Origin: Pseudoflavonifractor sp. An44
GTDB lineage: Bacteria > Bacillota > Clostridia > Oscillospirales > Oscillospiraceae
Reading direction: 5' to 3'
Length of the DNA stretch: 64,000 bases
Assembly (NCBI RefSeq): GCF_002161675.1
Contig: NZ_NFIH01000003.1
Span: forward strand, 62,001-126,000
Shown: piece after piece, positions 1-64,000 of the stretch
Numbering within the stretch: position 1 is the stretch's first letter
Layout: each line of letters begins with the position of its first letter
Position numbers and translations under genes: made by a program
The notes under the pieces: generated by a model
Seen by the model: only the letters and a program-made list of their open reading frames with translations
Databases searched by the model: none
Told to the model about the DNA's origin: nothing

Positions 1-96
1 CTCTTTCTTGGACTCGTTGGGGTAAAAATCGGCACCGTCCAGACACCGCCCAATGCCTCGATAACGGGTCTGAATGGGGACAACGTCATACAACAT
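1..96 (-). CDS. Hypothetical protein, N-terminal fragment cut by the window edge
   Basis: Only the first 32 codons are in the window. The start is an ATG at 96-94, preceded on the minus strand by an AGGAAGG ribosome-binding sequence about 7 bases upstream. The peptide begins MLYDVVPIQTRY and runs off the left edge without a stop. I do not recognise the family. The codon use fits the surrounding genes, and the strong Shine-Dalgarno sequence makes this a plausible real start rather than a chance frame. Confidence 0.55.
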   Translation of the reverse strand, partial: MLYDVVPIQTRYRGIGRCLDGADFYPNESKKE

Positions 97-193
97 TCCG
101 TGTCACCTTCCTCTATACATGTATTGAAAATGGGGTTTTGTGACGGCAACGTCAAAATAAAATGGATAACGACAAATCGCAGCGACAAAAAGC

Positions 194-330
194 CCTCGGC
201 AGAGTTTTCCTGCCTGCTGGCGGGAAAATAAATTAAAATCCGTTTTTTCCGGGGACATGTGCATCGGAAAAAACACTTCTCAGCCCGCCAGTGTGGAATC
301 GGGTCGTCCTTTGACCCGATTATGCATGCA
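194..330 (+). repeat. Hairpin repeat family 2, copy 1 (divergent)
   Basis: This is a non-coding element with the same order of parts as the copies at 9571 and 47701. The first hairpin has arms TTTTCCTGCC and GGCGGGAAAA (205-228). The second has arms GTTTTTTCCG and CGGAAAAAAC around a loop holding ACATGTG. The shared linker ACTTCTCA follows. A third outer stem pairs CAGCCCGC with GCGGGCTG and encloses an AATCGGGTC / GACCCGATT hairpin. The second stem has different bases from the other copies but still pairs. The third stem and its loop are unrelated in sequence to the others, so this copy is the most diverged. Confidence 0.6.
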
Positions 331-371
331 GCGGGCTGTAACTCTTCGAAAAAATGCTGGCATTTTTGAGA

Positions 372-431
372 ATCGTGTCGAACTGGTTCGACACGATAAA
401 CGCTCCTGGAATCCCAGCGATTCCAGGAGCG
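372..431 (-). terminator. Two consecutive hairpins, probable terminator of the NfeD-QmcA operon
   Basis: Two perfect stems lie just downstream of the stop of the SPFH gene on the minus strand. One pairs CGCTCCTGGAATC with GATTCCAGGAGCG (401-431). The other pairs ATCGTGTCGAA with TTCGACACGAT (372-397). Read on the minus strand, the first stem is followed by a short TTTAT run, which suits a weak intrinsic terminator. The rest of 97-471 holds only the repeat copy described above and no gene that I can support. Confidence 0.55.
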
Positions 432-471
432 TTGCTGTGGGTGTTGTCTTATGGGGAAGTCCTGGCCTTCC

Positions 472-1461
472 TCAGGGCTTGGGGGTAGGAGCCTTCTGGG
501 TGGGAGCCGGGGCGGCGGGATTGGGGGTGACGGAGTCAAACACCGTCTTGGCAGAGGCGCACAGGCCAGCCAGTCCCTGAATCTCGCTGGGAATGATGAT
601 CTTGGTGGCCCGGCCGTCGGCGGCCTTCTGGAAGGCCTCCAGAGCCTTGAGCTGGAGCACTTCGGAGTTGGGGGCGGCCTCGTTCAACAGCTTCAAAGCG
701 TCGGCGGTGGCCTGCTGCACCTTCAAAATGGCCTCGCTCTCCGCCTCGGCGGCCAGGATACGGGCGGTCTTTTCGGCCTCGGCCTGCATGATCTTGGCCT
801 GCTTGGCGGCGTCAGCCCGGAGAATGGCGGACTGCTTCTCGCCCTCAGCCACCAGAATCTGAGACTGCTTCTGGCCCTCGGCCTGGAGGATGGCTTCCCG
901 GCGCTCGCGCTCGGCACGCATCTGTTTCTCCATGGACTCCTGAATGTCCCGGGGAGGCATGATGTTCTTCAGCTCCACGCGGTTGACCTTGATGCCCCAG
1001 GGGTCGGTGGCTTCGTCCAGAATGGAGCGCATCTGGGTGTTGATGTGGTCACGGCTGGTGAGGGACTGGTCCAGCTCCAGGTCGCCGATGATGTTACGCA
1101 GGGTGGTGGCGGTGAGGTTCTCAATGGCGCTCAGGGGCTGCTCCACGCCGTAGGTATACAGCTTGGGGTCGGTGATCTGGAAATACAGGACGGTGTCGAT
1201 CTGCATGGTGACGTTGTCCTTGGTGATGACGGGCTGGGGCGCAAAGTCCACAACCTGCTCTTTCAGGGAGACCATTTTGGCCACGCGCTCAATAAAGGGA
1301 ATCTTGAAGTGGAGACCCACGCTCCACACGGCACGGAACGCGCCCAAACGCTCCACAACCATGGCCTTGGACTGGGGGACTACCTTGACGTTGGCGGCAA
1401 TGACCAGCAGAATGATGATGATCACGGCCACCGGGATGGCAATAGCCAACAAATCGTTCAT
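472..1461 (-). CDS. qmcA: SPFH/Band 7 membrane protein, QmcA-like (stomatin/prohibitin family)
   Basis: The protein has 329 residues. One N-terminal transmembrane segment (about residues 5-24) is followed by an SPFH domain (about 25-190; PQSKAMVVERLG start, then DNVTMQIDTVLYFQITDP). A long Ala/Glu/Lys/Gln-rich coiled coil (about 185-270) and a Pro/Ala-rich tail complete it. This is the usual architecture of bacterial QmcA/paraslipin proteins, which oligomerise in membrane microdomains and often act with NfeD proteins. The start overlaps the stop of the upstream NfeD gene by an ATGA. An AAGGAGGAAG site sits inside the end of that gene, so the two are co-transcribed and probably translationally coupled. 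The exact client is not visible from sequence. Confidence 0.9.
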   Translation of the reverse strand: MNDLLAIAIPVAVIIIILLVIAANVKVVPQSKAMVVERLGAFRAVWSVGLHFKIPFIERVAKMVSLKEQVVDFAPQPVITKDNVTMQIDTVLYFQITDPKLYTYGVEQPLSAIENLTATTLRNIIGDLELDQSLTSRDHINTQMRSILDEATDPWGIKVNRVELKNIMPPRDIQESMEKQMRAERERREAILQAEGQKQSQILVAEGEKQSAILRADAAKQAKIMQAEAEKTARILAAEAESEAILKVQQATADALKLLNEAAPNSEVLQLKALEAFQKAADGRATKIIIPSEIQGLAGLCASAKTVFDSVTPNPAAPAPTQKAPTPKP

Positions 1462-1907
1462 TTAACTTCCTCCTTACTCTTTTCAACCATAACTTTGACA
1501 CCTTCTATGCGCAGCACCCGTACCATGGCCCCGGCGGGGATGGGGGTGTCGTGCTCACTGCGAGCGGTCCAGGTGACACCGCCGATGGTGACGGCGCCGG
1601 TGCCCTGGATGTTGTCAATGTCCTGGGTGACCCGGGCCTCTTGCCCAATGACCCGGTCAGCGTTGGTGGGCTCCACCCGGTTATTCAGATATTTTTTTGC
1701 CAGGGGGCGCAGGGCCACCAGACACACCAGGGAGAGCACAATGAAAATGCCCAGTTGCAGCCAGATGTTTCCTCCGGCCAGGGCACACACCAGCGCACCC
1801 AGAGAACCGATGGCAAACCACACGGAAGTCAGGCCCACGGTGGCGGCTTCGGCGACCGCGAAGATAATCAGCAGCGCCAGCCAGACAATTTGATAAACAG
1901 TGTCCAT
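1458..1907 (-). CDS. NfeD family membrane protein
   Basis: The protein has 149 residues. Three hydrophobic segments (about 5-25, 27-47 and 50-70) are followed by a soluble C-terminal beta-barrel (OB-fold) domain with the typical G-x-A-V-T-x-I-x-G-x-V-x-W-x-A-R pattern. Short NfeD proteins of this type partner with SPFH proteins, matching the gene directly downstream. The ATG at 1907 is chosen because it lies 8 bases after an AGGAGG. An in-frame GTG three codons earlier overlaps that ribosome-binding site and is unlikely to be used. Confidence 0.88.
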   Translation of the reverse strand: MDTVYQIVWLALLIIFAVAEAATVGLTSVWFAIGSLGALVCALAGGNIWLQLGIFIVLSLVCLVALRPLAKKYLNNRVEPTNADRVIGQEARVTQDIDNIQGTGAVTIGGVTWTARSEHDTPIPAGAMVRVLRIEGVKVMVEKSKEEVK

Positions 1908-1929
1908 ACTGGTCACCTCCTTTGGGGGT

Positions 1930-1938
1930 AGTATAGCA
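1930..1938 (-). promoter_or_regulatory. Extended -10 promoter of the NfeD-QmcA operon
   Basis: On the minus strand TGC-TATACT gives an extended -10 element just upstream of the Shine-Dalgarno sequence. A -35 is poor (TGGTAT at 17-base spacing), which is usual for extended -10 promoters. This is inference from pattern only. Confidence 0.45.
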
Positions 1939-2003
1939 CATGCCTTTCAGCGATACCACTACAATTTGTAACCATTAAGCAAAATATCAAAAAATTATTA
2001 TCC

Positions 2004-2032
2004 TTGTCATGGGGTGTCAAATTGGGTATAAT
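2004..2032 (+). promoter_or_regulatory. Sigma-A promoter for the THUMP methyltransferase gene
   Basis: TTGTCA (2004-2009) and TATAAT (2027-2032) are separated by 17 bases. The gene starts 57 bases downstream. Confidence 0.7.
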
Positions 2033-2088
2033 AAAAAAGATTATGACCATTTGAAGACGACAGGGGAAACCCCCGGAGAGGATGGAAT

Positions 2089-3213
2089 ATGGACGGGAAA
2101 CTGCAATTTGTCATTCCCACCCTGCTGGGGGTGGAGAGCCTGGTGAGCTATGAGGTGAAGAAGCTGGGCCTTGCCGACGTGCGGGCGGAAAACGGCCGGG
2201 TGCTGTGCACCGGCACCAAGAAGGACATTCCCCGGCTGAATCTGAACCTGCGCACCGGCGCAAGAGTGCTCATTCTCCTGGGGGAGTTTATGGCCCCCAA
2301 CTTTGAGGCCCTCTTTGAGGGCACCTACGCTCTGCCCTGGGAGGAGTTCATCCCCCGGGAGGGCAAGTTCCCGGTGAAGGGCTACGCCATCAACTCCGCC
2401 CTCCACGCCGTGCCCACCTGCCAGGCCATGGTGAAAAAGGCCATTGCCAAGCGGCTGGGCAAGGTGTACGGGCTGGAGACCCTGCCGGAGACGGGGGTGC
2501 TGTACCAGGTCCAGTTTGCCATCTTCAAGGACCGGGCCTCCCTGATGCTGGACACCTCCGGCGAGGGCCTGTACAAGCGGGGTTACCGGGCCCAGGGCGT
2601 GGCCGCTCCCTTGAAGGAGACTTTGGCGGCGGCCATGGTGGCCCTGTCCCGCTATAAGGGAAAGGACCCCTTCTGCGACCCCTTCTGCGGCTCCGGTACC
2701 ATCGCCATTGAGGCCGCCCTCATCGCCAAGAACCGGGCCCCTGGCCTGGGCCGCTCCTTCTCCTCCCAGAAGTGGACCCAGCTGCCCTCCGGGCTGTGGC
2801 TGGACGCCGCCGACGAGGCCATGGACGGGGAGTTTGACGGAAACTACGAGATCTGGGGCGGCGACATCGACCCCCAGGCGGTGGAGCTGGCCCAGCACAA
2901 CGCCCAGCTGGCCGAGGTGGACGACGTGGTGTCCTTTGAAGTGGCGGACGCCACCCGGTTCCACTGGGGCGGCCTGCGGGGACGAGTGGTCACCAATCCC
3001 CCCTACGGCGAGCGGCTGATGGAGAAGCGGGAGGCCGAGGAGCTGTACCGGGCCTTTGGCCGGGCCATGGACAAGTTCCCCGACGGCTGGCAGGTGTCCA
3101 TTCTGTCCTCTCACACCGAGTTTGAGCGCACCTACGGGAAAAAGGCGGACAAGAAGCGGAAGCTGTACAACGGCATGCTCAAGTGCGACCTGTTCCAGTA
3201 CGGCGTGAAGTGA
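2089..3213 (+). CDS. THUMP-domain class I RNA methyltransferase (RlmL N-domain/YpsC type)
   Basis: The protein has 374 residues. An N-terminal THUMP region (about 1-160) is followed by a Rossmann SAM-dependent methyltransferase domain. Visible motifs are DPFCGSGTIAIEA (SAM-binding motif I, about residue 203) and NPPYGER (catalytic motif IV, from N303). The length and order match the Firmicutes proteins related to the first half of E. coli RlmL, which makes N2-methylguanosine in 23S rRNA; the exact target here is an inference. A GGAGAGGA sequence precedes the ATG. The next gene begins 15 bases after the stop, suggesting co-transcription. Confidence 0.9.
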   Translation: MDGKLQFVIPTLLGVESLVSYEVKKLGLADVRAENGRVLCTGTKKDIPRLNLNLRTGARVLILLGEFMAPNFEALFEGTYALPWEEFIPREGKFPVKGYAINSALHAVPTCQAMVKKAIAKRLGKVYGLETLPETGVLYQVQFAIFKDRASLMLDTSGEGLYKRGYRAQGVAAPLKETLAAAMVALSRYKGKDPFCDPFCGSGTIAIEAALIAKNRAPGLGRSFSSQKWTQLPSGLWLDAADEAMDGEFDGNYEIWGGDIDPQAVELAQHNAQLAEVDDVVSFEVADATRFHWGGLRGRVVTNPPYGERLMEKREAEELYRAFGRAMDKFPDGWQVSILSSHTEFERTYGKKADKKRKLYNGMLKCDLFQYGVK

Positions 3214-3228
3214 TGGAGAGAGAATGGG

Positions 3229-4152
3229 ATGAAACATTTATTTATCGTCAACCCCGCAGCCGGAAAAGCGGGGAACGAAAATGAGTTACTGGACCAGATT
3301 CAGGAGCTGGACCTGGACTGTGAAGTGGTGCACACCCAGCGCCAGGAGGAGGCCTGTGAGATCGCCCGGGCCGCCGCCCAGCGGGGCGAGCCCCTGCGCA
3401 TTTACGCCTGCGGCGGGGATGGCACCTTAAACGAGGTCATCAACGGGGCAGCGGGCTTTGACCATGTGGCGGTGACCAACGTGCCCCTGGGCACCGGCAA
3501 TGACTTTTTGAAAATCTTCGGCCCGGAGAACAAGGAGAAGTTTTCCCAGCTGGAGGAGCTCAGCCGAGGCCCTCAGGTGGCCCTTGACCTGATGGAGTGC
3601 AACGGCAAGCTGGGGGTGGATATCTTCTGTGCGGGAGTGGATGCCCGCATTGCCGCCGACGTGCACAAGTACCGCCGTCTGCCCCTGGTGCGGGGCATTG
3701 GGGCCTACATCCTCTCGCTGGTGGCCAATGTCTTATTTAAAGGTATTAGCCGCCAGACCCAGGTGGAGGCGGGGGAGTACGCCTACCAGGGTCAGACTGC
3801 CATTGTATGCGTGTGCAATGGCCGCTATTACGGCGGCGGCTTTATGCCCGTGGGGGACAACCTCCCCGACGACGGCAGGCTGGAGATGCTGGTGGTGCCC
3901 AAGGTCAGCCGCAGAACCTTCTTCCGCCTGGTGGGGGAGTACGCCAAGGGCCGCTATCGTCAGCACCCGGATTTGATTACGGCGGTGGAGGGCACCGAGT
4001 TCACCATCACCGCTCCCCAGCCCCTGGTGGCGGTGGTGGACGGAGAGGTGCTGCGAGAGCAGCGCTACCACATCCGCCTATCCGACAAGAAGGTGAATTT
4101 CTTCTACCCCCAGGGCCTCAGTTATCAGCCCCGGATGGAAGAGGCAAATTAG
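3229..4152 (+). CDS. Diacylglycerol kinase family lipid kinase (YegS/DgkB type)
   Basis: The protein has 307 residues. It opens with FIVNPAAGKAG, the family's nucleotide-site start. GGDGTLNEV (GGDGT at 62-66) and PLGTGNDF follow, and a C-terminal beta-rich domain carries a conserved DG (VVDGE). These are the hallmarks of soluble lipid kinases such as DgkB/YegS, which phosphorylate diacylglycerol or a related lipid at the membrane face. The substrate cannot be told from sequence. The gene lies 15 bases behind the rRNA methyltransferase gene with a GGAGAGAATGGG leader, so the two probably share a promoter. Confidence 0.88.
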   Translation: MKHLFIVNPAAGKAGNENELLDQIQELDLDCEVVHTQRQEEACEIARAAAQRGEPLRIYACGGDGTLNEVINGAAGFDHVAVTNVPLGTGNDFLKIFGPENKEKFSQLEELSRGPQVALDLMECNGKLGVDIFCAGVDARIAADVHKYRRLPLVRGIGAYILSLVANVLFKGISRQTQVEAGEYAYQGQTAIVCVCNGRYYGGGFMPVGDNLPDDGRLEMLVVPKVSRRTFFRLVGEYAKGRYRQHPDLITAVEGTEFTITAPQPLVAVVDGEVLREQRYHIRLSDKKVNFFYPQGLSYQPRMEEAN

Positions 4153-4223
4153 CACTCTCCCTGTCGCCTTGTGAACAAAAGATGAATTTTTTTCACTCAA
4201 CCTCTATTTCTCAAAAATAGGGG

Positions 4224-4290
4224 TTGATTTTTTGGAGTGAAACAGTTATTATCTTATCTAGAGTTAGCACTCGGGTAAAATGAGTGCTAA
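4224..4290 (+). promoter_or_regulatory. groESL promoter with CIRCE operator
   Basis: TTGATT (4224-4229) and TATTAT (4247-4252) are 17 bases apart. About 12 bases further on is a perfect CIRCE inverted repeat (4264-4290), TTAGCACTC-N9-GAGTGCTAA, overlapping the expected transcript start. CIRCE is the operator of the HrcA repressor, which is itself encoded at 12036. Heat-shock repression and derepression of groESL by HrcA follows from established Firmicutes biology. Confidence 0.93.
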
Positions 4291-4336
4291 CCCATGAAAC
4301 CGTAAACCATTGGATTGATATAAGGAGGAACCAATT

Positions 4337-4624
4337 ATGACTCTGAAACCTCTGGCAGATCGCGTGATCTTGAAGGCCATGGAGGCCCAGGAAACCACCA
4401 AGGGCGGCATCATTCTCACCGCCAGCGCCAAGGAGAAGCCCGAGATGGCCGAAGTTGTGGCCGTTGGTCCCGGCGGCGTGGTGGACGGCAAGGAAGTCGT
4501 CATGACCGTGAAGGTGGGCGACAAGGTGCTCACCAGCAAGTACTCCGGCACCGAAGTCAAAGTGGACGGCGAGGAGTATAATATTGTTCGTCAGAATGAC
4601 ATTCTGGCCATTGTCGAGGACTAA
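4337..4624 (+). CDS. groES: Co-chaperonin GroES
   Basis: The 95-residue protein matches the usual Hsp10 length. It has PLADRVILK at the start, the mobile loop around residues 15-34 (AQETTKGGIILTAS) and a VKVGDKVL segment. It forms the heptameric lid of GroEL in the cytoplasm. The gene sits directly behind a CIRCE-controlled promoter, has an AAGGAGG site, and is followed 30 bases later by groEL. Confidence 0.98.
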   Translation: MTLKPLADRVILKAMEAQETTKGGIILTASAKEKPEMAEVVAVGPGGVVDGKEVVMTVKVGDKVLTSKYSGTEVKVDGEEYNIVRQNDILAIVED

Positions 4625-4651
4625 TTGAGTTTTTCTTACGGAGGTAATTGA

Positions 4652-6280
<1,629 letters not shown>

Positions 6281-6302
6281 GAAATAGCCCCAATAAGGTT
6301 TC

Positions 6303-6335
6303 AAAAGGCCGGTGTCTTCGGACACCGGCCTTTTT
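6303..6335 (+). terminator. Intrinsic terminator of groESL
   Basis: Arms AAAAGGCCGGTGTC and GACACCGGCC enclose a TTCG tetraloop and are followed by TTTTT. A second, longer imperfect hairpin follows at 6342-6399, pairing AAAAGCAACC with GGTTGCTTTT and holding an inner GCTGC/GCAGC stem. Confidence 0.9.
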
Positions 6336-6468
6336 GAACTTTAAAAGCAACCGTTTTTAGCTGCATTTTGGATTCGCAGCCGAAAATGGTTGCTTTTCGT
6401 TTGAAGAGGAAGGGGGAGAACTAAGACACGGGGCGGATGAAGGACTTTTGCTTCTCCGATTTCTCGTG

Positions 6469-7020
6469 TGCGGACCAGCGCCCCCGCCGGGGACGCTCCG
6501 CTGGGCCCGATTTCTCCCCGATGAGAAATCGGGGAAAGAATCGCTTAGGGCGTTCCCCCCTAAGGACCTCCCTGGGGTACGGGGCTGGGCCTGCGTCAAG
6601 TCTAGGTTCGGCCCGTCACCCTTGCTGTGGCTCCTAGTACTGCCACCACACCAGGCCACCCTGGGCGGCTGGCCCTATGGCTGGGTGGTTTCCATATCCG
6701 GGCCTACCTTGGAGAAGCGGCGTTCCCGCCGCCGGAAGCCAGGCCACCGACCGCTGGGAACAGCGGCTTACCAAGGTAAGGCCCTGGGGGTAGAAGGAAG
6801 CACAAGCAGAGGAGTAGGTGGAAACCATAGAACGGAAAGCCATCTATGTGGCATGAACTAGTCCAGGGCCGAGAAGAGAAGGGCGCACCCTCCACCCAGT
6901 ACCGCGGGATGGATTCCACAAGGCGGGGGAAGGCCCCGCCTTTGGTGGTCTTTGGTTCCTTTCTGGCAGCAGAAAGGAACCCCCAGCGGGGAGCGTCCCC
7001 ACCAGGCTGGCAAGCCTGAG
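6469..7020 (+). ncRNA. Candidate large structured RNA, family 1 copy 1
   Basis: This roughly 550-nt element contains no convincing gene. It is homologous along its whole length to 53666-54219, including an uninterrupted identical block at 6506-6574. It is full of stems: CCGATTTCTC/GAGAAATCGG (6507-6532), CTTAGGG/CCCTAAG, GCGGCG/CGCCGC (6717-6732), CCGCTG/CAGCGG, TACCTTGG/CCAAGGTA closing that pair of hairpins, AAGGCGGGG/CCCCGCCTT, and a 12-bp stem GGTTCCTTTCTG/CAGAAAGGAACC (6954-6981). The ends pair with each other: GGGGACGCTCCGCTGGG (6489-6505) with CCCAGCGGGGAGCGTCCCC (6982-7000), apart from two bulged G residues. The strand shown is that of the homology; the transcribed strand is not proven. 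No known RNA family was recognised. Confidence 0.65.
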
Positions 7021-7070
7021 ACTGTGAGGTTAGACGGTCAATCTCTCCGGCCCGGGGGCAGGGAAGAGAA

Positions 7071-7098
7071 AAAGGAGGAAGCACCTGCTTCCTCCTTT
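7071..7098. terminator. Bidirectional-looking terminator hairpin
   Basis: AAAGGAGGAAGCA pairs perfectly with TGCTTCCTCCTTT. It lies between the structured RNA element and the convergent XRE gene. On the minus strand the stem ends in TTTTTCTCTTC, so it best serves the XRE gene. Confidence 0.6.
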
Positions 7099-7118
7099 AT
7101 GCGTTCTGTGGATGAAAA

Positions 7119-7439
7119 TTAACCTCTGTCCCGCAGACCATCCATATAAGCCTCCACCCGCTCTTGTTGGCGGCTATTCAACTGGCGGTAAGCATACAGG
7201 TGTGCCAGCTCCTCCGGGGTCAAATCGCTCTGTGCCATGAGACGCTTTTGCTCAGTGAGTCCGGCCAAATAGTCCAGAGATACGCCGAAAAATTGAGCAA
7301 TCGCCACGAGGGTTTCCAAATCTGGGGTTCGATCCCCCACTTCGTAGGCGCTGACGGTAGATTGAGACAGATTGAGTTTTAGAGCCAGCCCTGCTTGGCT
7401 GAGATGACGTTCCTCACGCAGTTGTTTTAATCGTAGCAC
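7119..7439 (-). CDS. XRE-family HTH transcriptional regulator
   Basis: The protein has 106 residues. A single N-terminal Cro/C1-type helix-turn-helix (about residues 4-58; LREERHLSQAGLALKLNLSQSTVSAYEVGDRTPD) is followed by a short helical tail, probably for dimerisation. The start is a GTG at 7439. It is transcribed divergently from the HTH gene at 7575. A promoter on the minus strand (TTTACA, 17 bases, TACAAT) overlaps two direct copies of ATAACACGG, so autoregulation is a reasonable inference. The regulatory target is unknown. Confidence 0.8.
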   Translation of the reverse strand: MLRLKQLREERHLSQAGLALKLNLSQSTVSAYEVGDRTPDLETLVAIAQFFGVSLDYLAGLTEQKRLMAQSDLTPEELAHLYAYRQLNSRQQERVEAYMDGLRDRG

Positions 7440-7477
7440 ACGACCACCCGCCTAAGTGTAGATTTCGTTTCATTTGT

Positions 7478-7552
7478 ATTGTATAACACGGTTTGTGTGT
7501 TGTAAATAACACGGAAACGGTTTTGGAAAAGTTGCCTTCCCTTTGCTAGAAT
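7478..7552. promoter_or_regulatory. Divergent promoters with paired ATAACACGG boxes
   Basis: The minus-strand promoter reads TTTACA (7501-7506 complement), 17 bases, TACAAT (7478-7483 complement). The plus-strand promoter reads TTGGAA (7523-7528), 18 bases, TAGAAT (7547-7552). The nonamer ATAACACGG occurs at 7483-7491 and 7506-7514, 23 bases apart, straddling the minus promoter. This is a plausible operator for the XRE protein. Confidence 0.5.
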
Positions 7553-7574
7553 GGAGAGGAAGGGGGCGAGAACG

Positions 7575-8240
7575 ATGGAACATCATTTTTATCAGGACGA
7601 CATTCCATACAGCACCTTACAGGAGGACAAAACAGGCTATCAGATTTTGCTGCTCCGGGAGCAGCAAAACCAGAGTTTTACCGCCATTGCCAGCCAATTG
7701 GGTGTCTCTCCCGCCCGTGTTCGGCAGCAGTACACCAAAATGAAGGTGCGACAGGTGCGCTTGTACCTTCGCCACATAGCCATTGCCCTGGGCCACGAGA
7801 ACACCGCACAGGTGCGGAATGTGTTTTCCACCGCCATGGAATGCTATCAAAATTATCCCTATGCCTGTGGGTATCTGGACAAGACCTATGGGGAGATTTT
7901 GGAGGCATATCGGGCGGGGGAGCCGGGGACACCCCAGGAGATGTTAGAGAAACTGCCGCCCTGTCCGGTGAAGCTGGGAGAAGAGGAGATTTCCCGCATG
8001 GTCACCATGCGGGAGGAGGAGAACGCCAGCTTTCGGGCCATCGGCAGGGCGTTCCACATCACACCGGAAAAGGCCCGGCACACCTATGAGATGGTGTATC
8101 ACCGCAAGGTGTTGGAGTATGTGGAGGGACTGCAACAGCAGGTGAGAACCTGGGAGGAGCGCCGGGAACTCTGGCGGCGGTATTTTGGCGGGCATCAGTC
8201 GGCAAAAACACGGTATGAGAACATCATGAGGGTGAAATAA
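7575..8240 (+). CDS. Hypothetical protein with two sigma region 4-like HTH segments
   Basis: The protein has 221 residues and I do not recognise the family. Two similar segments of the sigma-70 region 4 type are visible: QSFTAIASQLGVSPARVRQQ in the N-terminal third, and ASFRAIGRAFHITPEKARHT in the C-terminal half. A helical linker joins them. This suggests a DNA-binding protein built from a duplicated helix-turn-helix. An in-frame ATG at 7551 overlaps the -10 element, so the transcript would begin after it. The ATG at 7575, behind AGAGGAAGGGGG, is the more likely start. A strong terminator follows. It is divergent from an XRE gene, and a joint regulatory role is possible but unproven. Confidence 0.65.
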   Translation: MEHHFYQDDIPYSTLQEDKTGYQILLLREQQNQSFTAIASQLGVSPARVRQQYTKMKVRQVRLYLRHIAIALGHENTAQVRNVFSTAMECYQNYPYACGYLDKTYGEILEAYRAGEPGTPQEMLEKLPPCPVKLGEEEISRMVTMREEENASFRAIGRAFHITPEKARHTYEMVYHRKVLEYVEGLQQQVRTWEERRELWRRYFGGHQSAKTRYENIMRVK

Positions 8241-8242
8241 AG

Positions 8243-8275
8243 AAAGAGGTGTGGGCCAAGCTCACACCTCTTTTT
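8243..8275. terminator. Bidirectional intrinsic terminator
   Basis: AAAGAGGTGTG pairs with CACACCTCTTT, with T-rich tails on both strands, between the convergent HTH gene and rpiB. Confidence 0.85.
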
Positions 8276-8290
8276 GATGGGTTTGGGAAA

Positions 8291-8734
8291 TTAGGCCTCA
8301 TTTTCGATGGCCATGATCTTACCCACACGGCGCGCATGGCGGCCGCCCTCAAACTCGGTGCCCAAAAACACGTCCACAATGCGGTCGGCCATGTTGGGGC
8401 CGATGAGAGCGCCGCCCATGGCCAGCATGTTGGCGTCGTTGTGGCGGCGGGTCATCTCGGCGGAATAGGGCTCGCTGCACAGCGCGCACCGGATGCCCCG
8501 GACCTTGTTGGCGGCGATGGAGATGCCAATGCCAGTGGTGCACATGACAATGCCCCGGTCACAGTCGCCGCTGGCCACCAGCTGGGCGGCAGCCTTGGCA
8601 AAATCGGCGTAGTCGCAGCTGTCGGTGGAGTAGGTGCCGCAGTCCACCACCTGGTGGCCCTGTTCGGTCAGGTACTGCTTGAGGTGCTCTTTCATGGCGA
8701 AGGCGCCGTGATCGCTGCCAATGGAAATTTTCAT
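8291..8734 (-). CDS. rpiB: Ribose-5-phosphate isomerase B
   Basis: The 147-residue protein matches the RpiB/LacAB family length. GSDHGAF at residues 6-12 and the active-site loop MCTTGIGISIAANK, with its catalytic Cys, are present, as is the RRHNDANMLAMG motif. It interconverts ribose 5-phosphate and ribulose 5-phosphate in the pentose phosphate pathway. An AAGGAG lies before the ATG. Its start is 18 bases downstream of the end of the PHP phosphatase gene, so the two form an operon. Some family members isomerise allose 6-phosphate, but nothing here points that way. Confidence 0.95.
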   Translation of the reverse strand: MKISIGSDHGAFAMKEHLKQYLTEQGHQVVDCGTYSTDSCDYADFAKAAAQLVASGDCDRGIVMCTTGIGISIAANKVRGIRCALCSEPYSAEMTRRHNDANMLAMGGALIGPNMADRIVDVFLGTEFEGGRHARRVGKIMAIENEA

Positions 8735-8752
8735 GTTCAGGACTCCTTTTCC

Positions 8753-9559
8753 TTAAAGTTTGTGACAGACAGGGCGGCGGCCCTGATAGGTGGTGACGTG
8801 GGAGAACCCGGCCTCCCGCAGCAGCTCCAGGGCCTCGGGAATCCCCAGGGCCATGTGCTCGGGCTGGTGGGCGTCCGACCCCACGGTGACATACTCGCCC
8901 CCGCAGTCCTTGAACCAGCGCAGCAGAGGCAGCCACTCCTCCAGGGACATGCCCCGGCAGGTGTTTACCTCCAGGGCGTGGCCGCTGGCGGCTACTTGGC
9001 GGAAGATCTCCTCCACTTGGTCCCGGAAGGGCTCCAGGGTCAGGTGCTGTCCGTCCCGGGCCATATAGCGCAGAGGATAGTTGATGTGGGCCAGGGAGTC
9101 GTAGCAATCCGGGTACTCCTTCACCAGCGCCCAGGTGTGGCTGAGGGCGTTTTCCACCGCCTGGCGGCACAGGCCGGGGTCAGCGGTGAAGTTGGTGAAG
9201 TAGAAATCCTGGTTGTTCTGCGCCCCAATCCAGTTGTGGAGGGAGCCCAGCACAAAGTCCAGCTCCTCCCCGGCCTGGGCCAGAATGGCCCGGGCAGCCT
9301 GGGGATTGTAGGGGGCGGAGCCCAGCTCCAGCCCCAGGCGCACGGTGAGGGGAGCGTCCCCCCGGGTGTGGTACTGGTCCAGAGCCTCCTGCCAGGGGAA
9401 GGTGAGGGTGGGCTTGCCGTCTCCGTCCAGCAGGTCGCAGTGGTCGGTGATGCACAGCTCCTGGACCCCCGCCTGTACGGCGGCGGCCATCATGTCAGAC
9501 AGGGAAGCGGTGCTGTCAAAGGAAATACGGGTGTGGGTATGGGAATCACAGAGATACAC
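8753..9559 (-). CDS. hisJ: PHP-domain phosphatase, HisJ-type histidinol-phosphatase
   Basis: The protein has 268 residues. The N-terminal PHP metal motif DSHTHT (5-10), ITDHCD, GSLHNW and the late GSDAHQPEHM all match the trinuclear-metal PHP phosphatases of the HisJ/HisK family. Those dephosphorylate histidinol phosphate in histidine synthesis. No other his gene is nearby, so a different phosphate ester is possible. The start is a GTG at 9559 with no clear Shine-Dalgarno sequence. The region upstream is occupied within a dozen bases by hairpin repeat family 2, which may have replaced the original leader. Confidence 0.8.
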   Translation of the reverse strand: MYLCDSHTHTRISFDSTASLSDMMAAAVQAGVQELCITDHCDLLDGDGKPTLTFPWQEALDQYHTRGDAPLTVRLGLELGSAPYNPQAARAILAQAGEELDFVLGSLHNWIGAQNNQDFYFTNFTADPGLCRQAVENALSHTWALVKEYPDCYDSLAHINYPLRYMARDGQHLTLEPFRDQVEEIFRQVAASGHALEVNTCRGMSLEEWLPLLRWFKDCGGEYVTVGSDAHQPEHMALGIPEALELLREAGFSHVTTYQGRRPVCHKL

Positions 9560-9570
9560 AGGGAATCAGC

Positions 9571-9744
9571 CTCGCAGAGTTTTCCCGCCCGCAGGCGGGA
9601 AAAGAATCGGAATCACGTTATTTTCACGGACATGTGCCGGGAAAATAACACTTCTCATGGCGGATGGGGTGACTTTTTCGTAAGAAATCGAGCCACATCC
9701 GCCATGCAAAACCTTCTCCAAAGAAGTCCTTGGACTTCTTTGGA
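9571..9744 (+). repeat. Hairpin repeat family 2, copy 2
   Basis: It starts with CTCGCAGAG. Hairpin 1 is TTTTCCCGCC/GGCGGGAAAA (9580-9603). Hairpin 2 is GTTATTTTC/GAAAATAAC (9617-9649) around ACATGTGCC. The linker is ACTTCT. Hairpin 3 is CATGGCGGATG/CATCCGCCATG (9656-9706) enclosing a 29-base loop that is shared almost exactly with the copy at 47701. A final CCAAAGAAG/CTTCTTTGG hairpin (9718-9743) ends against the stop codon of the glycosyltransferase gene. The whole intergenic space between that gene and hisJ is made of this element. Confidence 0.75.
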
Positions 9745-11760
9745 TTATAGAGGCCAGCTGGGGAACCAACGCAGGAACACCTCGCTGTACCACAGCGGGA
9801 TATACAGTCCGGTGAGGGCGGGGTAGAAGATGGCGTACACCGCCACGGTGCACCCGGTGAAGCCGTAGACGGCCAGGGTGGCCCCCTTCTTGTGCCGGTC
9901 CAGCATGTCGTTCATCAGATAGGCGATGGCGAAGACCAGGAACAGGATGGTGGGGAAGTAGTGATAGGCAAACAGGGTGCGGCCAATGGGCAGCCAAGGC
10001 AGGAACTGAGAGAGAATGGCGATGAGGATGAACAGTCCCCGTCCACACTTGCGGCGGATGGTCTGGATGAGCACGGCGAAGAAGGCCAGCAGGCCTGCCC
10101 AGGACACCAGGGGATTGTTAAAGGAGGCAAACAGACTCTTGACTCCCTCGGTGTTGGCCAAATCCAGGTCCCGATAGTACAGGATGGGCCGGGCGTCAAA
10201 AATCCACTGATACCAGCTGGACTGGTAGGGGTGGGTGGAGTGGACGCCCTGGTGGTAGGAGAGCATGAACTCCTGGTTGCTCCACATCACATTCAGCAGG
10301 TTGTCCAGGGTGAGATTGCCCTGGGCAGTGGCGTAGGGGATGTAGGAGGCGGTGTAGATCACCGAGGGCAGGAGCACAAAGAAGATGATGGACAGGGACG
10401 TGGTGCTCAGCACGAAGCTGATGAAGTCGAAGCCCTGGGGGTCCAGCTTCCACTCCCGGTATCGGAACACCAGGCCCAGCAGCCACATCACTGCCAGACC
10501 GGCCCCGGCGTAGATCACCGTCCACTTGCAGGCGCAGCCGATGCCCCAGAACAGTCCGCACAGGAACAGGGGCACAGCGGTTTTCCGCAGGGAAGAGCCC
10601 ACGGGGCAGCACAGCCAGCGGTACATAAAGTAGTAGGACACCAGGATGAAGAACACCCCGTAGGTGTCTATGGTGCCGATGCGCGTCTGTACCAGGTGCA
10701 TGAAGTCAAAGGCGAAGAGACAGGTGCCGCAGAAGGCCACCGGGGTCTTGCCAAAGAAGTTTTTCAGGAACACATAGAGGATGGGCAGCATGAGCACCCC
10801 GAACAGGGTCCCCATAAATCGCCAGCCAAAGGGCACCATGCCGAAGAGGGCGATGCCAAGGGACATGATGAGCTTGCCCAGGGGCGGGTGGGAGACCTCA
10901 TAGGGGTAGATGTTGTTCCGATGCTCCAGAGCGGTGCGGGGGTGGTAGATTTCGTCGAAGTAGGAGGAGTTCATATAGGTCTGCTTGGTGGTCCACTCCT
11001 CCGGCTCGTCAAACAGGGCCTCAGCCCCCACGTCCACGTGATCGGGGGTGAGAGGCTCGCCGTCACTCCACAGGGCCAGCTCGGCCAGCCACACACCTTC
11101 TGTCCGGTCAGCGGTGGTGGCGGTGATGCGGAAGGTGGTGGCCTCCAGAGTGATGGGGGCCACGTCCATGCCCTCGGGAATCTGGTTTAAGTCCACGGTC
11201 TCCCATTTAAATAAGGTGGCGTAGTTCTGGTCCAGGTCCACCCACTTCCAGTCCGAGCCGTTGTTGGTGTACTCCAGACGGTAGGTGCCAGTGCCCAGAG
11301 AGGTGTAGAAGGAGATCTCGTCCACCTTTACCGGCTGGGAGAAGGAGAAGGTGTAGGAGTCCCCCTGTTGGAACTTCACGTAGGACTCCGGGGCGGACAT
11401 ACTGCCCAGCTGGAAGAAGGCGGTGATGGCGTAGATCACCGTCACCAACACCAGGGGAATCCAGTCGCACCGCTCCATGGGGGTGTAGGGCAGAGTGAGG
11501 CTCATGGACTTGCGCCGGGACTGGGCCTCGGACATGGCAATCCACTCCAGGGAGTTGGCCCGGGGCTTGAGGCAGTACCAGTAATACACGAAAAAGGCCA
11601 CCACAATGGCCATCCCCATCAGTGCAAACACAAAGGCGGGGGAGAGATTGGTGAAGAACCAGCCAACCCCGGTGACCGCGCTGTCCCAACCCTGCTGTAT
11701 TCGCTCAAACAGGTTGGGAGAGGCGGAGGGCGTGGCGGTGGCAGCGGTGAAAAGCTCCAT
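9745..11760 (-). CDS. PMT-family (GT39) membrane glycosyltransferase with inserted discoidin-like domain
   Basis: The protein has 671 residues and about ten or more hydrophobic segments. Two lie at the N-terminus (about 40-62 and 98-117). An extracytoplasmic insert of roughly 120 residues (about 120-245) reads like an F5/8 type C (discoidin) fold: SYVKFQQGDSYTFSF, RLEYTNNGSDW, FRITATTADRT, WLAELALWSDG. The PMT catalytic region then begins at SYFDEIYHPRTALEH and YEVSHPPLGKLIMSLGI, with the acidic DE expected in the first luminal loop. PMT enzymes move a sugar from a polyprenyl phosphate carrier to protein or glycan outside the membrane; the acceptor here is unknown. An AGGAGG precedes the ATG. 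It is transcribed divergently from hrcA. Confidence 0.85.
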   Translation of the reverse strand: MELFTAATATPSASPNLFERIQQGWDSAVTGVGWFFTNLSPAFVFALMGMAIVVAFFVYYWYCLKPRANSLEWIAMSEAQSRRKSMSLTLPYTPMERCDWIPLVLVTVIYAITAFFQLGSMSAPESYVKFQQGDSYTFSFSQPVKVDEISFYTSLGTGTYRLEYTNNGSDWKWVDLDQNYATLFKWETVDLNQIPEGMDVAPITLEATTFRITATTADRTEGVWLAELALWSDGEPLTPDHVDVGAEALFDEPEEWTTKQTYMNSSYFDEIYHPRTALEHRNNIYPYEVSHPPLGKLIMSLGIALFGMVPFGWRFMGTLFGVLMLPILYVFLKNFFGKTPVAFCGTCLFAFDFMHLVQTRIGTIDTYGVFFILVSYYFMYRWLCCPVGSSLRKTAVPLFLCGLFWGIGCACKWTVIYAGAGLAVMWLLGLVFRYREWKLDPQGFDFISFVLSTTSLSIIFFVLLPSVIYTASYIPYATAQGNLTLDNLLNVMWSNQEFMLSYHQGVHSTHPYQSSWYQWIFDARPILYYRDLDLANTEGVKSLFASFNNPLVSWAGLLAFFAVLIQTIRRKCGRGLFILIAILSQFLPWLPIGRTLFAYHYFPTILFLVFAIAYLMNDMLDRHKKGATLAVYGFTGCTVAVYAIFYPALTGLYIPLWYSEVFLRWFPSWPL

Positions 11761-11951
11761 AGCGGTTGACCTCCTAGGTGAACATAGACATAGATATACA
11801 TATTTTACTACGAATGGCCGCTGATGAAAAGACTCAAATGTGAAATTACCCCGCTCTTCCGGGAATTGTTAGCAATCGGCCTGGAATACTGCAAAAAACC
11901 CTGTGTGTTTTATCCCCCATTTCCATTCACATTTAATTTACAACTGAACTA

Positions 11952-12011
11952 TTGACAATTCACGGGGGTGGTGGTACAGTATCTTTAGCACTCGGGGATA
12001 GTGAGTGCTAA
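11952..12011 (+). promoter_or_regulatory. hrcA-grpE-dnaK-dnaJ promoter with CIRCE operator
   Basis: TTGACA (11952-11957), 17 bases, TACAGT (11975-11980), then a perfect CIRCE (11985-12011) TTAGCACTC-N9-GAGTGCTAA right at the expected transcript start. HrcA therefore represses its own operon. Confidence 0.93.
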
Positions 12012-12035
12012 TACGAGAGAACAGGAGGATGCCGC

Positions 12036-13100
12036 TTGGACCTGACAGAACGAAAAAAGAAAATTTTGCGGGCTGTGGTGGAAAGCTATATCCGCACCGC
12101 CGAGCCGGTGGGCTCCAAGGCGATTTTGGAACTGGCGGATTTAAAGGTATCCTCCGCCACCATTCGAAATGAACTCTCCGACCTCACCGAGATGGGGTAT
12201 CTGGAGCAGCCCCACACCTCCGCCGGACGGGTGCCGTCCCCCAAGGGGTATCGGCTGTACGTCAACGAGCTGATGGAGGAACAGCGGCTGAGTCTGGAGG
12301 AGACGAAGCAGATCAACGACGCCCTGCATTTGAAAATGCAGGAGCTGGACAAGGTCATCGACCAGGCCGGGCGCATGGTGTCCCAGCTGACCAACTATCC
12401 CGCCTTTGCCTTGGCGGGGGAGCGGCGGCGCACCACCATCCGACGCTATGACCTCATCATGGTGGACACCAACTCGTTCATCGTGGTGGTGATGACGGAC
12501 AGCAACGTGGTGAAAAACAAGCTCATCCGCCTGCCCACCGACCTGTCCCAGCCCCAGCTGCAAATGCTCACCACCCTGCTCAACGCCTCCTTTGTGGGCA
12601 AGAGCCTGGAGGAGCTGACCCCCGAACTGATGCGGGTGGCGGAACACGCGGCTGGCAGTGCCTATGGCCTCATCTCCCTGGTGGTGTCCTTTGCCATGGA
12701 GGTGCTGGACGCCCTGGAGCACGGCCCGGTGTACACCGCCGGAACCAGCCACATTTTAGACCACCCGGAGTACCGGGACGTGGACAAAGCCCAGAAGCTC
12801 ATGAGCTACCTCAATGAGGAGCAGGCCCTGGCCAACGTGCTGGACCTGCCCGCCCTCAGTGAAGACAACACCAAAATCCTCATTGGGCCCGAGAACGTGG
12901 CCGATGAATTAAAGGATACCAGCGTGGTGCTGGCCAGCTACGACATCGGAGACGGCATGAAAGGCGTCATCGGTGTGGTGGGGCCCACCCGCATGGATTA
13001 CGCCAAGGTGGCCGCCAAGCTGTCCTACGTGGCAGACGGCCTGTCCAAGCTCTTTGGACAGGGAGAACTGCCCCCAGCCATTGGCGAAAAGGAGGAATAG
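12036..13100 (+). CDS. hrcA: Heat-inducible transcription repressor HrcA
   Basis: The protein has 354 residues, usual for HrcA. It has an N-terminal winged helix (about 1-75; KKILRAVVESYIRTAEPVGS, SATIRNELSDLTEMGYLEQPHTSAGR) and a C-terminal GAF-like sensing domain ending in GVIGVVGPTRMDYAKV. It binds CIRCE sites and is kept active by GroEL. The start codon is TTG at 12036, seven bases after AGGAGGA; no in-frame ATG fits better. Three CIRCE sites in this window (4264, 11985, 32847) are its visible regulon. Confidence 0.97.
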   Translation: MDLTERKKKILRAVVESYIRTAEPVGSKAILELADLKVSSATIRNELSDLTEMGYLEQPHTSAGRVPSPKGYRLYVNELMEEQRLSLEETKQINDALHLKMQELDKVIDQAGRMVSQLTNYPAFALAGERRRTTIRRYDLIMVDTNSFIVVVMTDSNVVKNKLIRLPTDLSQPQLQMLTTLLNASFVGKSLEELTPELMRVAEHAAGSAYGLISLVVSFAMEVLDALEHGPVYTAGTSHILDHPEYRDVDKAQKLMSYLNEEQALANVLDLPALSEDNTKILIGPENVADELKDTSVVLASYDIGDGMKGVIGVVGPTRMDYAKVAAKLSYVADGLSKLFGQGELPPAIGEKEE

Positions 13101-13106
13101 TACCCC

Positions 13107-15573
<2,467 letters not shown>

Positions 15574-15589
15574 GTAATTGACCGGGTTT

Positions 15590-15623
15590 CACAAGCGGGG
15601 TGCATCAAACCACCCCGCTTGTG
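15590..15623 (+). promoter_or_regulatory. Intercistronic hairpin between dnaK and dnaJ
   Basis: A perfect 13-bp stem CACAAGCGGGGTG/CACCCCGCTTGTG has an 8-base loop and no U-run after it. It is more likely to set relative mRNA stability or partial termination than to end the transcript. Confidence 0.6.
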
Positions 15624-15663
15624 GCAGGTTTATTTATCCTGCCCAGTGAGGTGACGACATACA

Positions 15664-16836
<1,173 letters not shown>

Positions 16837-16851
16837 AAAATCAAAAAATGA

Positions 16852-16892
16852 AATGCGGAAGGTCTTCTGTAGGACCTTCCGCATTCTTTTTT
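16852..16892 (+). terminator. Intrinsic terminator of the dnaK operon
   Basis: AATGCGGAAGGTC pairs with GACCTTCCGCATT and is followed by CTTTTTT. Confidence 0.92.
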
Positions 16893-16900
16893 GTCAAACC

Positions 16901-16929
16901 TTGCGTGTGGGATGGCCATGGTGTAAAAT
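16901..16929 (+). promoter_or_regulatory. Promoter of the SIR2-STAND gene
   Basis: TTGCGT (16901-16906), 17 bases, TAAAAT (16924-16929). It lies directly behind the dnaJ terminator, so the gene has its own transcription unit. Confidence 0.6.
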
Positions 16930-16967
16930 GGATAAAATAGACGGTACAGACAGGAGGAAATCGAGCC

Positions 16968-19900
16968 ATGGCAGCCATCACTTTTATGGAAATTATGAAC
17001 TGCTATCCCGATAATAAAATGGTTTATGACCATATCAAACGGGACTGTGGCAAACTGATTCCCTTTGTGGGGGCAGGCCTGTCCGTGCCTGGCTATCCTC
17101 TGTGGCCCAAGGCCCTGAAAGGACTGGCGGAACAGGTGGCAGTACCGGAGACAAAAAGCGATATTTTAGATATGGTAGAGGGGGAAAGGCCCCAGCTGCT
17201 GGAGGCGGCACAGGCCCTGGAAGATTACTGGGGAGAAGGAGGGATGGCAGATCATCTGCTGGAGCTGTTCTCCGCCGCCAAAATCCCGGAGCACAAGGAG
17301 AAGTTGCACCATCAGAGCGTCTGGTTGCTGCCCCTGCTGTTTCCAGGAAAGCCTGCGGTGACCACCAACTTTGACCGGGTGCTGGAGACGGTGTACCACA
17401 TGCAAGGGTGTCAGTTTGACACGAAGATTTTGCCCAACCGCCAGGAATTGCAAGACCAATTGCGGCAGGGAGAGCGCCACGGCCTGCTGAAGCTCCACGG
17501 GGACATCGGAAGCGAAACCCTGGAGTATTCCTCCATCATCTTTGGAAAGCGGCAGTATGAGGAGGCCTACCAGCCGGGGACTCCCATGGTAACCAATCTA
17601 CAGGCGTGGTTTTCGGGGAAAATGCTGCTGTTTTTGGGATGCAGCCTGAAAGCAGATGAATATTTGAACTTGTTGCAGGAAGTGGTACAGCTGCATCCCG
17701 GGGTGACCCATTATGCCATTTTGGAGCGCACAAATAAGAAGGATGCCGCCGCACGGGCCAGGCAGCTGAGGGACCAGTGGGGAATCCGTGCCCTGTTTTA
17801 TCCAAAGGGGCGGCACGAGGCGGTTCGGGTTATCCTGGAAAAGCTGCTGGAGGACCGGAACCCCACTGCCTATCAGGCCCTGTCCACCCACGTGGGGGCG
17901 TTACCCGACCAGAGCCCCAGCAGCCGCTTTCACTACAAAAGTGGGTCGGTCTCCTTCCATGGCAGACGGAAGGAACTGGAGCAGCTGCGGGAATTTTGCG
18001 GACAGGAGCATGTGGCCTTTCGCTGGTGGGCAGTGACCGGAGCGGGCGGCGCAGGGAAAAGCCGCCTGGTGTATGAGTTCGGGCGGGAGATGGAGGCCTC
18101 GGGGTGGAACGTGCTGTGGCTCAACTCCGCCCATATGGACCACTTGGACACCCTGCCCATCCCCACCAAGACCCTGGTGGTGGTGGACTATGCCCAGGCC
18201 TATTTGGGGCCCCTGGGACACTGGATGGAACAACTGGCCCAGAAGCCCCACCTGGTCCCGGTGCGGCTTCTCCTGTTGGAGCGGGACGGTGCAAATCTGG
18301 ATAGCAGCTCCTGGGGGAGTGGATTAAGAGCCGAGGTGGGTCGGGTTACCCTTGTCCGCCAATCCTGTTGGAGGGAGCCTTTTTTACAGCTGGAGCCTTT
18401 GCAGGAGGAGGAACTTCTCTGCATCATGACAGATTTTGCGGCCACGGTGGGAAAGAACCTGCCAGAAGCCAAGGGCCAGCAGCTTCTGGACACCTTGAAA
18501 ACCACGGACCCAGAATTGCGCCGCCCCCTGTATGCTATGTTTCTCACCGATGCATGGGCCAATGGAGAAAAGCCAGAGAAGTGGGGACAGAAGGCGGTTC
18601 TGGACTATGTGCTGCAACGGGAAAATGAGTATTTTGAGGAGAAACTAGGACCAAAATTGTACGACTTGTCCGAAGTATTTTGTCAATTGCGTCTGGTGGC
18701 TACCATTTGGGATGGGATTACCCCGGAGCAAGTGGCCCAGGAATATCCCCATCTGTGGAGTGAGGTTCAGGTCCAGGCAAATGCATTCAATTGTGCGAAA
18801 TTGGAGAAAAAAATGCTTCGACAGGCGGGATTGCTCCAAGGAACAGAACTGGCTGGACTAAAACCGGACCTGTTGGGGGAGTATTTTGTGCTCCAGCACC
18901 TGGAGGAGCCAGAAGTGTTGCAGTTGCTCTTCCCGGATGGGTGGCAGGCAAAGGGGAGAATTGTGGCGTTTGTGTTTCATATGTATTTGGATTATCATGA
19001 TAAACTGGAGGATATGGAGGCATTTTGGAAGAATATGCTCTGCCCTTTCACGGGGACGATAAGGATATATGGGATGATGTGGGTGAATGTGGCAGGGCTT
19101 TCAAATACACATAATGTACTCGCAGTTGATAGGCTAAAGAGATTGTGGGAAGTAGGTGGAAAGCTACCAGTGGATGCACTATTGTATGCCCAGGGGCTGT
19201 ACAACCTATCCTGTGATCAAGAGATAGAGGGGAGAGAAGTCACCGTAGAGCGGTTAAAGGAACTACAGGAACGGTATTATGGGAATGAGGATATTGCCCT
19301 TGCATATGCCCAGGGTCTGGTGAACCTGACCGCCAAGCAAGCATTAGAGCAGGTGGAAGTCAGCGTAGAGGGGTTAAGGGAGCTACAGGAGCGGTATTAT
19401 GGGAATGAGGATATTGCCCTTGCATATGCCCAGGGGCTGGCAAACCTGACCGCCAAGCAAGAGTTAGAGGAAGTAAAAACCACCATGGGGCGATTAAGGG
19501 AACTACAGGAACGGTATTCTGGGAATGAAGAGATTGCCGTTACATATGCCAAAGGTTTGGTGAACCTGTCCTGTGATCAAGATGTAGCGGAAGCGGAAGC
19601 CAGCGTAGAGCGGTTAAGGGAAGTACAGGAACGGTATTATGGGAATGAGGAAATTGCTCTCCGGTATGCCCGGGGGCTGTTCAATCTAACCAATAAGCAG
19701 GAATTGGAGGGAAGAGAAGTCACTGTAGAGCGGTTAAAGGAGCTACAGGAACGGTATTTTGGGAGTGAGGAGATTGCCTTAGAGTATGCCAAGGGGCTGT
19801 TCAACCTGTCCTGTGATCAGAAGGTAGAGGAAGCGCAAGTCACTGTAGAGCGGCTAAGGGCACTACAGGAACGGTATTGTGGGAATGAGGAAATTGCTCT

Positions 19901-20297
19901 CCAGTATGCCTGGGGGCTATTCAACCTGTCCTGTGATCAAGATGTAGCGGAAGCGGAAGCCACGATAGAGCGGTTAGCGGAGTTACATGAGCAGTATTCA
20001 GGGAACCAGAAGATAGCCCTTGAGTATGCTAAGGGGCTGGTGAACCTTTCTGATAGACAGGCGGTTGGGGAAGTCCTAGAAACGATACGACATTTAGAAA
20101 AGTTATACCGTATGTACTCTGACAACGAGGAGATGAATGTTCAATACGCCATGGGGCTGTATAACCTGGCTGAAAAGCAAGCTGCTCAGGAGGTGCAAAT
20201 TACGATACCTAAAATAGAAAGATTGCGTCTAAAATATCCTGAAAATGAGGACGTAAAAGAAATTTTAAACGCATTGGAAAAATTGCAAGATAGATAA
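16968..20297 (+). CDS. SIR2-STAND NTPase with C-terminal 40-residue repeats (Avs-like anti-phage protein)
   Basis: The protein has 1109 residues. Residues 25-280 form a SIR2-like domain: PFVGAGLS (33-40), TTNFDRVLE with N134, KLHGD with H177, and LLFLGCSLKADE. A STAND-type NTPase follows, with Walker A GAGGAGKS (358-365) and Walker B-like LVVVDYAQ (403-410), then a helical region (about 440-740). From residue 743 nine repeats of 40 residues run almost to the end, each with GLxNLxxxQ, VERLRELQERYxGNEEIAxxYA. This order (NADase-type effector, NTPase switch, superhelical sensor) is that of Avs5-like defence proteins, which sense a phage protein and deplete NAD+. The function is inferred by architecture. 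It is a single-gene unit with its own promoter. Start: ATG at 16968 after AGGAGG. Confidence 0.82.
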   Translation: MAAITFMEIMNCYPDNKMVYDHIKRDCGKLIPFVGAGLSVPGYPLWPKALKGLAEQVAVPETKSDILDMVEGERPQLLEAAQALEDYWGEGGMADHLLELFSAAKIPEHKEKLHHQSVWLLPLLFPGKPAVTTNFDRVLETVYHMQGCQFDTKILPNRQELQDQLRQGERHGLLKLHGDIGSETLEYSSIIFGKRQYEEAYQPGTPMVTNLQAWFSGKMLLFLGCSLKADEYLNLLQEVVQLHPGVTHYAILERTNKKDAAARARQLRDQWGIRALFYPKGRHEAVRVILEKLLEDRNPTAYQALSTHVGALPDQSPSSRFHYKSGSVSFHGRRKELEQLREFCGQEHVAFRWWAVTGAGGAGKSRLVYEFGREMEASGWNVLWLNSAHMDHLDTLPIPTKTLVVVDYAQAYLGPLGHWMEQLAQKPHLVPVRLLLLERDGANLDSSSWGSGLRAEVGRVTLVRQSCWREPFLQLEPLQEEELLCIMTDFAATVGKNLPEAKGQQLLDTLKTTDPELRRPLYAMFLTDAWANGEKPEKWGQKAVLDYVLQRENEYFEEKLGPKLYDLSEVFCQLRLVATIWDGITPEQVAQEYPHLWSEVQVQANAFNCAKLEKKMLRQAGLLQGTELAGLKPDLLGEYFVLQHLEEPEVLQLLFPDGWQAKGRIVAFVFHMYLDYHDKLEDMEAFWKNMLCPFTGTIRIYGMMWVNVAGLSNTHNVLAVDRLKRLWEVGGKLPVDALLYAQGLYNLSCDQEIEGREVTVERLKELQERYYGNEDIALAYAQGLVNLTAKQALEQVEVSVEGLRELQERYYGNEDIALAYAQGLANLTAKQELEEVKTTMGRLRELQERYSGNEEIAVTYAKGLVNLSCDQDVAEAEASVERLREVQERYYGNEEIALRYARGLFNLTNKQELEGREVTVERLKELQERYFGSEEIALEYAKGLFNLSCDQKVEEAQVTVERLRALQERYCGNEEIALQYAWGLFNLSCDQDVAEAEATIERLAELHEQYSGNQKIALEYAKGLVNLSDRQAVGEVLETIRHLEKLYRMYSDNEEMNVQYAMGLYNLAEKQAAQEVQITIPKIERLRLKYPENEDVKEILNALEKLQDR
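19194..20273 (+). repeat. Nine tandem 120-bp coding repeats
   Basis: The period is 120 bases, visible as the recurring run GGTATTxTGGGAATGAGG. The first seven units are close in DNA sequence and the last two are diverged. Third-codon positions are also similar, so the inner units look recently duplicated or homogenised. The stretch is lower in GC than the genes around it. Confidence 0.9.
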
Positions 20298-20333
20298 TAT
20301 GGCAGATACAAACTGTAAGGTATGACACAAAAT

Positions 20334-20372
20334 AAGAGTGCGGGAGGAAGTTCGACTTTCTCCCGCACTCTT
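20334..20372. terminator. Bidirectional terminator between the SIR2-STAND gene and the gene remnant
   Basis: AAGAGTGCGGGAG pairs with CTCCCGCACTCTT. T-rich stretches follow on both strands. Confidence 0.8.
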
Positions 20373-20381
20373 GCTATTTAT

Positions 20382-20540
20382 TCACTCGTCTAAGTAATAT
20401 TGAATCTCACCCACCTGGGCTTCAATCAGCTCCTCCATGGCCTGGTCCACCGCCTCCGTCAGCTCCTTGGGGGGATTGACCGTAGTGTACTCCAGGCCGT
20501 GCTCCTGGCAGGATTCCTCCCATTCGCTGGTTGGCCGGGC
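20382..20540 (-). pseudogene. C-terminal remnant of an unknown gene, cut by a palindromic repeat
   Basis: About 50 codons read well as protein on the minus strand. They include SEWEESCQEHGLEYTTVNPP and end in EIQYYLDE, with an acidic helical character and a proper stop and terminator. Upstream the frame runs directly into the GTAGGGG palindrome at 20541-20620. Beyond that it runs into low-complexity Arg/Pro/Gly translation with no start or ribosome-binding site. The simplest reading is that an insertion or deletion removed the front of the gene. The family is not recognised. Confidence 0.5.
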
Positions 20541-20620
20541 GTAGGGGAGGGGCTTGCCCCTCCCGAATTTTCTAGGGCAACATCGAGGCACCCACGGGCC
20601 GGGCAAGCCACGGCCCCTAC
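20541..20620. repeat. GTAGGGG-bounded palindromic repeat
   Basis: Ends GTAGGGG (20541-20547) and CCCCTAC (20614-20620) are inverted. Between them lie two strong hairpins, GGGAGGGGC/GCCCCTCCC and GGGCC/GGCCC. Similar GC-rich palindromes are common in gut Clostridia genomes (recollection, not a search). The following stretch to 20730 is GC-rich and has no supportable feature. Confidence 0.6.
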
Positions 20621-20730
20621 CCCAGCGCAACAAGGAGTGCAGCGGTGGCCTTTGGCGACAGGAACGCCGCCCCCGCCGGAGTAGCCCCAGAGGGGGAGCC
20701 CAGGAGGGGGTAGCCTTCCTCCAGAAGCTA

Positions 20731-20770
20731 AAAAACTTCCACAGCCCATCCCTGGACTGTGGAAGTTTTT
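20731..20770 (-). terminator. Intrinsic terminator
   Basis: CTTCCACAG pairs with CTGTGGAAG inside longer A/T arms. On the minus strand it ends in TTTTTT right after the stop of the 135-residue gene. Confidence 0.85.
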
Positions 20771-21177
20771 CAATGTTCAATGGTGATGTTTTCGGTGCCG
20801 TGGGCCTCAAATTCGTCGATATAGGCGTCCATGCGCTCCATGAGCTCCTGCTGGTTGCTCTCGTCGATGGGCACATAGTTCATATCCCGCCGGGCCAGGT
20901 CCTCGGCCAGAATGTCGAAGAACACGTTGTTCTCATATTCCATGATGGCCTCGTGAATCCCGCCCTCGGCAAAGGCCCTGGAGGGTACGATCTCGCCGTG
21001 GTACACCTCCGCCAAGGGCTCCATGCCCTCTCGGGCGGCCTGGGCAAAGAGCAGGCTTTCCACCTGGTCGTAGTCCTCAAAACGGTCGTCGCCCCGGGTG
21101 GAGTTGAGCACCCAGTTGCCGATATACACCATGTCCAGCAAGCGTCGGAACTGCTTGCGTGTCAGTTGTACCTCCAT
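20770..21177 (-). CDS. Hypothetical protein, 135 residues
   Basis: I do not recognise the family. The protein is acidic and helical, with RKQFRRLLDMVYIGNWVLNS near the start and a repeated pattern of Asp/Glu and aromatic residues. No membrane segment or signal peptide is visible. The ATG at 21177 is chosen because AAAGGAGGG lies 6 bases before it; an in-frame ATG ten codons earlier precedes this site. The acidic C-terminal style resembles the neighbouring remnant at 20382, so both may derive from a small duplicated family, though this is weak. Confidence 0.7.
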   Translation of the reverse strand: MEVQLTRKQFRRLLDMVYIGNWVLNSTRGDDRFEDYDQVESLLFAQAAREGMEPLAEVYHGEIVPSRAFAEGGIHEAIMEYENNVFFDILAEDLARRDMNYVPIDESNQQELMERMDAYIDEFEAHGTENITIEH

Positions 21178-21300
21178 ATGCAGCCCTCCTTTATAGGGGT
21201 ATGCCATATATTATACTGACGTGTCTGGGAATGTCAACGGTCATACTCTGGCCCCCGGACGCATACACTCCAACAGATTTTACCCATGGAGTGTGATGTC

Positions 21301-21918
21301 ATGAGCCAAGTAAAAGGAGAAAATCAGGGGATGCTGCGGGGAGAAGTTCTGGCCGTTCCCAAGCTGTCCCACCACAACCACGGGGTGGACTACTACCTGG
21401 TGCCCTTCCGGGTGCCCCGCCTGTCGGGAGCCGAGGACGTGGTGAATCTGGTGGTGTCCCAGCCCCAAGAGGAGCTGTGGCAGCCGGGAAACTGGCTGGA
21501 GGTGGGGGGCGAGGTGCGCTCCTACAACAACCGCTCGGGGCAGGGCAGCCGCCTGGTCATCACCATGCTGGTGCGGGAGGTGCTCCAGGCCCACTGCCGG
21601 GAAGGGGAGAACCACCTGCTGCTGGCGGGCGCCCTGTGCAAGCCCCCGGTGGCCCGCCGTACCCCCTTGGGCCGGGAGATCTGCGATTTGTTGCTGGCGG
21701 TGAACCGCCCCTATGGGCGGGCGGACTACTTACCCTGCATCGCCTGGGGGTCGGTGGCAAACCGCTGCGCCCAGATGGAGGTGGGGGACCGGCTGCGCCT
21801 GGAGGGACGGCTCCAGAGCCGTCAATACCACAAGATGGTGGAGGGGGAGCGCCAGACCCGCACCGCCTATGAGATCTCCATTATGAATCTGCTGCCTCAG
21901 AGCGAGGAGGAGTCGTAG
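21301..21918 (+). CDS. SSB-like OB-fold protein
   Basis: The protein has 205 residues. The second half holds the clearest match to single-stranded DNA-binding proteins: NRPYGRADYLPCIAWGSVANR followed by GDRLRLEGRLQSRQYHK, an OB-fold signature. The first half looks like a degenerate second OB fold (MLRGEVLAVPK, VDYYLVPFRVPR, WLEVGGEVRSY). Such doubled, SSB-like proteins occur in Clostridia beside normal SSB; their role is not settled. The ATG at 21301 follows GGAG by 9 bases. The gene end overlaps the convergent uracil-DNA glycosylase gene by 22 bases. Confidence 0.72.
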   Translation: MSQVKGENQGMLRGEVLAVPKLSHHNHGVDYYLVPFRVPRLSGAEDVVNLVVSQPQEELWQPGNWLEVGGEVRSYNNRSGQGSRLVITMLVREVLQAHCREGENHLLLAGALCKPPVARRTPLGREICDLLLAVNRPYGRADYLPCIAWGSVANRCAQMEVGDRLRLEGRLQSRQYHKMVEGERQTRTAYEISIMNLLPQSEEES

Positions 21919-22481
21919 ACCTGGGGGCACAGCTGCCGGGCCTTGGAGCGGATGGCCCGCAGGTCCCCGAAGGTGTCCGGCTTCTTGGAGGGGTCCCGGA
22001 GCAGAGCAGCGGGGTGGTAGATGGCGGTCATGGCCACCCCGGCCTTCTCCACCCACTGGCCGTGCTGCTGGGTGATCTTGTAGCCGGGGTCAATGAGCCG
22101 CTGGGCGGCGATGCGGCCCAGACAGACGATGATCTTGGGGCGCAGCAGGGCTACCTGGTTGCGCAGGTAGCCGATGCAGGCGTCCTGCTCGGTGTGCAGC
22201 GGGTCCCGGTTGTGGGGCGGGCGGCACTTGACGATGTTGGCGATGTACACGTTTTTCTCCCGGCTCAGGCCGATGAGGGAGAGCATGTCGTCCAGCAGCT
22301 GACCCGCCGGGCCCACAAAGGGGATGCCCTGCAAGTCCTCCTGTTCCCCCGGGCCCTCGCCCACCAGCATAATGGGGGCGTTTTGGGGTCCCACCCCGAA
22401 CACCACGTGGTGGCGGGTCTCCGCCAGGGGACACTGGCGGCAGGCTTGACAGGTCTCGTTGAGCTGCTCCCAAGATAACAT
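21897..22481 (-). CDS. Uracil-DNA glycosylase, family 4 (Fe-S type)
   Basis: The 194-residue protein has motif GEGPGEQEDLQGIPFVGPAG (about 42-61), KCRPPHNRDP and the late YHPAALL. Cys residues at the N-terminus (CQACRQCP) and in the middle fit the [4Fe-4S] cluster of family 4 enzymes. It removes uracil from DNA to start base-excision repair. It converges on the SSB-like gene with a 22-base overlap. Confidence 0.93.
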   Translation of the reverse strand: MLSWEQLNETCQACRQCPLAETRHHVVFGVGPQNAPIMLVGEGPGEQEDLQGIPFVGPAGQLLDDMLSLIGLSREKNVYIANIVKCRPPHNRDPLHTEQDACIGYLRNQVALLRPKIIVCLGRIAAQRLIDPGYKITQQHGQWVEKAGVAMTAIYHPAALLRDPSKKPDTFGDLRAIRSKARQLCPQVYDSSSL

Positions 22482-22560
22482 ACAGTCGGCTCCTCTCCGG
22501 TGATCTTCTTGCCTCTAGTGTACCATAAACTTACGCCCCTGACTAGAGTGTGGCCGCGCA

Positions 22561-22642
22561 TTGACAAAGCCCACAGGTCGGGTGTAAAATATCCAAAACA
22601 AGCCCCAGCTGTGGTTGTTTCACGGCTTGGGGCGTCTTTTTT
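22561..22642 (+). promoter_or_regulatory. gatCAB promoter and attenuator-like hairpin
   Basis: TTGACA (22561-22566), 18 bases, TAAAAT (22585-22590). About 12 bases downstream AGCCCCAGCTGTG can pair with CACGGCTTGGGGC (one bulge), followed by GTCTTTTTT just before the gatC ribosome-binding site. That is the shape of an intrinsic terminator in a 5' leader, so transcription of gatCAB may be attenuated. No T-box motif is present. Confidence 0.6.
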
Positions 22643-22654
22643 GGAGGGACACCC

Positions 22655-22945
22655 ATGGAAGAGACAAGCAAGCAGGTGCGCAAGCTCTCCCGCCTGGCCC
22701 GGCTCTCTCTCACCCCGGAGGAGGAGGGGAAGCTGGCCGGACGGCTGGAGCAGATGGTGGGCTATCTACAGGCCCTTTCCCAGGTGGAGGATGGAGAAGC
22801 AGCGGAGGCTCCCCCCGCCGTCCCCTTCCGCCCGGACGGGGTGGCGCCCTCCCTGGACCGGGACAAGCTGCTGGAAAACGCCCCACAGGTGCGGGACGGG
22901 TATGTGGTGACCCCCAGAAGCGTGGGAGAGGGGGACGGAGCATGA
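22655..22945 (+). CDS. gatC: Asp-tRNA(Asn)/Glu-tRNA(Gln) amidotransferase subunit C
   Basis: The 96-residue protein has the GatC pattern VRKLSRLARLSLTPEEE near the start and a DxLLENAP segment near the end. It holds GatA and GatB together. It starts after GGAGGGACACCC, and its TGA overlaps the gatA ATG (ATGA). Confidence 0.95.
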   Translation: MEETSKQVRKLSRLARLSLTPEEEGKLAGRLEQMVGYLQALSQVEDGEAAEAPPAVPFRPDGVAPSLDRDKLLENAPQVRDGYVVTPRSVGEGDGA

Positions 22946-24408
22946 ATCTCACTCATCTCACCGCCCTGGAGCTGGGCCGGGCCATCGCAGCGGGAGACGT
23001 GACCATCCCCCAGGCCACAAAGGCGGCTCTGGAGGAGATCGCCCAGAGGGACAAGTCCCTGAACAGCTGCATCACGGTTTTGGAAGAGCAGGCCATGGAG
23101 TGGGCGGAAACCCTCCAAAAGGGCCTGAAACCGGGGCTTTCGCCCCTGTACGGGGTGCCTCTCCTGTTAAAAGACAACCTGTGCACCCAGGGGATAAAAA
23201 CCACCTGCGGCTCCAAGCTGTTGGCGGGCTATATGCCCCCCTATGATGCCACCGTGGTGGAGAAGGTACAAAATGCCGGGGGCGTATGCCTGGGCAAGGG
23301 GAACTTGGACGAGTTCGCCATGGGCTCCACCACCGAGACCTCCTATTTTGGCCCCACCCGTAACCCCTGGGACGAGAGCCGGGTGCCCGGCGGGTCCTCG
23401 GGCGGCTGCGCCGCCGGGGTGGCGGCGGGCTTTGCCTGGTACGCCCTGGGGAGCGACACCGGGGGCTCCATCCGCCAGCCTGCGGGGTACTGCGGTCTCA
23501 CAGGGTTAAAACCCACCTACGGCACCGTGTCCCGGTATGGACTGGTGGCCTACGCCTCCTCCTTGGACCAGGTGGGGCCCCTGTGCCGGGACGCTGCCGA
23601 CTGCGCCGCTGTGCTGGACCTCATCCAGGGGAAGGACCGCCGGGACAGCACCACCGTGGACGGCAACTATGGAGGGCTGCTGGCCTCCCTCAACGGGGAT
23701 ATTCGGGGCCTGCGGGTGGGCCTGCCTATGGAGTGCTTCGGGGAGGGGCTGGACCCTCAAGTGGCCCAGCGGGTGCAGGAGGTGGCAAAGGTGCTCCAGC
23801 ACCGGGGGGCTGTCCTCACAGAGGTGTCCATTCCGGAGCTGAAACAGGTCATTGGCGCCTATTACGTGCTGGCCTCGGCGGAGGCCTCTTCCAATCTGGC
23901 CCGGTATGACGGAGTAAAGTACGGATTCCGGGCGGAGGAGTACAAAACCCTCACCCAGATGTATGAGAACACCCGCAGCCAGGGCTTTGGCAAAGAGGCC
24001 AAGCTGCGCATTTTGCTGGGCACCTTTGTGCTCAGTGCCGGGTACTACGAGGCCTACTACAAAAAGGCGTTGGCGGTGAAGGAGCAGGTGAAGGTCGGCC
24101 TGGAGCGGGCCTTTGCCGCCTGTGATGTGCTCCTCACCCCGGTCACCCCCAACACCGCACCCAAGCTGGGGGAGAGCCTCAGAGACCCCATGAAGATGTA
24201 TCTGTCCGACCTGTACACCGTCCCCGCCAATCTGGCGGGGGTGCCCGCCCTGTCCATGCCCTGCGGGGTGGACGGGCAGGGGCTGCCCGTGGGAGCCCAG
24301 CTCATGGGGCCCCGGTTTGGGGAGCCGATGCTGCTCAACACCGCCTATGCCTACCAGCAGGAGACGGACCATCATAAAAGCGTACCGAGAGGGGGCGAAG
24401 GGCGATGA
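22942..24408 (+). CDS. gatA: Asp-tRNA(Asn)/Glu-tRNA(Gln) amidotransferase subunit A
   Basis: The 488-residue protein belongs to the amidase signature family, with the catalytic Ser-cisSer-Lys set visible: K77 (LLLKDNL), S152 (GGSSGG) and S176 (DTGGSIRQP). It hydrolyses glutamine and passes ammonia to GatB. The start is fixed by the four-base overlap with gatC, and its stop overlaps the gatB start in the same way. Confidence 0.96.
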   Translation: MNLTHLTALELGRAIAAGDVTIPQATKAALEEIAQRDKSLNSCITVLEEQAMEWAETLQKGLKPGLSPLYGVPLLLKDNLCTQGIKTTCGSKLLAGYMPPYDATVVEKVQNAGGVCLGKGNLDEFAMGSTTETSYFGPTRNPWDESRVPGGSSGGCAAGVAAGFAWYALGSDTGGSIRQPAGYCGLTGLKPTYGTVSRYGLVAYASSLDQVGPLCRDAADCAAVLDLIQGKDRRDSTTVDGNYGGLLASLNGDIRGLRVGLPMECFGEGLDPQVAQRVQEVAKVLQHRGAVLTEVSIPELKQVIGAYYVLASAEASSNLARYDGVKYGFRAEEYKTLTQMYENTRSQGFGKEAKLRILLGTFVLSAGYYEAYYKKALAVKEQVKVGLERAFAACDVLLTPVTPNTAPKLGESLRDPMKMYLSDLYTVPANLAGVPALSMPCGVDGQGLPVGAQLMGPRFGEPMLLNTAYAYQQETDHHKSVPRGGEGR

Positions 24409-25826
24409 ATTGGGAAATCATCATGGGTCTGGAGACCCATGTGGAGCTGTCCACCGAGAGTAAGATTTTCTGCGGCTGTTCCACCGCCTTTGGCGCTGCC
24501 CCCAATAGCCAGTGCTGCCCCGTGTGCATGGGCCTGCCCGGGGCGCTGCCGGTGCTCAACGAGAAGGTGGTGGAGTACGGGGTGAAGGTGGGGCTGGCCC
24601 TGGGCTGCTCCATCACCCCGGTGAGCCGCTTTGACCGGAAAAACTACTTTTACCCGGATTTGCCCAAGGGGTACCAGATCAGCCAGCTGTACGCCCCCCT
24701 GTGCACTTGTGGACGGGTGGAGGTGGCGGGGACCACCATCGGCATACACGAAATCCACATGGAGGAGGACGCCGGGAAGCTATACCACGACCCTGAGACC
24801 GGGGAGACCCTGTGCGACTTCAACCGCTGCGGGGTGCCCCTGTTGGAGATCGTCACCGAGCCGGACTTTCGCACCCCGGAGCAGGTGGTGGCCTATCTGG
24901 AGCTGCTGCGGGAGCGGCTGCAATACCTGGGTGTGTCCGACGGCAAGATGGAGGAGGGCTCCTTGCGGTGCGATGTAAACCTGTCCGTGCGCCCGGTGGG
25001 GCGGGACACCCTGGGCACCCGCACCGAGATGAAGAACCTGGGCTCCTTTAAGGCCATTGCCCGGGCCATTCAATATGAGAGCCAGCGGCAGATGGCCCTT
25101 TTGGAGCGGGGGGAGCGGGTGGTGCAGGAGACCCGCCGCTTTGACGAGGAGCGGGGGGAGACCTTCTCCATGCGCTCCAAGGAGGAGGCCCGGGACTATC
25201 GCTACTTTCCCGAGCCGGACCTGCCACCGGTGGTGCTGTCCCAGGAGTACATCCAGGACATCCGAGACCACCTGCCCGAGCTGGGGGAGGAGAAGCGGAG
25301 ACGCTACGCCCAGCAGTACCAGCTGCCGGACTACGATTGCCAGATGGTCACCAGCCACCCGGCCCTGGCCCGGTTCTTTGAGGAACTCATTGCCCTGGGT
25401 ACGCCTCCCAAGCAGGGGGCCAATTGGATTATGGGAGAGGTGCTGGGGGCCTTGTCTGCCCGGGGACTCAGCCCGGAGGGGCTGACCATCACTCCCAAGA
25501 CCCTGGCCCGGCTCATACAGTTGGTAGGTGAGGGAAAACTGAACCGGAACACGGCGGTGAAGGTATTTGAAGCGGTGTTTGACACCGACGGAGATGTGGA
25601 CGAATACGTGTCTGCCCACGGCTTGGAGCAGGTGCAGGATGTGGAACTGGTGGAGAACACTGTGGCCCAGGTTCTGGAGGAGAACCCCCAGTCGGTGGCG
25701 GACTGGCGGGGCGGGAAAGAAAAGGCCTTCGGCTATTTGGTGGGCCAGACCATGCGGAAATTGCAGGGGAAGGCAGACCCCCAGACCGTGCGGCGAGTGC
25801 TGCTGGAACGGTTGGGTCAAGACTGA
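24405..25826 (+). CDS. gatB: Asp-tRNA(Asn)/Glu-tRNA(Gln) amidotransferase subunit B
   Basis: The 473-residue protein begins WEIIMGLETHVELSTESKIFC, as GatB does. It has Cys residues of the zinc site (CGCS, CCPVC), FDRKNYFYPDLPKGYQISQ and LRCDVNLSV, and a C-terminal YqeY-like tail domain. It activates the mischarged tRNA and transfers ammonia. GatCAB being present suggests that Gln-tRNA or Asn-tRNA is made indirectly in this organism. Confidence 0.96.
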   Translation: MNWEIIMGLETHVELSTESKIFCGCSTAFGAAPNSQCCPVCMGLPGALPVLNEKVVEYGVKVGLALGCSITPVSRFDRKNYFYPDLPKGYQISQLYAPLCTCGRVEVAGTTIGIHEIHMEEDAGKLYHDPETGETLCDFNRCGVPLLEIVTEPDFRTPEQVVAYLELLRERLQYLGVSDGKMEEGSLRCDVNLSVRPVGRDTLGTRTEMKNLGSFKAIARAIQYESQRQMALLERGERVVQETRRFDEERGETFSMRSKEEARDYRYFPEPDLPPVVLSQEYIQDIRDHLPELGEEKRRRYAQQYQLPDYDCQMVTSHPALARFFEELIALGTPPKQGANWIMGEVLGALSARGLSPEGLTITPKTLARLIQLVGEGKLNRNTAVKVFEAVFDTDGDVDEYVSAHGLEQVQDVELVENTVAQVLEENPQSVADWRGGKEKAFGYLVGQTMRKLQGKADPQTVRRVLLERLGQD

Positions 25827-25843
25827 GAAACGAGGAGAGAACC

Positions 25844-26458
25844 ATGTCCATTTGTTATATTTTTGCCTCAGGAGAGTACGGAACTCAGTGGCCGGACGTC
25901 CAGCCCGGGGATTTGTGCATTGCCGCTGACGGAGGCTTTCGCCAGATGCAGGCCCATGGGGTGGACCCGGACCTGGTGGTGGGGGACTTTGACTCCCTGG
26001 GCTATGTGCCCCCCCACCCCCACATCGTCCGCCACCCGGCGGAGAAGGACGACACGGACACCGCCCTGGCCCTCAGCGAAGGATGGAGCCGGGGATACCG
26101 CAACTTCCACATTTACGGCTCCTTAGGTGGAAGGTTGGACCACACCCTGGCCAACGTGCAGCTGCTGTGCGGCCTCGTGGAGCAGGGAGGCCAGGGAAAG
26201 CTGGTGGGCCCCGGCATGACGGTGACGGCGGTGCACAACGGCACCCTGGAGCTGGAGGGAGAGACCGGGCGTACCCTGTCCATCTTCTGTCTGGGCGAGC
26301 CCGCCCATGGAGTGACCCTGGAGGGATTGAAGTACCCCTTGCACGGGGCCACCATGACCGTCCAGGTGCCCCTGGGGGTGAGCAACGAATTTTTGGGCGG
26401 CCCTGCCCGGATTACTGTGGAGCGGGGAACGCTGGTGGTGATGATCGTGAGCGACTAA
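25844..26458 (+). CDS. thiN: Thiamine pyrophosphokinase
   Basis: The protein has 204 residues. The N-terminal catalytic domain has CIAADGGFRQM, LVVGDFDSLG, EKDDTDTALAL and GGRLDHTLANV, the full motif set of the family. A C-terminal beta-rich thiamine-binding domain ends in GTLVVMIVSD. It makes thiamine diphosphate from thiamine and ATP. It starts 17 bases after gatB with GAGGAGAG, so it may ride on the gat operon. Confidence 0.92.
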   Translation: MSICYIFASGEYGTQWPDVQPGDLCIAADGGFRQMQAHGVDPDLVVGDFDSLGYVPPHPHIVRHPAEKDDTDTALALSEGWSRGYRNFHIYGSLGGRLDHTLANVQLLCGLVEQGGQGKLVGPGMTVTAVHNGTLELEGETGRTLSIFCLGEPAHGVTLEGLKYPLHGATMTVQVPLGVSNEFLGGPARITVERGTLVVMIVSD

Positions 26459-26506
26459 AAACAGCTGCGGGGCAGAGACTTACAGTCTTCTGCCCCGCAG
26501 CTGTTT
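26458..26506. terminator. Bidirectional terminator between thiN and the rrf2 gene
   Basis: AAACAGCTGCGGGGCAGA pairs perfectly with TCTGCCCCGCAGCTGTTT over 18 bp. The two convergent genes both end at it. Confidence 0.9.
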
Positions 26507-26906
26507 ATTTCATCAAATCCGCCAGGGTGACGCTGTCCAGGTACTCATTGACCCGCCGCCCCAACTCGCACCACATCGAGCGGGTGGGACAGGTGTCCCG
26601 CTGCTGGCAGGGGGCCGCCCCCGCCTCCAGGCAGGCCACCGGGGCCAAGTCCCCCTCGGTGAGCCGAAGGATATCCCCCACCCGGTATTCATCAGGGGCC
26701 CGGGTGAGCTGATAGCCGCCCCCCTTGCCGTGGGTGCCCACAATATAACCATTTTTGGACAGCACCGGGAGGATTTTCTCCAGGTACTTGAGGGAAATCT
26801 GCTGCCGCTGCGCCACATCCTTCATGGGGATGGGGCCCTGGCTCTGGTGCTGGGCCAAGTCCACCATCACCCGCAGGGCGTAGCGGCCTCGGGTGGATAC
26901 CAACAT
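26505..26906 (-). CDS. Rrf2-family regulator (IscR/CymR-like), operon-distal copy
   Basis: The protein has 133 residues. A winged helix-turn-helix begins STRGRYALRVMVDLA and includes KYLEKILPVLSKNGYI and the GKGGGYQLTR wing. Three Cys residues (CLEAGAAPCQQRDTC) sit where IscR-type proteins bind an Fe-S cluster. It is the last gene of cysK-iscS-iscU-rrf2, six bases after iscU. It therefore probably senses Fe-S or cysteine status and feeds back on this operon. A close paralogue lies at 30842. Confidence 0.9.
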   Translation of the reverse strand: MLVSTRGRYALRVMVDLAQHQSQGPIPMKDVAQRQQISLKYLEKILPVLSKNGYIVGTHGKGGGYQLTRAPDEYRVGDILRLTEGDLAPVACLEAGAAPCQQRDTCPTRSMWCELGRRVNEYLDSVTLADLMK

Positions 26907-26912
26907 GGGGCC

Positions 26913-27347
26913 TTAGTGGGCGTGGCAGTGGCCGCAGCTGTCGCAGCAGGGGAACTGGCTGTGGTCGTACTCGATGCCGTTCTTGTCGTAGTAGTCCTTC
27001 AAGGCCAGCTTGATGGCCTCCTCGGCCAGCACGGAGCAGTGCACCTTCTGGGCGGGCAGTCCGTCCAGAGCCTCCACCACCGCCTGGTTGGTGAGGGTGA
27101 GGGCCTCGGACACGGGCTTGCCCTTGATGAGTTCGGTGGCCATGGAGGAGGAGGCGATGGCGCTGCCGCAGCCGAAGGTCTCGAACTTCACGTCCACAAT
27201 GATGTCATTCTCAATTTTCAGGTAGATGCGCATGATGTCGCCGCACTTAGCGTTGCCCACCTCGCCCACGCCGCTGGGGTTTTCCATGGACCCCACATTG
27301 CGGGGGTTGCGGAAGTGGTCCATTACCTTTTCACTGTATAAAGCCAT
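26913..27347 (-). CDS. iscU: Fe-S cluster scaffold protein IscU/NifU-like
   Basis: The 144-residue protein has conserved cluster-binding Cys at 35 (NAKCGDIM), 60 (FGCGSAIA) and 104 (KVHCSVLA), as in the IscU/NifU N-domain. It ends in an extra Cys/His-rich tail, CCDSCGHCHAH, of the kind seen in clostridial NifU-type proteins. The ATG at 27347 follows GAGG and lies 10 bases after the iscS stop. A longer in-frame reading upstream overlaps iscS and is not credible. Confidence 0.93.
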   Translation of the reverse strand: MALYSEKVMDHFRNPRNVGSMENPSGVGEVGNAKCGDIMRIYLKIENDIIVDVKFETFGCGSAIASSSMATELIKGKPVSEALTLTNQAVVEALDGLPAQKVHCSVLAEEAIKLALKDYYDKNGIEYDHSQFPCCDSCGHCHAH

Positions 27348-27357
27348 AGTAAATACC

Positions 27358-28548
27358 TCACTGGATGATAAATTCTTGAATGCCTGCTTCCAGGTTGCGC
27401 CACACCGGGGAGATGGAGCGCAGATAGGCCACCACATCGGTGACGGCCTCCACCATATAGTCCACCTCTTCCTGGGTGGTGTCCGGGGAGAGGGAGAGCC
27501 GCAGAGAGCCGTGGGCGATCTCATGGGGGCGCCCAATGGCCAGCAACACGTGGCTGGGGTCCAGGGAGCCGGAGGTGCAGGCGGACCCGGAGGAGGCATA
27601 TACCCCCTTGTCGTCCAGCAGCAGCAGGAGAGATTCGCCCTCGATGCCCTCAAAGCAGAAGTTCACGGTGCCGGGCAGTCGGTGCTCCCGGTGGCCGTTG
27701 AGCACGGAGTGGGGAATGTTGGACAGCCCCGCAATCAGTCGCTCCCGCAGGGCGCAGAGCTGTGCGGTGTCCTCCTCCAGGTGGTCGCAGGCCTCATCCA
27801 GAGCGGCAGCCATACCCACGATGGCGGGGATGTTCTCGGTGCCGCCCCGGCGGCCCCGCTCCTGGGCGCCGCCGTGGATGAGGGGGAAGATGGGCACACC
27901 ACGGCGGGCGTACAGCACCCCGATGCCCTTGGGGCCGTGGAACTTGTGGGCGGACAGAGACAGAAGGTCAATGTTCTGCTCGGCCACGTTCACCGGCAGG
28001 TGGCCCACGGCCTGGACGGCATCGGTGTGGAAGAGCACCCCGTGGCGGCGGCACACTTCCCCAATCTCGGCGATGGGCTGCACCGTGCCGATCTCGTTGT
28101 TGGCGTACATGATGGTCACCAGACAGGTCTCCGGGGTCATGGCCTCCTCCACCTGCTGGGCGGACACCATGCCGTCCTCGTGGACGTCCAGGAGGGTGAC
28201 GGTAAAGCCCTCCTTCTCCAGGGCCTCCAAGGTGTGGAGGACGGCGTGGTGCTCAAAGGCGGTGGAGATGATGTGGGTCTTGCCCTTGAGCTTGCCAAAG
28301 GCGGCGGCAGAGCGGATGGCCTGGTTGTCCGCCTCGCTGCCCCCGGAGGTGAAAATCACCTCGGTGGGCTGGCAGCCCAGCCGGGCGGCAATGCGAGCGC
28401 GGGCCTCGGTGAGGGCCTCCTGGGCCCGCTGGCCCACGGAGTGGAGGCTGGAGGGGTTGCCGTACTCGCCCTGGAGGTAGGGGAGCATGGCGTTGAGCGC
28501 CGTGTCACTCAGGCGAGTGGTGGCGGCGTTATCAGCGTAAATCTGCAT
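27358..28548 (-). CDS. iscS: Cysteine desulfurase IscS/NifS
   Basis: The 396-residue PLP enzyme begins IYADNAATTRL. Its PLP lysine is K202 (SAHKFHG) and the catalytic Cys is C324 in the loop SSGSACTSGS, which is the short NifS/IscS-type loop. It takes sulfur from cysteine and passes it to the IscU scaffold encoded next. cysK, 23 bases upstream, supplies its substrate. Confidence 0.95.
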   Translation of the reverse strand: MQIYADNAATTRLSDTALNAMLPYLQGEYGNPSSLHSVGQRAQEALTEARARIAARLGCQPTEVIFTSGGSEADNQAIRSAAAFGKLKGKTHIISTAFEHHAVLHTLEALEKEGFTVTLLDVHEDGMVSAQQVEEAMTPETCLVTIMYANNEIGTVQPIAEIGEVCRRHGVLFHTDAVQAVGHLPVNVAEQNIDLLSLSAHKFHGPKGIGVLYARRGVPIFPLIHGGAQERGRRGGTENIPAIVGMAAALDEACDHLEEDTAQLCALRERLIAGLSNIPHSVLNGHREHRLPGTVNFCFEGIEGESLLLLLDDKGVYASSGSACTSGSLDPSHVLLAIGRPHEIAHGSLRLSLSPDTTQEEVDYMVEAVTDVVAYLRSISPVWRNLEAGIQEFIIQ

Positions 28549-28571
28549 GGTAGGATTCCTTTCCTATCTCT

Positions 28572-29504
28572 TTATTCGGTAAACATGGGGGTGGACAGGT
28601 ACCGGTCCCCGGTGTCAGGCAGGAGGACCACAATGGTTTTGCCCTCGTTTTCCGGGCGCTTGGCCACCTCGATGGCGGCGTGGAGCGCGGCACCGGAGGA
28701 GATGCCCACCAGCACGCCCTCGCTGCGGCCCATGAGTCGCCCGCCGGCGTAGGCCTCCTCACTGGTGACAGGGAACACCTCGTCATAAACCTGAGTGTTG
28801 AGCACCTCAGGCACAAAGCCTGCCCCGATGCCCTGGAGCTTGTGGGGGCCAGCCTGGCCGCCGGAGAGGACGGGGGAGTCAGAGGGCTCCACTGCCACCA
28901 CCTGCACCTTGGGGTTGCGGGACTTCAGATACTCGCCCACCCCGGTGATGGTGCCGCCGGTGCCCACACCAGCCACGAAAATGTCCACATTTCCGTCGGT
29001 GTCGTCGTAAATCTCCGGCCCAGTGGTCTCCCGGTGGGCCTTGGGGTTGGAGGGGTTGACAAACTGGCCGGGGATGAAGCTGTTGGGGATCTCGGCGGCC
29101 AGTTCGTCGGCCTTGGCAATGGCTCCGGCCATGCCCTTGGCCCCGGGGGTGAGCACCAGCTCGGCCCCGTAGGCGGTCATGAGCAGGCGGCGCTCCATGG
29201 ACATGGAGTCGGGCATCACCACGATCATGCGATAGCCCCGGGCGGCGGCCACAGCGGCCAGTCCAATGCCGGTGTTGCCCGAGGTGGGCTCGATGATCAC
29301 CGAGTCGGGCTTCAAAGCCCCGCTGGCCTCGGCGTCCTCAATCATGGTCAGGGCCACCCGGTCCTTCACCGACCCGGCGGGGTTGAATAGCTCCAGTTTG
29401 GCCAGAATCTTGGCCTTTAGGCCCAGTTTCTCCTCAATGTGGGTCAACTCCAACAGCGGGGTGTGACCGATGAGCTGATGGGCAGATGTATAGATATGTG
29501 CCAT
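28572..29504 (-). CDS. cysK: Cysteine synthase A (O-acetylserine sulfhydrylase)
   Basis: The 310-residue protein has PLP lysine K47 in [11 protein letters not shown], the substrate loop [11 protein letters not shown] and [12 protein letters not shown]. It makes cysteine from O-acetylserine and sulfide. The ATG at 29504 is chosen because AGGAGG is 8 bases upstream; an ATG seven codons earlier lies before this site. It is the first gene of the cysK-iscS-iscU-rrf2 operon, so cysteine supply and use are co-expressed. Confidence 0.95.
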
Positions 29505-29533
29505 AACGGATTCCTCCTGATGCATCGAATTAA

Positions 29534-29585
29534 AACCTACTGAATTGGTTGGTTATATGATACGCCTTTTTACCTACCTTGTCAA
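29534..29585 (-). promoter_or_regulatory. cysK operon promoter with inverted-repeat operator candidate
   Basis: The minus strand has TTGACA (29585-29580), 17 bases, TATCAT (29562-29557). Just downstream is an inverted repeat AACCTAC-N7-GTTGGTT (29534-29554, one mismatch), a good position for a repressor site. Rrf2-family control is inferred from the operon content. Confidence 0.65.
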
Positions 29586-29609
29586 TCGGTAATTGAGAAA
29601 AAGAAAAAA

Positions 29610-29641
29610 CTTCCCCGACCCACAGGAGTGGGCCGGGGAAG
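29610..29641 (-). terminator. Terminator of the alpha/beta hydrolase gene
   Basis: CTTCCCCG-CCCAC pairs with GTGGG-CGGGGAAG. On the minus strand TTTTTTC follows. Confidence 0.85.
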
Positions 29642-29644
29642 GAA

Positions 29645-30607
29645 TCAATCTCCGGTGGGGAAATAATCTTGCAGGAAGGTGTCCACCGCCGTCCAGTACA
29701 GCCGGGGGTTGGTGCCCACGGCGTTGGCGTGTCCGGCGTCGGGCATCCACAAAAAGCTCTTGGGGCACTTGGCGGCCTGGTACAGCTTTCCCATCATGGA
29801 GGAGGGGACAAAGTCGTCCTCCACGCCGTGGATGAACAGGGTGGGGGTTTTGGACTGGGCCACCGCCTGGATGGGGGCGGCGTCCCGCAGGTCATATCCA
29901 GCCCGGCGCAGGGCGGTTTTCCGCAGCATGGAGAAGAGGGCGGAGGTGGGCATAGGCACCGGGGCGTGGATGTATTCCTCCCGGAAGTTCTGGAGCACGT
30001 GGTGCATCTGGGCCTCGATGGTGGTATAGGCGCAGTCGGACACCGCCGCCTTCACCTGTTCCGGCAAGGCCCCGCCGGTGGCCAGAAGGACGGTGGCGGC
30101 CCCCATGGATACACCGTGGAGGAGAATCTCTGCGTCAGGGTCCCGGCGGAGAATGTAGTTGATCCAGCCCACCAGGTCCAGCCGCTCGTCGTAGCCCCAA
30201 CCCACGTAGTCGCCTTCGCTCTCGCCGTGGCCCCGCTGGTCGGGCATCAGGACGTTCCAGCCCTCCTGGTGGTAGTGCAGGCCGATGGCACCCATGGCCT
30301 CGTGGGTGTCGTGGTAGCCGTGGACGCAGATGGCCCAGCGGTGGGTCTGGGTGTCAGCGGGCACCACAGCGGCCCAGAGGATGAGCCCGTCAATGGCCTG
30401 GATGGTGGCCGAGCGGAAGCCCTCGGCTTTTCTGGCCCAGGCCCGGCCCTCACGCTGGGGCTCGTTGGGGTCCTGGTAGTCCGGCTCCCGGGTCTGAGGG
30501 GTCATGGCTTTGGCATAGAGGCGGTTGCCCACGGCAGCCATGCCTCCGGCGGCTCCGGCCCCGGCTGCGGCGAGGCCCAACAGGTAAAAAGCGGGTTTTT
30601 TCTTCAT
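29645..30607 (-). CDS. Membrane-anchored alpha/beta hydrolase
   Basis: The protein has 320 residues. A basic N-terminus MKKKPAFYLLG leads into a hydrophobic Ala/Gly-rich segment (about 5-28) that could be a signal anchor. An alpha/beta hydrolase fold follows, with the oxyanion region VHGYHD, DQRGHGESEGD, the nucleophile elbow HGVSMGAA, an acid near HGVEDDFVP and the His in DAGHANA. It resembles the BAAT/YqkD-like serine hydrolases, substrate unknown. The ATG at 30607 follows AGGAGGG; an earlier in-frame ATG does not. Confidence 0.85.
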   Translation of the reverse strand: MKKKPAFYLLGLAAAGAGAAGGMAAVGNRLYAKAMTPQTREPDYQDPNEPQREGRAWARKAEGFRSATIQAIDGLILWAAVVPADTQTHRWAICVHGYHDTHEAMGAIGLHYHQEGWNVLMPDQRGHGESEGDYVGWGYDERLDLVGWINYILRRDPDAEILLHGVSMGAATVLLATGGALPEQVKAAVSDCAYTTIEAQMHHVLQNFREEYIHAPVPMPTSALFSMLRKTALRRAGYDLRDAAPIQAVAQSKTPTLFIHGVEDDFVPSSMMGKLYQAAKCPKSFLWMPDAGHANAVGTNPRLYWTAVDTFLQDYFPTGD

Positions 30608-30785
30608 GGCGCACCCTCCTGGCATCGTTTTCTCCATGATACTCCAATGGAAAGCCAATCGTCAAGAGAAGTTTGCCCCTTTTCAGGTGGGGGCATACCG
30701 ATTCTCACCGCCCTTCCAAAGACGCTCCGCTGGGGGAAAACTTCCTTTTATTAAGAATAGATGGAACGCACCCCCGGTAGCACTC

Positions 30786-30814
30786 TTGAAATCCTACCAA
30801 ACATATGGTATTAT
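30786..30814 (+). promoter_or_regulatory. Promoter and operator candidate of the second rrf2 gene
   Basis: TTGAAA (30786-30791), 17 bases, TATTAT (30809-30814). The spacer and -10 carry an imperfect palindrome TACCAAACATATGGTA, preceded by CCTAC as in the cysK operator. Autorepression is inferred. Confidence 0.6.
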
Positions 30815-30841
30815 AGGACAAAGGACTATGGGGGTATGGAT

Positions 30842-31279
30842 ATGAAGATTTCCACAAAAGGGCGGTACGCCCTGCGGCTGATGGTGGACCTGGCTGCCCA
30901 CGGCGGGGAGGACAACCCGGTTTCCCTGCGGGATGTGGCGGGGCGGCAAAACCTCAGCGATAAATACCTGGAGCAGATCGTCACACCTTTGTCCCGGGCT
31001 GGGCTGGTGCGCTCGGTGCGGGGTGCCGGAGGGGGCTATCTTCTCACCCGTCACCCGGAGGAGTACACCGTGGGCGACATTCTCCGGCCTCTGGAGGGGG
31101 ATTTGGCCCCCGTGGAGTGCGCCACCGATGACGGCTTCTGTGACCGCTGCGGGGACTGTGTGACCATCGAGCTGTGGCAGGAGATTCACCGGGCGGTGTC
31201 CGCCGTGGTGGACGGTACCACCCTGGGCGACTTGGTGGTGCGCTACCACGCCAAGCACTGCGGAAGCTGCAACCAATGA
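30842..31279 (+). CDS. Rrf2-family regulator (second copy)
   Basis: The protein has 145 residues. The winged helix begins MKISTKGRYALRLMVDLAAH, and YLEQIVTPLSRAGLV and VRGAGGGYLLTR are present. Three Cys in ECATDDGFCDRCGDC fit an IscR-like cluster site, and two more occur near the end (KHCGSC). The ATG at 30842 is used because GGGGGT lies just before it. Its stop overlaps the start of the GT39-like gene (ATGA), an unusual operon partner for such a regulator. Confidence 0.9.
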   Translation: MKISTKGRYALRLMVDLAAHGGEDNPVSLRDVAGRQNLSDKYLEQIVTPLSRAGLVRSVRGAGGGYLLTRHPEEYTVGDILRPLEGDLAPVECATDDGFCDRCGDCVTIELWQEIHRAVSAVVDGTTLGDLVVRYHAKHCGSCNQ

Positions 31280-32838
31280 GCATACGACTGGAAAAAGGGG
31301 CACAGCGGACTTGGCTGCTGCCCCTGCTTCTCGTTTTGATTGGGGTGGCGGTGCGGCTGTGGCAGCTGGGCGGGGTGCCATGCGGGCTCAACCAGGACGA
31401 GGCCTACGCCGGATATGAGGCCTACTCCATGCTCACCTACGGGGTGGACTCCTGGGGGTACACCAATCCCTGCTACTTCATCTCCTGGGGCAGCGGCATG
31501 AATGTGCTGGAGAGCTATCTGGCCATGCCCTTTGTGGCCCTGCTGGGCCTCACGGAGTTGGCCATCCGCCTGCCCCAGGCCATTCTGGCCTGTGTGAGCC
31601 TCCCAGTGGTGTACCTGCTGCTCACCCGGCTCTTCTCCCGGCGGGTGGGCCTCATCGGGCTGTTTCTCACCGCCATCTGCCCCTGGCATATCATGCTCAG
31701 CCGCTGGGGACTGGAGTCCAATCTGGCCCCGGGGCTGCTGCTGTTGGGGCTGTATTTTCTGGTGCGGGGGCTGGATTCCCCGCCCTGGCTGCTGCTGGCT
31801 GCCTTGTTCTATGGCCTGTCCCTGTACGCCTACGCCACCCTCTGGGTGGTGCTGCCCCTGACTTTGGCGGCGTTTCTCCTTTACCTGCTCTACACGAAGA
31901 GATTAACATTTACCCCCTATCTGGCGGGGGCGGTGGGCCTGCTGTTTGTGATGGCCTTGCCTCTTCTCCTCTTTGTGCTGGTGAATTTGGGGGTGCTGGA
32001 GGAGATTCGCACCCCGTTTTTGTCCGTGCCCCGGCTGGTGTCCATGCGGACCTCCGAGGTGGATTGGCGCAACCTCTTCTCCCTGGAGGCCTACCAGACC
32101 CTGGGGGAGATGGTGTTCGGGGAGGGGGACGGACTTATTTGGAACAGCCTGCCCCAATATGGCATGTTCTATCGGTTCAGTTGGCCCTTTATGATCCTGG
32201 GCGGCGTGCGCATGGCCATTCGGGCGGTACGGGGCGCCAAGGAGCGCCGATTTACCGGAGAGGGCCTGCTGCTGTTGGGGTTTGCCTGCGCCGCCTTGGT
32301 GAGCCTGTCCCTGGACTATCGGAACATCAACAAAGCCAATTCCCTCCACCTCTACCTGCTGGTCCTGCTGGCTTTTGGGGTGGACTGGGTGTTTGGTTTT
32401 GGTAAGGCCCACCCGGTGCTGCCCTGGGGGGTGGTGGCGGTGTATGCCGTGGCCTTCGGGCTGTTTGTGAACACCTATTTCACCACCTATAACGACGACA
32501 TCGACGTCCAGTTCCGCTACGGGGTGGGGGATGCGGTGGCGTATGTCAAGGAGCAGGGGTTTGAGTCGGTGGCGGTGGACTCCACGGTGGTCTACTCCCA
32601 CATCCTCTTTTATGACCAGACCCCACAGCCGGAGTTTGCCCAGACCGTGGAGTATGCAAACTACCCCTCTCCCTACCTCAGCGTCTCCTCCTTTGGCCGC
32701 TACACCTTCGGAGTGGATGGGAACGATTTGGACCCAAATACCGCCTATATCATCCATGTCAGCAGCTATGACGCCTTCCGAGACGCGGGATATACCGTGG
32801 AGGAGTTTGGCCTGTATGGGGTGGCCTATCTGGAATAG
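31276..32838 (+). CDS. GT39/ArnT-like membrane glycosyltransferase
   Basis: The protein has 520 residues and about ten to twelve hydrophobic segments. The first external loop carries NQDEAYAGYEAY, the acidic motif expected of GT-C enzymes that use polyprenyl-phosphate sugars. LTELAIRLPQAI follows, as in the ArnT/PMT_2 group. The C-terminal 130 residues are a soluble outward-facing domain. Donor and acceptor are unknown. It is translationally coupled to the upstream Rrf2 gene and is not similar enough to the PMT enzyme at 9745 to be a recent duplicate. Confidence 0.8.
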   Translation: MSIRLEKGAQRTWLLPLLLVLIGVAVRLWQLGGVPCGLNQDEAYAGYEAYSMLTYGVDSWGYTNPCYFISWGSGMNVLESYLAMPFVALLGLTELAIRLPQAILACVSLPVVYLLLTRLFSRRVGLIGLFLTAICPWHIMLSRWGLESNLAPGLLLLGLYFLVRGLDSPPWLLLAALFYGLSLYAYATLWVVLPLTLAAFLLYLLYTKRLTFTPYLAGAVGLLFVMALPLLLFVLVNLGVLEEIRTPFLSVPRLVSMRTSEVDWRNLFSLEAYQTLGEMVFGEGDGLIWNSLPQYGMFYRFSWPFMILGGVRMAIRAVRGAKERRFTGEGLLLLGFACAALVSLSLDYRNINKANSLHLYLLVLLAFGVDWVFGFGKAHPVLPWGVVAVYAVAFGLFVNTYFTTYNDDIDVQFRYGVGDAVAYVKEQGFESVAVDSTVVYSHILFYDQTPQPEFAQTVEYANYPSPYLSVSSFGRYTFGVDGNDLDPNTAYIIHVSSYDAFRDAGYTVEEFGLYGVAYLE

Positions 32839-32846
32839 AAAGAAAA

Positions 32847-32918
32847 TTAGCACTCTCGAAAAGAGAGTGCTAATTGTTTACACTCTGTTCATGATTTTTC
32901 CTAGCGAAGAGGTATACT
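32847..32918 (+). promoter_or_regulatory. clpB control region with CIRCE
   Basis: A perfect CIRCE is at 32847-32873 (TTAGCACTC-N9-GAGTGCTAA). A -10 candidate TATACT lies at 32913-32918 with only a poor -35 (CATGAT). The operator is therefore upstream of the -10, unlike at groESL and hrcA. A single GGTCAAA follows, but no full CtsR site. Confidence 0.8.
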
Positions 32919-32988
32919 AAGGTCAAACAACAGATTGGGGCGGGAGTCGAGGGGCTCCCAAGCACCCCATGCAAAGGAGTGTAGCCTT

Positions 32989-35583
<2,595 letters not shown>

Positions 35584-35593
35584 ACAGCATACG

Positions 35594-35637
35594 AAAGAGC
35601 CCGGAAGGGAGCGAAACCGCTCCCTTCCGGGCTCTTT
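35594..35637. terminator. Strong terminator after clpB
   Basis: A perfect 19-bp stem, AAAGAGCCCGGAAGGGAGC with its complement, has a 6-base loop and TTTGTCTATT following. Confidence 0.88.
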
Positions 35638-35639
35638 GT

Positions 35640-35780
35640 CTATTCGTGGTTTCCATTTCCGTGTTTGTGCCCATTTCCGTTGCCGCAGCCGCTGCCCGTC
35701 TCGTCCACCGAGGGCGGGGTAATGTCCGGGTATTCCGCCTGGAGGCTGGCCAACAGGTCCCGCAGCTCCCGCATGGTCAT
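35640..35780 (-). CDS. Small ORF, 46 residues, with Gly/Asn/His-rich tail
   Basis: It starts MTMRELRDLLASL and ends with a run of Gly, Asn and His around GCGNGNGHKHGNGNHE. The same frame is open upstream and reads sensibly (SEWISLRESYE) back to an A7T6 tract at the end of the amidohydrolase gene. It could therefore be a slightly longer protein or a gene remnant. There is no clear Shine-Dalgarno sequence before either ATG. The tail could bind metal. The family is not recognised and the confidence that it is expressed is low. Confidence 0.35.
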   Translation of the reverse strand: MTMRELRDLLASLQAEYPDITPPSVDETGSGCGNGNGHKHGNGNHE

Positions 35781-35829
35781 CTCATACGATTCACGAAGGG
35801 AAATCCATTCACTACAGGAAAAAATTTTT

Positions 35830-37404
35830 TTAACCCTGGTACAGCACTTCTCCCTGCTTCCAGGTGGACACCACAGAGACCTCCCGCAGAGCCTCAGGCC
35901 GTACCTCCAGGGGATTGGCGGACAGCCGCACCAGGTTGGCCTGCTTGCCCACCGCCAGAGAGCCCTTTTCCTTCTCCTCGCTGTACTGCCAGGCGGCGTG
36001 AACGGTCACCGCCTTCAACGCCTCGTACACAGGAATCCGCTGCTCGGGGCCCAACTGCACCCCGTTTTTGGTCACCCGGTTGACGGCACACCAGATAGTC
36101 TCCAACATGTCGCAGGGGATGACGGGGGTGTCCTGGTGGAAGGTGAAGGGCATCCCCAAATCCAGGGCGGCCTTGGCGGGGGAGAGGGCGGCGGCCCGCT
36201 TGGCCCCCAGGTTTTGCAGGTGGATGTCCCCCCAGTGGTACACGTGGGCCACAAAGAAGGAGGGGGTGAACCCCAACGCCTTGGCCTGGGGCAGCTGGTC
36301 CACCCCAATGAGCTGGGCGTGGATAATCACCGGGCGTACATCCCGGAGGTTGGGGTGGCTCTGCATGACTTTGGCCCCCATGTCCAGGTACTGCTGGGCG
36401 GCGGCGTCGCCGTTGCAGTGGGCCAGAATCTGCACCCCTTCCTGAGCCGCCAGGGTGAGGGCCTGCTCCACTTGTTCGTCCGTCATGGTGGGGTAGCCCC
36501 GGTACTCGCTCTCCCCCTGGTAGGGGGTGCGCAGCCAGGCGGTGCGCCCCTGGGGGGAGCCGTCCAAGAAGATTTTCACACCACCCAGCCGCAGGCCATG
36601 GTGGTAGCCGTTCCTGCTGTCCCGGAAGGCCACCCGGGCGGCGTGGAGGTCGGCCACGCCGGGATAGCCCACCACGTCCAGGGTCAGGGCGTTTTGGGCT
36701 AACAATCCTTGATAGAGGGGGAAGAGTTCCGCGGCAATCATGCCCTCTTGGGCGGTGGTGATGCCGTGGGCGGCGTAGGTGTGCTGGGCTCGGGCAAAGG
36801 CCTCTTTCAACTGGTCAAACCCGGGCATGGGGGCCTTACGGAGGTTGCTGACAAAGGCGTTTTCCTCCGCGTACCCCGTGAGTTCCCCACCGTTTCGGCC
36901 AAAGGTGCCCCCTTCCGGGTCGGGGGTACTCCCGGTAAGGAACAGCTGGTGGAGAGCGGCGGAGTTGAACACCCCCATATGTCCCGAGGCGTGCTGGATG
37001 ACCACCGGGTTATTGGGGGCGGCCTTGTCCAGCAGTTCACGGGTGGGGTGGGCGTGCTCGGTGAGGTGGTTGTGGTCGTAGCCCTGGCCGAACACCCATT
37101 GTCCGGCGGGGATGTGGTTGTCCCGGATGAATCCGGCCACCGCCTCCTCCAGCTGGGCAAAGTCGCACACTTCCCCCAGGGGCACTTGCAGCAGGCTGTT
37201 GGCGGCGGCGGACAGGTGGCTGTGGGGGTCCACAAAAGCGGGCAGCAGGGCGTCCCCCTGCAAGTCCACCTTGGTGGCTCCGGTGGTGTTGAGGGCGTCG
37301 GTGCCCAGGGCGACAATACGCCCATCTTCTACTAACAGGGCATCGGTGGGCACGGGGGACTCCATGGTGAGAATGGGGCCGTTGACAAATAACGTGCGGT
37401 TCAT
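35830..37404 (-). CDS. Amidohydrolase, YtcJ-like
   Basis: The 524-residue protein belongs to the amidohydrolase superfamily. It has the metal motif FVDPHSHL near residue 60, HCNGDAAAQQYLD, and DTPVIPCDMLETIW near the C-terminus, the layout of the YtcJ / exoenzyme-regulatory-protein group. These enzymes hydrolyse amide or imide bonds; the substrate is unknown. The ATG at 37404 follows AAAGGAGG. A longer in-frame reading upstream lacks such a site and overlaps the hsd promoter. Confidence 0.87.
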   Translation of the reverse strand: MNRTLFVNGPILTMESPVPTDALLVEDGRIVALGTDALNTTGATKVDLQGDALLPAFVDPHSHLSAAANSLLQVPLGEVCDFAQLEEAVAGFIRDNHIPAGQWVFGQGYDHNHLTEHAHPTRELLDKAAPNNPVVIQHASGHMGVFNSAALHQLFLTGSTPDPEGGTFGRNGGELTGYAEENAFVSNLRKAPMPGFDQLKEAFARAQHTYAAHGITTAQEGMIAAELFPLYQGLLAQNALTLDVVGYPGVADLHAARVAFRDSRNGYHHGLRLGGVKIFLDGSPQGRTAWLRTPYQGESEYRGYPTMTDEQVEQALTLAAQEGVQILAHCNGDAAAQQYLDMGAKVMQSHPNLRDVRPVIIHAQLIGVDQLPQAKALGFTPSFFVAHVYHWGDIHLQNLGAKRAAALSPAKAALDLGMPFTFHQDTPVIPCDMLETIWCAVNRVTKNGVQLGPEQRIPVYEALKAVTVHAAWQYSEEKEKGSLAVGKQANLVRLSANPLEVRPEALREVSVVSTWKQGEVLYQG

Positions 37405-37465
37405 GGCAGCAACCTCCTTTTTCTCTATTATGCCCCTGTTGGATGCGGTTATCAAGGTGGAGTTC

Positions 37466-37494
37466 TTGCCCAGTCTCCGGGTGTTTGGTATAAT
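37466..37494 (+). promoter_or_regulatory. Promoter of the hsd operon
   Basis: TTGCCC (37466-37471), 17 bases, TATAAT (37489-37494). It is divergent from the amidohydrolase gene. Confidence 0.7.
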
Positions 37495-37535
37495 GAGACA
37501 AATCGACAAGCTATGAATTTGGGAGGATACCTGCC

Positions 37536-39038
37536 ATGGCAGAACAACACACCGCCGGCATTGGATTTGAAAAGCAGATTTGGGACGCCGCCTGCGTCCT
37601 GCGGGGCAACTTGGACGCTTCCGAGTACAAATCCGTGGTGCTGGGTTTGATTTTCTTAAAATATATTTCCGACCGCTTCCAGGCCAAATATCAGGAGCTG
37701 GTGGAGGAGGGCGAGGGCTTTGAAGAGGACCGGGACGAGTATACCTCCGAGAACATCTTCTATGTGCCCCAGGAGGCCCGGTGGAATGTGGTGGCCGCCG
37801 CGGCCCATACCCCCGAGATCGGCGCTGTCATTGACGACGCCATGCGTGCCATCGAGCGGGAAAACAAGCGATTGAAGGACATTCTGCCCAAGAACTTCGC
37901 CCGCCCGGAGCTGGACAAGCGGCGGCTGGGGGATGTGGTGGACCTGTTCACCAACATTCAGATGGTGGAGCACGGCTCCAGCAAGGATTTGCTGGGCCGC
38001 ACCTATGAATATTGCCTGTCCAAGTTTGCCGAGCAGGAGGGCAAGCTGGCCGGGGAGTTCTACACCCCCGCCTGCGTGGTGAAAACCCTGGTGGAGATTT
38101 TGCAGCCCTACAACGGCCGGGTGTATGACCCCTGTTGTGGCTCCGGGGGCATGTTCGTCCAGTCCGCCAAGTTCATTGAGAACCACGGGGGCAACATCGA
38201 CCGCATTTCTGTCTACGGCCAGGATTCCAACCCCACCACCTGGAAGCTGGCCCAGATGAATCTGGCCATCCGGGGCATCGAGGCGGACTTGGGCAAGTAC
38301 AACGCCGACACCTTCTTTGACGACTGCCACCCCCAGCTGAAAGCGGACTTCATCATGGCCAATCCCCCCTTCAACCTGTCCAACTGGGGGCAGGACAAGC
38401 TGCTGGACGATGTGCGCTGGCAGTACGGCACGCCCCCGGCGGGCAACGCCAACTTCGCCTGGCTCCAGCACATGATCTGGCACCTGGCCCCCAACGGGCG
38501 CATGGGTATGGTGCTGGCCAACGGCTCCCTGTCCTCCCAGAGCGGGGGAGAGGGGGACATCCGCAAACATATTATTGAGGCGGACTTGGTGGAGTGCATT
38601 GTGGCCATGCCGTCCCAGCTGTTCTATACCACCCAGATTCCCGTCTCCCTGTGGTTTTTGGCCCGGAACAAGAAGCAGAAGGGAAAGACCCTCTTTTTGG
38701 ACGCCCGCAAGCTGGGTACCATGGTGACCCGGAAGCTGCGGGAGCTCACCGACGAGGATATTAAAAAGCTATCGGATGCCTACAACGCCTACGCAGACGG
38801 CACCCTGGAGGAGGTCAAGGGCTTTTCCGCCGTGGCCACCATCCAGGAGATTGCCCAGCAGGACTACATTCTCACCCCCGGGCGGTATGTGGGGATTGAG
38901 GAGCAGGAGGAGGACGGCGAGCCCTTCCAGGAGAAAATGGAGCGGCTGACACGTGAGCTGTCCCAGCTGTTTGAGCAGTCCCACCAGTTGGAGCAGGAAA
39001 TCCGGGAGAAACTTGGGGGGATTGGGTTTGAAGTGTGA
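37536..39038 (+). CDS. hsdM: Type I restriction-modification methyltransferase subunit HsdM
   Basis: The protein has 500 residues. An N-terminal helical domain (FEKQIWDAACVLRGNLDASEY) precedes the N6-adenine methyltransferase domain, with motif I DPCCGSGGMF (from D198) and motif IV NPPF (276-279). It methylates adenine in the target chosen by HsdS and is needed for both modification and restriction. An AGGAGG-like GGGAGGA precedes the ATG. The specificity gene begins inside its 3' end. Confidence 0.96.
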   Translation: MAEQHTAGIGFEKQIWDAACVLRGNLDASEYKSVVLGLIFLKYISDRFQAKYQELVEEGEGFEEDRDEYTSENIFYVPQEARWNVVAAAAHTPEIGAVIDDAMRAIERENKRLKDILPKNFARPELDKRRLGDVVDLFTNIQMVEHGSSKDLLGRTYEYCLSKFAEQEGKLAGEFYTPACVVKTLVEILQPYNGRVYDPCCGSGGMFVQSAKFIENHGGNIDRISVYGQDSNPTTWKLAQMNLAIRGIEADLGKYNADTFFDDCHPQLKADFIMANPPFNLSNWGQDKLLDDVRWQYGTPPAGNANFAWLQHMIWHLAPNGRMGMVLANGSLSSQSGGEGDIRKHIIEADLVECIVAMPSQLFYTTQIPVSLWFLARNKKQKGKTLFLDARKLGTMVTRKLRELTDEDIKKLSDAYNAYADGTLEEVKGFSAVATIQEIAQQDYILTPGRYVGIEEQEEDGEPFQEKMERLTRELSQLFEQSHQLEQEIREKLGGIGFEV

Positions 39039-40269
39039 GTTACAAATTAAAAAGTTAAAAGATTTATGTATAGATGGAAAAGGTAAATATGGAATTCCTG
39101 CATCGGCAGTACCATTTGATGAATCACTGTATACATATCTGAGAATCACGGATATTACAGACGACGGTAGATTAAATAAGAGTGGCTTGGTTTCGGTCGA
39201 TGATGCAAAGGCCCAGCAGTATATTCTACAACCGAATGACATAGTTTTTGCAAGAACTGGTGGAAGTACAGGAAGAAATTATTTTTATGATGGTTCTGAT
39301 GGGGAATTGGTTTACGCTGGATTTCTTATCAAGTTTAGTATTGACCCTCAAATGGTAAACCCCAGGTATATTAAGTATTATTGCCAGAGCCAACTATACA
39401 AAGATTGGGTTAATTCATTTAATACAGGTAGCACTCGTGGAAACATCAATGCTCAAACGTTTGCCAACATGGAAATTCCAGTGCCACAGAGAGATCAACA
39501 AGACTTGTTGGTACAGATGCTATCTGTATTAGACCATAAAATTGACCTAAACAACAAAATCAACGCCAATCTCCAACAGCAGGCCCAAGCGATCTTCAAA
39601 AGCTGGTTTGTGGACTTTGAGCTGTTCCAGGATGGGGAGTTTGTGGAAAGCGAGTTGGGGCTGATTCCAAAAGGATGGACCGTCAAAAGAGCTGATTCGA
39701 TATTTGATATTTCGATAGGGAAAACACCACCAAGGAAGGAAAAAGAGTGGTTTAGTTTAGAAAAAACAGATATTAAATGGGTATCTATATCCGATATGGG
39801 TAAGTGCGGGGTATACATATCTGATACATCTGAACGTTTAACCCATTCAGCGATTGAAAAACATAATATTAAAATTGTTCCCGACAATACAGTGATACTT
39901 AGTTTTAAATTGACGGTGGGAAGAGTAGCCATTACTCACGGAACAATGGCTACCAATGAAGCGATTGCACACTTTAAGACGAGCGATGATATATTAGTTC
40001 CTTACCTGTATTGTTTCCTGAAAAACTTCAACTTCCAAACTTTGGGGAGTACGTCGTCAATAGCTACGGCAGTTAACTCAAAACTTATTAAACAGATGCA
40101 GATATTGTATCCTAATGACTTGGTTATAGAATCATTTGCTTCTACGGTATCTCCACTGTTTAATCAAATAAAGGTATTGGAAGAGGAAAATAAAAAATTA
40201 AGTGCAATTCGTGATTCGTTACTTCCAAAACTGATGTCCGGCGAACTGTCAGCAAATGAGGTGCAGTAA
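39028..40269 (+). CDS. hsdS: Type I restriction-modification specificity subunit HsdS
   Basis: It has about 413 residues with two target-recognition domains (about 1-160 and 205-365). A central conserved helix (LDHKIDLNNKINANLQQQAQAIFKSWFVDFE, about 172-202) separates them. A C-terminal helix (VLEEENKKLSAIRDSLLPKLMSGELS) closes the protein. The start is taken as TTG at 39028, overlapping the hsdM stop; no ATG fits after the overlap. From about 39040 the DNA turns sharply AT-rich compared with hsdM and hsdR, which suggests that the recognition domains were acquired by exchange. The DNA target cannot be predicted. Confidence 0.9.
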   Translation: MKCELQIKKLKDLCIDGKGKYGIPASAVPFDESLYTYLRITDITDDGRLNKSGLVSVDDAKAQQYILQPNDIVFARTGGSTGRNYFYDGSDGELVYAGFLIKFSIDPQMVNPRYIKYYCQSQLYKDWVNSFNTGSTRGNINAQTFANMEIPVPQRDQQDLLVQMLSVLDHKIDLNNKINANLQQQAQAIFKSWFVDFELFQDGEFVESELGLIPKGWTVKRADSIFDISIGKTPPRKEKEWFSLEKTDIKWVSISDMGKCGVYISDTSERLTHSAIEKHNIKIVPDNTVILSFKLTVGRVAITHGTMATNEAIAHFKTSDDILVPYLYCFLKNFNFQTLGSTSSIATAVNSKLIKQMQILYPNDLVIESFASTVSPLFNQIKVLEEENKKLSAIRDSLLPKLMSGELSANEVQ

Positions 40270-40270
40270 A

Positions 40271-41029
40271 ATGGAGGAAGAAAAAGACAAATTAAAAAAG
40301 GAGAGAGAAAAGAACGGTTTCGCCTGGAGTAACTGTGTCAGTCGTATAAAACGAAACTGGTGGAACTGGATTAAAGGAATACTAGTTTTTCTGTGTATTG
40401 GGGGATGTATTGTTGTTATATCGATGGCTTGTGCAGGATGGAGAATCGTATATGCACCAGAATTGGAACCGGATTGGGACTCTATCTCGGCTGTTTCATC
40501 GTTGATAAGCGCAGTGGGAACAGTTGCGGCTGTGTGGTCTGCGGTTCAGGTGCCTCAAAAAATAGCAAATAGACAAGATAAAATAGCACTATATGAGAAA
40601 AGAATAAATGCATTCCATGCGATGGAAGGACTCAAAGAATTCTCAGAATATATTTCAGTACCAGAAAATCAAAATATTTTGAATTGGCAGACGAAGTATT
40701 GGGGGATTCACAACCTGTTTGAAAGTAAAGAAGTAGGTAATCTGAGATTTTCATGTATGGAGAGAAGTCTATTGACGCATAAATGCTTAGAACAGGATGT
40801 ACAGGCAATAAATGGTCTATGTTTTTTATTCCCTGATGTGACAATGGATGAGACAGATATGATTTCCAAGGAACTATCTCAGTTTATTTTATTTATCTAT
40901 GGTGAAAATGGACAAGAATGGACTAGCGATCTTGTGCGGGAAAATAGACAACACTTTGTAACCATGTTTGATAATTTTTATAATAGAAATACGAAGAAAA
41001 TGTTAGCTTTGTTAATGCTGACAAAGTGA
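40271..41029 (+). CDS. Unknown membrane protein between hsdS and hsdR
   Basis: The protein has 252 residues and the family is not recognised. A charged, Lys/Glu-rich N-terminus (about 1-35) precedes one strong transmembrane segment (about 36-57; ILVFLCIGGCIVVISMACAGW). A second weaker hydrophobic stretch (about 74-95; AVSSLISAVGTVAAVWSAVQV) and a mostly helical C-terminal domain of about 150 residues follow. The layout resembles membrane proteins often annotated only as hypothetical near defence genes. It starts 1 base after hsdS and ends 11 bases before hsdR, so it is part of the operon. It shares the AT-rich composition of hsdS and not of hsdR. Confidence 0.75.
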   Translation: MEEEKDKLKKEREKNGFAWSNCVSRIKRNWWNWIKGILVFLCIGGCIVVISMACAGWRIVYAPELEPDWDSISAVSSLISAVGTVAAVWSAVQVPQKIANRQDKIALYEKRINAFHAMEGLKEFSEYISVPENQNILNWQTKYWGIHNLFESKEVGNLRFSCMERSLLTHKCLEQDVQAINGLCFLFPDVTMDETDMISKELSQFILFIYGENGQEWTSDLVRENRQHFVTMFDNFYNRNTKKMLALLMLTK

Positions 41030-41040
41030 GGTGACCCACC

Positions 41041-44000
41041 ATGCCCTACACCGAAGCCAACTATGAAAACGCCGTGGTTCGTCTGTTCGTGGACGAGCTG
41101 GGCTATACCCACCTCTACGGCCCCGACGTGGAGCGGGACTACCACAGCCCCCTCTACGAGGACGGGCTGTGGTCTGCTCTGGCCCGCCTCAACCCCAGAC
41201 TGCCCCAGGCGGCCATCCAGGAGGCGGTGGACAAGCTGCGCACCTTCGACACGGGCACCCTGTTACAGAAAAATATCACCTTCACCGACTACCTGCAAAA
41301 CGGCGTCCCGGTGAAGTTCTGGGAGGGGGGCGAGGAGCGCTCGGCCCTGGTGTATCTGGTGGACTACCAAGACCCCGAAAATAACGACTTTGTGGTGGCC
41401 AACCAGTGGACGGTGGTGGAGAACTCGGAGAAGCGCCCGGATGTGGTGCTGTTCGTCAACGGCTTGCCCCTGGTGGTGATGGAGCTGAAATCCCCCTCAA
41501 GGGAGGAGACGGACGCCTCGGCAGCCTTCCGCCAACTGCGCAACTACATGCACGAGATCCCCTCCCTGTTTATCTACAACCAGGTGTGCGTCATCAGCGA
41601 CCTATTCACCACCAAGGCGGGCACCATTACCTCCGGTGAGGACCGCTTCATGGCGTGGAAAACCAAGGACGGCAGCTATGAGAACACCAAGGCGGCCCAG
41701 TTTGACACCTTCTTTGAGGGTATCTTTCAAAAAGAGCGGCTTCTGGACATCCTGAAAAACTTCATCTGCTTTAATCTGGACGGGGAAAAGACCTTTAAAA
41801 TCCTGGCGGGGTATCACCAGTATTTCGCCGTGCGCAAGGCCATTGCCTCCACCCAGCACGCCACCCAGACCGACGGCAAGGGCGGCGTATTCTGGCACAC
41901 CCAGGGCAGCGGAAAGTCCCTGTCCATGGTCTTTTATGCCCATCTGCTCCAGCAGGCCCTGGAGAGCCCCACGGTGGTGGTCATCACCGACCGCAACGAC
42001 CTGGACGACCAGCTCTATGGGCAGTTTTGCCGCTGCCGGGAGTTCCTGCGCCAGACGCCCCAGCAGGCCGAGAGCCGGGAGCATTTGCGGGAGCTGTTGG
42101 AGAACCGCCAGGCCAACGGCATCATCTTCACCACCATGCAGAAGTTTGAGGCGTACGACCGCCCCCTGTCCCAGCGGCGCAACATTGTGGTCATGGCCGA
42201 CGAGGCCCACCGGGGCCAATACGGCCTGACGGACAAGGTGGTGACCCACAAGCGGGAGGACGGAACCCTGGAGGCCCGCACGGTGGTGGGCACTGCCCGC
42301 CTCATCCGGGACAGTCTGCCCGGGGCCACCTACATCGGCTTTACGGGCACCCCCATCTCCTCCAAGGACCGGAGCACCCGGGAGGTGTTCGGGGAGTACA
42401 TCGACATTTACGACATGACCCAGGCGGTGGAGGACGGGGCCACCCGCCCGGTGTTCTATGAGAGCCGGGTCATCCACTTGAAGCTGGACGAGAACACCCT
42501 GCGGCTCATCGACGCCGAGTATGACCTGTTGGCCCAGAACGCCGACCCGGCGGTGATTGAAAAGAGCAAAAAGGAGCTGGGCAAGCTGGAGGCCATTCTG
42601 GGAGCGGACGAGACGGTGAACTCTCTGGTGGACGACATTCTGGACCATTATGAGAATTACCGGGCGGATTTGCTCACAGGCAAGGCCATGATCGTGGCCT
42701 ACTCCCGCCCCATCGCTATGAAAATCTACCAGCGAATCCTGGATTTGCGCCCCGGCTGGACGGAAAAGGTGGGGGTGGTGATGACCCAGGGCAACGGAGA
42801 CGATGAGGAGTGGCGGAAGGTCATCGGCAACAAGGCCCACAAGGAGGAGCTGGCCCGGAAGTTCAAGGACAACAACTCCCCCATGAAGATTGCCATTGTG
42901 GTGGACATGTGGCTGACCGGGTTTGACGTGCCATCTCTGGCCACCATGTACGTGTATAAGTTTATGGCAGGCCACAACCTGATGCAGGCCATCGCACGGG
43001 TCAACCGGGTGTTTGGAGACAAGGAAGGCGGCCTGGTGGTGGACTATGTGGGCATTGCCGGGGCCTTGAAACAGGCCATGAACGACTACACCGCCCGAGA
43101 TCGGAAGAACTACGGGGACCCCGACATCAAACAGACTGCCTACCCCAAGTTCCTGGAGAAGCTGGAGGTGTGCCGGGACCTGTTCCATGGCTACGACTAT
43201 TCCGCCTTCTTTACTGGGGACGATTTGGCCCGTGGGCGGGTCATTGCCGGGGGCACAGACTTTTTGCTGGGCAAGGTGCGAGACGAGCAGAACCTGCCCG
43301 AGAAGGAGCGCACCCCCAACGTGTACATCAAGCAGGCGCTGCTGCTGCGTCAGGCCCTGTCCCTGTGCTCCAGTTTGGTGGAGCGCCACGACAGCGCCGA
43401 AGCCTCCTATTTTGAGGCGGTGCGCACCATGTTGGTGCGCCTGACCATGGGGGGCGAGGGCAAGAAATACTCCTTGAAGGAGGTCAACGCCCGCATCAAC
43501 GAGCTGTTGAAGCACTCCATCCAGAGTGAGGGGGTCATCAACCTGTTTTCCGATGCGGACACGGAGTTCTCCCTCTTTGACCCCAAATTCCTGGAGGAAG
43601 TGGCCCGGATGAAGGAGAAAAACCTGGCCGTGGAGCTGCTGAAAAAGCTGCTGGCGGAGCAGGTGACCCTGTACCGCCGTACCAACGTGGTCAAATCCGA
43701 GCAGTTCTCCCAGCGGATGAAAGAGCTGATGAAGCGCTACATCAACGGCCTCATCACCAATGAAGAGGTCATCGCCGAGCTGATGAAGATGGCCCAGGAC
43801 ATCCGGCAGGCCCACCAGCTGGGCGAGCAGCTGGGCCTGAGCCAGGAGGAGTTGGCCTTCTACGACGCCCTCACCAAGCCCCAGGCGGTGAAAGATTTCT
43901 ATTCCAATGAGGAGCTGGTGACCCTGACCCGGGAACTCACCGAGGTGCTGCGCAAAAGCCGCACCATTGACTGGCAGAAGAAGGAAGCGGCCCGGGCCGG

Positions 44001-44118
44001 GATGCGAAAGATGGTAAAACGCCTGTTGAGACGGTACAAATACCCCCCGGAAGGGGTGGAGGATGCCATTCAGACGGTGATGAGCCAGTGCGAGATGTGG
44101 ACGGACAATGTGGCGTAA
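41041..44118 (+). CDS. hsdR: Type I restriction enzyme subunit HsdR
   Basis: The protein has 1025 residues. The N-terminal PD-(D/E)xK nuclease is visible as RPDVVLF (D134) and MELK (E148, K150). The translocase follows, with Walker A QGSGKS (288-293), DEAHR (from D387) and GFTGTPIS. A helical C-terminal region closes the protein. It translocates and cuts unmodified DNA as part of the HsdR2M2S complex. A GAGGTGACCCACC leader precedes the ATG. All catalytic motifs are intact, so the system looks functional. Confidence 0.96.
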   Translation: MPYTEANYENAVVRLFVDELGYTHLYGPDVERDYHSPLYEDGLWSALARLNPRLPQAAIQEAVDKLRTFDTGTLLQKNITFTDYLQNGVPVKFWEGGEERSALVYLVDYQDPENNDFVVANQWTVVENSEKRPDVVLFVNGLPLVVMELKSPSREETDASAAFRQLRNYMHEIPSLFIYNQVCVISDLFTTKAGTITSGEDRFMAWKTKDGSYENTKAAQFDTFFEGIFQKERLLDILKNFICFNLDGEKTFKILAGYHQYFAVRKAIASTQHATQTDGKGGVFWHTQGSGKSLSMVFYAHLLQQALESPTVVVITDRNDLDDQLYGQFCRCREFLRQTPQQAESREHLRELLENRQANGIIFTTMQKFEAYDRPLSQRRNIVVMADEAHRGQYGLTDKVVTHKREDGTLEARTVVGTARLIRDSLPGATYIGFTGTPISSKDRSTREVFGEYIDIYDMTQAVEDGATRPVFYESRVIHLKLDENTLRLIDAEYDLLAQNADPAVIEKSKKELGKLEAILGADETVNSLVDDILDHYENYRADLLTGKAMIVAYSRPIAMKIYQRILDLRPGWTEKVGVVMTQGNGDDEEWRKVIGNKAHKEELARKFKDNNSPMKIAIVVDMWLTGFDVPSLATMYVYKFMAGHNLMQAIARVNRVFGDKEGGLVVDYVGIAGALKQAMNDYTARDRKNYGDPDIKQTAYPKFLEKLEVCRDLFHGYDYSAFFTGDDLARGRVIAGGTDFLLGKVRDEQNLPEKERTPNVYIKQALLLRQALSLCSSLVERHDSAEASYFEAVRTMLVRLTMGGEGKKYSLKEVNARINELLKHSIQSEGVINLFSDADTEFSLFDPKFLEEVARMKEKNLAVELLKKLLAEQVTLYRRTNVVKSEQFSQRMKELMKRYINGLITNEEVIAELMKMAQDIRQAHQLGEQLGLSQEELAFYDALTKPQAVKDFYSNEELVTLTRELTEVLRKSRTIDWQKKEAARAGMRKMVKRLLRRYKYPPEGVEDAIQTVMSQCEMWTDNVA

Positions 44119-44125
44119 TCAAATA

Positions 44126-44154
44126 GCAAAGGGCGGGGAAATCCCGCCCCTTGC
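44126..44154 (+). terminator. Weak terminator hairpin after hsdR
   Basis: GCAA-GGGCGGG pairs with CCCGCCC-TTGC. There is little U-run, and the alaS promoter begins at once. Confidence 0.5.
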
Positions 44155-44155
44155 C

Positions 44156-44425
44156 TTGACATCTGGCAAGAATGTGATAAAATGTAACAGCTAAAGACAA
44201 TGGCGGAGCCAAAGAGCCACCAGCGGCCCAAAGCGAGGGGGGAGAGTGAGAGCCCCCGGCAAGTGCGGTTTCTCTGCGCCACTCCGTTTCGTCTCCTGCG
44301 AGGAGCAGGGCGGCCCATCCCCGTTATCGGATGACTGGAGATGTCCTTGCCGAGGATAAACAGGGTGGTACCGTGAAGCGTAGGCTTTGCCCCTGTGGTT
44401 TGGCAAGGGCTTTTATTTTGTTAAT
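44156..44425 (+). promoter_or_regulatory. alaS promoter and T-box riboswitch leader
   Basis: TTGACA (44156-44161), 16 bases, TAAAAT (44178-44183). The leader from about 44190 is rich in stems and holds the T-box core AGGGTGGTACCGTG (44362-44375). A terminator follows, GGCTTTGCC with GGCAAGGGC (44383-44410), and TTTTATTTT. Uncharged tRNA binding the T-box would favour readthrough into the alanyl-tRNA synthetase gene. I could not fix the specifier codon by eye. Confidence 0.92.
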
Positions 44426-44448
44426 TTTTAAAATGGAGGTATAGACCC

Positions 44449-47103
<2,655 letters not shown>

Positions 47104-47241
47104 GCCGCCGCCCAGCGAGCGCAAGCGAGCCACGCCCTCGGCGTGTCAATTGCGGCCCTGTGGCCGCAATTGGCGCAGGGCGAATTCACTTCGCCCAAGC
47201 AAAATAAAATCAAGGGCCCCATTCCGGCCTGACGGAATGGG
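47104..47241. repeat. Palindrome-rich insert between alaS and its duplicated 3' end
   Basis: Four stems lie in about 138 bases: CACGCC/GGCGTG, AATTGCGGCC/GGCCGCAATT, GGGCGAA/TTCGCCC and CCCATTCCG/CGGAATGGG. No gene is present. It looks like a small palindromic element that arrived together with, or caused, the partial duplication of alaS. Confidence 0.6.
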
Positions 47242-47322
47242 AACGGCGGCAAAGACCCCCTGATGGGGGACAATGCCCTGGCTATGGTGGATAACGTTGT
47301 CTCTATGAAATTGGGCCTGTAA
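47242..47322 (+). pseudogene. Duplicated 3' end of alaS (26 codons plus stop)
   Basis: Its translation NGGKDPLMGDNALAMVDNVV and on to MKLGL plus stop repeats the last residues of AlaS with only a few changes. About 40 bases around the last third are nearly identical to 47055-47098. There is no start codon or ribosome-binding site, so it is not a gene. Confidence 0.85.
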
Positions 47323-47360
47323 GCAATCCCGTAAAATGCAATCGAAAAGGAGTTGATACC

Positions 47361-47699
47361 ATGTCTGATTGCCTCTTTTGTAAGATCGCAGCGGGGGAGA
47401 TTCCCTCCAAGCGGGTGTATGAGGACGAGGTGTGCGTGGCCTTCTACGACATCGACCCCCAGGCACCCACCCACTTCCTGGTGATTCCCCGCCAGCACAT
47501 CGCCTCTGTGGCAGAGGTTAGCGAGGACAACGCCGCCCTGGCAGGCCACATGCTGGCCGTCATCGCCAAGGTGGCAAAGGACCTGGGCCTGGACAGCTAC
47601 CGTGTGGTGTCCAACTGCGGCGAGCAGGCGGGCCAGAGCGTGCATCACCTGCACTTCCACGTCCTGTCCGGCCGGGATATGACCTGGCCTCCGGGCTGA
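47361..47699 (+). CDS. HIT family protein (HinT-like nucleotide hydrolase)
   Basis: The 112-residue protein begins CLFCKIAAGEIPS, with a zinc-type Cys pair, and ends with the histidine triad HHLHFHVLSGR. This matches HinT/PKCI-like purine nucleoside phosphoramidases, which hydrolyse AMP-lysine or related adducts. AAAGGAGTTG precedes the ATG. Placement just after alaS is interesting because HinT proteins act on aminoacyl-adenylates, though co-transcription is not shown. Confidence 0.92.
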   Translation: MSDCLFCKIAAGEIPSKRVYEDEVCVAFYDIDPQAPTHFLVIPRQHIASVAEVSEDNAALAGHMLAVIAKVAKDLGLDSYRVVSNCGEQAGQSVHHLHFHVLSGRDMTWPPG

Positions 47700-47700
47700 G

Positions 47701-47886
47701 CCCATTTTGAAAGGCCCGGATGGGCCTTCCAAAATGAACGGGGATTGCATGGGAAATGGGGCTCGATTTCTTACGAAAAAGTCACCCCATTTCCCATGAG
47801 AAGTGTTATTTTCCCGGCACATGTGGCGTGAAAATAACAGGATTTCAATTTATTTTCCCGCCTGCGGGCGGGAAAACTCTGCGAGG
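47701..47886 (-). repeat. Hairpin repeat family 2, copy 3 (inverted)
   Basis: Read on the minus strand it begins CTCGCAGAG (47885-47877). Hairpin 1 is TTTTCCCGCC/GGCGGGAAAA (47876-47853). Hairpin 2 is GTTATTTTC/GAAAATAAC (47838-47805). Hairpin 3 is CATGGGAAATG/CATTTCCCATG (47798-47748), enclosing the same roughly 29-base loop as copy 2 with the shared core GTGACTTTTTCGTAAG. A terminal CATTTTG..AAGGCCC hairpin (47701-47736) takes the place of the last stem of copy 2. It starts two bases after the HIT gene stop. Confidence 0.75.
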
Positions 47887-47906
47887 CTTTGGCAGAGCAC
47901 GAGAAA

Positions 47907-47940
47907 GCTGCTCCCAGTGAAACCTGGGGGCGGCTTTTTT
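47907..47940 (+). terminator. Intrinsic terminator
   Basis: GCTGCTCCCAG pairs with CTGGGGGCGGC (with G-U pairs) and is followed by TTTTTT. It probably ends the HIT gene transcript. Confidence 0.8.
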
Positions 47941-48074
47941 ATGCAACGGTTCCTTTCTCTCGGCATACACTGGGATGCTGCCCGAAAACCATGGGTGCTT
48001 TGTACAAAAAAGACAGGGAGAGATCGTCAATTCGAGGGGAGTTTGCCAAAAAGACCACAGATGTGTTTTTGACG

Positions 48075-48103
48075 TTGACAGATGTCCTTCCTGGAACTAT
48101 AAT
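48075..48103 (+). promoter_or_regulatory. serC-serA promoter
   Basis: Consensus TTGACA (48075-48080), 17 bases, consensus TATAAT (48098-48103). Confidence 0.9.
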
Positions 48104-48167
48104 GTCATATAACACACTAAAGCGATAACATGATAGTGTGAAAAATCTCAGAGAGGAGAAACTGCTC

Positions 48168-49256
48168 ATGGGCAATCAACGTGTATACAACTTTTCCGCA
48201 GGCCCTTCCATGCTCCCGCTGGAAGTCCTCACCCGAGCCGGGTCAGAGATCACCAATTATCAGGGCTCCGGCATGTCAGTGATGGAGATGAGCCACCGAT
48301 CTAAGGTTTTTGACAAGATTTTTCAGGACACCAAGGAGCGGTTCATTCGCCTGTTCCATGTGCCTGACAACTATAAGGTGCTGTTTTTGCAGGGGGGTGC
48401 TTCGGGCCAGTTCTCCATGGTGCCCCTGAACCTCATTGGCAGGACGGGGAAGGCGGACTATGCCGTTACCGGAAACTTCTCCAACATTGCCTATAAGGAG
48501 GCCAAAAAGTACGGCCAGATCAATCTGGCCGCCTCCAGCGAGGACCAAAACCACACCTATATTCCCACCCAGGACCAGCTGAAGCTGGACCCGGAGGCCA
48601 GCTACTTCCACTACTGCGCCAACAACACCATCTACGGCACCGAGTGGCAGTATGTGCCCGACACCGGGAACGTGCCTCTGGTGTGCGACATGTCCTCCGA
48701 CTTCATGAGCCGGGTGGTGGATGTGTCCAAGTATGGCATCATCTACGGCGGCGCTCAGAAGAATCTGGCCCCGGCGGGTCTCACCATCGCCATTGTCCGG
48801 GAGGACCTGGCGGGCCACGAGCTGCCCTACACCCCCCTCATCATGAACTATAAGACCATGATCGACAAGGACTCCATGTACAACACGCCCCCCTGCTGGT
48901 GCATCTACATGCTGGGGCTGGTGCTGGAGTGGCTGGAAGAGCGGGGCGGTGTGGAAGGCATGGAAAAGATCAAGCACGCCAAGGCCCAGCTGCTCTATGA
49001 CGTGCTGGACGACTCCAAGCTGTTCACCTGCCCGGCCCAGAAGGGGAGCCGTTCCGACATGAACGTCACCTTCCGTACCGGAAACGCCGATCTGGACGCC
49101 AAGTTTGTCTCCGAGGCCACGGCGGCGGGCTTTGTCAACCTCAAGGGCCACCGCAATGTGGGAGGCATGCGGGCCTCCATCTACAACGCCATGCCCACCG
49201 AAGGGGTGGAGAAGCTGGCGGACTTCATCCGGGCCTTTGACCAGGTCAACGGCTGA
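48168..49256 (+). CDS. serC: Phosphoserine aminotransferase
   Basis: The 362-residue PLP enzyme begins VYNFSAGPSMLP and has LQGGASGQFSMVP and the PLP lysine in GGAQKNLAPAG. It converts 3-phosphohydroxypyruvate to phosphoserine. The ATG at 48168 follows AGAGGAGAA; an in-frame ATG ten codons earlier precedes that site. serA follows after 16 bases, giving the first two steps of serine synthesis in reverse order. The serB step is not visible here. Confidence 0.95.
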   Translation: MGNQRVYNFSAGPSMLPLEVLTRAGSEITNYQGSGMSVMEMSHRSKVFDKIFQDTKERFIRLFHVPDNYKVLFLQGGASGQFSMVPLNLIGRTGKADYAVTGNFSNIAYKEAKKYGQINLAASSEDQNHTYIPTQDQLKLDPEASYFHYCANNTIYGTEWQYVPDTGNVPLVCDMSSDFMSRVVDVSKYGIIYGGAQKNLAPAGLTIAIVREDLAGHELPYTPLIMNYKTMIDKDSMYNTPPCWCIYMLGLVLEWLEERGGVEGMEKIKHAKAQLLYDVLDDSKLFTCPAQKGSRSDMNVTFRTGNADLDAKFVSEATAAGFVNLKGHRNVGGMRASIYNAMPTEGVEKLADFIRAFDQVNG

Positions 49257-49272
49257 GACAGGGGGAACCATC

Positions 49273-50439
49273 ATGTTTCGTATCAAAACCATGAATAAAA
49301 TTGCCCAAGTTGGGCTCAACCAGTTCCCCGCCGACTACCAGGTGGGGGACAGCGTGGAGGGGGAGGAGGGCATTCTGGTCCGCTCCGCCAAACTCCACGA
49401 CTACCCCTTCCCCGACACCCTGTGGGGCATCGCCCGGGCGGGGGCAGGCACCAACAACATCCCGGTGGCCGAGTGTGCCCAGAAGGGCATTGTGGTGTTC
49501 AACACCCCCGGGGCCAACGCCAACGGCGTGAAGGAGCTGGTGCTTGCCGCCCTGCTCATGGCCTCCCGGGACCTGGTGGGGGGCGTGGAATGGGTGAAGG
49601 CCCAGGCCGCCACCCCCGACACCGATGTGGCCGCTGCCGTGGAGAAGGGCAAGTCCGCCTTTGTGGGCCCCGAGCTGTACCGCAAGACCCTGGGTGTCAT
49701 CGGCCTGGGCGCCATCGGCGCTCTGGTGGCCAATGCGGCCCTGTCCCTGGGAATGGAAGTGTACGGCTATGACCCCTTCCTGTCGGTGGACACCGCCCTG
49801 CGCCTGGACCGCCACGTGCATGTGGTCAAGGATGTGGCCGAGCTGTACCGGGTCAGCGACTATGTGACCATCCACGTGCCCTATACCCCCGACACCCGCC
49901 ACACCATCAACGCCGACACCATTGCCCAGATGAAGGACGGGGTGCGCATGGTCAATCTGGCCCGTGGCGAGCTGGTGGATGACGAGGCCATGATGGCCGC
50001 TTTGGAGCGCGGCAAGGTGGCCCGCTACGTCACCGACTTCCCCAACAATACCATTACCCTGGCCCCCAACGTGGTGCCCATTCCCCACCTGGGCGCCTCC
50101 ACTCCCGAGAGCGAGGACAACTGCGCCATCATGGCCGCCCAGCAGCTGCGGGACTTCCTGGAAAACGGCAACATCAAAAACTCCGTGAACTTCCCCAACG
50201 TGGAGATGGAGCGGTCCGGGGTGCAGCGTCTGTGCATCATCCACCGCAACATCCCTGCCATGCTGGCCAACATCACCGCCCAGCTCTCCGGCGACGGGGT
50301 GAACGTGGAGAACATGACCAACAAGTCCCGGGGGGACTTCGCCTACACCCTGGTGGATGTGGGGTCTGCCGTAGAAGAGAGCGTCATTGACGACATCCGT
50401 GCCATTGACGGCATCATCCGGGTGAGAGTCATCTCTTGA
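49273..50439 (+). CDS. serA: D-3-phosphoglycerate dehydrogenase
   Basis: The protein has 388 residues. The NAD-binding fold is LGVIGLGAIGALVAN, the catalytic Arg region is MVNLARGELVDDEAM, and the His region is PIPHLGASTPESEDN. A C-terminal ACT domain (about 315-388; LCIIHRNIPAMLANIT) probably senses serine. It oxidises 3-phosphoglycerate as the first step of serine synthesis. The product feeds the cysteine branch at cysK. The ATG follows AGGGGGA. Confidence 0.94.
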   Translation: MFRIKTMNKIAQVGLNQFPADYQVGDSVEGEEGILVRSAKLHDYPFPDTLWGIARAGAGTNNIPVAECAQKGIVVFNTPGANANGVKELVLAALLMASRDLVGGVEWVKAQAATPDTDVAAAVEKGKSAFVGPELYRKTLGVIGLGAIGALVANAALSLGMEVYGYDPFLSVDTALRLDRHVHVVKDVAELYRVSDYVTIHVPYTPDTRHTINADTIAQMKDGVRMVNLARGELVDDEAMMAALERGKVARYVTDFPNNTITLAPNVVPIPHLGASTPESEDNCAIMAAQQLRDFLENGNIKNSVNFPNVEMERSGVQRLCIIHRNIPAMLANITAQLSGDGVNVENMTNKSRGDFAYTLVDVGSAVEESVIDDIRAIDGIIRVRVIS

Positions 50440-50475
50440 CAAGCGCCCAATCCCCGGATAGTATGAAACCAAGAC

Positions 50476-50512
50476 ACAGCCTGCGAATCGGTGTGGTTCG
50501 CAGGCTGTTTTT
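50476..50512 (+). terminator. Intrinsic terminator of serCA
   Basis: ACAGCCTGCGAA pairs with TTCGCAGGCTGT and is followed by TTTT. Confidence 0.88.
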
Positions 50513-50530
50513 ATGGAGAGAGGTGTGGAT

Positions 50531-51055
50531 ATGTCCACGAAAATTTATGGCGTGAAAGGGGAGGACGGGCGTAAGCTCAGCCGCCCGCTGCTGCGTTTAG
50601 CCGCCCGCAAGTACGGCTGGGGAGAGCTGCCGGAGCTGGAGTACAGTGATCGGGGCAAGCCCCTCATCCCCGGGGAGGGTCGCTGGCTGTCTCTGTCCCA
50701 CTCGGGGGGCTACGCCCTGTGCGCCCTGTCGGAGTGTCCTGTGGGGGTGGACATTGAGCTGGTGAAGTCCCATCGGCCCGGCTTGCCCGCCTTTTGTTTT
50801 GCAGAGGAGGAAATGCCCCTCTTTGACGGCACCGACGGGAGTTTTACCCGCCTGTGGACCCTGAAAGAGAGCTTTTGCAAGCTGGGAGACACCCCCCTGT
50901 ACCCGCCCCGGAAGGTGCCTGTGCCCCCTCCCTGTCCCCACAAGAGCTACGAGGGGGAGGGGTGGTGGGCCTCCGTGTGCTGCCAGGATACTCCGCCGGA
51001 GACCATCGAATGGGTGAACTTGGAGGATCTTGTAGAAGTTTTTACCACTCCTTAA
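50531..51055 (+). CDS. 4'-phosphopantetheinyl transferase superfamily protein (Sfp-like)
   Basis: The 174-residue protein is short for Sfp. Key motifs are LSHSGGYALCAL, VGVDIELVKS (metal-binding D and E) and LWTLKESFCKL. It transfers phosphopantetheine from CoA to carrier proteins. No polyketide or peptide synthetase lies nearby, so the target is unknown and may be the fatty-acid carrier. The ATG at 50531 follows GAGAGAGGTG. Confidence 0.88.
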   Translation: MSTKIYGVKGEDGRKLSRPLLRLAARKYGWGELPELEYSDRGKPLIPGEGRWLSLSHSGGYALCALSECPVGVDIELVKSHRPGLPAFCFAEEEMPLFDGTDGSFTRLWTLKESFCKLGDTPLYPPRKVPVPPPCPHKSYEGEGWWASVCCQDTPPETIEWVNLEDLVEVFTTP

Positions 51056-51119
51056 GGAAACCTTAACCGGGTCTGAGGGAAAATCTAAGATGCCTTTGGT
51101 ACACTAGGAGAGAACTAGG

Positions 51120-52205
51120 ATGAAGGAGAACAAAGGCATGAACGTCCTGATTTTGACTGGAAAATTTGGTATGGGGCACTGGTCTGCCTCCCAAGCGTTG
51201 CAGCAGCAGCTGGAGCGGGAGGGGCACCAGGTGCACACCGTGGATTTTTTTGACTACGCCATGCCCGAGCTGGCCCCCACCATCTACCGGATGTTTGGGT
51301 GGCTGGTGAAGTACGGCGGCGGTCTCTATAACCTGTTCCACCGCCTGACCCGCAACGTGGAGGGGGACATGCCCCTGGCCGGGGCGTGGGTGGAGTATCT
51401 GGAAGAGCTGCTCTTTGAGACGGGGGCGGATGTGGTGGTGTCCACCCATCCCGTGTGCTCCTCGGTGGTGGCCCGGTACAAGCGGGAGGGGGGCGTGATG
51501 CCCCTGGTGACCTGCATCACCGACGTGACCAGCCACAGCGAGTGGATCCACCCCGGCACCGACTGCTATCTGGTGGCCTCGCACCAGGTGCGCCAGGGGC
51601 TGGTGGAGAAGGGGGTGGAGGCAGAGCGGATTCTGGTCTCCGGCATTCCCGTGGGCCAGCAGTTCACCGGAGGGAAACCCAACCGGGGCCAGCGGGAACT
51701 GCTCATCATGGGGGGCGGCCTGGGGCTGATGCCCCGGCGGGACCGCTTCTATGAGCAGCTCAACGACCTGCCCGGGGTCCACGTGACCATTCTCACCGGG
51801 CGCAATGAGAAGCTGTATCAGCGCCTCCACGGGAAATATGAGAACATTGAGGTGGTGGGTTTCACCACCCAGGTGGACCAGTACATGGCCCGGGCCCACC
51901 TGATGCTGTCCAAGCCCGGAGGCATCACCGTCTTTGAGGCCATTGCCAGCCGCCTGCCCATGCTGGTGTGGGCCCCCTTCCTGGACCAGGAGCGGGAGAA
52001 CGCCCGGTTCCTGCTGGAGGCGGGGATGGCCCGCCTGGCGGACAAGGAGGAGGAGGCCTGCCTGTGGGCCATTGAGAGCACTTTGTACGACGAGGCAGGG
52101 CTGGCCAGTATGCGCCGAGCCATGGAGAAGGCCTCCAACACCATGTGCCGGGCGGCGGTATGCGCCGTGGTGGAGCAGCTGGCCGGAGAGAAGGTGTACG
52201 CATGA
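51120..52205 (+). CDS. Processive diacylglycerol glycosyltransferase (UgtP/MGDG synthase-like, GT28)
   Basis: The protein has 361 residues. Its N-terminal domain has LTGKFGMGHWSASQAL, as in MGDG synthases, and its donor domain has LLIMGGGLGLMP and KPGGITVFEAIASRLP. It adds glucose or galactose from a UDP sugar to diacylglycerol at the inner membrane face, giving glycolipids or teichoic acid anchors. The stop overlaps the start of a flippase-like membrane gene (ATGA), which suggests coupling of synthesis and transport. Confidence 0.88.
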   Translation: MKENKGMNVLILTGKFGMGHWSASQALQQQLEREGHQVHTVDFFDYAMPELAPTIYRMFGWLVKYGGGLYNLFHRLTRNVEGDMPLAGAWVEYLEELLFETGADVVVSTHPVCSSVVARYKREGGVMPLVTCITDVTSHSEWIHPGTDCYLVASHQVRQGLVEKGVEAERILVSGIPVGQQFTGGKPNRGQRELLIMGGGLGLMPRRDRFYEQLNDLPGVHVTILTGRNEKLYQRLHGKYENIEVVGFTTQVDQYMARAHLMLSKPGGITVFEAIASRLPMLVWAPFLDQERENARFLLEAGMARLADKEEEACLWAIESTLYDEAGLASMRRAMEKASNTMCRAAVCAVVEQLAGEKVYA

Positions 52206-53272
52206 AGCTGGGGAGCAAAAAACAGCTGGTGTGGTTTGGAGTCATGGGCCTGCTGCTGTGTGCCACCGCCTACACCATTTTGAGCCAGCAGTCCCCCCGG
52301 GAGCTGGCGGCGGCCATGGCCCGGGCGGATGTGCGGATGCTCCTGCTGGCCCTTCCGGTGATGGCCCTGTTCATCGCCTGTGAGGCCGGGGCCACCCGGC
52401 TGGTGCTGGGGGCCCTGGGCTGTGCCCAGCCCTTCCGCCGGTGCTATTTTTACTCGTGCACCGGGTTCTTTTTCAGCAACGTCACCCCCTCCGCCACCGG
52501 AGGCCAGCCCGCCCAGGTGTACTACATGAACCGGGACGGGGTACCGGTGGTGTCCGGCACCATCGACATGATGCTGGTGAGCATTGGCTACCACACGGCG
52601 GTGGTGTGCTATGCTCTGGCGGCCCTCTACTTTGGCCGAGACCTGCTGGAGCAGCTGGGCGGCCAGGTGGGGGTGCTCGTCGGGGTGGGCCTTGCCATCT
52701 TTGTGGTGCTGAATGTGGCCATGATTTTGCTGCTCTTCCTCCCCGGACCTGCCCGCCGCCTGGGCCGCTTCGGGATTGCCCTGGCCTGCCGCCTAGTGAA
52801 GCGGTTGGACCGTGCAGCATTGGAGGAGAAGCTGGAGGGGGTGCTGGCTCAGTACCGCCAGGGGGCCCGGGTCATTGCCCGCAATCCCCTGGTGCTGGTG
52901 GGGGTGGTGGCCCTCAGCGGGGCCCAGCTGGGGTGCTCCTATCTGGTGCCCTACCTGGTGTATCGGGCCTTCGGCCTGTCCGGCATGAGCCTGTTGCAGG
53001 TGGCCGCCCTCCAGGTGCTGTGCACCGTGGCGGTGGGCTTTCTCCCGCTGCCTGGTTCCGCAGGAGCGGCGGAAGGGGTGTTTCTGCGCACCTTCCTAGC
53101 GGTGTTTGGCACGGGGCTGGTGGCTCCCGCGATGATTCTCTCCCGGACCATGAGCTGCTATCTGGTGCTGCTGGTCACCGGGGGCGTGACCCTGGTGGGG
53201 CACCTGCGGCGGAACATGGCCGGAAGAAATATGAAAACCTCTTGCAATCCCCTGAGGGGTGTGGTATCATAG
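52202..53272 (+). CDS. YbhN/AglD (UPF0104) family membrane protein, MprF flippase-like
   Basis: The protein has 356 residues and about eight transmembrane segments. It has SNVTPSATGGQPAQVYYM, the conserved signature of the lysylphosphatidylglycerol-synthase transmembrane region, and GFLPLPGSAGAAEGVF near the C-terminus. It lacks the MprF synthase domain, so it resembles the flippase half alone. With the glycolipid synthase upstream, overlapping by four bases, movement of that glycolipid is a reasonable but untested guess. Confidence 0.85.
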   Translation: MKLGSKKQLVWFGVMGLLLCATAYTILSQQSPRELAAAMARADVRMLLLALPVMALFIACEAGATRLVLGALGCAQPFRRCYFYSCTGFFFSNVTPSATGGQPAQVYYMNRDGVPVVSGTIDMMLVSIGYHTAVVCYALAALYFGRDLLEQLGGQVGVLVGVGLAIFVVLNVAMILLLFLPGPARRLGRFGIALACRLVKRLDRAALEEKLEGVLAQYRQGARVIARNPLVLVGVVALSGAQLGCSYLVPYLVYRAFGLSGMSLLQVAALQVLCTVAVGFLPLPGSAGAAEGVFLRTFLAVFGTGLVAPAMILSRTMSCYLVLLVTGGVTLVGHLRRNMAGRNMKTSCNPLRGVVS

Positions 53273-53332
53273 AAAATACTTGTAAGGGCTGTTGCGCCCA
53301 TTTTTAGACTGTGACTGAAAGGATTGAATTCC

Positions 53333-53569
53333 ATGACCACTCCTCAGCTGATTCTGTCTATCGTTTACTTCGTGGTGTCTCTGGCCCTGATCGCCATCGT
53401 GATGCTCCAGTCCGGCAAGAGCGCTGGTCTGTCCGGTGCCATCTCCGGTGCTGCTGACACCTTCCTGTCCAAGAACAAGGCCAAGACCGCCGACGCCCGC
53501 ATGGCCAAGATGACCAAGTGGGTTGCCATTGTGTTCCTGGTTCTGACCATGGTTCTGACTCTGATCTAA
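53333..53569 (+). CDS. secG: Preprotein translocase subunit SecG
   Basis: The 78-residue protein has two transmembrane segments (about 6-26 and 57-77) joined by a loop with LQSGKSAGLSGAISGAADTFL, the SecG signature. It assists SecYEG in protein export. The ATG at 53333 is used; a TTG three codons before is possible. A strong terminator follows. Confidence 0.93.
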   Translation: MTTPQLILSIVYFVVSLALIAIVMLQSGKSAGLSGAISGAADTFLSKNKAKTADARMAKMTKWVAIVFLVLTMVLTLI

Positions 53570-53586
53570 ACAATAGTAAGAGCGAG

Positions 53587-53619
53587 AAAAACCCTCGACC
53601 GCATTGGTCGAGGGTTTTT
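53587..53619 (+). terminator. Intrinsic terminator of secG
   Basis: AAAAACCCTCGACC pairs with GGTCGAGGGTTTTT, with more T residues after. Confidence 0.9.
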
Positions 53620-53665
53620 ATTTTGCTTTCTGCTCCAAACCATGAAATAGATTCTCAATGTCTCA

Positions 53666-54219
53666 GGCGGAAACCAGCGCCCCGGCCAGGGACGCTCCGC
53701 TTATGCCCGATTTCTCCCCGATGAGAAATCGGGGAAAGAATCGCTTAGGGCGTTCCCCCCTAAGGACCTCCCTGAGGTACGAGGCTAGAACTGCGTCAAG
53801 GCTATGTTCGGCCCGTCACTCTTGCTGTGGCTCCTGTTACTGCCACCATATCAGGCTATCCTGGCAGCTGGCCCTATGGCTGGGCGGTTTCCACATCCGG
53901 GCCTACCATGGAGAAGCGGCGTCCTCGCCGCCGGGAGCCAGGCCTCCGTTAGCTGGGCACAGCGGCGCACCAGGGTAAGGCCCTGGTCATAGAAGGATAC
54001 CCACACAGAGAAGCGGGTATGTTTGGTAGAATCTCCACGCCATCCATGTGACACGAATCAGGCCAAGGGCCGAAAAGAGAAAGACGCATCCTCCACCCAG
54101 TACCGCGGGGTGGATTCCACAAGGCGGGGGAAGGCCCCGCCTTTGGCGATTCTTTGGTGACTTTCTCATCGGGGAGAAAGTCACCCTGCGGAGCAAACCC
54201 CGGCTGGCAAGCCTGAGCC
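53666..54219 (+). ncRNA. Candidate large structured RNA, family 1 copy 2
   Basis: It is homologous to 6469-7020 in the same orientation. The 69 bases at 53706-53774 are identical except for the last few; elsewhere the copies differ at many sites but keep the stems. The clearest case is GGTGACTTTCTC/GAGAAAGTCACC (54156-54185), a perfect 12-bp stem that corresponds to GGTTCCTTTCTG/CAGAAAGGAACC in copy 1, with both arms changed together. The hairpin GCGGCG/CGCCGC keeps its stem and changes its loop. The terminal helix is GCTCCGC (53694-53700) with GCGGAGC (54188-54194), and outside it CTCAGGC near 53663 can pair with GCCTGAG near 54212. Some stems, such as the one matching TACCTTGG, have a mismatch here. 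Confidence 0.65.
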
Positions 54220-54283
54220 TAGGTCATTTAGAAGAACAATCTTCCAGTCAGCCTTGCACAGGGCGGTATTGACGCAAAAAATC

Positions 54284-54321
54284 ATCGGGCAGGAGAACGT
54301 GAACGCCTTCTCCTGCCCGAT
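54284..54321 (-). terminator. Terminator of the XRE membrane regulator gene
   Basis: ATCGGGCAGGAGAA pairs with TTCTCCTGCCCGAT. On the minus strand TTTTTT follows. Confidence 0.85.
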
Positions 54322-54326
54322 GTGTC

Positions 54327-55322
54327 TTATTTTTTGGTCAGCAACCCTGCAATGCTTCGCACCGGGGCGTACAGCACCGCCGCCACCGGCCACACAATCC
54401 AGGTGCGGTCCCAGGCCATGGTCCAGAAGCTCCAGCCCAGGTAGATGGCCAGCACCAGACCCCAGTAGATGGTGGTCAGAGGGCTGTTTTCCTCCCGCTT
54501 GTGCTCCCGGGTGTAGTCCCCAGTCTCCAATAGCCGCTGGAAGCTTCCGGCGATGATGCAGGTGCGCACCAGCAGGAACACCCCCACCGCCACCAACACA
54601 AACATGAGGATGAGGCCGATGATGGGAGCCATGCCGTTCTCGTCAATAGCTACCGCCACCATCAGCGGGGCCAGACTGAGAATGCACAGGGTGATGCCCA
54701 CCACCAGCAGCATCAGGTGGGTGGTCCGGTATTCAGCTTGACGCTTTTTCACCACGCCGTCCACCCCATAGGCCAATTCCACAGGCTGGTTGTCCAGGTG
54801 CTCGTAGGGGGTCAGGCGGCTGCCAAAGAAGAGAAACAGGGCCACCGCGGCGGATACCAGGGCCAGCATCACCAGGATGCCCACCCCGCCCGCCAGAGGC
54901 TCGGACAGGGTGAAGCGGCCCTCTTCGCTGGACAGGCCGCCCAGGTATATGAGGGCGGTGGGGGAGAGGATGCACAGGAACACGCCCAGGGCGATTTTAC
55001 TGGCCACTCCCCGCACCGTGTCCAGATAGGTGTTGGCCTGCTCCAGGGTGATGTGGTGGACCGGGACTTGGGGCCCATCCAGAATGGGGGCAGGTTCCGG
55101 CTCTGCCTGGGGCAGCTCCGGCTCCATCTCGTCCCGTAGTAGGTAGTCGGTGCTCACCTCAAACAGCTGGCTGAGCCGGAGAATTTTGTCCAGGTCTGGG
55201 ATGGAGCTGCCGCTCTCCCACTTGGACACCGCCTGCCGGGACACCCCCAGCTGGTGGGCCAGCTCCTCCTGGGACCACCCGGCCTTTTTTCTCAAATTTG
55301 TGATCTTATCTCCTAAAATCAT
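54327..55322 (-). CDS. XRE-family regulator with C-terminal membrane domain
   Basis: The protein has 331 residues. An N-terminal Cro/C1 helix-turn-helix (about 1-60; ITNLRKKAGWSQEELAHQLGVSRQAVSKWESG) is joined by a Pro/Glu-rich linker to a domain with about six hydrophobic segments (about 120-330). Such one-piece membrane-bound XRE proteins are common in Clostridia; their signal is usually unknown. The ATG at 55322 follows GGGAGG; an earlier in-frame ATG does not. Confidence 0.83.
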   Translation of the reverse strand: MILGDKITNLRKKAGWSQEELAHQLGVSRQAVSKWESGSSIPDLDKILRLSQLFEVSTDYLLRDEMEPELPQAEPEPAPILDGPQVPVHHITLEQANTYLDTVRGVASKIALGVFLCILSPTALIYLGGLSSEEGRFTLSEPLAGGVGILVMLALVSAAVALFLFFGSRLTPYEHLDNQPVELAYGVDGVVKKRQAEYRTTHLMLLVVGITLCILSLAPLMVAVAIDENGMAPIIGLILMFVLVAVGVFLLVRTCIIAGSFQRLLETGDYTREHKREENSPLTTIYWGLVLAIYLGWSFWTMAWDRTWIVWPVAAVLYAPVRSIAGLLTKK

Positions 55323-55468
55323 AGGTGTGCCTCCCGTCGCTTTGGATGGTCTCATGGTAGCACCTCCCACGGTTGCAGGCCACCAAACAGGGCTGGAAAT
55401 CTGTCAACTGCCGGTTGCGGCGGGGATATGACACCGTATTTTTGGGGGATTGGGGGCCATTTGGCCTC

Positions 55469-57604
55469 TTACCACTGGGTCAGCTCCAGATACAGGTCCT
55501 TGTACTGACGGGCGGAATTCTCCCAGGACACGTCCTTGGCCATGTCCCGCTGGACCACCTCGTCCCAGTGATAGCGGTTGGTGAAATAGAGGGTCTTGGC
55601 CCGGTTGATGGCGTCCAGCAGCAGCCCGGCGTCGTAGCGGTCGAAGGTGAAGCCGTTGCCCTCGCCGTTGAAGGTGTTGTAGGGCTCCACGGTGTCCTTC
55701 AAGCCGCCGGTCTCCCGGACGATGGGCAGGGTGCCGTAGTGCATGGCGTTGAGCTGGGTCAGGCCGCAGGGCTCAAAGCGGGAGGGCACCAGCAGGGCGT
55801 CGGCGCCGGCGTAGATGCGGTGGGCCCGGGCCTCGTCGTACTGGATGCAGGCGCAGAAGGTGCCGCGGTGGATGCTCTCATAGTAGCGGAAGGTGTCCTC
55901 GTACTCCCGGTCACCGGTGCCCAGCACCACCACCTGGGTGTTGCCGTCCAGCACCTGGGGAATGATGGAGCTGACCAGGTCCAGACCCTTCTGGTTGGTC
56001 AGGCGGGAGATGAGGCCGATGACGAACTTGCCCTCGTTCTGCTCCAGGCCCAGCTCCTTTTGCAGGGCCAGCTTGTTGGCCATCTTGTGGTCCAGCACGT
56101 TGCCCAGGTCGTAGTGCTCCGCCAGAGCGGGGTCGGTGGCGGGGTTCCACATGTCGTAGTCAATGCCGTTGACGATGCCACGCAGCTTGCCGCTGTGGTA
56201 GCGCAGGTGGCCCTCCAGGTGCTCGCCGTACTCGGCGGTCTGAATCTCCCCGGCATAGGTGCCAGAGACGGTGGTAACCCGGTCGGCGTAGGCGATGCCG
56301 CCCTTGAGCATGTTGGCGTCCTGATAGCCGTCCTTCAAAGCGCCCATCTGGAACACCTCATTGGGCAGGCCGGACCAATACTTGATGGTGGGGATGTTGT
56401 AGATGCCCTGGAAGCGCAGGTTGTGAATGGTGAGGATGGACCGGGCGTGGCCCACGGGGGAGTCCTTGAACAGGGTGCGCAGATAGACAGGCACCAGACC
56501 TGCCTGCCAGTCGTGGCAGTGGACAATGTCGGGAATCCAGTTTAAGTAGTTCAGAGCAGCCAGAGCGGCCTTGCTGAAGAAGCAGTACTTGGGGATGTCG
56601 TCCACCAGGTTGGTGTAGGGGTTGCCGGTGGAGAAGAACTCCTGGTTGTCGATGAAGTCGTACACCACGCCGTCACAGACATACTCCATAATTCCCACAT
56701 AGTAGTTGCGCCCGGTGTTGCCCAGGTCCATGTAGAACGCGCCCCGATACTCCATTTTCTCCTGGAACTTCTGGGGGATGCAGGCGTAGCGGGGCAAAAT
56801 CACCCGCACGTCACAGTTGAGCTTCACCAGCTGACGGGGCAGGGCGTACATCACGTCGCCCAGACCGCCAGTCTTGACAAAGGGGTGACATTCCGAGCCG
56901 ATGAAGGCAATGCTTCTCCGGGGCAGGTTGGACATCTCATACATAGGTTTGACCTCCTCCACAACAGGTGATACATCTTCTTCCACACTGGGAGCGGTTT
57001 CCTCTTCCACAGGGGCGGGTTCTTCTTCCGCAGGAGCGGCTTCCTCCACCATGGGAGTGGTTTCTTCGACGACGGGAGCGGGCTCTTCCGCCACAGGGGC
57101 AGCCTCCTCCACGACAGGGGCGGTTTCTTCCACCACGGGAGCAGCCTCTTCCACGACGGGAGCGGGTTCCTCCGCCACAGGGGCGGTCTCTTCGACCACG
57201 GGAGCGACTTCCTCCACGACAGGGGCGGTCTCTTCCACCACGGGAGTGGCCTCTTCCACCACAGGGGCGGTCTCTTCCACCACGGGAGTGGCTTCCTCCA
57301 CCACGGGGGTGGCTTCCTCCACCACGGGAGTGGGCTCCTCAGCGACAGGAGCGGGCTTCTTGGCGGCAGAGGCGGGCTTCTTCCGGGCGGTGGTGGTCTT
57401 GCGGGTGCTGGTTCGGGTCTTGGGTGCGGCAGGTGCGGCGGGCTTGGCAGCGGTGGGAGTTTCCACCACTGCGGGCTCCGTGGGCTGCACGGCGGTCACA
57501 GGCTCTGCCACCGGGGCAACGGTACGGGCCGGGGTGGGGGCTTTCTTGACCACTTTCTTGGCCGTGGTTTTCTTTTTGGAGGAACGTGCCTTCTTGTGTA
57601 CCAT
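55469..57604 (-). CDS. glgA: Glycogen synthase GlgA with Lys-rich and heptad-repeat N-terminal extension
   Basis: The protein has 711 residues, about 220 more than usual. Residues about 228-711 are a complete GT5 glycogen synthase: FVKTGGLGDVMYALP, VHCHDWQAGLVPV and PSRFEPCGLTQL. The first 110 residues are rich in Lys, Ala, Thr and Pro (MVHKKARSSKKKTTAKKV), like histone H1-type tails. About 110-218 is some fifteen units of a 7-residue acidic repeat, APVVEET and variants. The extension is in frame with no stop and has its own AGGAAAGGAAG site before the ATG. An internal Met at 221 could start a normal-length enzyme but has no good ribosome-binding site. The enzyme extends alpha-1,4-glucan from ADP-glucose; the role of the extension is unknown. 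Confidence 0.9.
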   Translation of the reverse strand: MVHKKARSSKKKTTAKKVVKKAPTPARTVAPVAEPVTAVQPTEPAVVETPTAAKPAAPAAPKTRTSTRKTTTARKKPASAAKKPAPVAEEPTPVVEEATPVVEEATPVVEETAPVVEEATPVVEETAPVVEEVAPVVEETAPVAEEPAPVVEEAAPVVEETAPVVEEAAPVAEEPAPVVEETTPMVEEAAPAEEEPAPVEEETAPSVEEDVSPVVEEVKPMYEMSNLPRRSIAFIGSECHPFVKTGGLGDVMYALPRQLVKLNCDVRVILPRYACIPQKFQEKMEYRGAFYMDLGNTGRNYYVGIMEYVCDGVVYDFIDNQEFFSTGNPYTNLVDDIPKYCFFSKAALAALNYLNWIPDIVHCHDWQAGLVPVYLRTLFKDSPVGHARSILTIHNLRFQGIYNIPTIKYWSGLPNEVFQMGALKDGYQDANMLKGGIAYADRVTTVSGTYAGEIQTAEYGEHLEGHLRYHSGKLRGIVNGIDYDMWNPATDPALAEHYDLGNVLDHKMANKLALQKELGLEQNEGKFVIGLISRLTNQKGLDLVSSIIPQVLDGNTQVVVLGTGDREYEDTFRYYESIHRGTFCACIQYDEARAHRIYAGADALLVPSRFEPCGLTQLNAMHYGTLPIVRETGGLKDTVEPYNTFNGEGNGFTFDRYDAGLLLDAINRAKTLYFTNRYHWDEVVQRDMAKDVSWENSARQYKDLYLELTQW

Positions 57605-57663
57605 TATGGATCTTCCTTTCCTGTATGTATCGCCACGCATGGGGGGCGGAAATGGTGGATTGC

Positions 57664-59187
57664 TCACACCTGTAAGTGTTCCGGGGGCCGATATTGGAGG
57701 GCCTCCGCCAGGTGGTGGGGCTGGATGTGCTGGGACTGGTCCAGGTCTGCCACGGTGCGGGCCACCCGGAGGATGCGGTCATAGCTGCGGGCGGTGAGGC
57801 CCAGCTTTTCATAGGCGCTTTGAATCATGGCCTGGCAGGCGTCGTCCAGCTGGCAGTACGCTTTGAGCTCCTGGGGCCCCATATGGGCGTTGCAGGTGGG
57901 GCCGTGGGGGCCGAAGCGGGCGTGCTGGATGGCGCGGGCGGCGTTGACCCGGGCCCGAATGTCCGCCGAGGACTCGGCGGGGGTGGACTGTCCCGCCAGC
58001 TCGTGGTATTCCAGGGCGGGCACGTCCACACAGATATCAATGCGGTCCAGCATGGGACCGGAGATGCGGCTTTGGTAGCGCCGAACCGCCTGCTCGGAGC
58101 AGGTACACCGCCCCGAGGGGTGGCCGTACCAGCCGCACTTGCAGGGATTCATGGCACACACCAGCATAAATCGGCTGGGGTAGGTCACCGTCCCGGACAC
58201 CCGGGTGATCTGGGTGCTCCCGTCCTCCAGGGGCTGGCGCAGCACCTCCAGCACGTCGGAGTGAAACTCGGGCAGCTCGTCTAAGAACAGCACCCCGTTG
58301 TGGGCCAGGGAGATCTCCCCGGGGCGCAGGGTGGTGCCTCCGCCTGCCATGCCGGCGGCTGAGATGGTGTGGTGGGGGGCACGGAAGGGGCGGCGGAGCA
58401 CCATGGGGTGCTCCCGGCTGGTCAGGCCCACCACGGAGTAGATCTCCGTACAGGCCAAGGCCTCCTCCCGGGTCAGATCGGGGAGAATGGAGGGCAGGCG
58501 CTTGGCCATCATGGACTTGCCCGCCCCGGGGCTGCCCGTCATTAAAATATGGTGTCCGCCGGCGGCGGCCACTTCCAGGGCCCGCTTGGCGCCCTCCTGG
58601 CCCTTCACGTCGGCAAAGTCCGGCCCGGTGGGCACCGCCTCCGGCGGGGTCCAGGGGGGCGTGGGGGAGAGGGGGGCCTCTCCGGTGAGGTGGGCGCACA
58701 GCTGCGCCACCGTCTCCACCCCGTAGACCTCCAACCCCTGGGCCAGGGAGGCCTCGGGGGCGTTGTCGGCGGGGACAAACAACTGGCGGACCCCGCAGCG
58801 CACCGCTGCCAGGGCCATGGGAAGGATTCCAGACACCGGGCGCAGCGCCCCGGACAGGGACAGCTCCCCCAAAAAGGCGGCGTCGGCGTACCCCTTCATG
58901 GACAGCTGGCCGCTGGCGGAGAGGATGCCCAGCAAAATGGGCAGATCGTACACCGTGCCCACCTTTTTCCGGTCGGCAGGGGCCAGGTTGATGGTAATGC
59001 GGGAGACGGGGAAGTCAAAGCCACTGGAGCGAATGGCCGAGCGCACCCGTTCCCGGGACTCCTTCACGGCGGCATCGGGCAAACCCACCACATCAAAGGC
59101 GGGCAATCCCCCGGAAAGGGCACATTCTGCCGTGACCGGATATCCATGGATGCCATTGAGGCCCAGGGAGAGCAGATTGCACACCAT
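57664..59187 (-). CDS. YifB/ComM family Mg-chelatase-like AAA+ ATPase
   Basis: The protein has 507 residues. An N-terminal Lon-protease-like domain (GLPAFDVVGLPDAAVKESRER, about 27-47) precedes AAA+ motifs GSPGAGKSMMAK and LFLDELPEF, and a C-terminal ChlI-type domain. Cys residues in NPCKCGWYGHP and CTCSEQ fit the family's zinc site. ComM of this family is a branch-migration helicase in natural transformation; a like role here is inference. comF at 63343 is the only other competence-type gene in the window. The ATG at 59187 follows AGAGGAG. Confidence 0.92.
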   Translation of the reverse strand: MVCNLLSLGLNGIHGYPVTAECALSGGLPAFDVVGLPDAAVKESRERVRSAIRSSGFDFPVSRITINLAPADRKKVGTVYDLPILLGILSASGQLSMKGYADAAFLGELSLSGALRPVSGILPMALAAVRCGVRQLFVPADNAPEASLAQGLEVYGVETVAQLCAHLTGEAPLSPTPPWTPPEAVPTGPDFADVKGQEGAKRALEVAAAGGHHILMTGSPGAGKSMMAKRLPSILPDLTREEALACTEIYSVVGLTSREHPMVLRRPFRAPHHTISAAGMAGGGTTLRPGEISLAHNGVLFLDELPEFHSDVLEVLRQPLEDGSTQITRVSGTVTYPSRFMLVCAMNPCKCGWYGHPSGRCTCSEQAVRRYQSRISGPMLDRIDICVDVPALEYHELAGQSTPAESSADIRARVNAARAIQHARFGPHGPTCNAHMGPQELKAYCQLDDACQAMIQSAYEKLGLTARSYDRILRVARTVADLDQSQHIQPHHLAEALQYRPPEHLQV

Positions 59188-59704
59188 GGGGTCCCACTCC
59201 TCTCGAGAAAAAAGTAACCGAAATCCTTTGATACCTATCATACCACGGGGGGTTGTTGAACGCAAGGAAACTTGTTGGCATCAGGCAAATTTAGGAAAAG
59301 TTCTCCATCCGGTCCGAAACGTGAACTTTGGGCGAGACGGCCGGTCACGGCGCTTGTGGGGTTGGAGAATTTGGTCATTTCATAGTTGTACGGTATGACC
59401 ACCCAAGGTTGGGTAAGTTTGGCGGCTGCGTGGGCTCCAAGCACACCCTATGTCCGTGAGAGGGCGACAGAGCATTTGATAAAAAAGTAACAAAAAATCT
59501 TGTTTTATGGGATAGTGCCGGGGTTTGTCCGGTGCAAGGTATCTGATTTGAAACGGAAGGGGAGAGGGCGGATGGTGTGTGAGAATTTACAAGAAAAAAT
59601 GGAATTATTCATTGAATTTATAGGAGAAATGTGGTAGACTGAGGTGTATTCGGAATTTGGATGTCTCAGCGCTCTTTGCTGAGAAGCAAAAGGAGGAAAC
59701 GAAA
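59188..59704 (+). promoter_or_regulatory. Long nifJ upstream region with promoter
   Basis: About 500 bases without a gene that I can support. The promoter is TTGAAT (59612-59617), 17 bases, TAGACT (59635-59640). Between 59280 and 59600 I see AT-rich and GC-rich patches and a weak GATA-TGCCGG/CCGGTGC-TATC fold near 59513-59545, but no known riboswitch motif. The length and the divergent layout leave room for regulation of this highly expressed gene. Confidence 0.55.
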
Positions 59705-62700
59705 ATGGCACGTAAGTTCAAAACTATGGACGGCAACACCGCTGCCGCTCACGTGTCCTACGCATTCACAGAGGTTGCGGGTATTTACCCCATCACTCCG
59801 TCCAGCCCCATGGCTGACAATGTGGATCAGTGGGCCGCTGCTGGCCGGAAGAATATCTTCGGCCAGACCGTGAAGGTTGTGGAGATGCAGTCCGAGGCCG
59901 GCGCTGCCGGTACCGTCCACGGCTCTCTGGCCGCTGGCGCCCTGACCACCACCTACACCGCGTCTCAGGGTCTGCTGCTGATGATCCCCAACATGTACAA
60001 GATTGCCGGTGAGCTGCTGCCCACCGTGTTCCATGTCTCCGCCCGTACTGTGGCCAGCCATGCTCTGAACATCTTTGGTGATCACTCCGACGTTATGGCC
60101 TGCCGTCAGACCGGCTTTGCCATGCTGTGTGAGTCCAACCCCCAGGAGGTTATGGACCTGGCTGCTGTGGCTCACCTGGCCACCCTGAAGAGCCGCGTCC
60201 CCTTCATCAACTTCTTCGATGGCTTCCGTACCTCTCACGAGATCCAGAAGGTCGCCGTTTGGGACTACGAGGATCTGGCCGAGATGTGCGACATGGACGC
60301 TGTGGCCGCGTTCCGCGCCCGCGCTCTCAACCCCGATCACCCCGTGATGCGCGGTTCTCACGAGAACGGCGACATCTTCTTCCAGCACCGTGAGGCCTCC
60401 AACCCCTACTACGATGCCGTTCCCGAGATCGTGGAGGAGTACATGGGCAAGGTCAACGAGAAGCTGGGCACCAACTACCAGCTGTTCAACTACTACGGCG
60501 CTGCCGACGCTGACCGCGTCATCATCGCCATGGGCTCCATCTGCGACGTGGCCGAGGAAGTCATCGACTACCTCAACGCTCACGGCGAGAAGGTGGGTCT
60601 GGTGAAGGTCCGTCTGTATCGTCCTTTCCGTGCCGACAAGCTGCTGGCTGCCATCCCCGCCACCTGCAAGCAGATCGCTGTGCTGGACCGCACCAAGGAG
60701 CCCGGCGCTCAGGGCGAGCCTCTGTACCTGGACGTTGTCACCGCTCTGGCCAACGCTGGCCGCAACGACATCCGTGTCATCGGTGGCCGTTATGGTCTGG
60801 GCTCCAAGGACACTCCCCCCGCCAGCGTGTTCGCTGTGTATGAGGAGATGACCAAGGCTGATGCCAAGCGTCTGTTCACTCTGGGCATCAAGGACGACGT
60901 GACCCACCTGTCCCTGGAGGAGAAGCCCTCTCCCAACACTGCTGCCGAGGGCACCATCGAGTGCAAGTTCTGGGGTCTGGGCGGCGACGGTACCGTGGGC
61001 GCCAACAAGAACTCCATCAAGATCATCGGCGACCACACCGACAAGAACGTGCAGGCTTACTTCCAGTACGACTCCAAGAAGACTGGCGGCGTGACCATTT
61101 CCCACCTGCGCTTCGGCGACAAGGCCATCCGCAGCCCCTACTACATCAACAAGGCTGACTTCGTGGCCTGCCACGTGCCCAGCTACATCACCAAGGGCTT
61201 CCCCATCGTCCGTGACGTGAAGCCCGGCGGCGTGTTCCTGGTCAACTGCCAGTGGAACTTCGACGAGCTCAACCACCACCTGGATGCTGCTTCCAAGCGC
61301 TACATCGCTCAGAACAACATCCAGCTGTACATGATCAACGCCATCGACCTGGCCATCGAGATCGGTATGGGCAAGCGCACCAACACCATTCTCCAGTCCG
61401 CCTTCTTCGCTCTGGCCAACGTCATGCCCCAGGAGGACGGCATCCGCTACATGAAGGAAGCTGCCACCAAGTCCTACCTGAAGAAGGGCCAGGACGTGGT
61501 TGACATGAACCACAAGGCCATCGACCTGGGCGCCACCGCCTTCGTCAAGGTGGACGTGCCCGCCGACTGGGCTACCGCTGAGGATGCTCCCGCTGCCCAC
61601 AACTACGAGGGCAAGGCTGAGCTGGTGGCTCAGGTGGAGAACATCATGGAGCCCGTCAACAAGATGGACGGCGACTCCCTGCCCGTCTCCAAGTTTGTCG
61701 ACTGCGTGGACGGCACCTTCCAGCAGGGCGCTTCCGCTTACGAGAAGCGCGGCGTGGCCGTCACCGTGCCCGCCTGGAACGAGAGCACCTGTGTCCAGTG
61801 TAACCAGTGCTCCTACGTCTGCCCCCACGCCACCATCCGTCCCTTCGCTCTGACCGAGGAAGAGGCTGCTGCCGCTCCCGCCGGTTCCCAGATCGTGGAC
61901 ATCAAGGCTGGCGCTGGCAAGGGCAAGTATAAGTACTCCCTGGCCGTGTCCGCTCTGGATTGTATGGGCTGCGCCGTGTGCGTGGGCGTGTGTCCCACCA
62001 AGAGCCTGACCATGGTGCCCATGGAGCAGATGCTGTCCAAGCAGCCTGCCTTCGACTACATGGTCGCCAAGGTTGCCCCCAAGAAGGACATGGAGTCCGT
62101 GGCCAACGTCAAGGACAGCCAGTTCAAGCAGCCCCTGCTGGAGTTCTCTGGCTCCTGCGCCGGCTGTGCCGAGACCTCCTATGCCCGTCTGGTCACCCAG
62201 GTCTGCGGCGATCGTATGTATGTCTCCAACGCCACCGGTTGTTCCTCCATCTGGGGCGGCCCCGCTGCTACCTCTCCCTACTGCACCAACGCCGAGGGCA
62301 AGGGTCCCGCTTGGGCCAACTCCCTGTTCGAGGACAACGCCGAGCACGGCCTGGGTATGCTGGTTGGTGTCAAGCAGCGTCGTGAGAAGCTGGTTGAGGT
62401 CGTCACCGGTCTGACCACCGCCGACTGCGCCAGCGACGAGCTGAAGGCTGCCGCCGCTGAGTGGCTGGCCAAGCGCGACGAGGGCGAGGGTTCCAAGGAG
62501 CCTTCCGCCAAGCTGCTGGAGCTGGCTAAGACCTGCGACTGCGACGCTTGCCGTCAGGTCGTGGAGATGTCCGATCTGCTGGTGAAGAAGTCCGTGTGGA
62601 TCTTCGGCGGCGACGGCTGGGCTTACGACATCGGTTACGGCGGTCTGGACCACGTCCTGGCTTCCGGCGAGGATGTCAACGTCTTCGTCTTCGACACCGA

Positions 62701-63244
62701 GGTGTACTCCAACACCGGCGGACAGGCTTCCAAGTCCACCAACATCGGCCAGGTGGCTCAGTTCGCCGCTGCCGGTAAGACCGTGGGCAAGAAGAGCCTG
62801 TCTGAGATCGCCATGCAGTACGGCTACGTCTACGTGGCTCAGGTTGCCATGGGTGCCAACCCCAACCAGACCCTGGCTGCCATCCGTGAGGCTGAGGCCT
62901 ATCATGGTCCCTCCCTCATCATCGGCTACGCTCCCTGCGAGATGCACTCCATCAAGGGCGGCATGACCAACTGCCAGACCGAGATGAAGCGCGCTGTGGA
63001 GTGCGGCTACTGGAACCTGTTCCGCTACAATCCCACTCTGAAGGAGCAGGGCAAGAACCCCTTCACTCTGGATTCCAAGGCCCCCGCTGGCGGCTATCAG
63101 GAGTTCCTGATGAACGAGGCTCGCTACTCCTCCCTCACCCGCTCCTTCCCCGAGCGCGCCAAGGATCTGTTCGAGAAGAACGAGAAGGCCGCTATGGAGC
63201 GCTGGGAGCACCTGCAGAAGCTCATCGAGCTGTACGCTCAGTAA
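59705..63244 (+). CDS. nifJ: Pyruvate:ferredoxin (flavodoxin) oxidoreductase
   Basis: The 1179-residue protein is a single-chain, homodimeric type PFOR. It starts MDGNTAAAHVSYAFTEVAG with the first TPP-binding region (YPITPSSPM). A gamma-like domain follows, then two [4Fe-4S] motifs CVQCNQCSYVCPHA and CMGCAVCVGVCPTK (about 700 and 755), then the TPP domain with GCAETSY, GDGWAYDIGYGGLDH and YSNTGGQASKST. It turns pyruvate and CoA into acetyl-CoA, CO2 and reduced ferredoxin, the core of anaerobic energy metabolism. The ATG follows AAAAGGAGGAAAC. Codon use is the most biased in the window, indicating very high expression. Confidence 0.98.
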   Translation: MARKFKTMDGNTAAAHVSYAFTEVAGIYPITPSSPMADNVDQWAAAGRKNIFGQTVKVVEMQSEAGAAGTVHGSLAAGALTTTYTASQGLLLMIPNMYKIAGELLPTVFHVSARTVASHALNIFGDHSDVMACRQTGFAMLCESNPQEVMDLAAVAHLATLKSRVPFINFFDGFRTSHEIQKVAVWDYEDLAEMCDMDAVAAFRARALNPDHPVMRGSHENGDIFFQHREASNPYYDAVPEIVEEYMGKVNEKLGTNYQLFNYYGAADADRVIIAMGSICDVAEEVIDYLNAHGEKVGLVKVRLYRPFRADKLLAAIPATCKQIAVLDRTKEPGAQGEPLYLDVVTALANAGRNDIRVIGGRYGLGSKDTPPASVFAVYEEMTKADAKRLFTLGIKDDVTHLSLEEKPSPNTAAEGTIECKFWGLGGDGTVGANKNSIKIIGDHTDKNVQAYFQYDSKKTGGVTISHLRFGDKAIRSPYYINKADFVACHVPSYITKGFPIVRDVKPGGVFLVNCQWNFDELNHHLDAASKRYIAQNNIQLYMINAIDLAIEIGMGKRTNTILQSAFFALANVMPQEDGIRYMKEAATKSYLKKGQDVVDMNHKAIDLGATAFVKVDVPADWATAEDAPAAHNYEGKAELVAQVENIMEPVNKMDGDSLPVSKFVDCVDGTFQQGASAYEKRGVAVTVPAWNESTCVQCNQCSYVCPHATIRPFALTEEEAAAAPAGSQIVDIKAGAGKGKYKYSLAVSALDCMGCAVCVGVCPTKSLTMVPMEQMLSKQPAFDYMVAKVAPKKDMESVANVKDSQFKQPLLEFSGSCAGCAETSYARLVTQVCGDRMYVSNATGCSSIWGGPAATSPYCTNAEGKGPAWANSLFEDNAEHGLGMLVGVKQRREKLVEVVTGLTTADCASDELKAAAAEWLAKRDEGEGSKEPSAKLLELAKTCDCDACRQVVEMSDLLVKKSVWIFGGDGWAYDIGYGGLDHVLASGEDVNVFVFDTEVYSNTGGQASKSTNIGQVAQFAAAGKTVGKKSLSEIAMQYGYVYVAQVAMGANPNQTLAAIREAEAYHGPSLIIGYAPCEMHSIKGGMTNCQTEMKRAVECGYWNLFRYNPTLKEQGKNPFTLDSKAPAGGYQEFLMNEARYSSLTRSFPERAKDLFEKNEKAAMERWEHLQKLIELYAQ

Positions 63245-63261
63245 GTTTCTCCCAAGCATTC

Positions 63262-63294
63262 AAAAGGACGCAGCCACCGGCTGCGTCCTTTTTT
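63262..63294 (+). terminator. Intrinsic terminator of nifJ
   Basis: AAAAGGACGCAGCC pairs with GGCTGCGTCCTTTT and is followed by more T residues. Confidence 0.92.
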
Positions 63295-63342
63295 ATACCA
63301 AACCATTCGACGTAATTCGACGCATAGCGGGGTGGCATAGAG

Positions 63343-63993
63343 ATGAATCTGGTGAAGCTGGTGTTGGATTTGATCTATCCGCCCCGCTGTCCCTTCTGTG
63401 GCCGTGTGCTGGAGGTGTGGGAGGAGGAAGGGCTGTGCCACCAGTGCCAAAAGACCCTTCCCTGGCAGCTGGAGGTCGGGAAACAGGTGGACTTCTGTGC
63501 CCGGTGCTTTTCCCCGCTGTGGTATCGGGGGAGTGTGCGCCGGGGAATGGAGCAGTTTAAGTTCCGGGGCGGGCAAATCCACGCCCGGCTGTTTGGCACC
63601 CTCATGGCCCAGTGCCTCCACGACCAGTGGGGTGAGGCGGTGGACTGTATCACCTGGGTGCCTGCGACCCGTCGGCGTCGGGGAGAACGGGGCTTTGACC
63701 AGTGTGAGCTGCTGGCCCGGGAGGTGGGGAATAACCTGGGCGTGGAAGTGGTGTCCGCCTTGGAGAAGGTGCGGGATACCAAGCAGCAGGCCCGCATTAC
63801 CTCCTCATCCGCCCGACAGGCCAACGTGACGGGAGCTTACGCGGCGCGGGAGGGAATCGACCTCACGGGGAAACAGGTGGTCCTGGTGGACGACGTGGTC
63901 ACCAGCGGGGCCACTATGGCCGAGTGCGCCGCCTGCCTGCGCATCGCCGGGGCGGAGAAGGTCATCGGGCTGACGGTGGCAAGGGCAAAATAA
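63343..63993 (+). CDS. comF: ComF family phosphoribosyltransferase-like protein
   Basis: The protein has 216 residues. An N-terminal zinc ribbon is shown by CPFCG, CHQC and CARC, and a C-terminal PRTase fold carries VVLVDDVVTSGATM (PRPP loop) and ERGFDQCELLA. ComF proteins help single-stranded DNA uptake in transformation, though many organisms carry them without known competence. The last base of its stop codon is the first base of an ATG (63993-63995), so another gene may start in the last eight bases of the window; that cannot be judged. Confidence 0.9.
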   Translation: MNLVKLVLDLIYPPRCPFCGRVLEVWEEEGLCHQCQKTLPWQLEVGKQVDFCARCFSPLWYRGSVRRGMEQFKFRGGQIHARLFGTLMAQCLHDQWGEAVDCITWVPATRRRRGERGFDQCELLAREVGNNLGVEVVSALEKVRDTKQQARITSSSARQANVTGAYAAREGIDLTGKQVVLVDDVVTSGATMAECAACLRIAGAEKVIGLTVARAK

Positions 63994-64000
63994 TGAATAA

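Follow-up and report, generated by a model that had tools for sequence, protein, structure and literature searches.

MITEs are short, non-autonomous elements with inverted-repeat ends and several interiors. Elements of the IS200/IS605 group carry hairpins at their ends, and invertons are segments that lie between short inverted repeats and are found in both orientations. The BIME, REP and REPIN sequences, together with RAYT, are presented in the abstracts of two studies as extragenic palindromic units of high copy number, mosaic, arranged in alternating orientation and in inverted pairs, and proposed to be non-autonomous mobile DNA (PMC2817692, PMC3116915). Excerpts of further papers give the length of REPs as 20–40 bp (PMC3733652), describe REPs as targets of insertion sequences (PMC1525189), describe the reading of the target by base pairing in IS608, of the IS200/IS605 group (PMC5934647), and present OLE, GOLLD and ROOL as large non-coding RNAs (PMC12286853).

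The element reported here was identified in a window of 64,000 nucleotides (the whole stretch of DNA analyzed) from Pseudoflavonifractor sp. An44, and its closest described concepts are BIME, REPIN and MITE. As in BIMEs, the element is extragenic and mosaic, with modules in alternating orientation; however, it measures 500–600 bp with a conserved core of ~ 400 nt, against the 20–40 bp given for REPs, five of its seven carrier species yielded no RAYT-type Y1 transposase, and neither loop–linker complementarity nor replacement of a core at a fixed site appears in the abstracts of the two BIME studies (PMC2817692, PMC3116915). Terminal inverted repeats, non-autonomy and several interiors are shared with MITEs, but neither a clean target-site duplication (a few sites, by eye) nor a partner transposase was found, and the core is constrained at kept sites. 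Recognition via base pairing and end hairpins recall IS200/IS605, whereas here it is the loop and the inner linker that carry the complementary bases, each end mirrors the other and, as noted, five of the seven carriers gave no Y1 match. The size scale and non-coding character are those of OLE, GOLLD and ROOL, in contrast to which there are ~ 55 dispersed copies, no Rfam match at the gathering score and long-range pairs unsupported by double changes. As in an inverton, a segment between inverted repeats occurs in both orientations, but core identity (69.6–89.1% in nine inverted pairs) indicates replacement and not simple flipping. A literature search, in which coverage of subscription journals was thin, returned no title or abstract opening describing this element, and of six taxon names sought in the RepRanger paper (PMC12306157) only 'Bacillota' occurred, once.

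Layout and distribution of the element

Copy 1 is preceded by an ORF at 4655..6280 (+), which we take to be groEL, with terminator-like inverted repeats behind it, and is followed by a minus-strand ORF (7119–7439). The element runs inverted repeat, hairpin, linker, non-coding core of ~ 400 nt, linker, hairpin, inverted repeat; in the aligned copies this resolves into an outer arm (alpha or beta), an inverted repeat of ~ 17 bp, an end hairpin with a stem of ~ 11 bp, AAAG or AAAA, a short linker, the core and then the mirror image. The core has its own hairpins at both borders and, in most copies, varies little in length. Alignment of copies and ends showed that the conserved outer arms extend past the 6469–7020 first annotated, to roughly 6450 to 7045. 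The left side of copy 1 comprises a beta-type outer arm (6450..6488, consensus CTTCTCCGATTTCTCAGGCGCAAACCAGCGCCCC; outer boundary approximate, from the element-end alignment), the left inverted repeat (6489..6505, GGGGACGCTCCGCTGGG), the left end hairpin (6506..6533), whose loop CGAT is complementary to the linker ATCG, and AAAG plus linker (6535..6543, AAAGAATCG). The core (6544..6945, + strand, type I) begins with a hairpin at 6544–6564, ends with one at 6920–6942, and contains a conserved internal hairpin, GCGGCGTTCCCGCCGC, at 6717..6732 and another at 6751..6766 with compensatory variants (columns 351/362 of alignment A1, see below: GC 50, AU 19, n = 71). The right side consists of the linker and CTTT (6946..6953), whose class is one without loop–linker pairing, the right end hairpin (6954..6981), the right inverted repeat (6982..7000) and an alpha-type outer arm (7001..7045, GGCTGGCAAGCC ... 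TTAGACGGTCAATC; outer boundary likewise approximate).

The stems are real. The 12-bp stem 6954–6965/6970–6981 reported by the first-pass annotation is perfect, as is the 11-bp hairpin 6506–6516/6523–6533. Its terminal pairing of 6489–6505 with 6982–7000 was recovered as a perfect match of 6489–6499 with 6990–7000 together with 6500–6505/6982–6987, giving a 17-bp inverted repeat broken by two bases, though not as a helix that closes the whole element. The second copy that it had placed elsewhere in the window was confirmed by blast of the window against itself (53673–54220, 83% identity); it occupies approximately 53652..54241, with its core on the + strand. Three window ORFs over copy 1 (137, 126 and 100 aa) had no Pfam match, and since copies also differ in length by single bases, protein coding by the element was rejected. 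Elsewhere in the window, two ORFs of ~ 1195 aa at 59657–63259 overlap almost completely on opposite strands; one is presumably a real gene and the other a long open frame antisense to it.

In this genome (G000; 2.75 Mb, 51 contigs) a 17-base motif at the core end had 53 exact matches, two more with a single mismatch and one with two mismatches, while the reversed-pattern control gave no match. This puts the number of core-end motif copies at about 55, a count of core ends that includes some truncated elements and misses those that have lost the left core end. The first scan of the genome yielded at least 109 matching pieces, the best 40 of 84 candidates being scored, and later scans scored the best 3 to 18 candidates per genome; with so few scored, copy counts are taken from the 17-base motif pattern and absences by blast are weak. 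Among 60 genomes including this one, nine matched at E ≤ 0.001, of which two did so only across 29–34 bases, and the remaining seven (G000, G001, G006, G010, G018, G020 and G024) represent one genus. Among the genomes searched, elements with the core-end motif were found only in these seven species. A 24-base motif located 43 stretches in named genomes, those of Pseudoflavonifractor capillosus An386a, Ca. Enterenecus avicola and uncultured Oscillospiraceae. Across 200 genomes of the family, the 17-base motif was present only in the three carriers sampled from the genus. A blast of the 512-bp element against the same 200 genomes, scoring the best three candidates in each, added ten genomes from nine other genera; these matches were short and weak (E 1.5e-7 to 6.8e-4) and lay at or beside the end modules. 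One exact 21-base motif gave no match in the viral contigs searched, and the phages and plasmids searched contained no match to the element. Elements were intergenic wherever examined. With genes called by codon score, the neighbours at 41 sites were convergent in 16 cases, tandem in 22 and divergent in three, the core of tandem sites being co-directional with the genes in nine and opposite in 13.

In copies lacking a type-I core the same ends enclose other interiors, and four kinds of core (types I to IV) were distinguished by eye. In type II the reverse complement of the 3′ half stands in place of the 5′ half; types III and IV have different interiors, and certain copies are truncated or carry extra inserted repeats (all by eye). 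In L132 and L146 the core is interrupted after hairpin GCGGCGTTCCCGCCGC by another repeat (GGGGCCGTGGCTTGCCCGGCCC...), the hairpin apparently being the insertion site, and in L053 and L056 it is likewise split after this hairpin, by ~ 155–175 bases. Several elements (L040, L038, L024 and L147) are flanked on one or both sides, by eye, by a ~ 50-nt palindromic repeat of two hairpins (GGCTCCCCTGTGTAAGGGGAGC..GGGGTTG and relatives). At the site orthologous to that of copy 1, an inverted pair of ~ 50-nt repeats was present alone in G020 (L234), the cassette being absent, and G006 had other genes. At the ortholog of the L038 site (L111, 1880–2220) a single hairpin lies between inverted repeats with no core, representing a cassette-free site. 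An exact pattern for empty palindromic sites (CGCTGGGG..CCCCAGCG) matched in eight of 42 genomes, and two sites, in G024 and G010, looked family-like by eye. No clean target-site duplication was seen by eye at a few sites, cassette-free sites included. In P. capillosus An386a, the ortholog of the L034 site (L090, ~ 6480–6900) holds a different palindromic element with a copy of a terminator-like hairpin (AAGTGCTATCCAGAGCGGATAGCACTTG) on each side, as though this hairpin had been the insertion target and had been duplicated; L150 has a similar sequence.

Hairpin loops, linkers and the global fold

On either side of the element, going from the outside inwards, there is a tendency for the loop of the end hairpin to complement the linker on its 3′ side, the loop/linker classes being AGCGGG/CCCGCT, AGTGGC/GCCACT, AGCGAT/ATCGCT, TGGG/CCCA and GGTGGG/CCCACC. 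Clear hairpins made 83 of 88 elements testable, and the mean complementary run was 4.52 at left ends (3.52 permuted) and 3.54 at right ends (2.78 permuted), with none of 300 permutations as high on either side; these counts reflect a handful of hairpin classes and not 83 independent events. Cross-side pairing and the reversed controls were null. Right ends did not pair in 20 of the 88 elements, in two classes that include copy 1 of the window, and at 15 of the 88 left ends the match was of only three bases. On structural reasoning, a 4-base spacer would be short for the loop to pair with the linker of the same molecule across an 11-bp stem, which would count against such pairing.

In other genera the same or a similar stem carries other loops, mostly with linkers that match them (AGTCAC/GTGACT, CGCA/TGCG, TCAC/GTGA, TGTG/CACA). 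For 35 loop–linker combinations, some of which are perhaps not element ends, the mean run was 3.77 against 2.31 permuted (0/1000 as high), superseding an earlier test with a narrower motif and five combinations (4.4 against 3.23, 32/1000). The same-sense control was also raised (2.74 against 2.32, 7/1000), perhaps owing to palindromic loops among the set. Among 48 loci scanned in other genera (five of them from the same genus, and several sites fetched twice), 22 had a pair of inward-facing hairpins, enclosing 310–883 nt with a longest ORF of 37–214 aa; two ORFs from within these pairs were run through Pfam in search of an autonomous element, and neither matched. In L236–L283, chiefly from G186 and G145, the rule of hairpin, AAAG and linker was observed around different non-coding interiors, and these loci are perhaps part of a wider superfamily of elements.

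The first-pass annotation had described copy 1 as folding from end to end. The folding energy of core plus hairpins lay beyond 60 dinucleotide shuffles on both strands (z −8.2 and −6.4 for copy 1, −5.2 and −6.4 for copy 2), and that of the core alone gave z of −2.4 to −3.7. A consensus fold was evaluated on alignment A1, which holds 71 of 74 distinct copies (L075:1406, L039 and L054 were omitted, the last two having a truncated or foreign end), and comprised 90 pairs. In the 48 local-hairpin pairs double-change cells numbered 307; slid controls reached 89 at most, and no shuffle out of 500 was as high. The 42 long-range pairs contained 11, against 4–19 in slid controls and a shuffled mean of 6.4 (13/500 as high). 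A long-range covariation score that also counts one-sided changes was 0.108, compared with 0.103 for shuffles (14/500) and 0.029–0.057 for slid controls, and owed most to one-sided G-U changes, such as those at columns 185/489 (GC 54, GU 15). The outer arms match perfectly over at most 11 bp in copy 1 and 7 bp in copy 2, and over 86 copies the complementarity of an element's own outer arms averaged 10.4 against 11.2 for arms of different elements. Double changes thus back the local pairs but not the long-range ones, so that the hairpins can be taken as real, while a global fold remains conjectural. The end-to-end fold as one conserved unit was not upheld, the outer arms being uncoordinated within copies and the long-range double changes falling within the range of slid controls.

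By folding energy, 61 of 84 cores were more stable in antisense, while G-U exceeded A-C (640 against 444) over 64 overlapping candidate helices in a 69-sequence alignment that excludes type-II cores, leaning weakly to sense; the two strand tests conflict and give no decision. The conserved core may be transcribed, and could be read either as RNA or in the form of folded DNA. In line with the first-pass annotation, which did not recognize the motifs of OLE, GOLLD or ROOL, none of the 4227 Rfam families, these three included, matched the window at the gathering score, and a permissive search of 6280–7118 gave 21 matches, every one below gathering.

Core replacement at orthologous sites

Comparison of flanks between species gave 24 orthologous pairs from 16 sites, overlapping in sites and species, in which both flanks matched; named loci were assigned to genomes partly by presumption, An386a being treated as G018 and CALXDO as G010. 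The core had the same orientation in 15 pairs and was inverted in nine. Core identity in the inverted pairs was 69.6–89.1%, none reaching 90%, with flanks at 85–99%, while among the same-orientation pairs five cores were 90–98% identical and ten 64–87%. With flanks kept and cores mostly diverged, sites persist but usually hold a different cassette. Simple inversion was rejected because the inverted cores are not orthologous by identity. Three inverted pairs were inspected base by base, and one of them (L045 versus G006) had a clean break at the inverted repeat, identity running to the end of GGGGACGCTCCGCTGGG and returning at its mirror copy; the other two had no clean break point. An inversion is also present in the isolate P. 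capillosus An386a (L045 versus L090). Outside the 24 pairs, the G006 ortholog of copy 2 has its core the opposite way round and interrupted by other sequence.

In 30 cores of this genome, drawn from the 69-sequence alignment, linkage fell from an r2 of 0.143 at 1–2 bp to 0.037 at 50–100 bp (permuted, 0.035), and core variants are in linkage equilibrium past ~ 50 bp. Using the same alignment, shared runs of at least 16 variable columns were found in 44 of 2346 core pairs, orthologs included, against 11.8 expected and a maximum of 17 in 20 permutations. Such runs were not more frequent within a genome (12/625 pairs) than between genomes (32/1721). In five kept type-I orthologs, changes had occurred at 72 of 573 columns that vary between paralogs and at 11 of 921 invariant ones. 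Changes thus concentrate at paralog-variable columns, which argues that kept copies are constrained or homogenized and not freely decaying.

Origin of the mosaic

Three candidate mobilizers were considered and each was missing from some carriers, in assemblies that are partly incomplete. The Y1 transposase (PF01797) gave no match in G006, G010, G018, G020 and G024, some of which are incomplete MAGs, with one match bearing an internal stop in G000 and two matches in G001. The IS110 recombinase (PF02371) of bridge-RNA elements was found in G000, G018 and G001 and was absent from G006, G024, G020 and G010, the assemblies again being partly incomplete. Reverse transcriptase was absent from G006; a reverse transcriptase within a 355-aa open frame was observed in three carrier species (G000:C34:86048-86614, G024:C144 and G020:C96).

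With ~ 55 non-coding copies that appear to swap contents and orientation, and loops that mostly complement adjacent bases, the data point to an unusual recombining DNA element and not to a single large RNA gene. It is probably a non-autonomous, palindromic, mosaic interspersed DNA element in which cassettes are replaced, either way round, via ectopic recombination or gene conversion. One way in which this could proceed is that, when the strand is single during replication or cruciform extrusion, each end would fold, and the folded single-stranded ends would be the recognized form. The loop–linker complementarity would mark the junction, and a trans-acting enzyme or host recombination would swap the segment flanked by the inverted repeats for that of a different copy. 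The mirror symmetry of the ends would let the new core enter either way round. The earlier suggestion of a mobile element that works in folded form, as DNA or RNA, was close, given the ~ 55 copies, palindromic ends and core replacement at orthologous sites; that of a large structured RNA was not established, since double changes support only the local hairpins.

It is possible, if doubtful, that the Oscillospiraceae perform a base-pair-guided recombination, in which the loops would be short guides for the complementary linker and a putative enzyme would cut there and swap non-coding cassettes, in either orientation, among dozens of palindromic sites; every class of hairpin would then have an addressable junction to itself. 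A multicopy gene for a large structured RNA, whose core would be transcribed and function as a folded RNA, and whose repeats would have arisen by rRNA-like duplication and conversion, is unlikely. Such a gene would explain the constraint at kept sites, the near-constant core length in most copies, the folding energy of core and hairpins beyond shuffles, G-U above A-C, the several long-range pairs varying by G-U and the long-range covariation score above slid controls, but long-range double changes were no higher than in slid controls, the antisense is equally or more stable, the outer arms are uncoordinated within copies, and core orientation differs relative to the neighbours and between species.

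The case for an ordinary MITE of a DDE transposase, with dead cargo, an old spread and mosaicism due to homologous recombination of decaying copies, draws on the terminal inverted repeats, intergenic position, high copy number and ends common to different interiors. We regard this origin as distinctly improbable, as decay is uneven in kept copies, invariant columns stay invariant, hairpin arms and loop–linker pairs keep their complementarity through changes, and by eye no target-site duplication was seen at a few sites. Since most relatives are metagenome assemblies (MAGs) and some copies have roughly 100 identical bases in common near the right end (by eye), some of the exchanges could be assembly errors. 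That the exchanges and inversions as a whole are chimeric joins at repeats is nevertheless highly improbable: two errors per site would be required to leave both flanks in place around a different interior, five of the 15 same-orientation orthologs are 90–98% identical, and an isolate, P. capillosus An386a, also has an inversion.

If the recombining DNA element is the correct reading, some bacterial genomes would carry a class of interspersed elements (~ 1% of this genome, estimated from 55 copies of ~ 560 bp) whose mutual recombination would be free enough to erase linkage within the core past ~ 50 bp while the non-coding core is still constrained. The loop–linker rule would then provide a simple sequence signature for locating such elements and any enzyme that reads it.
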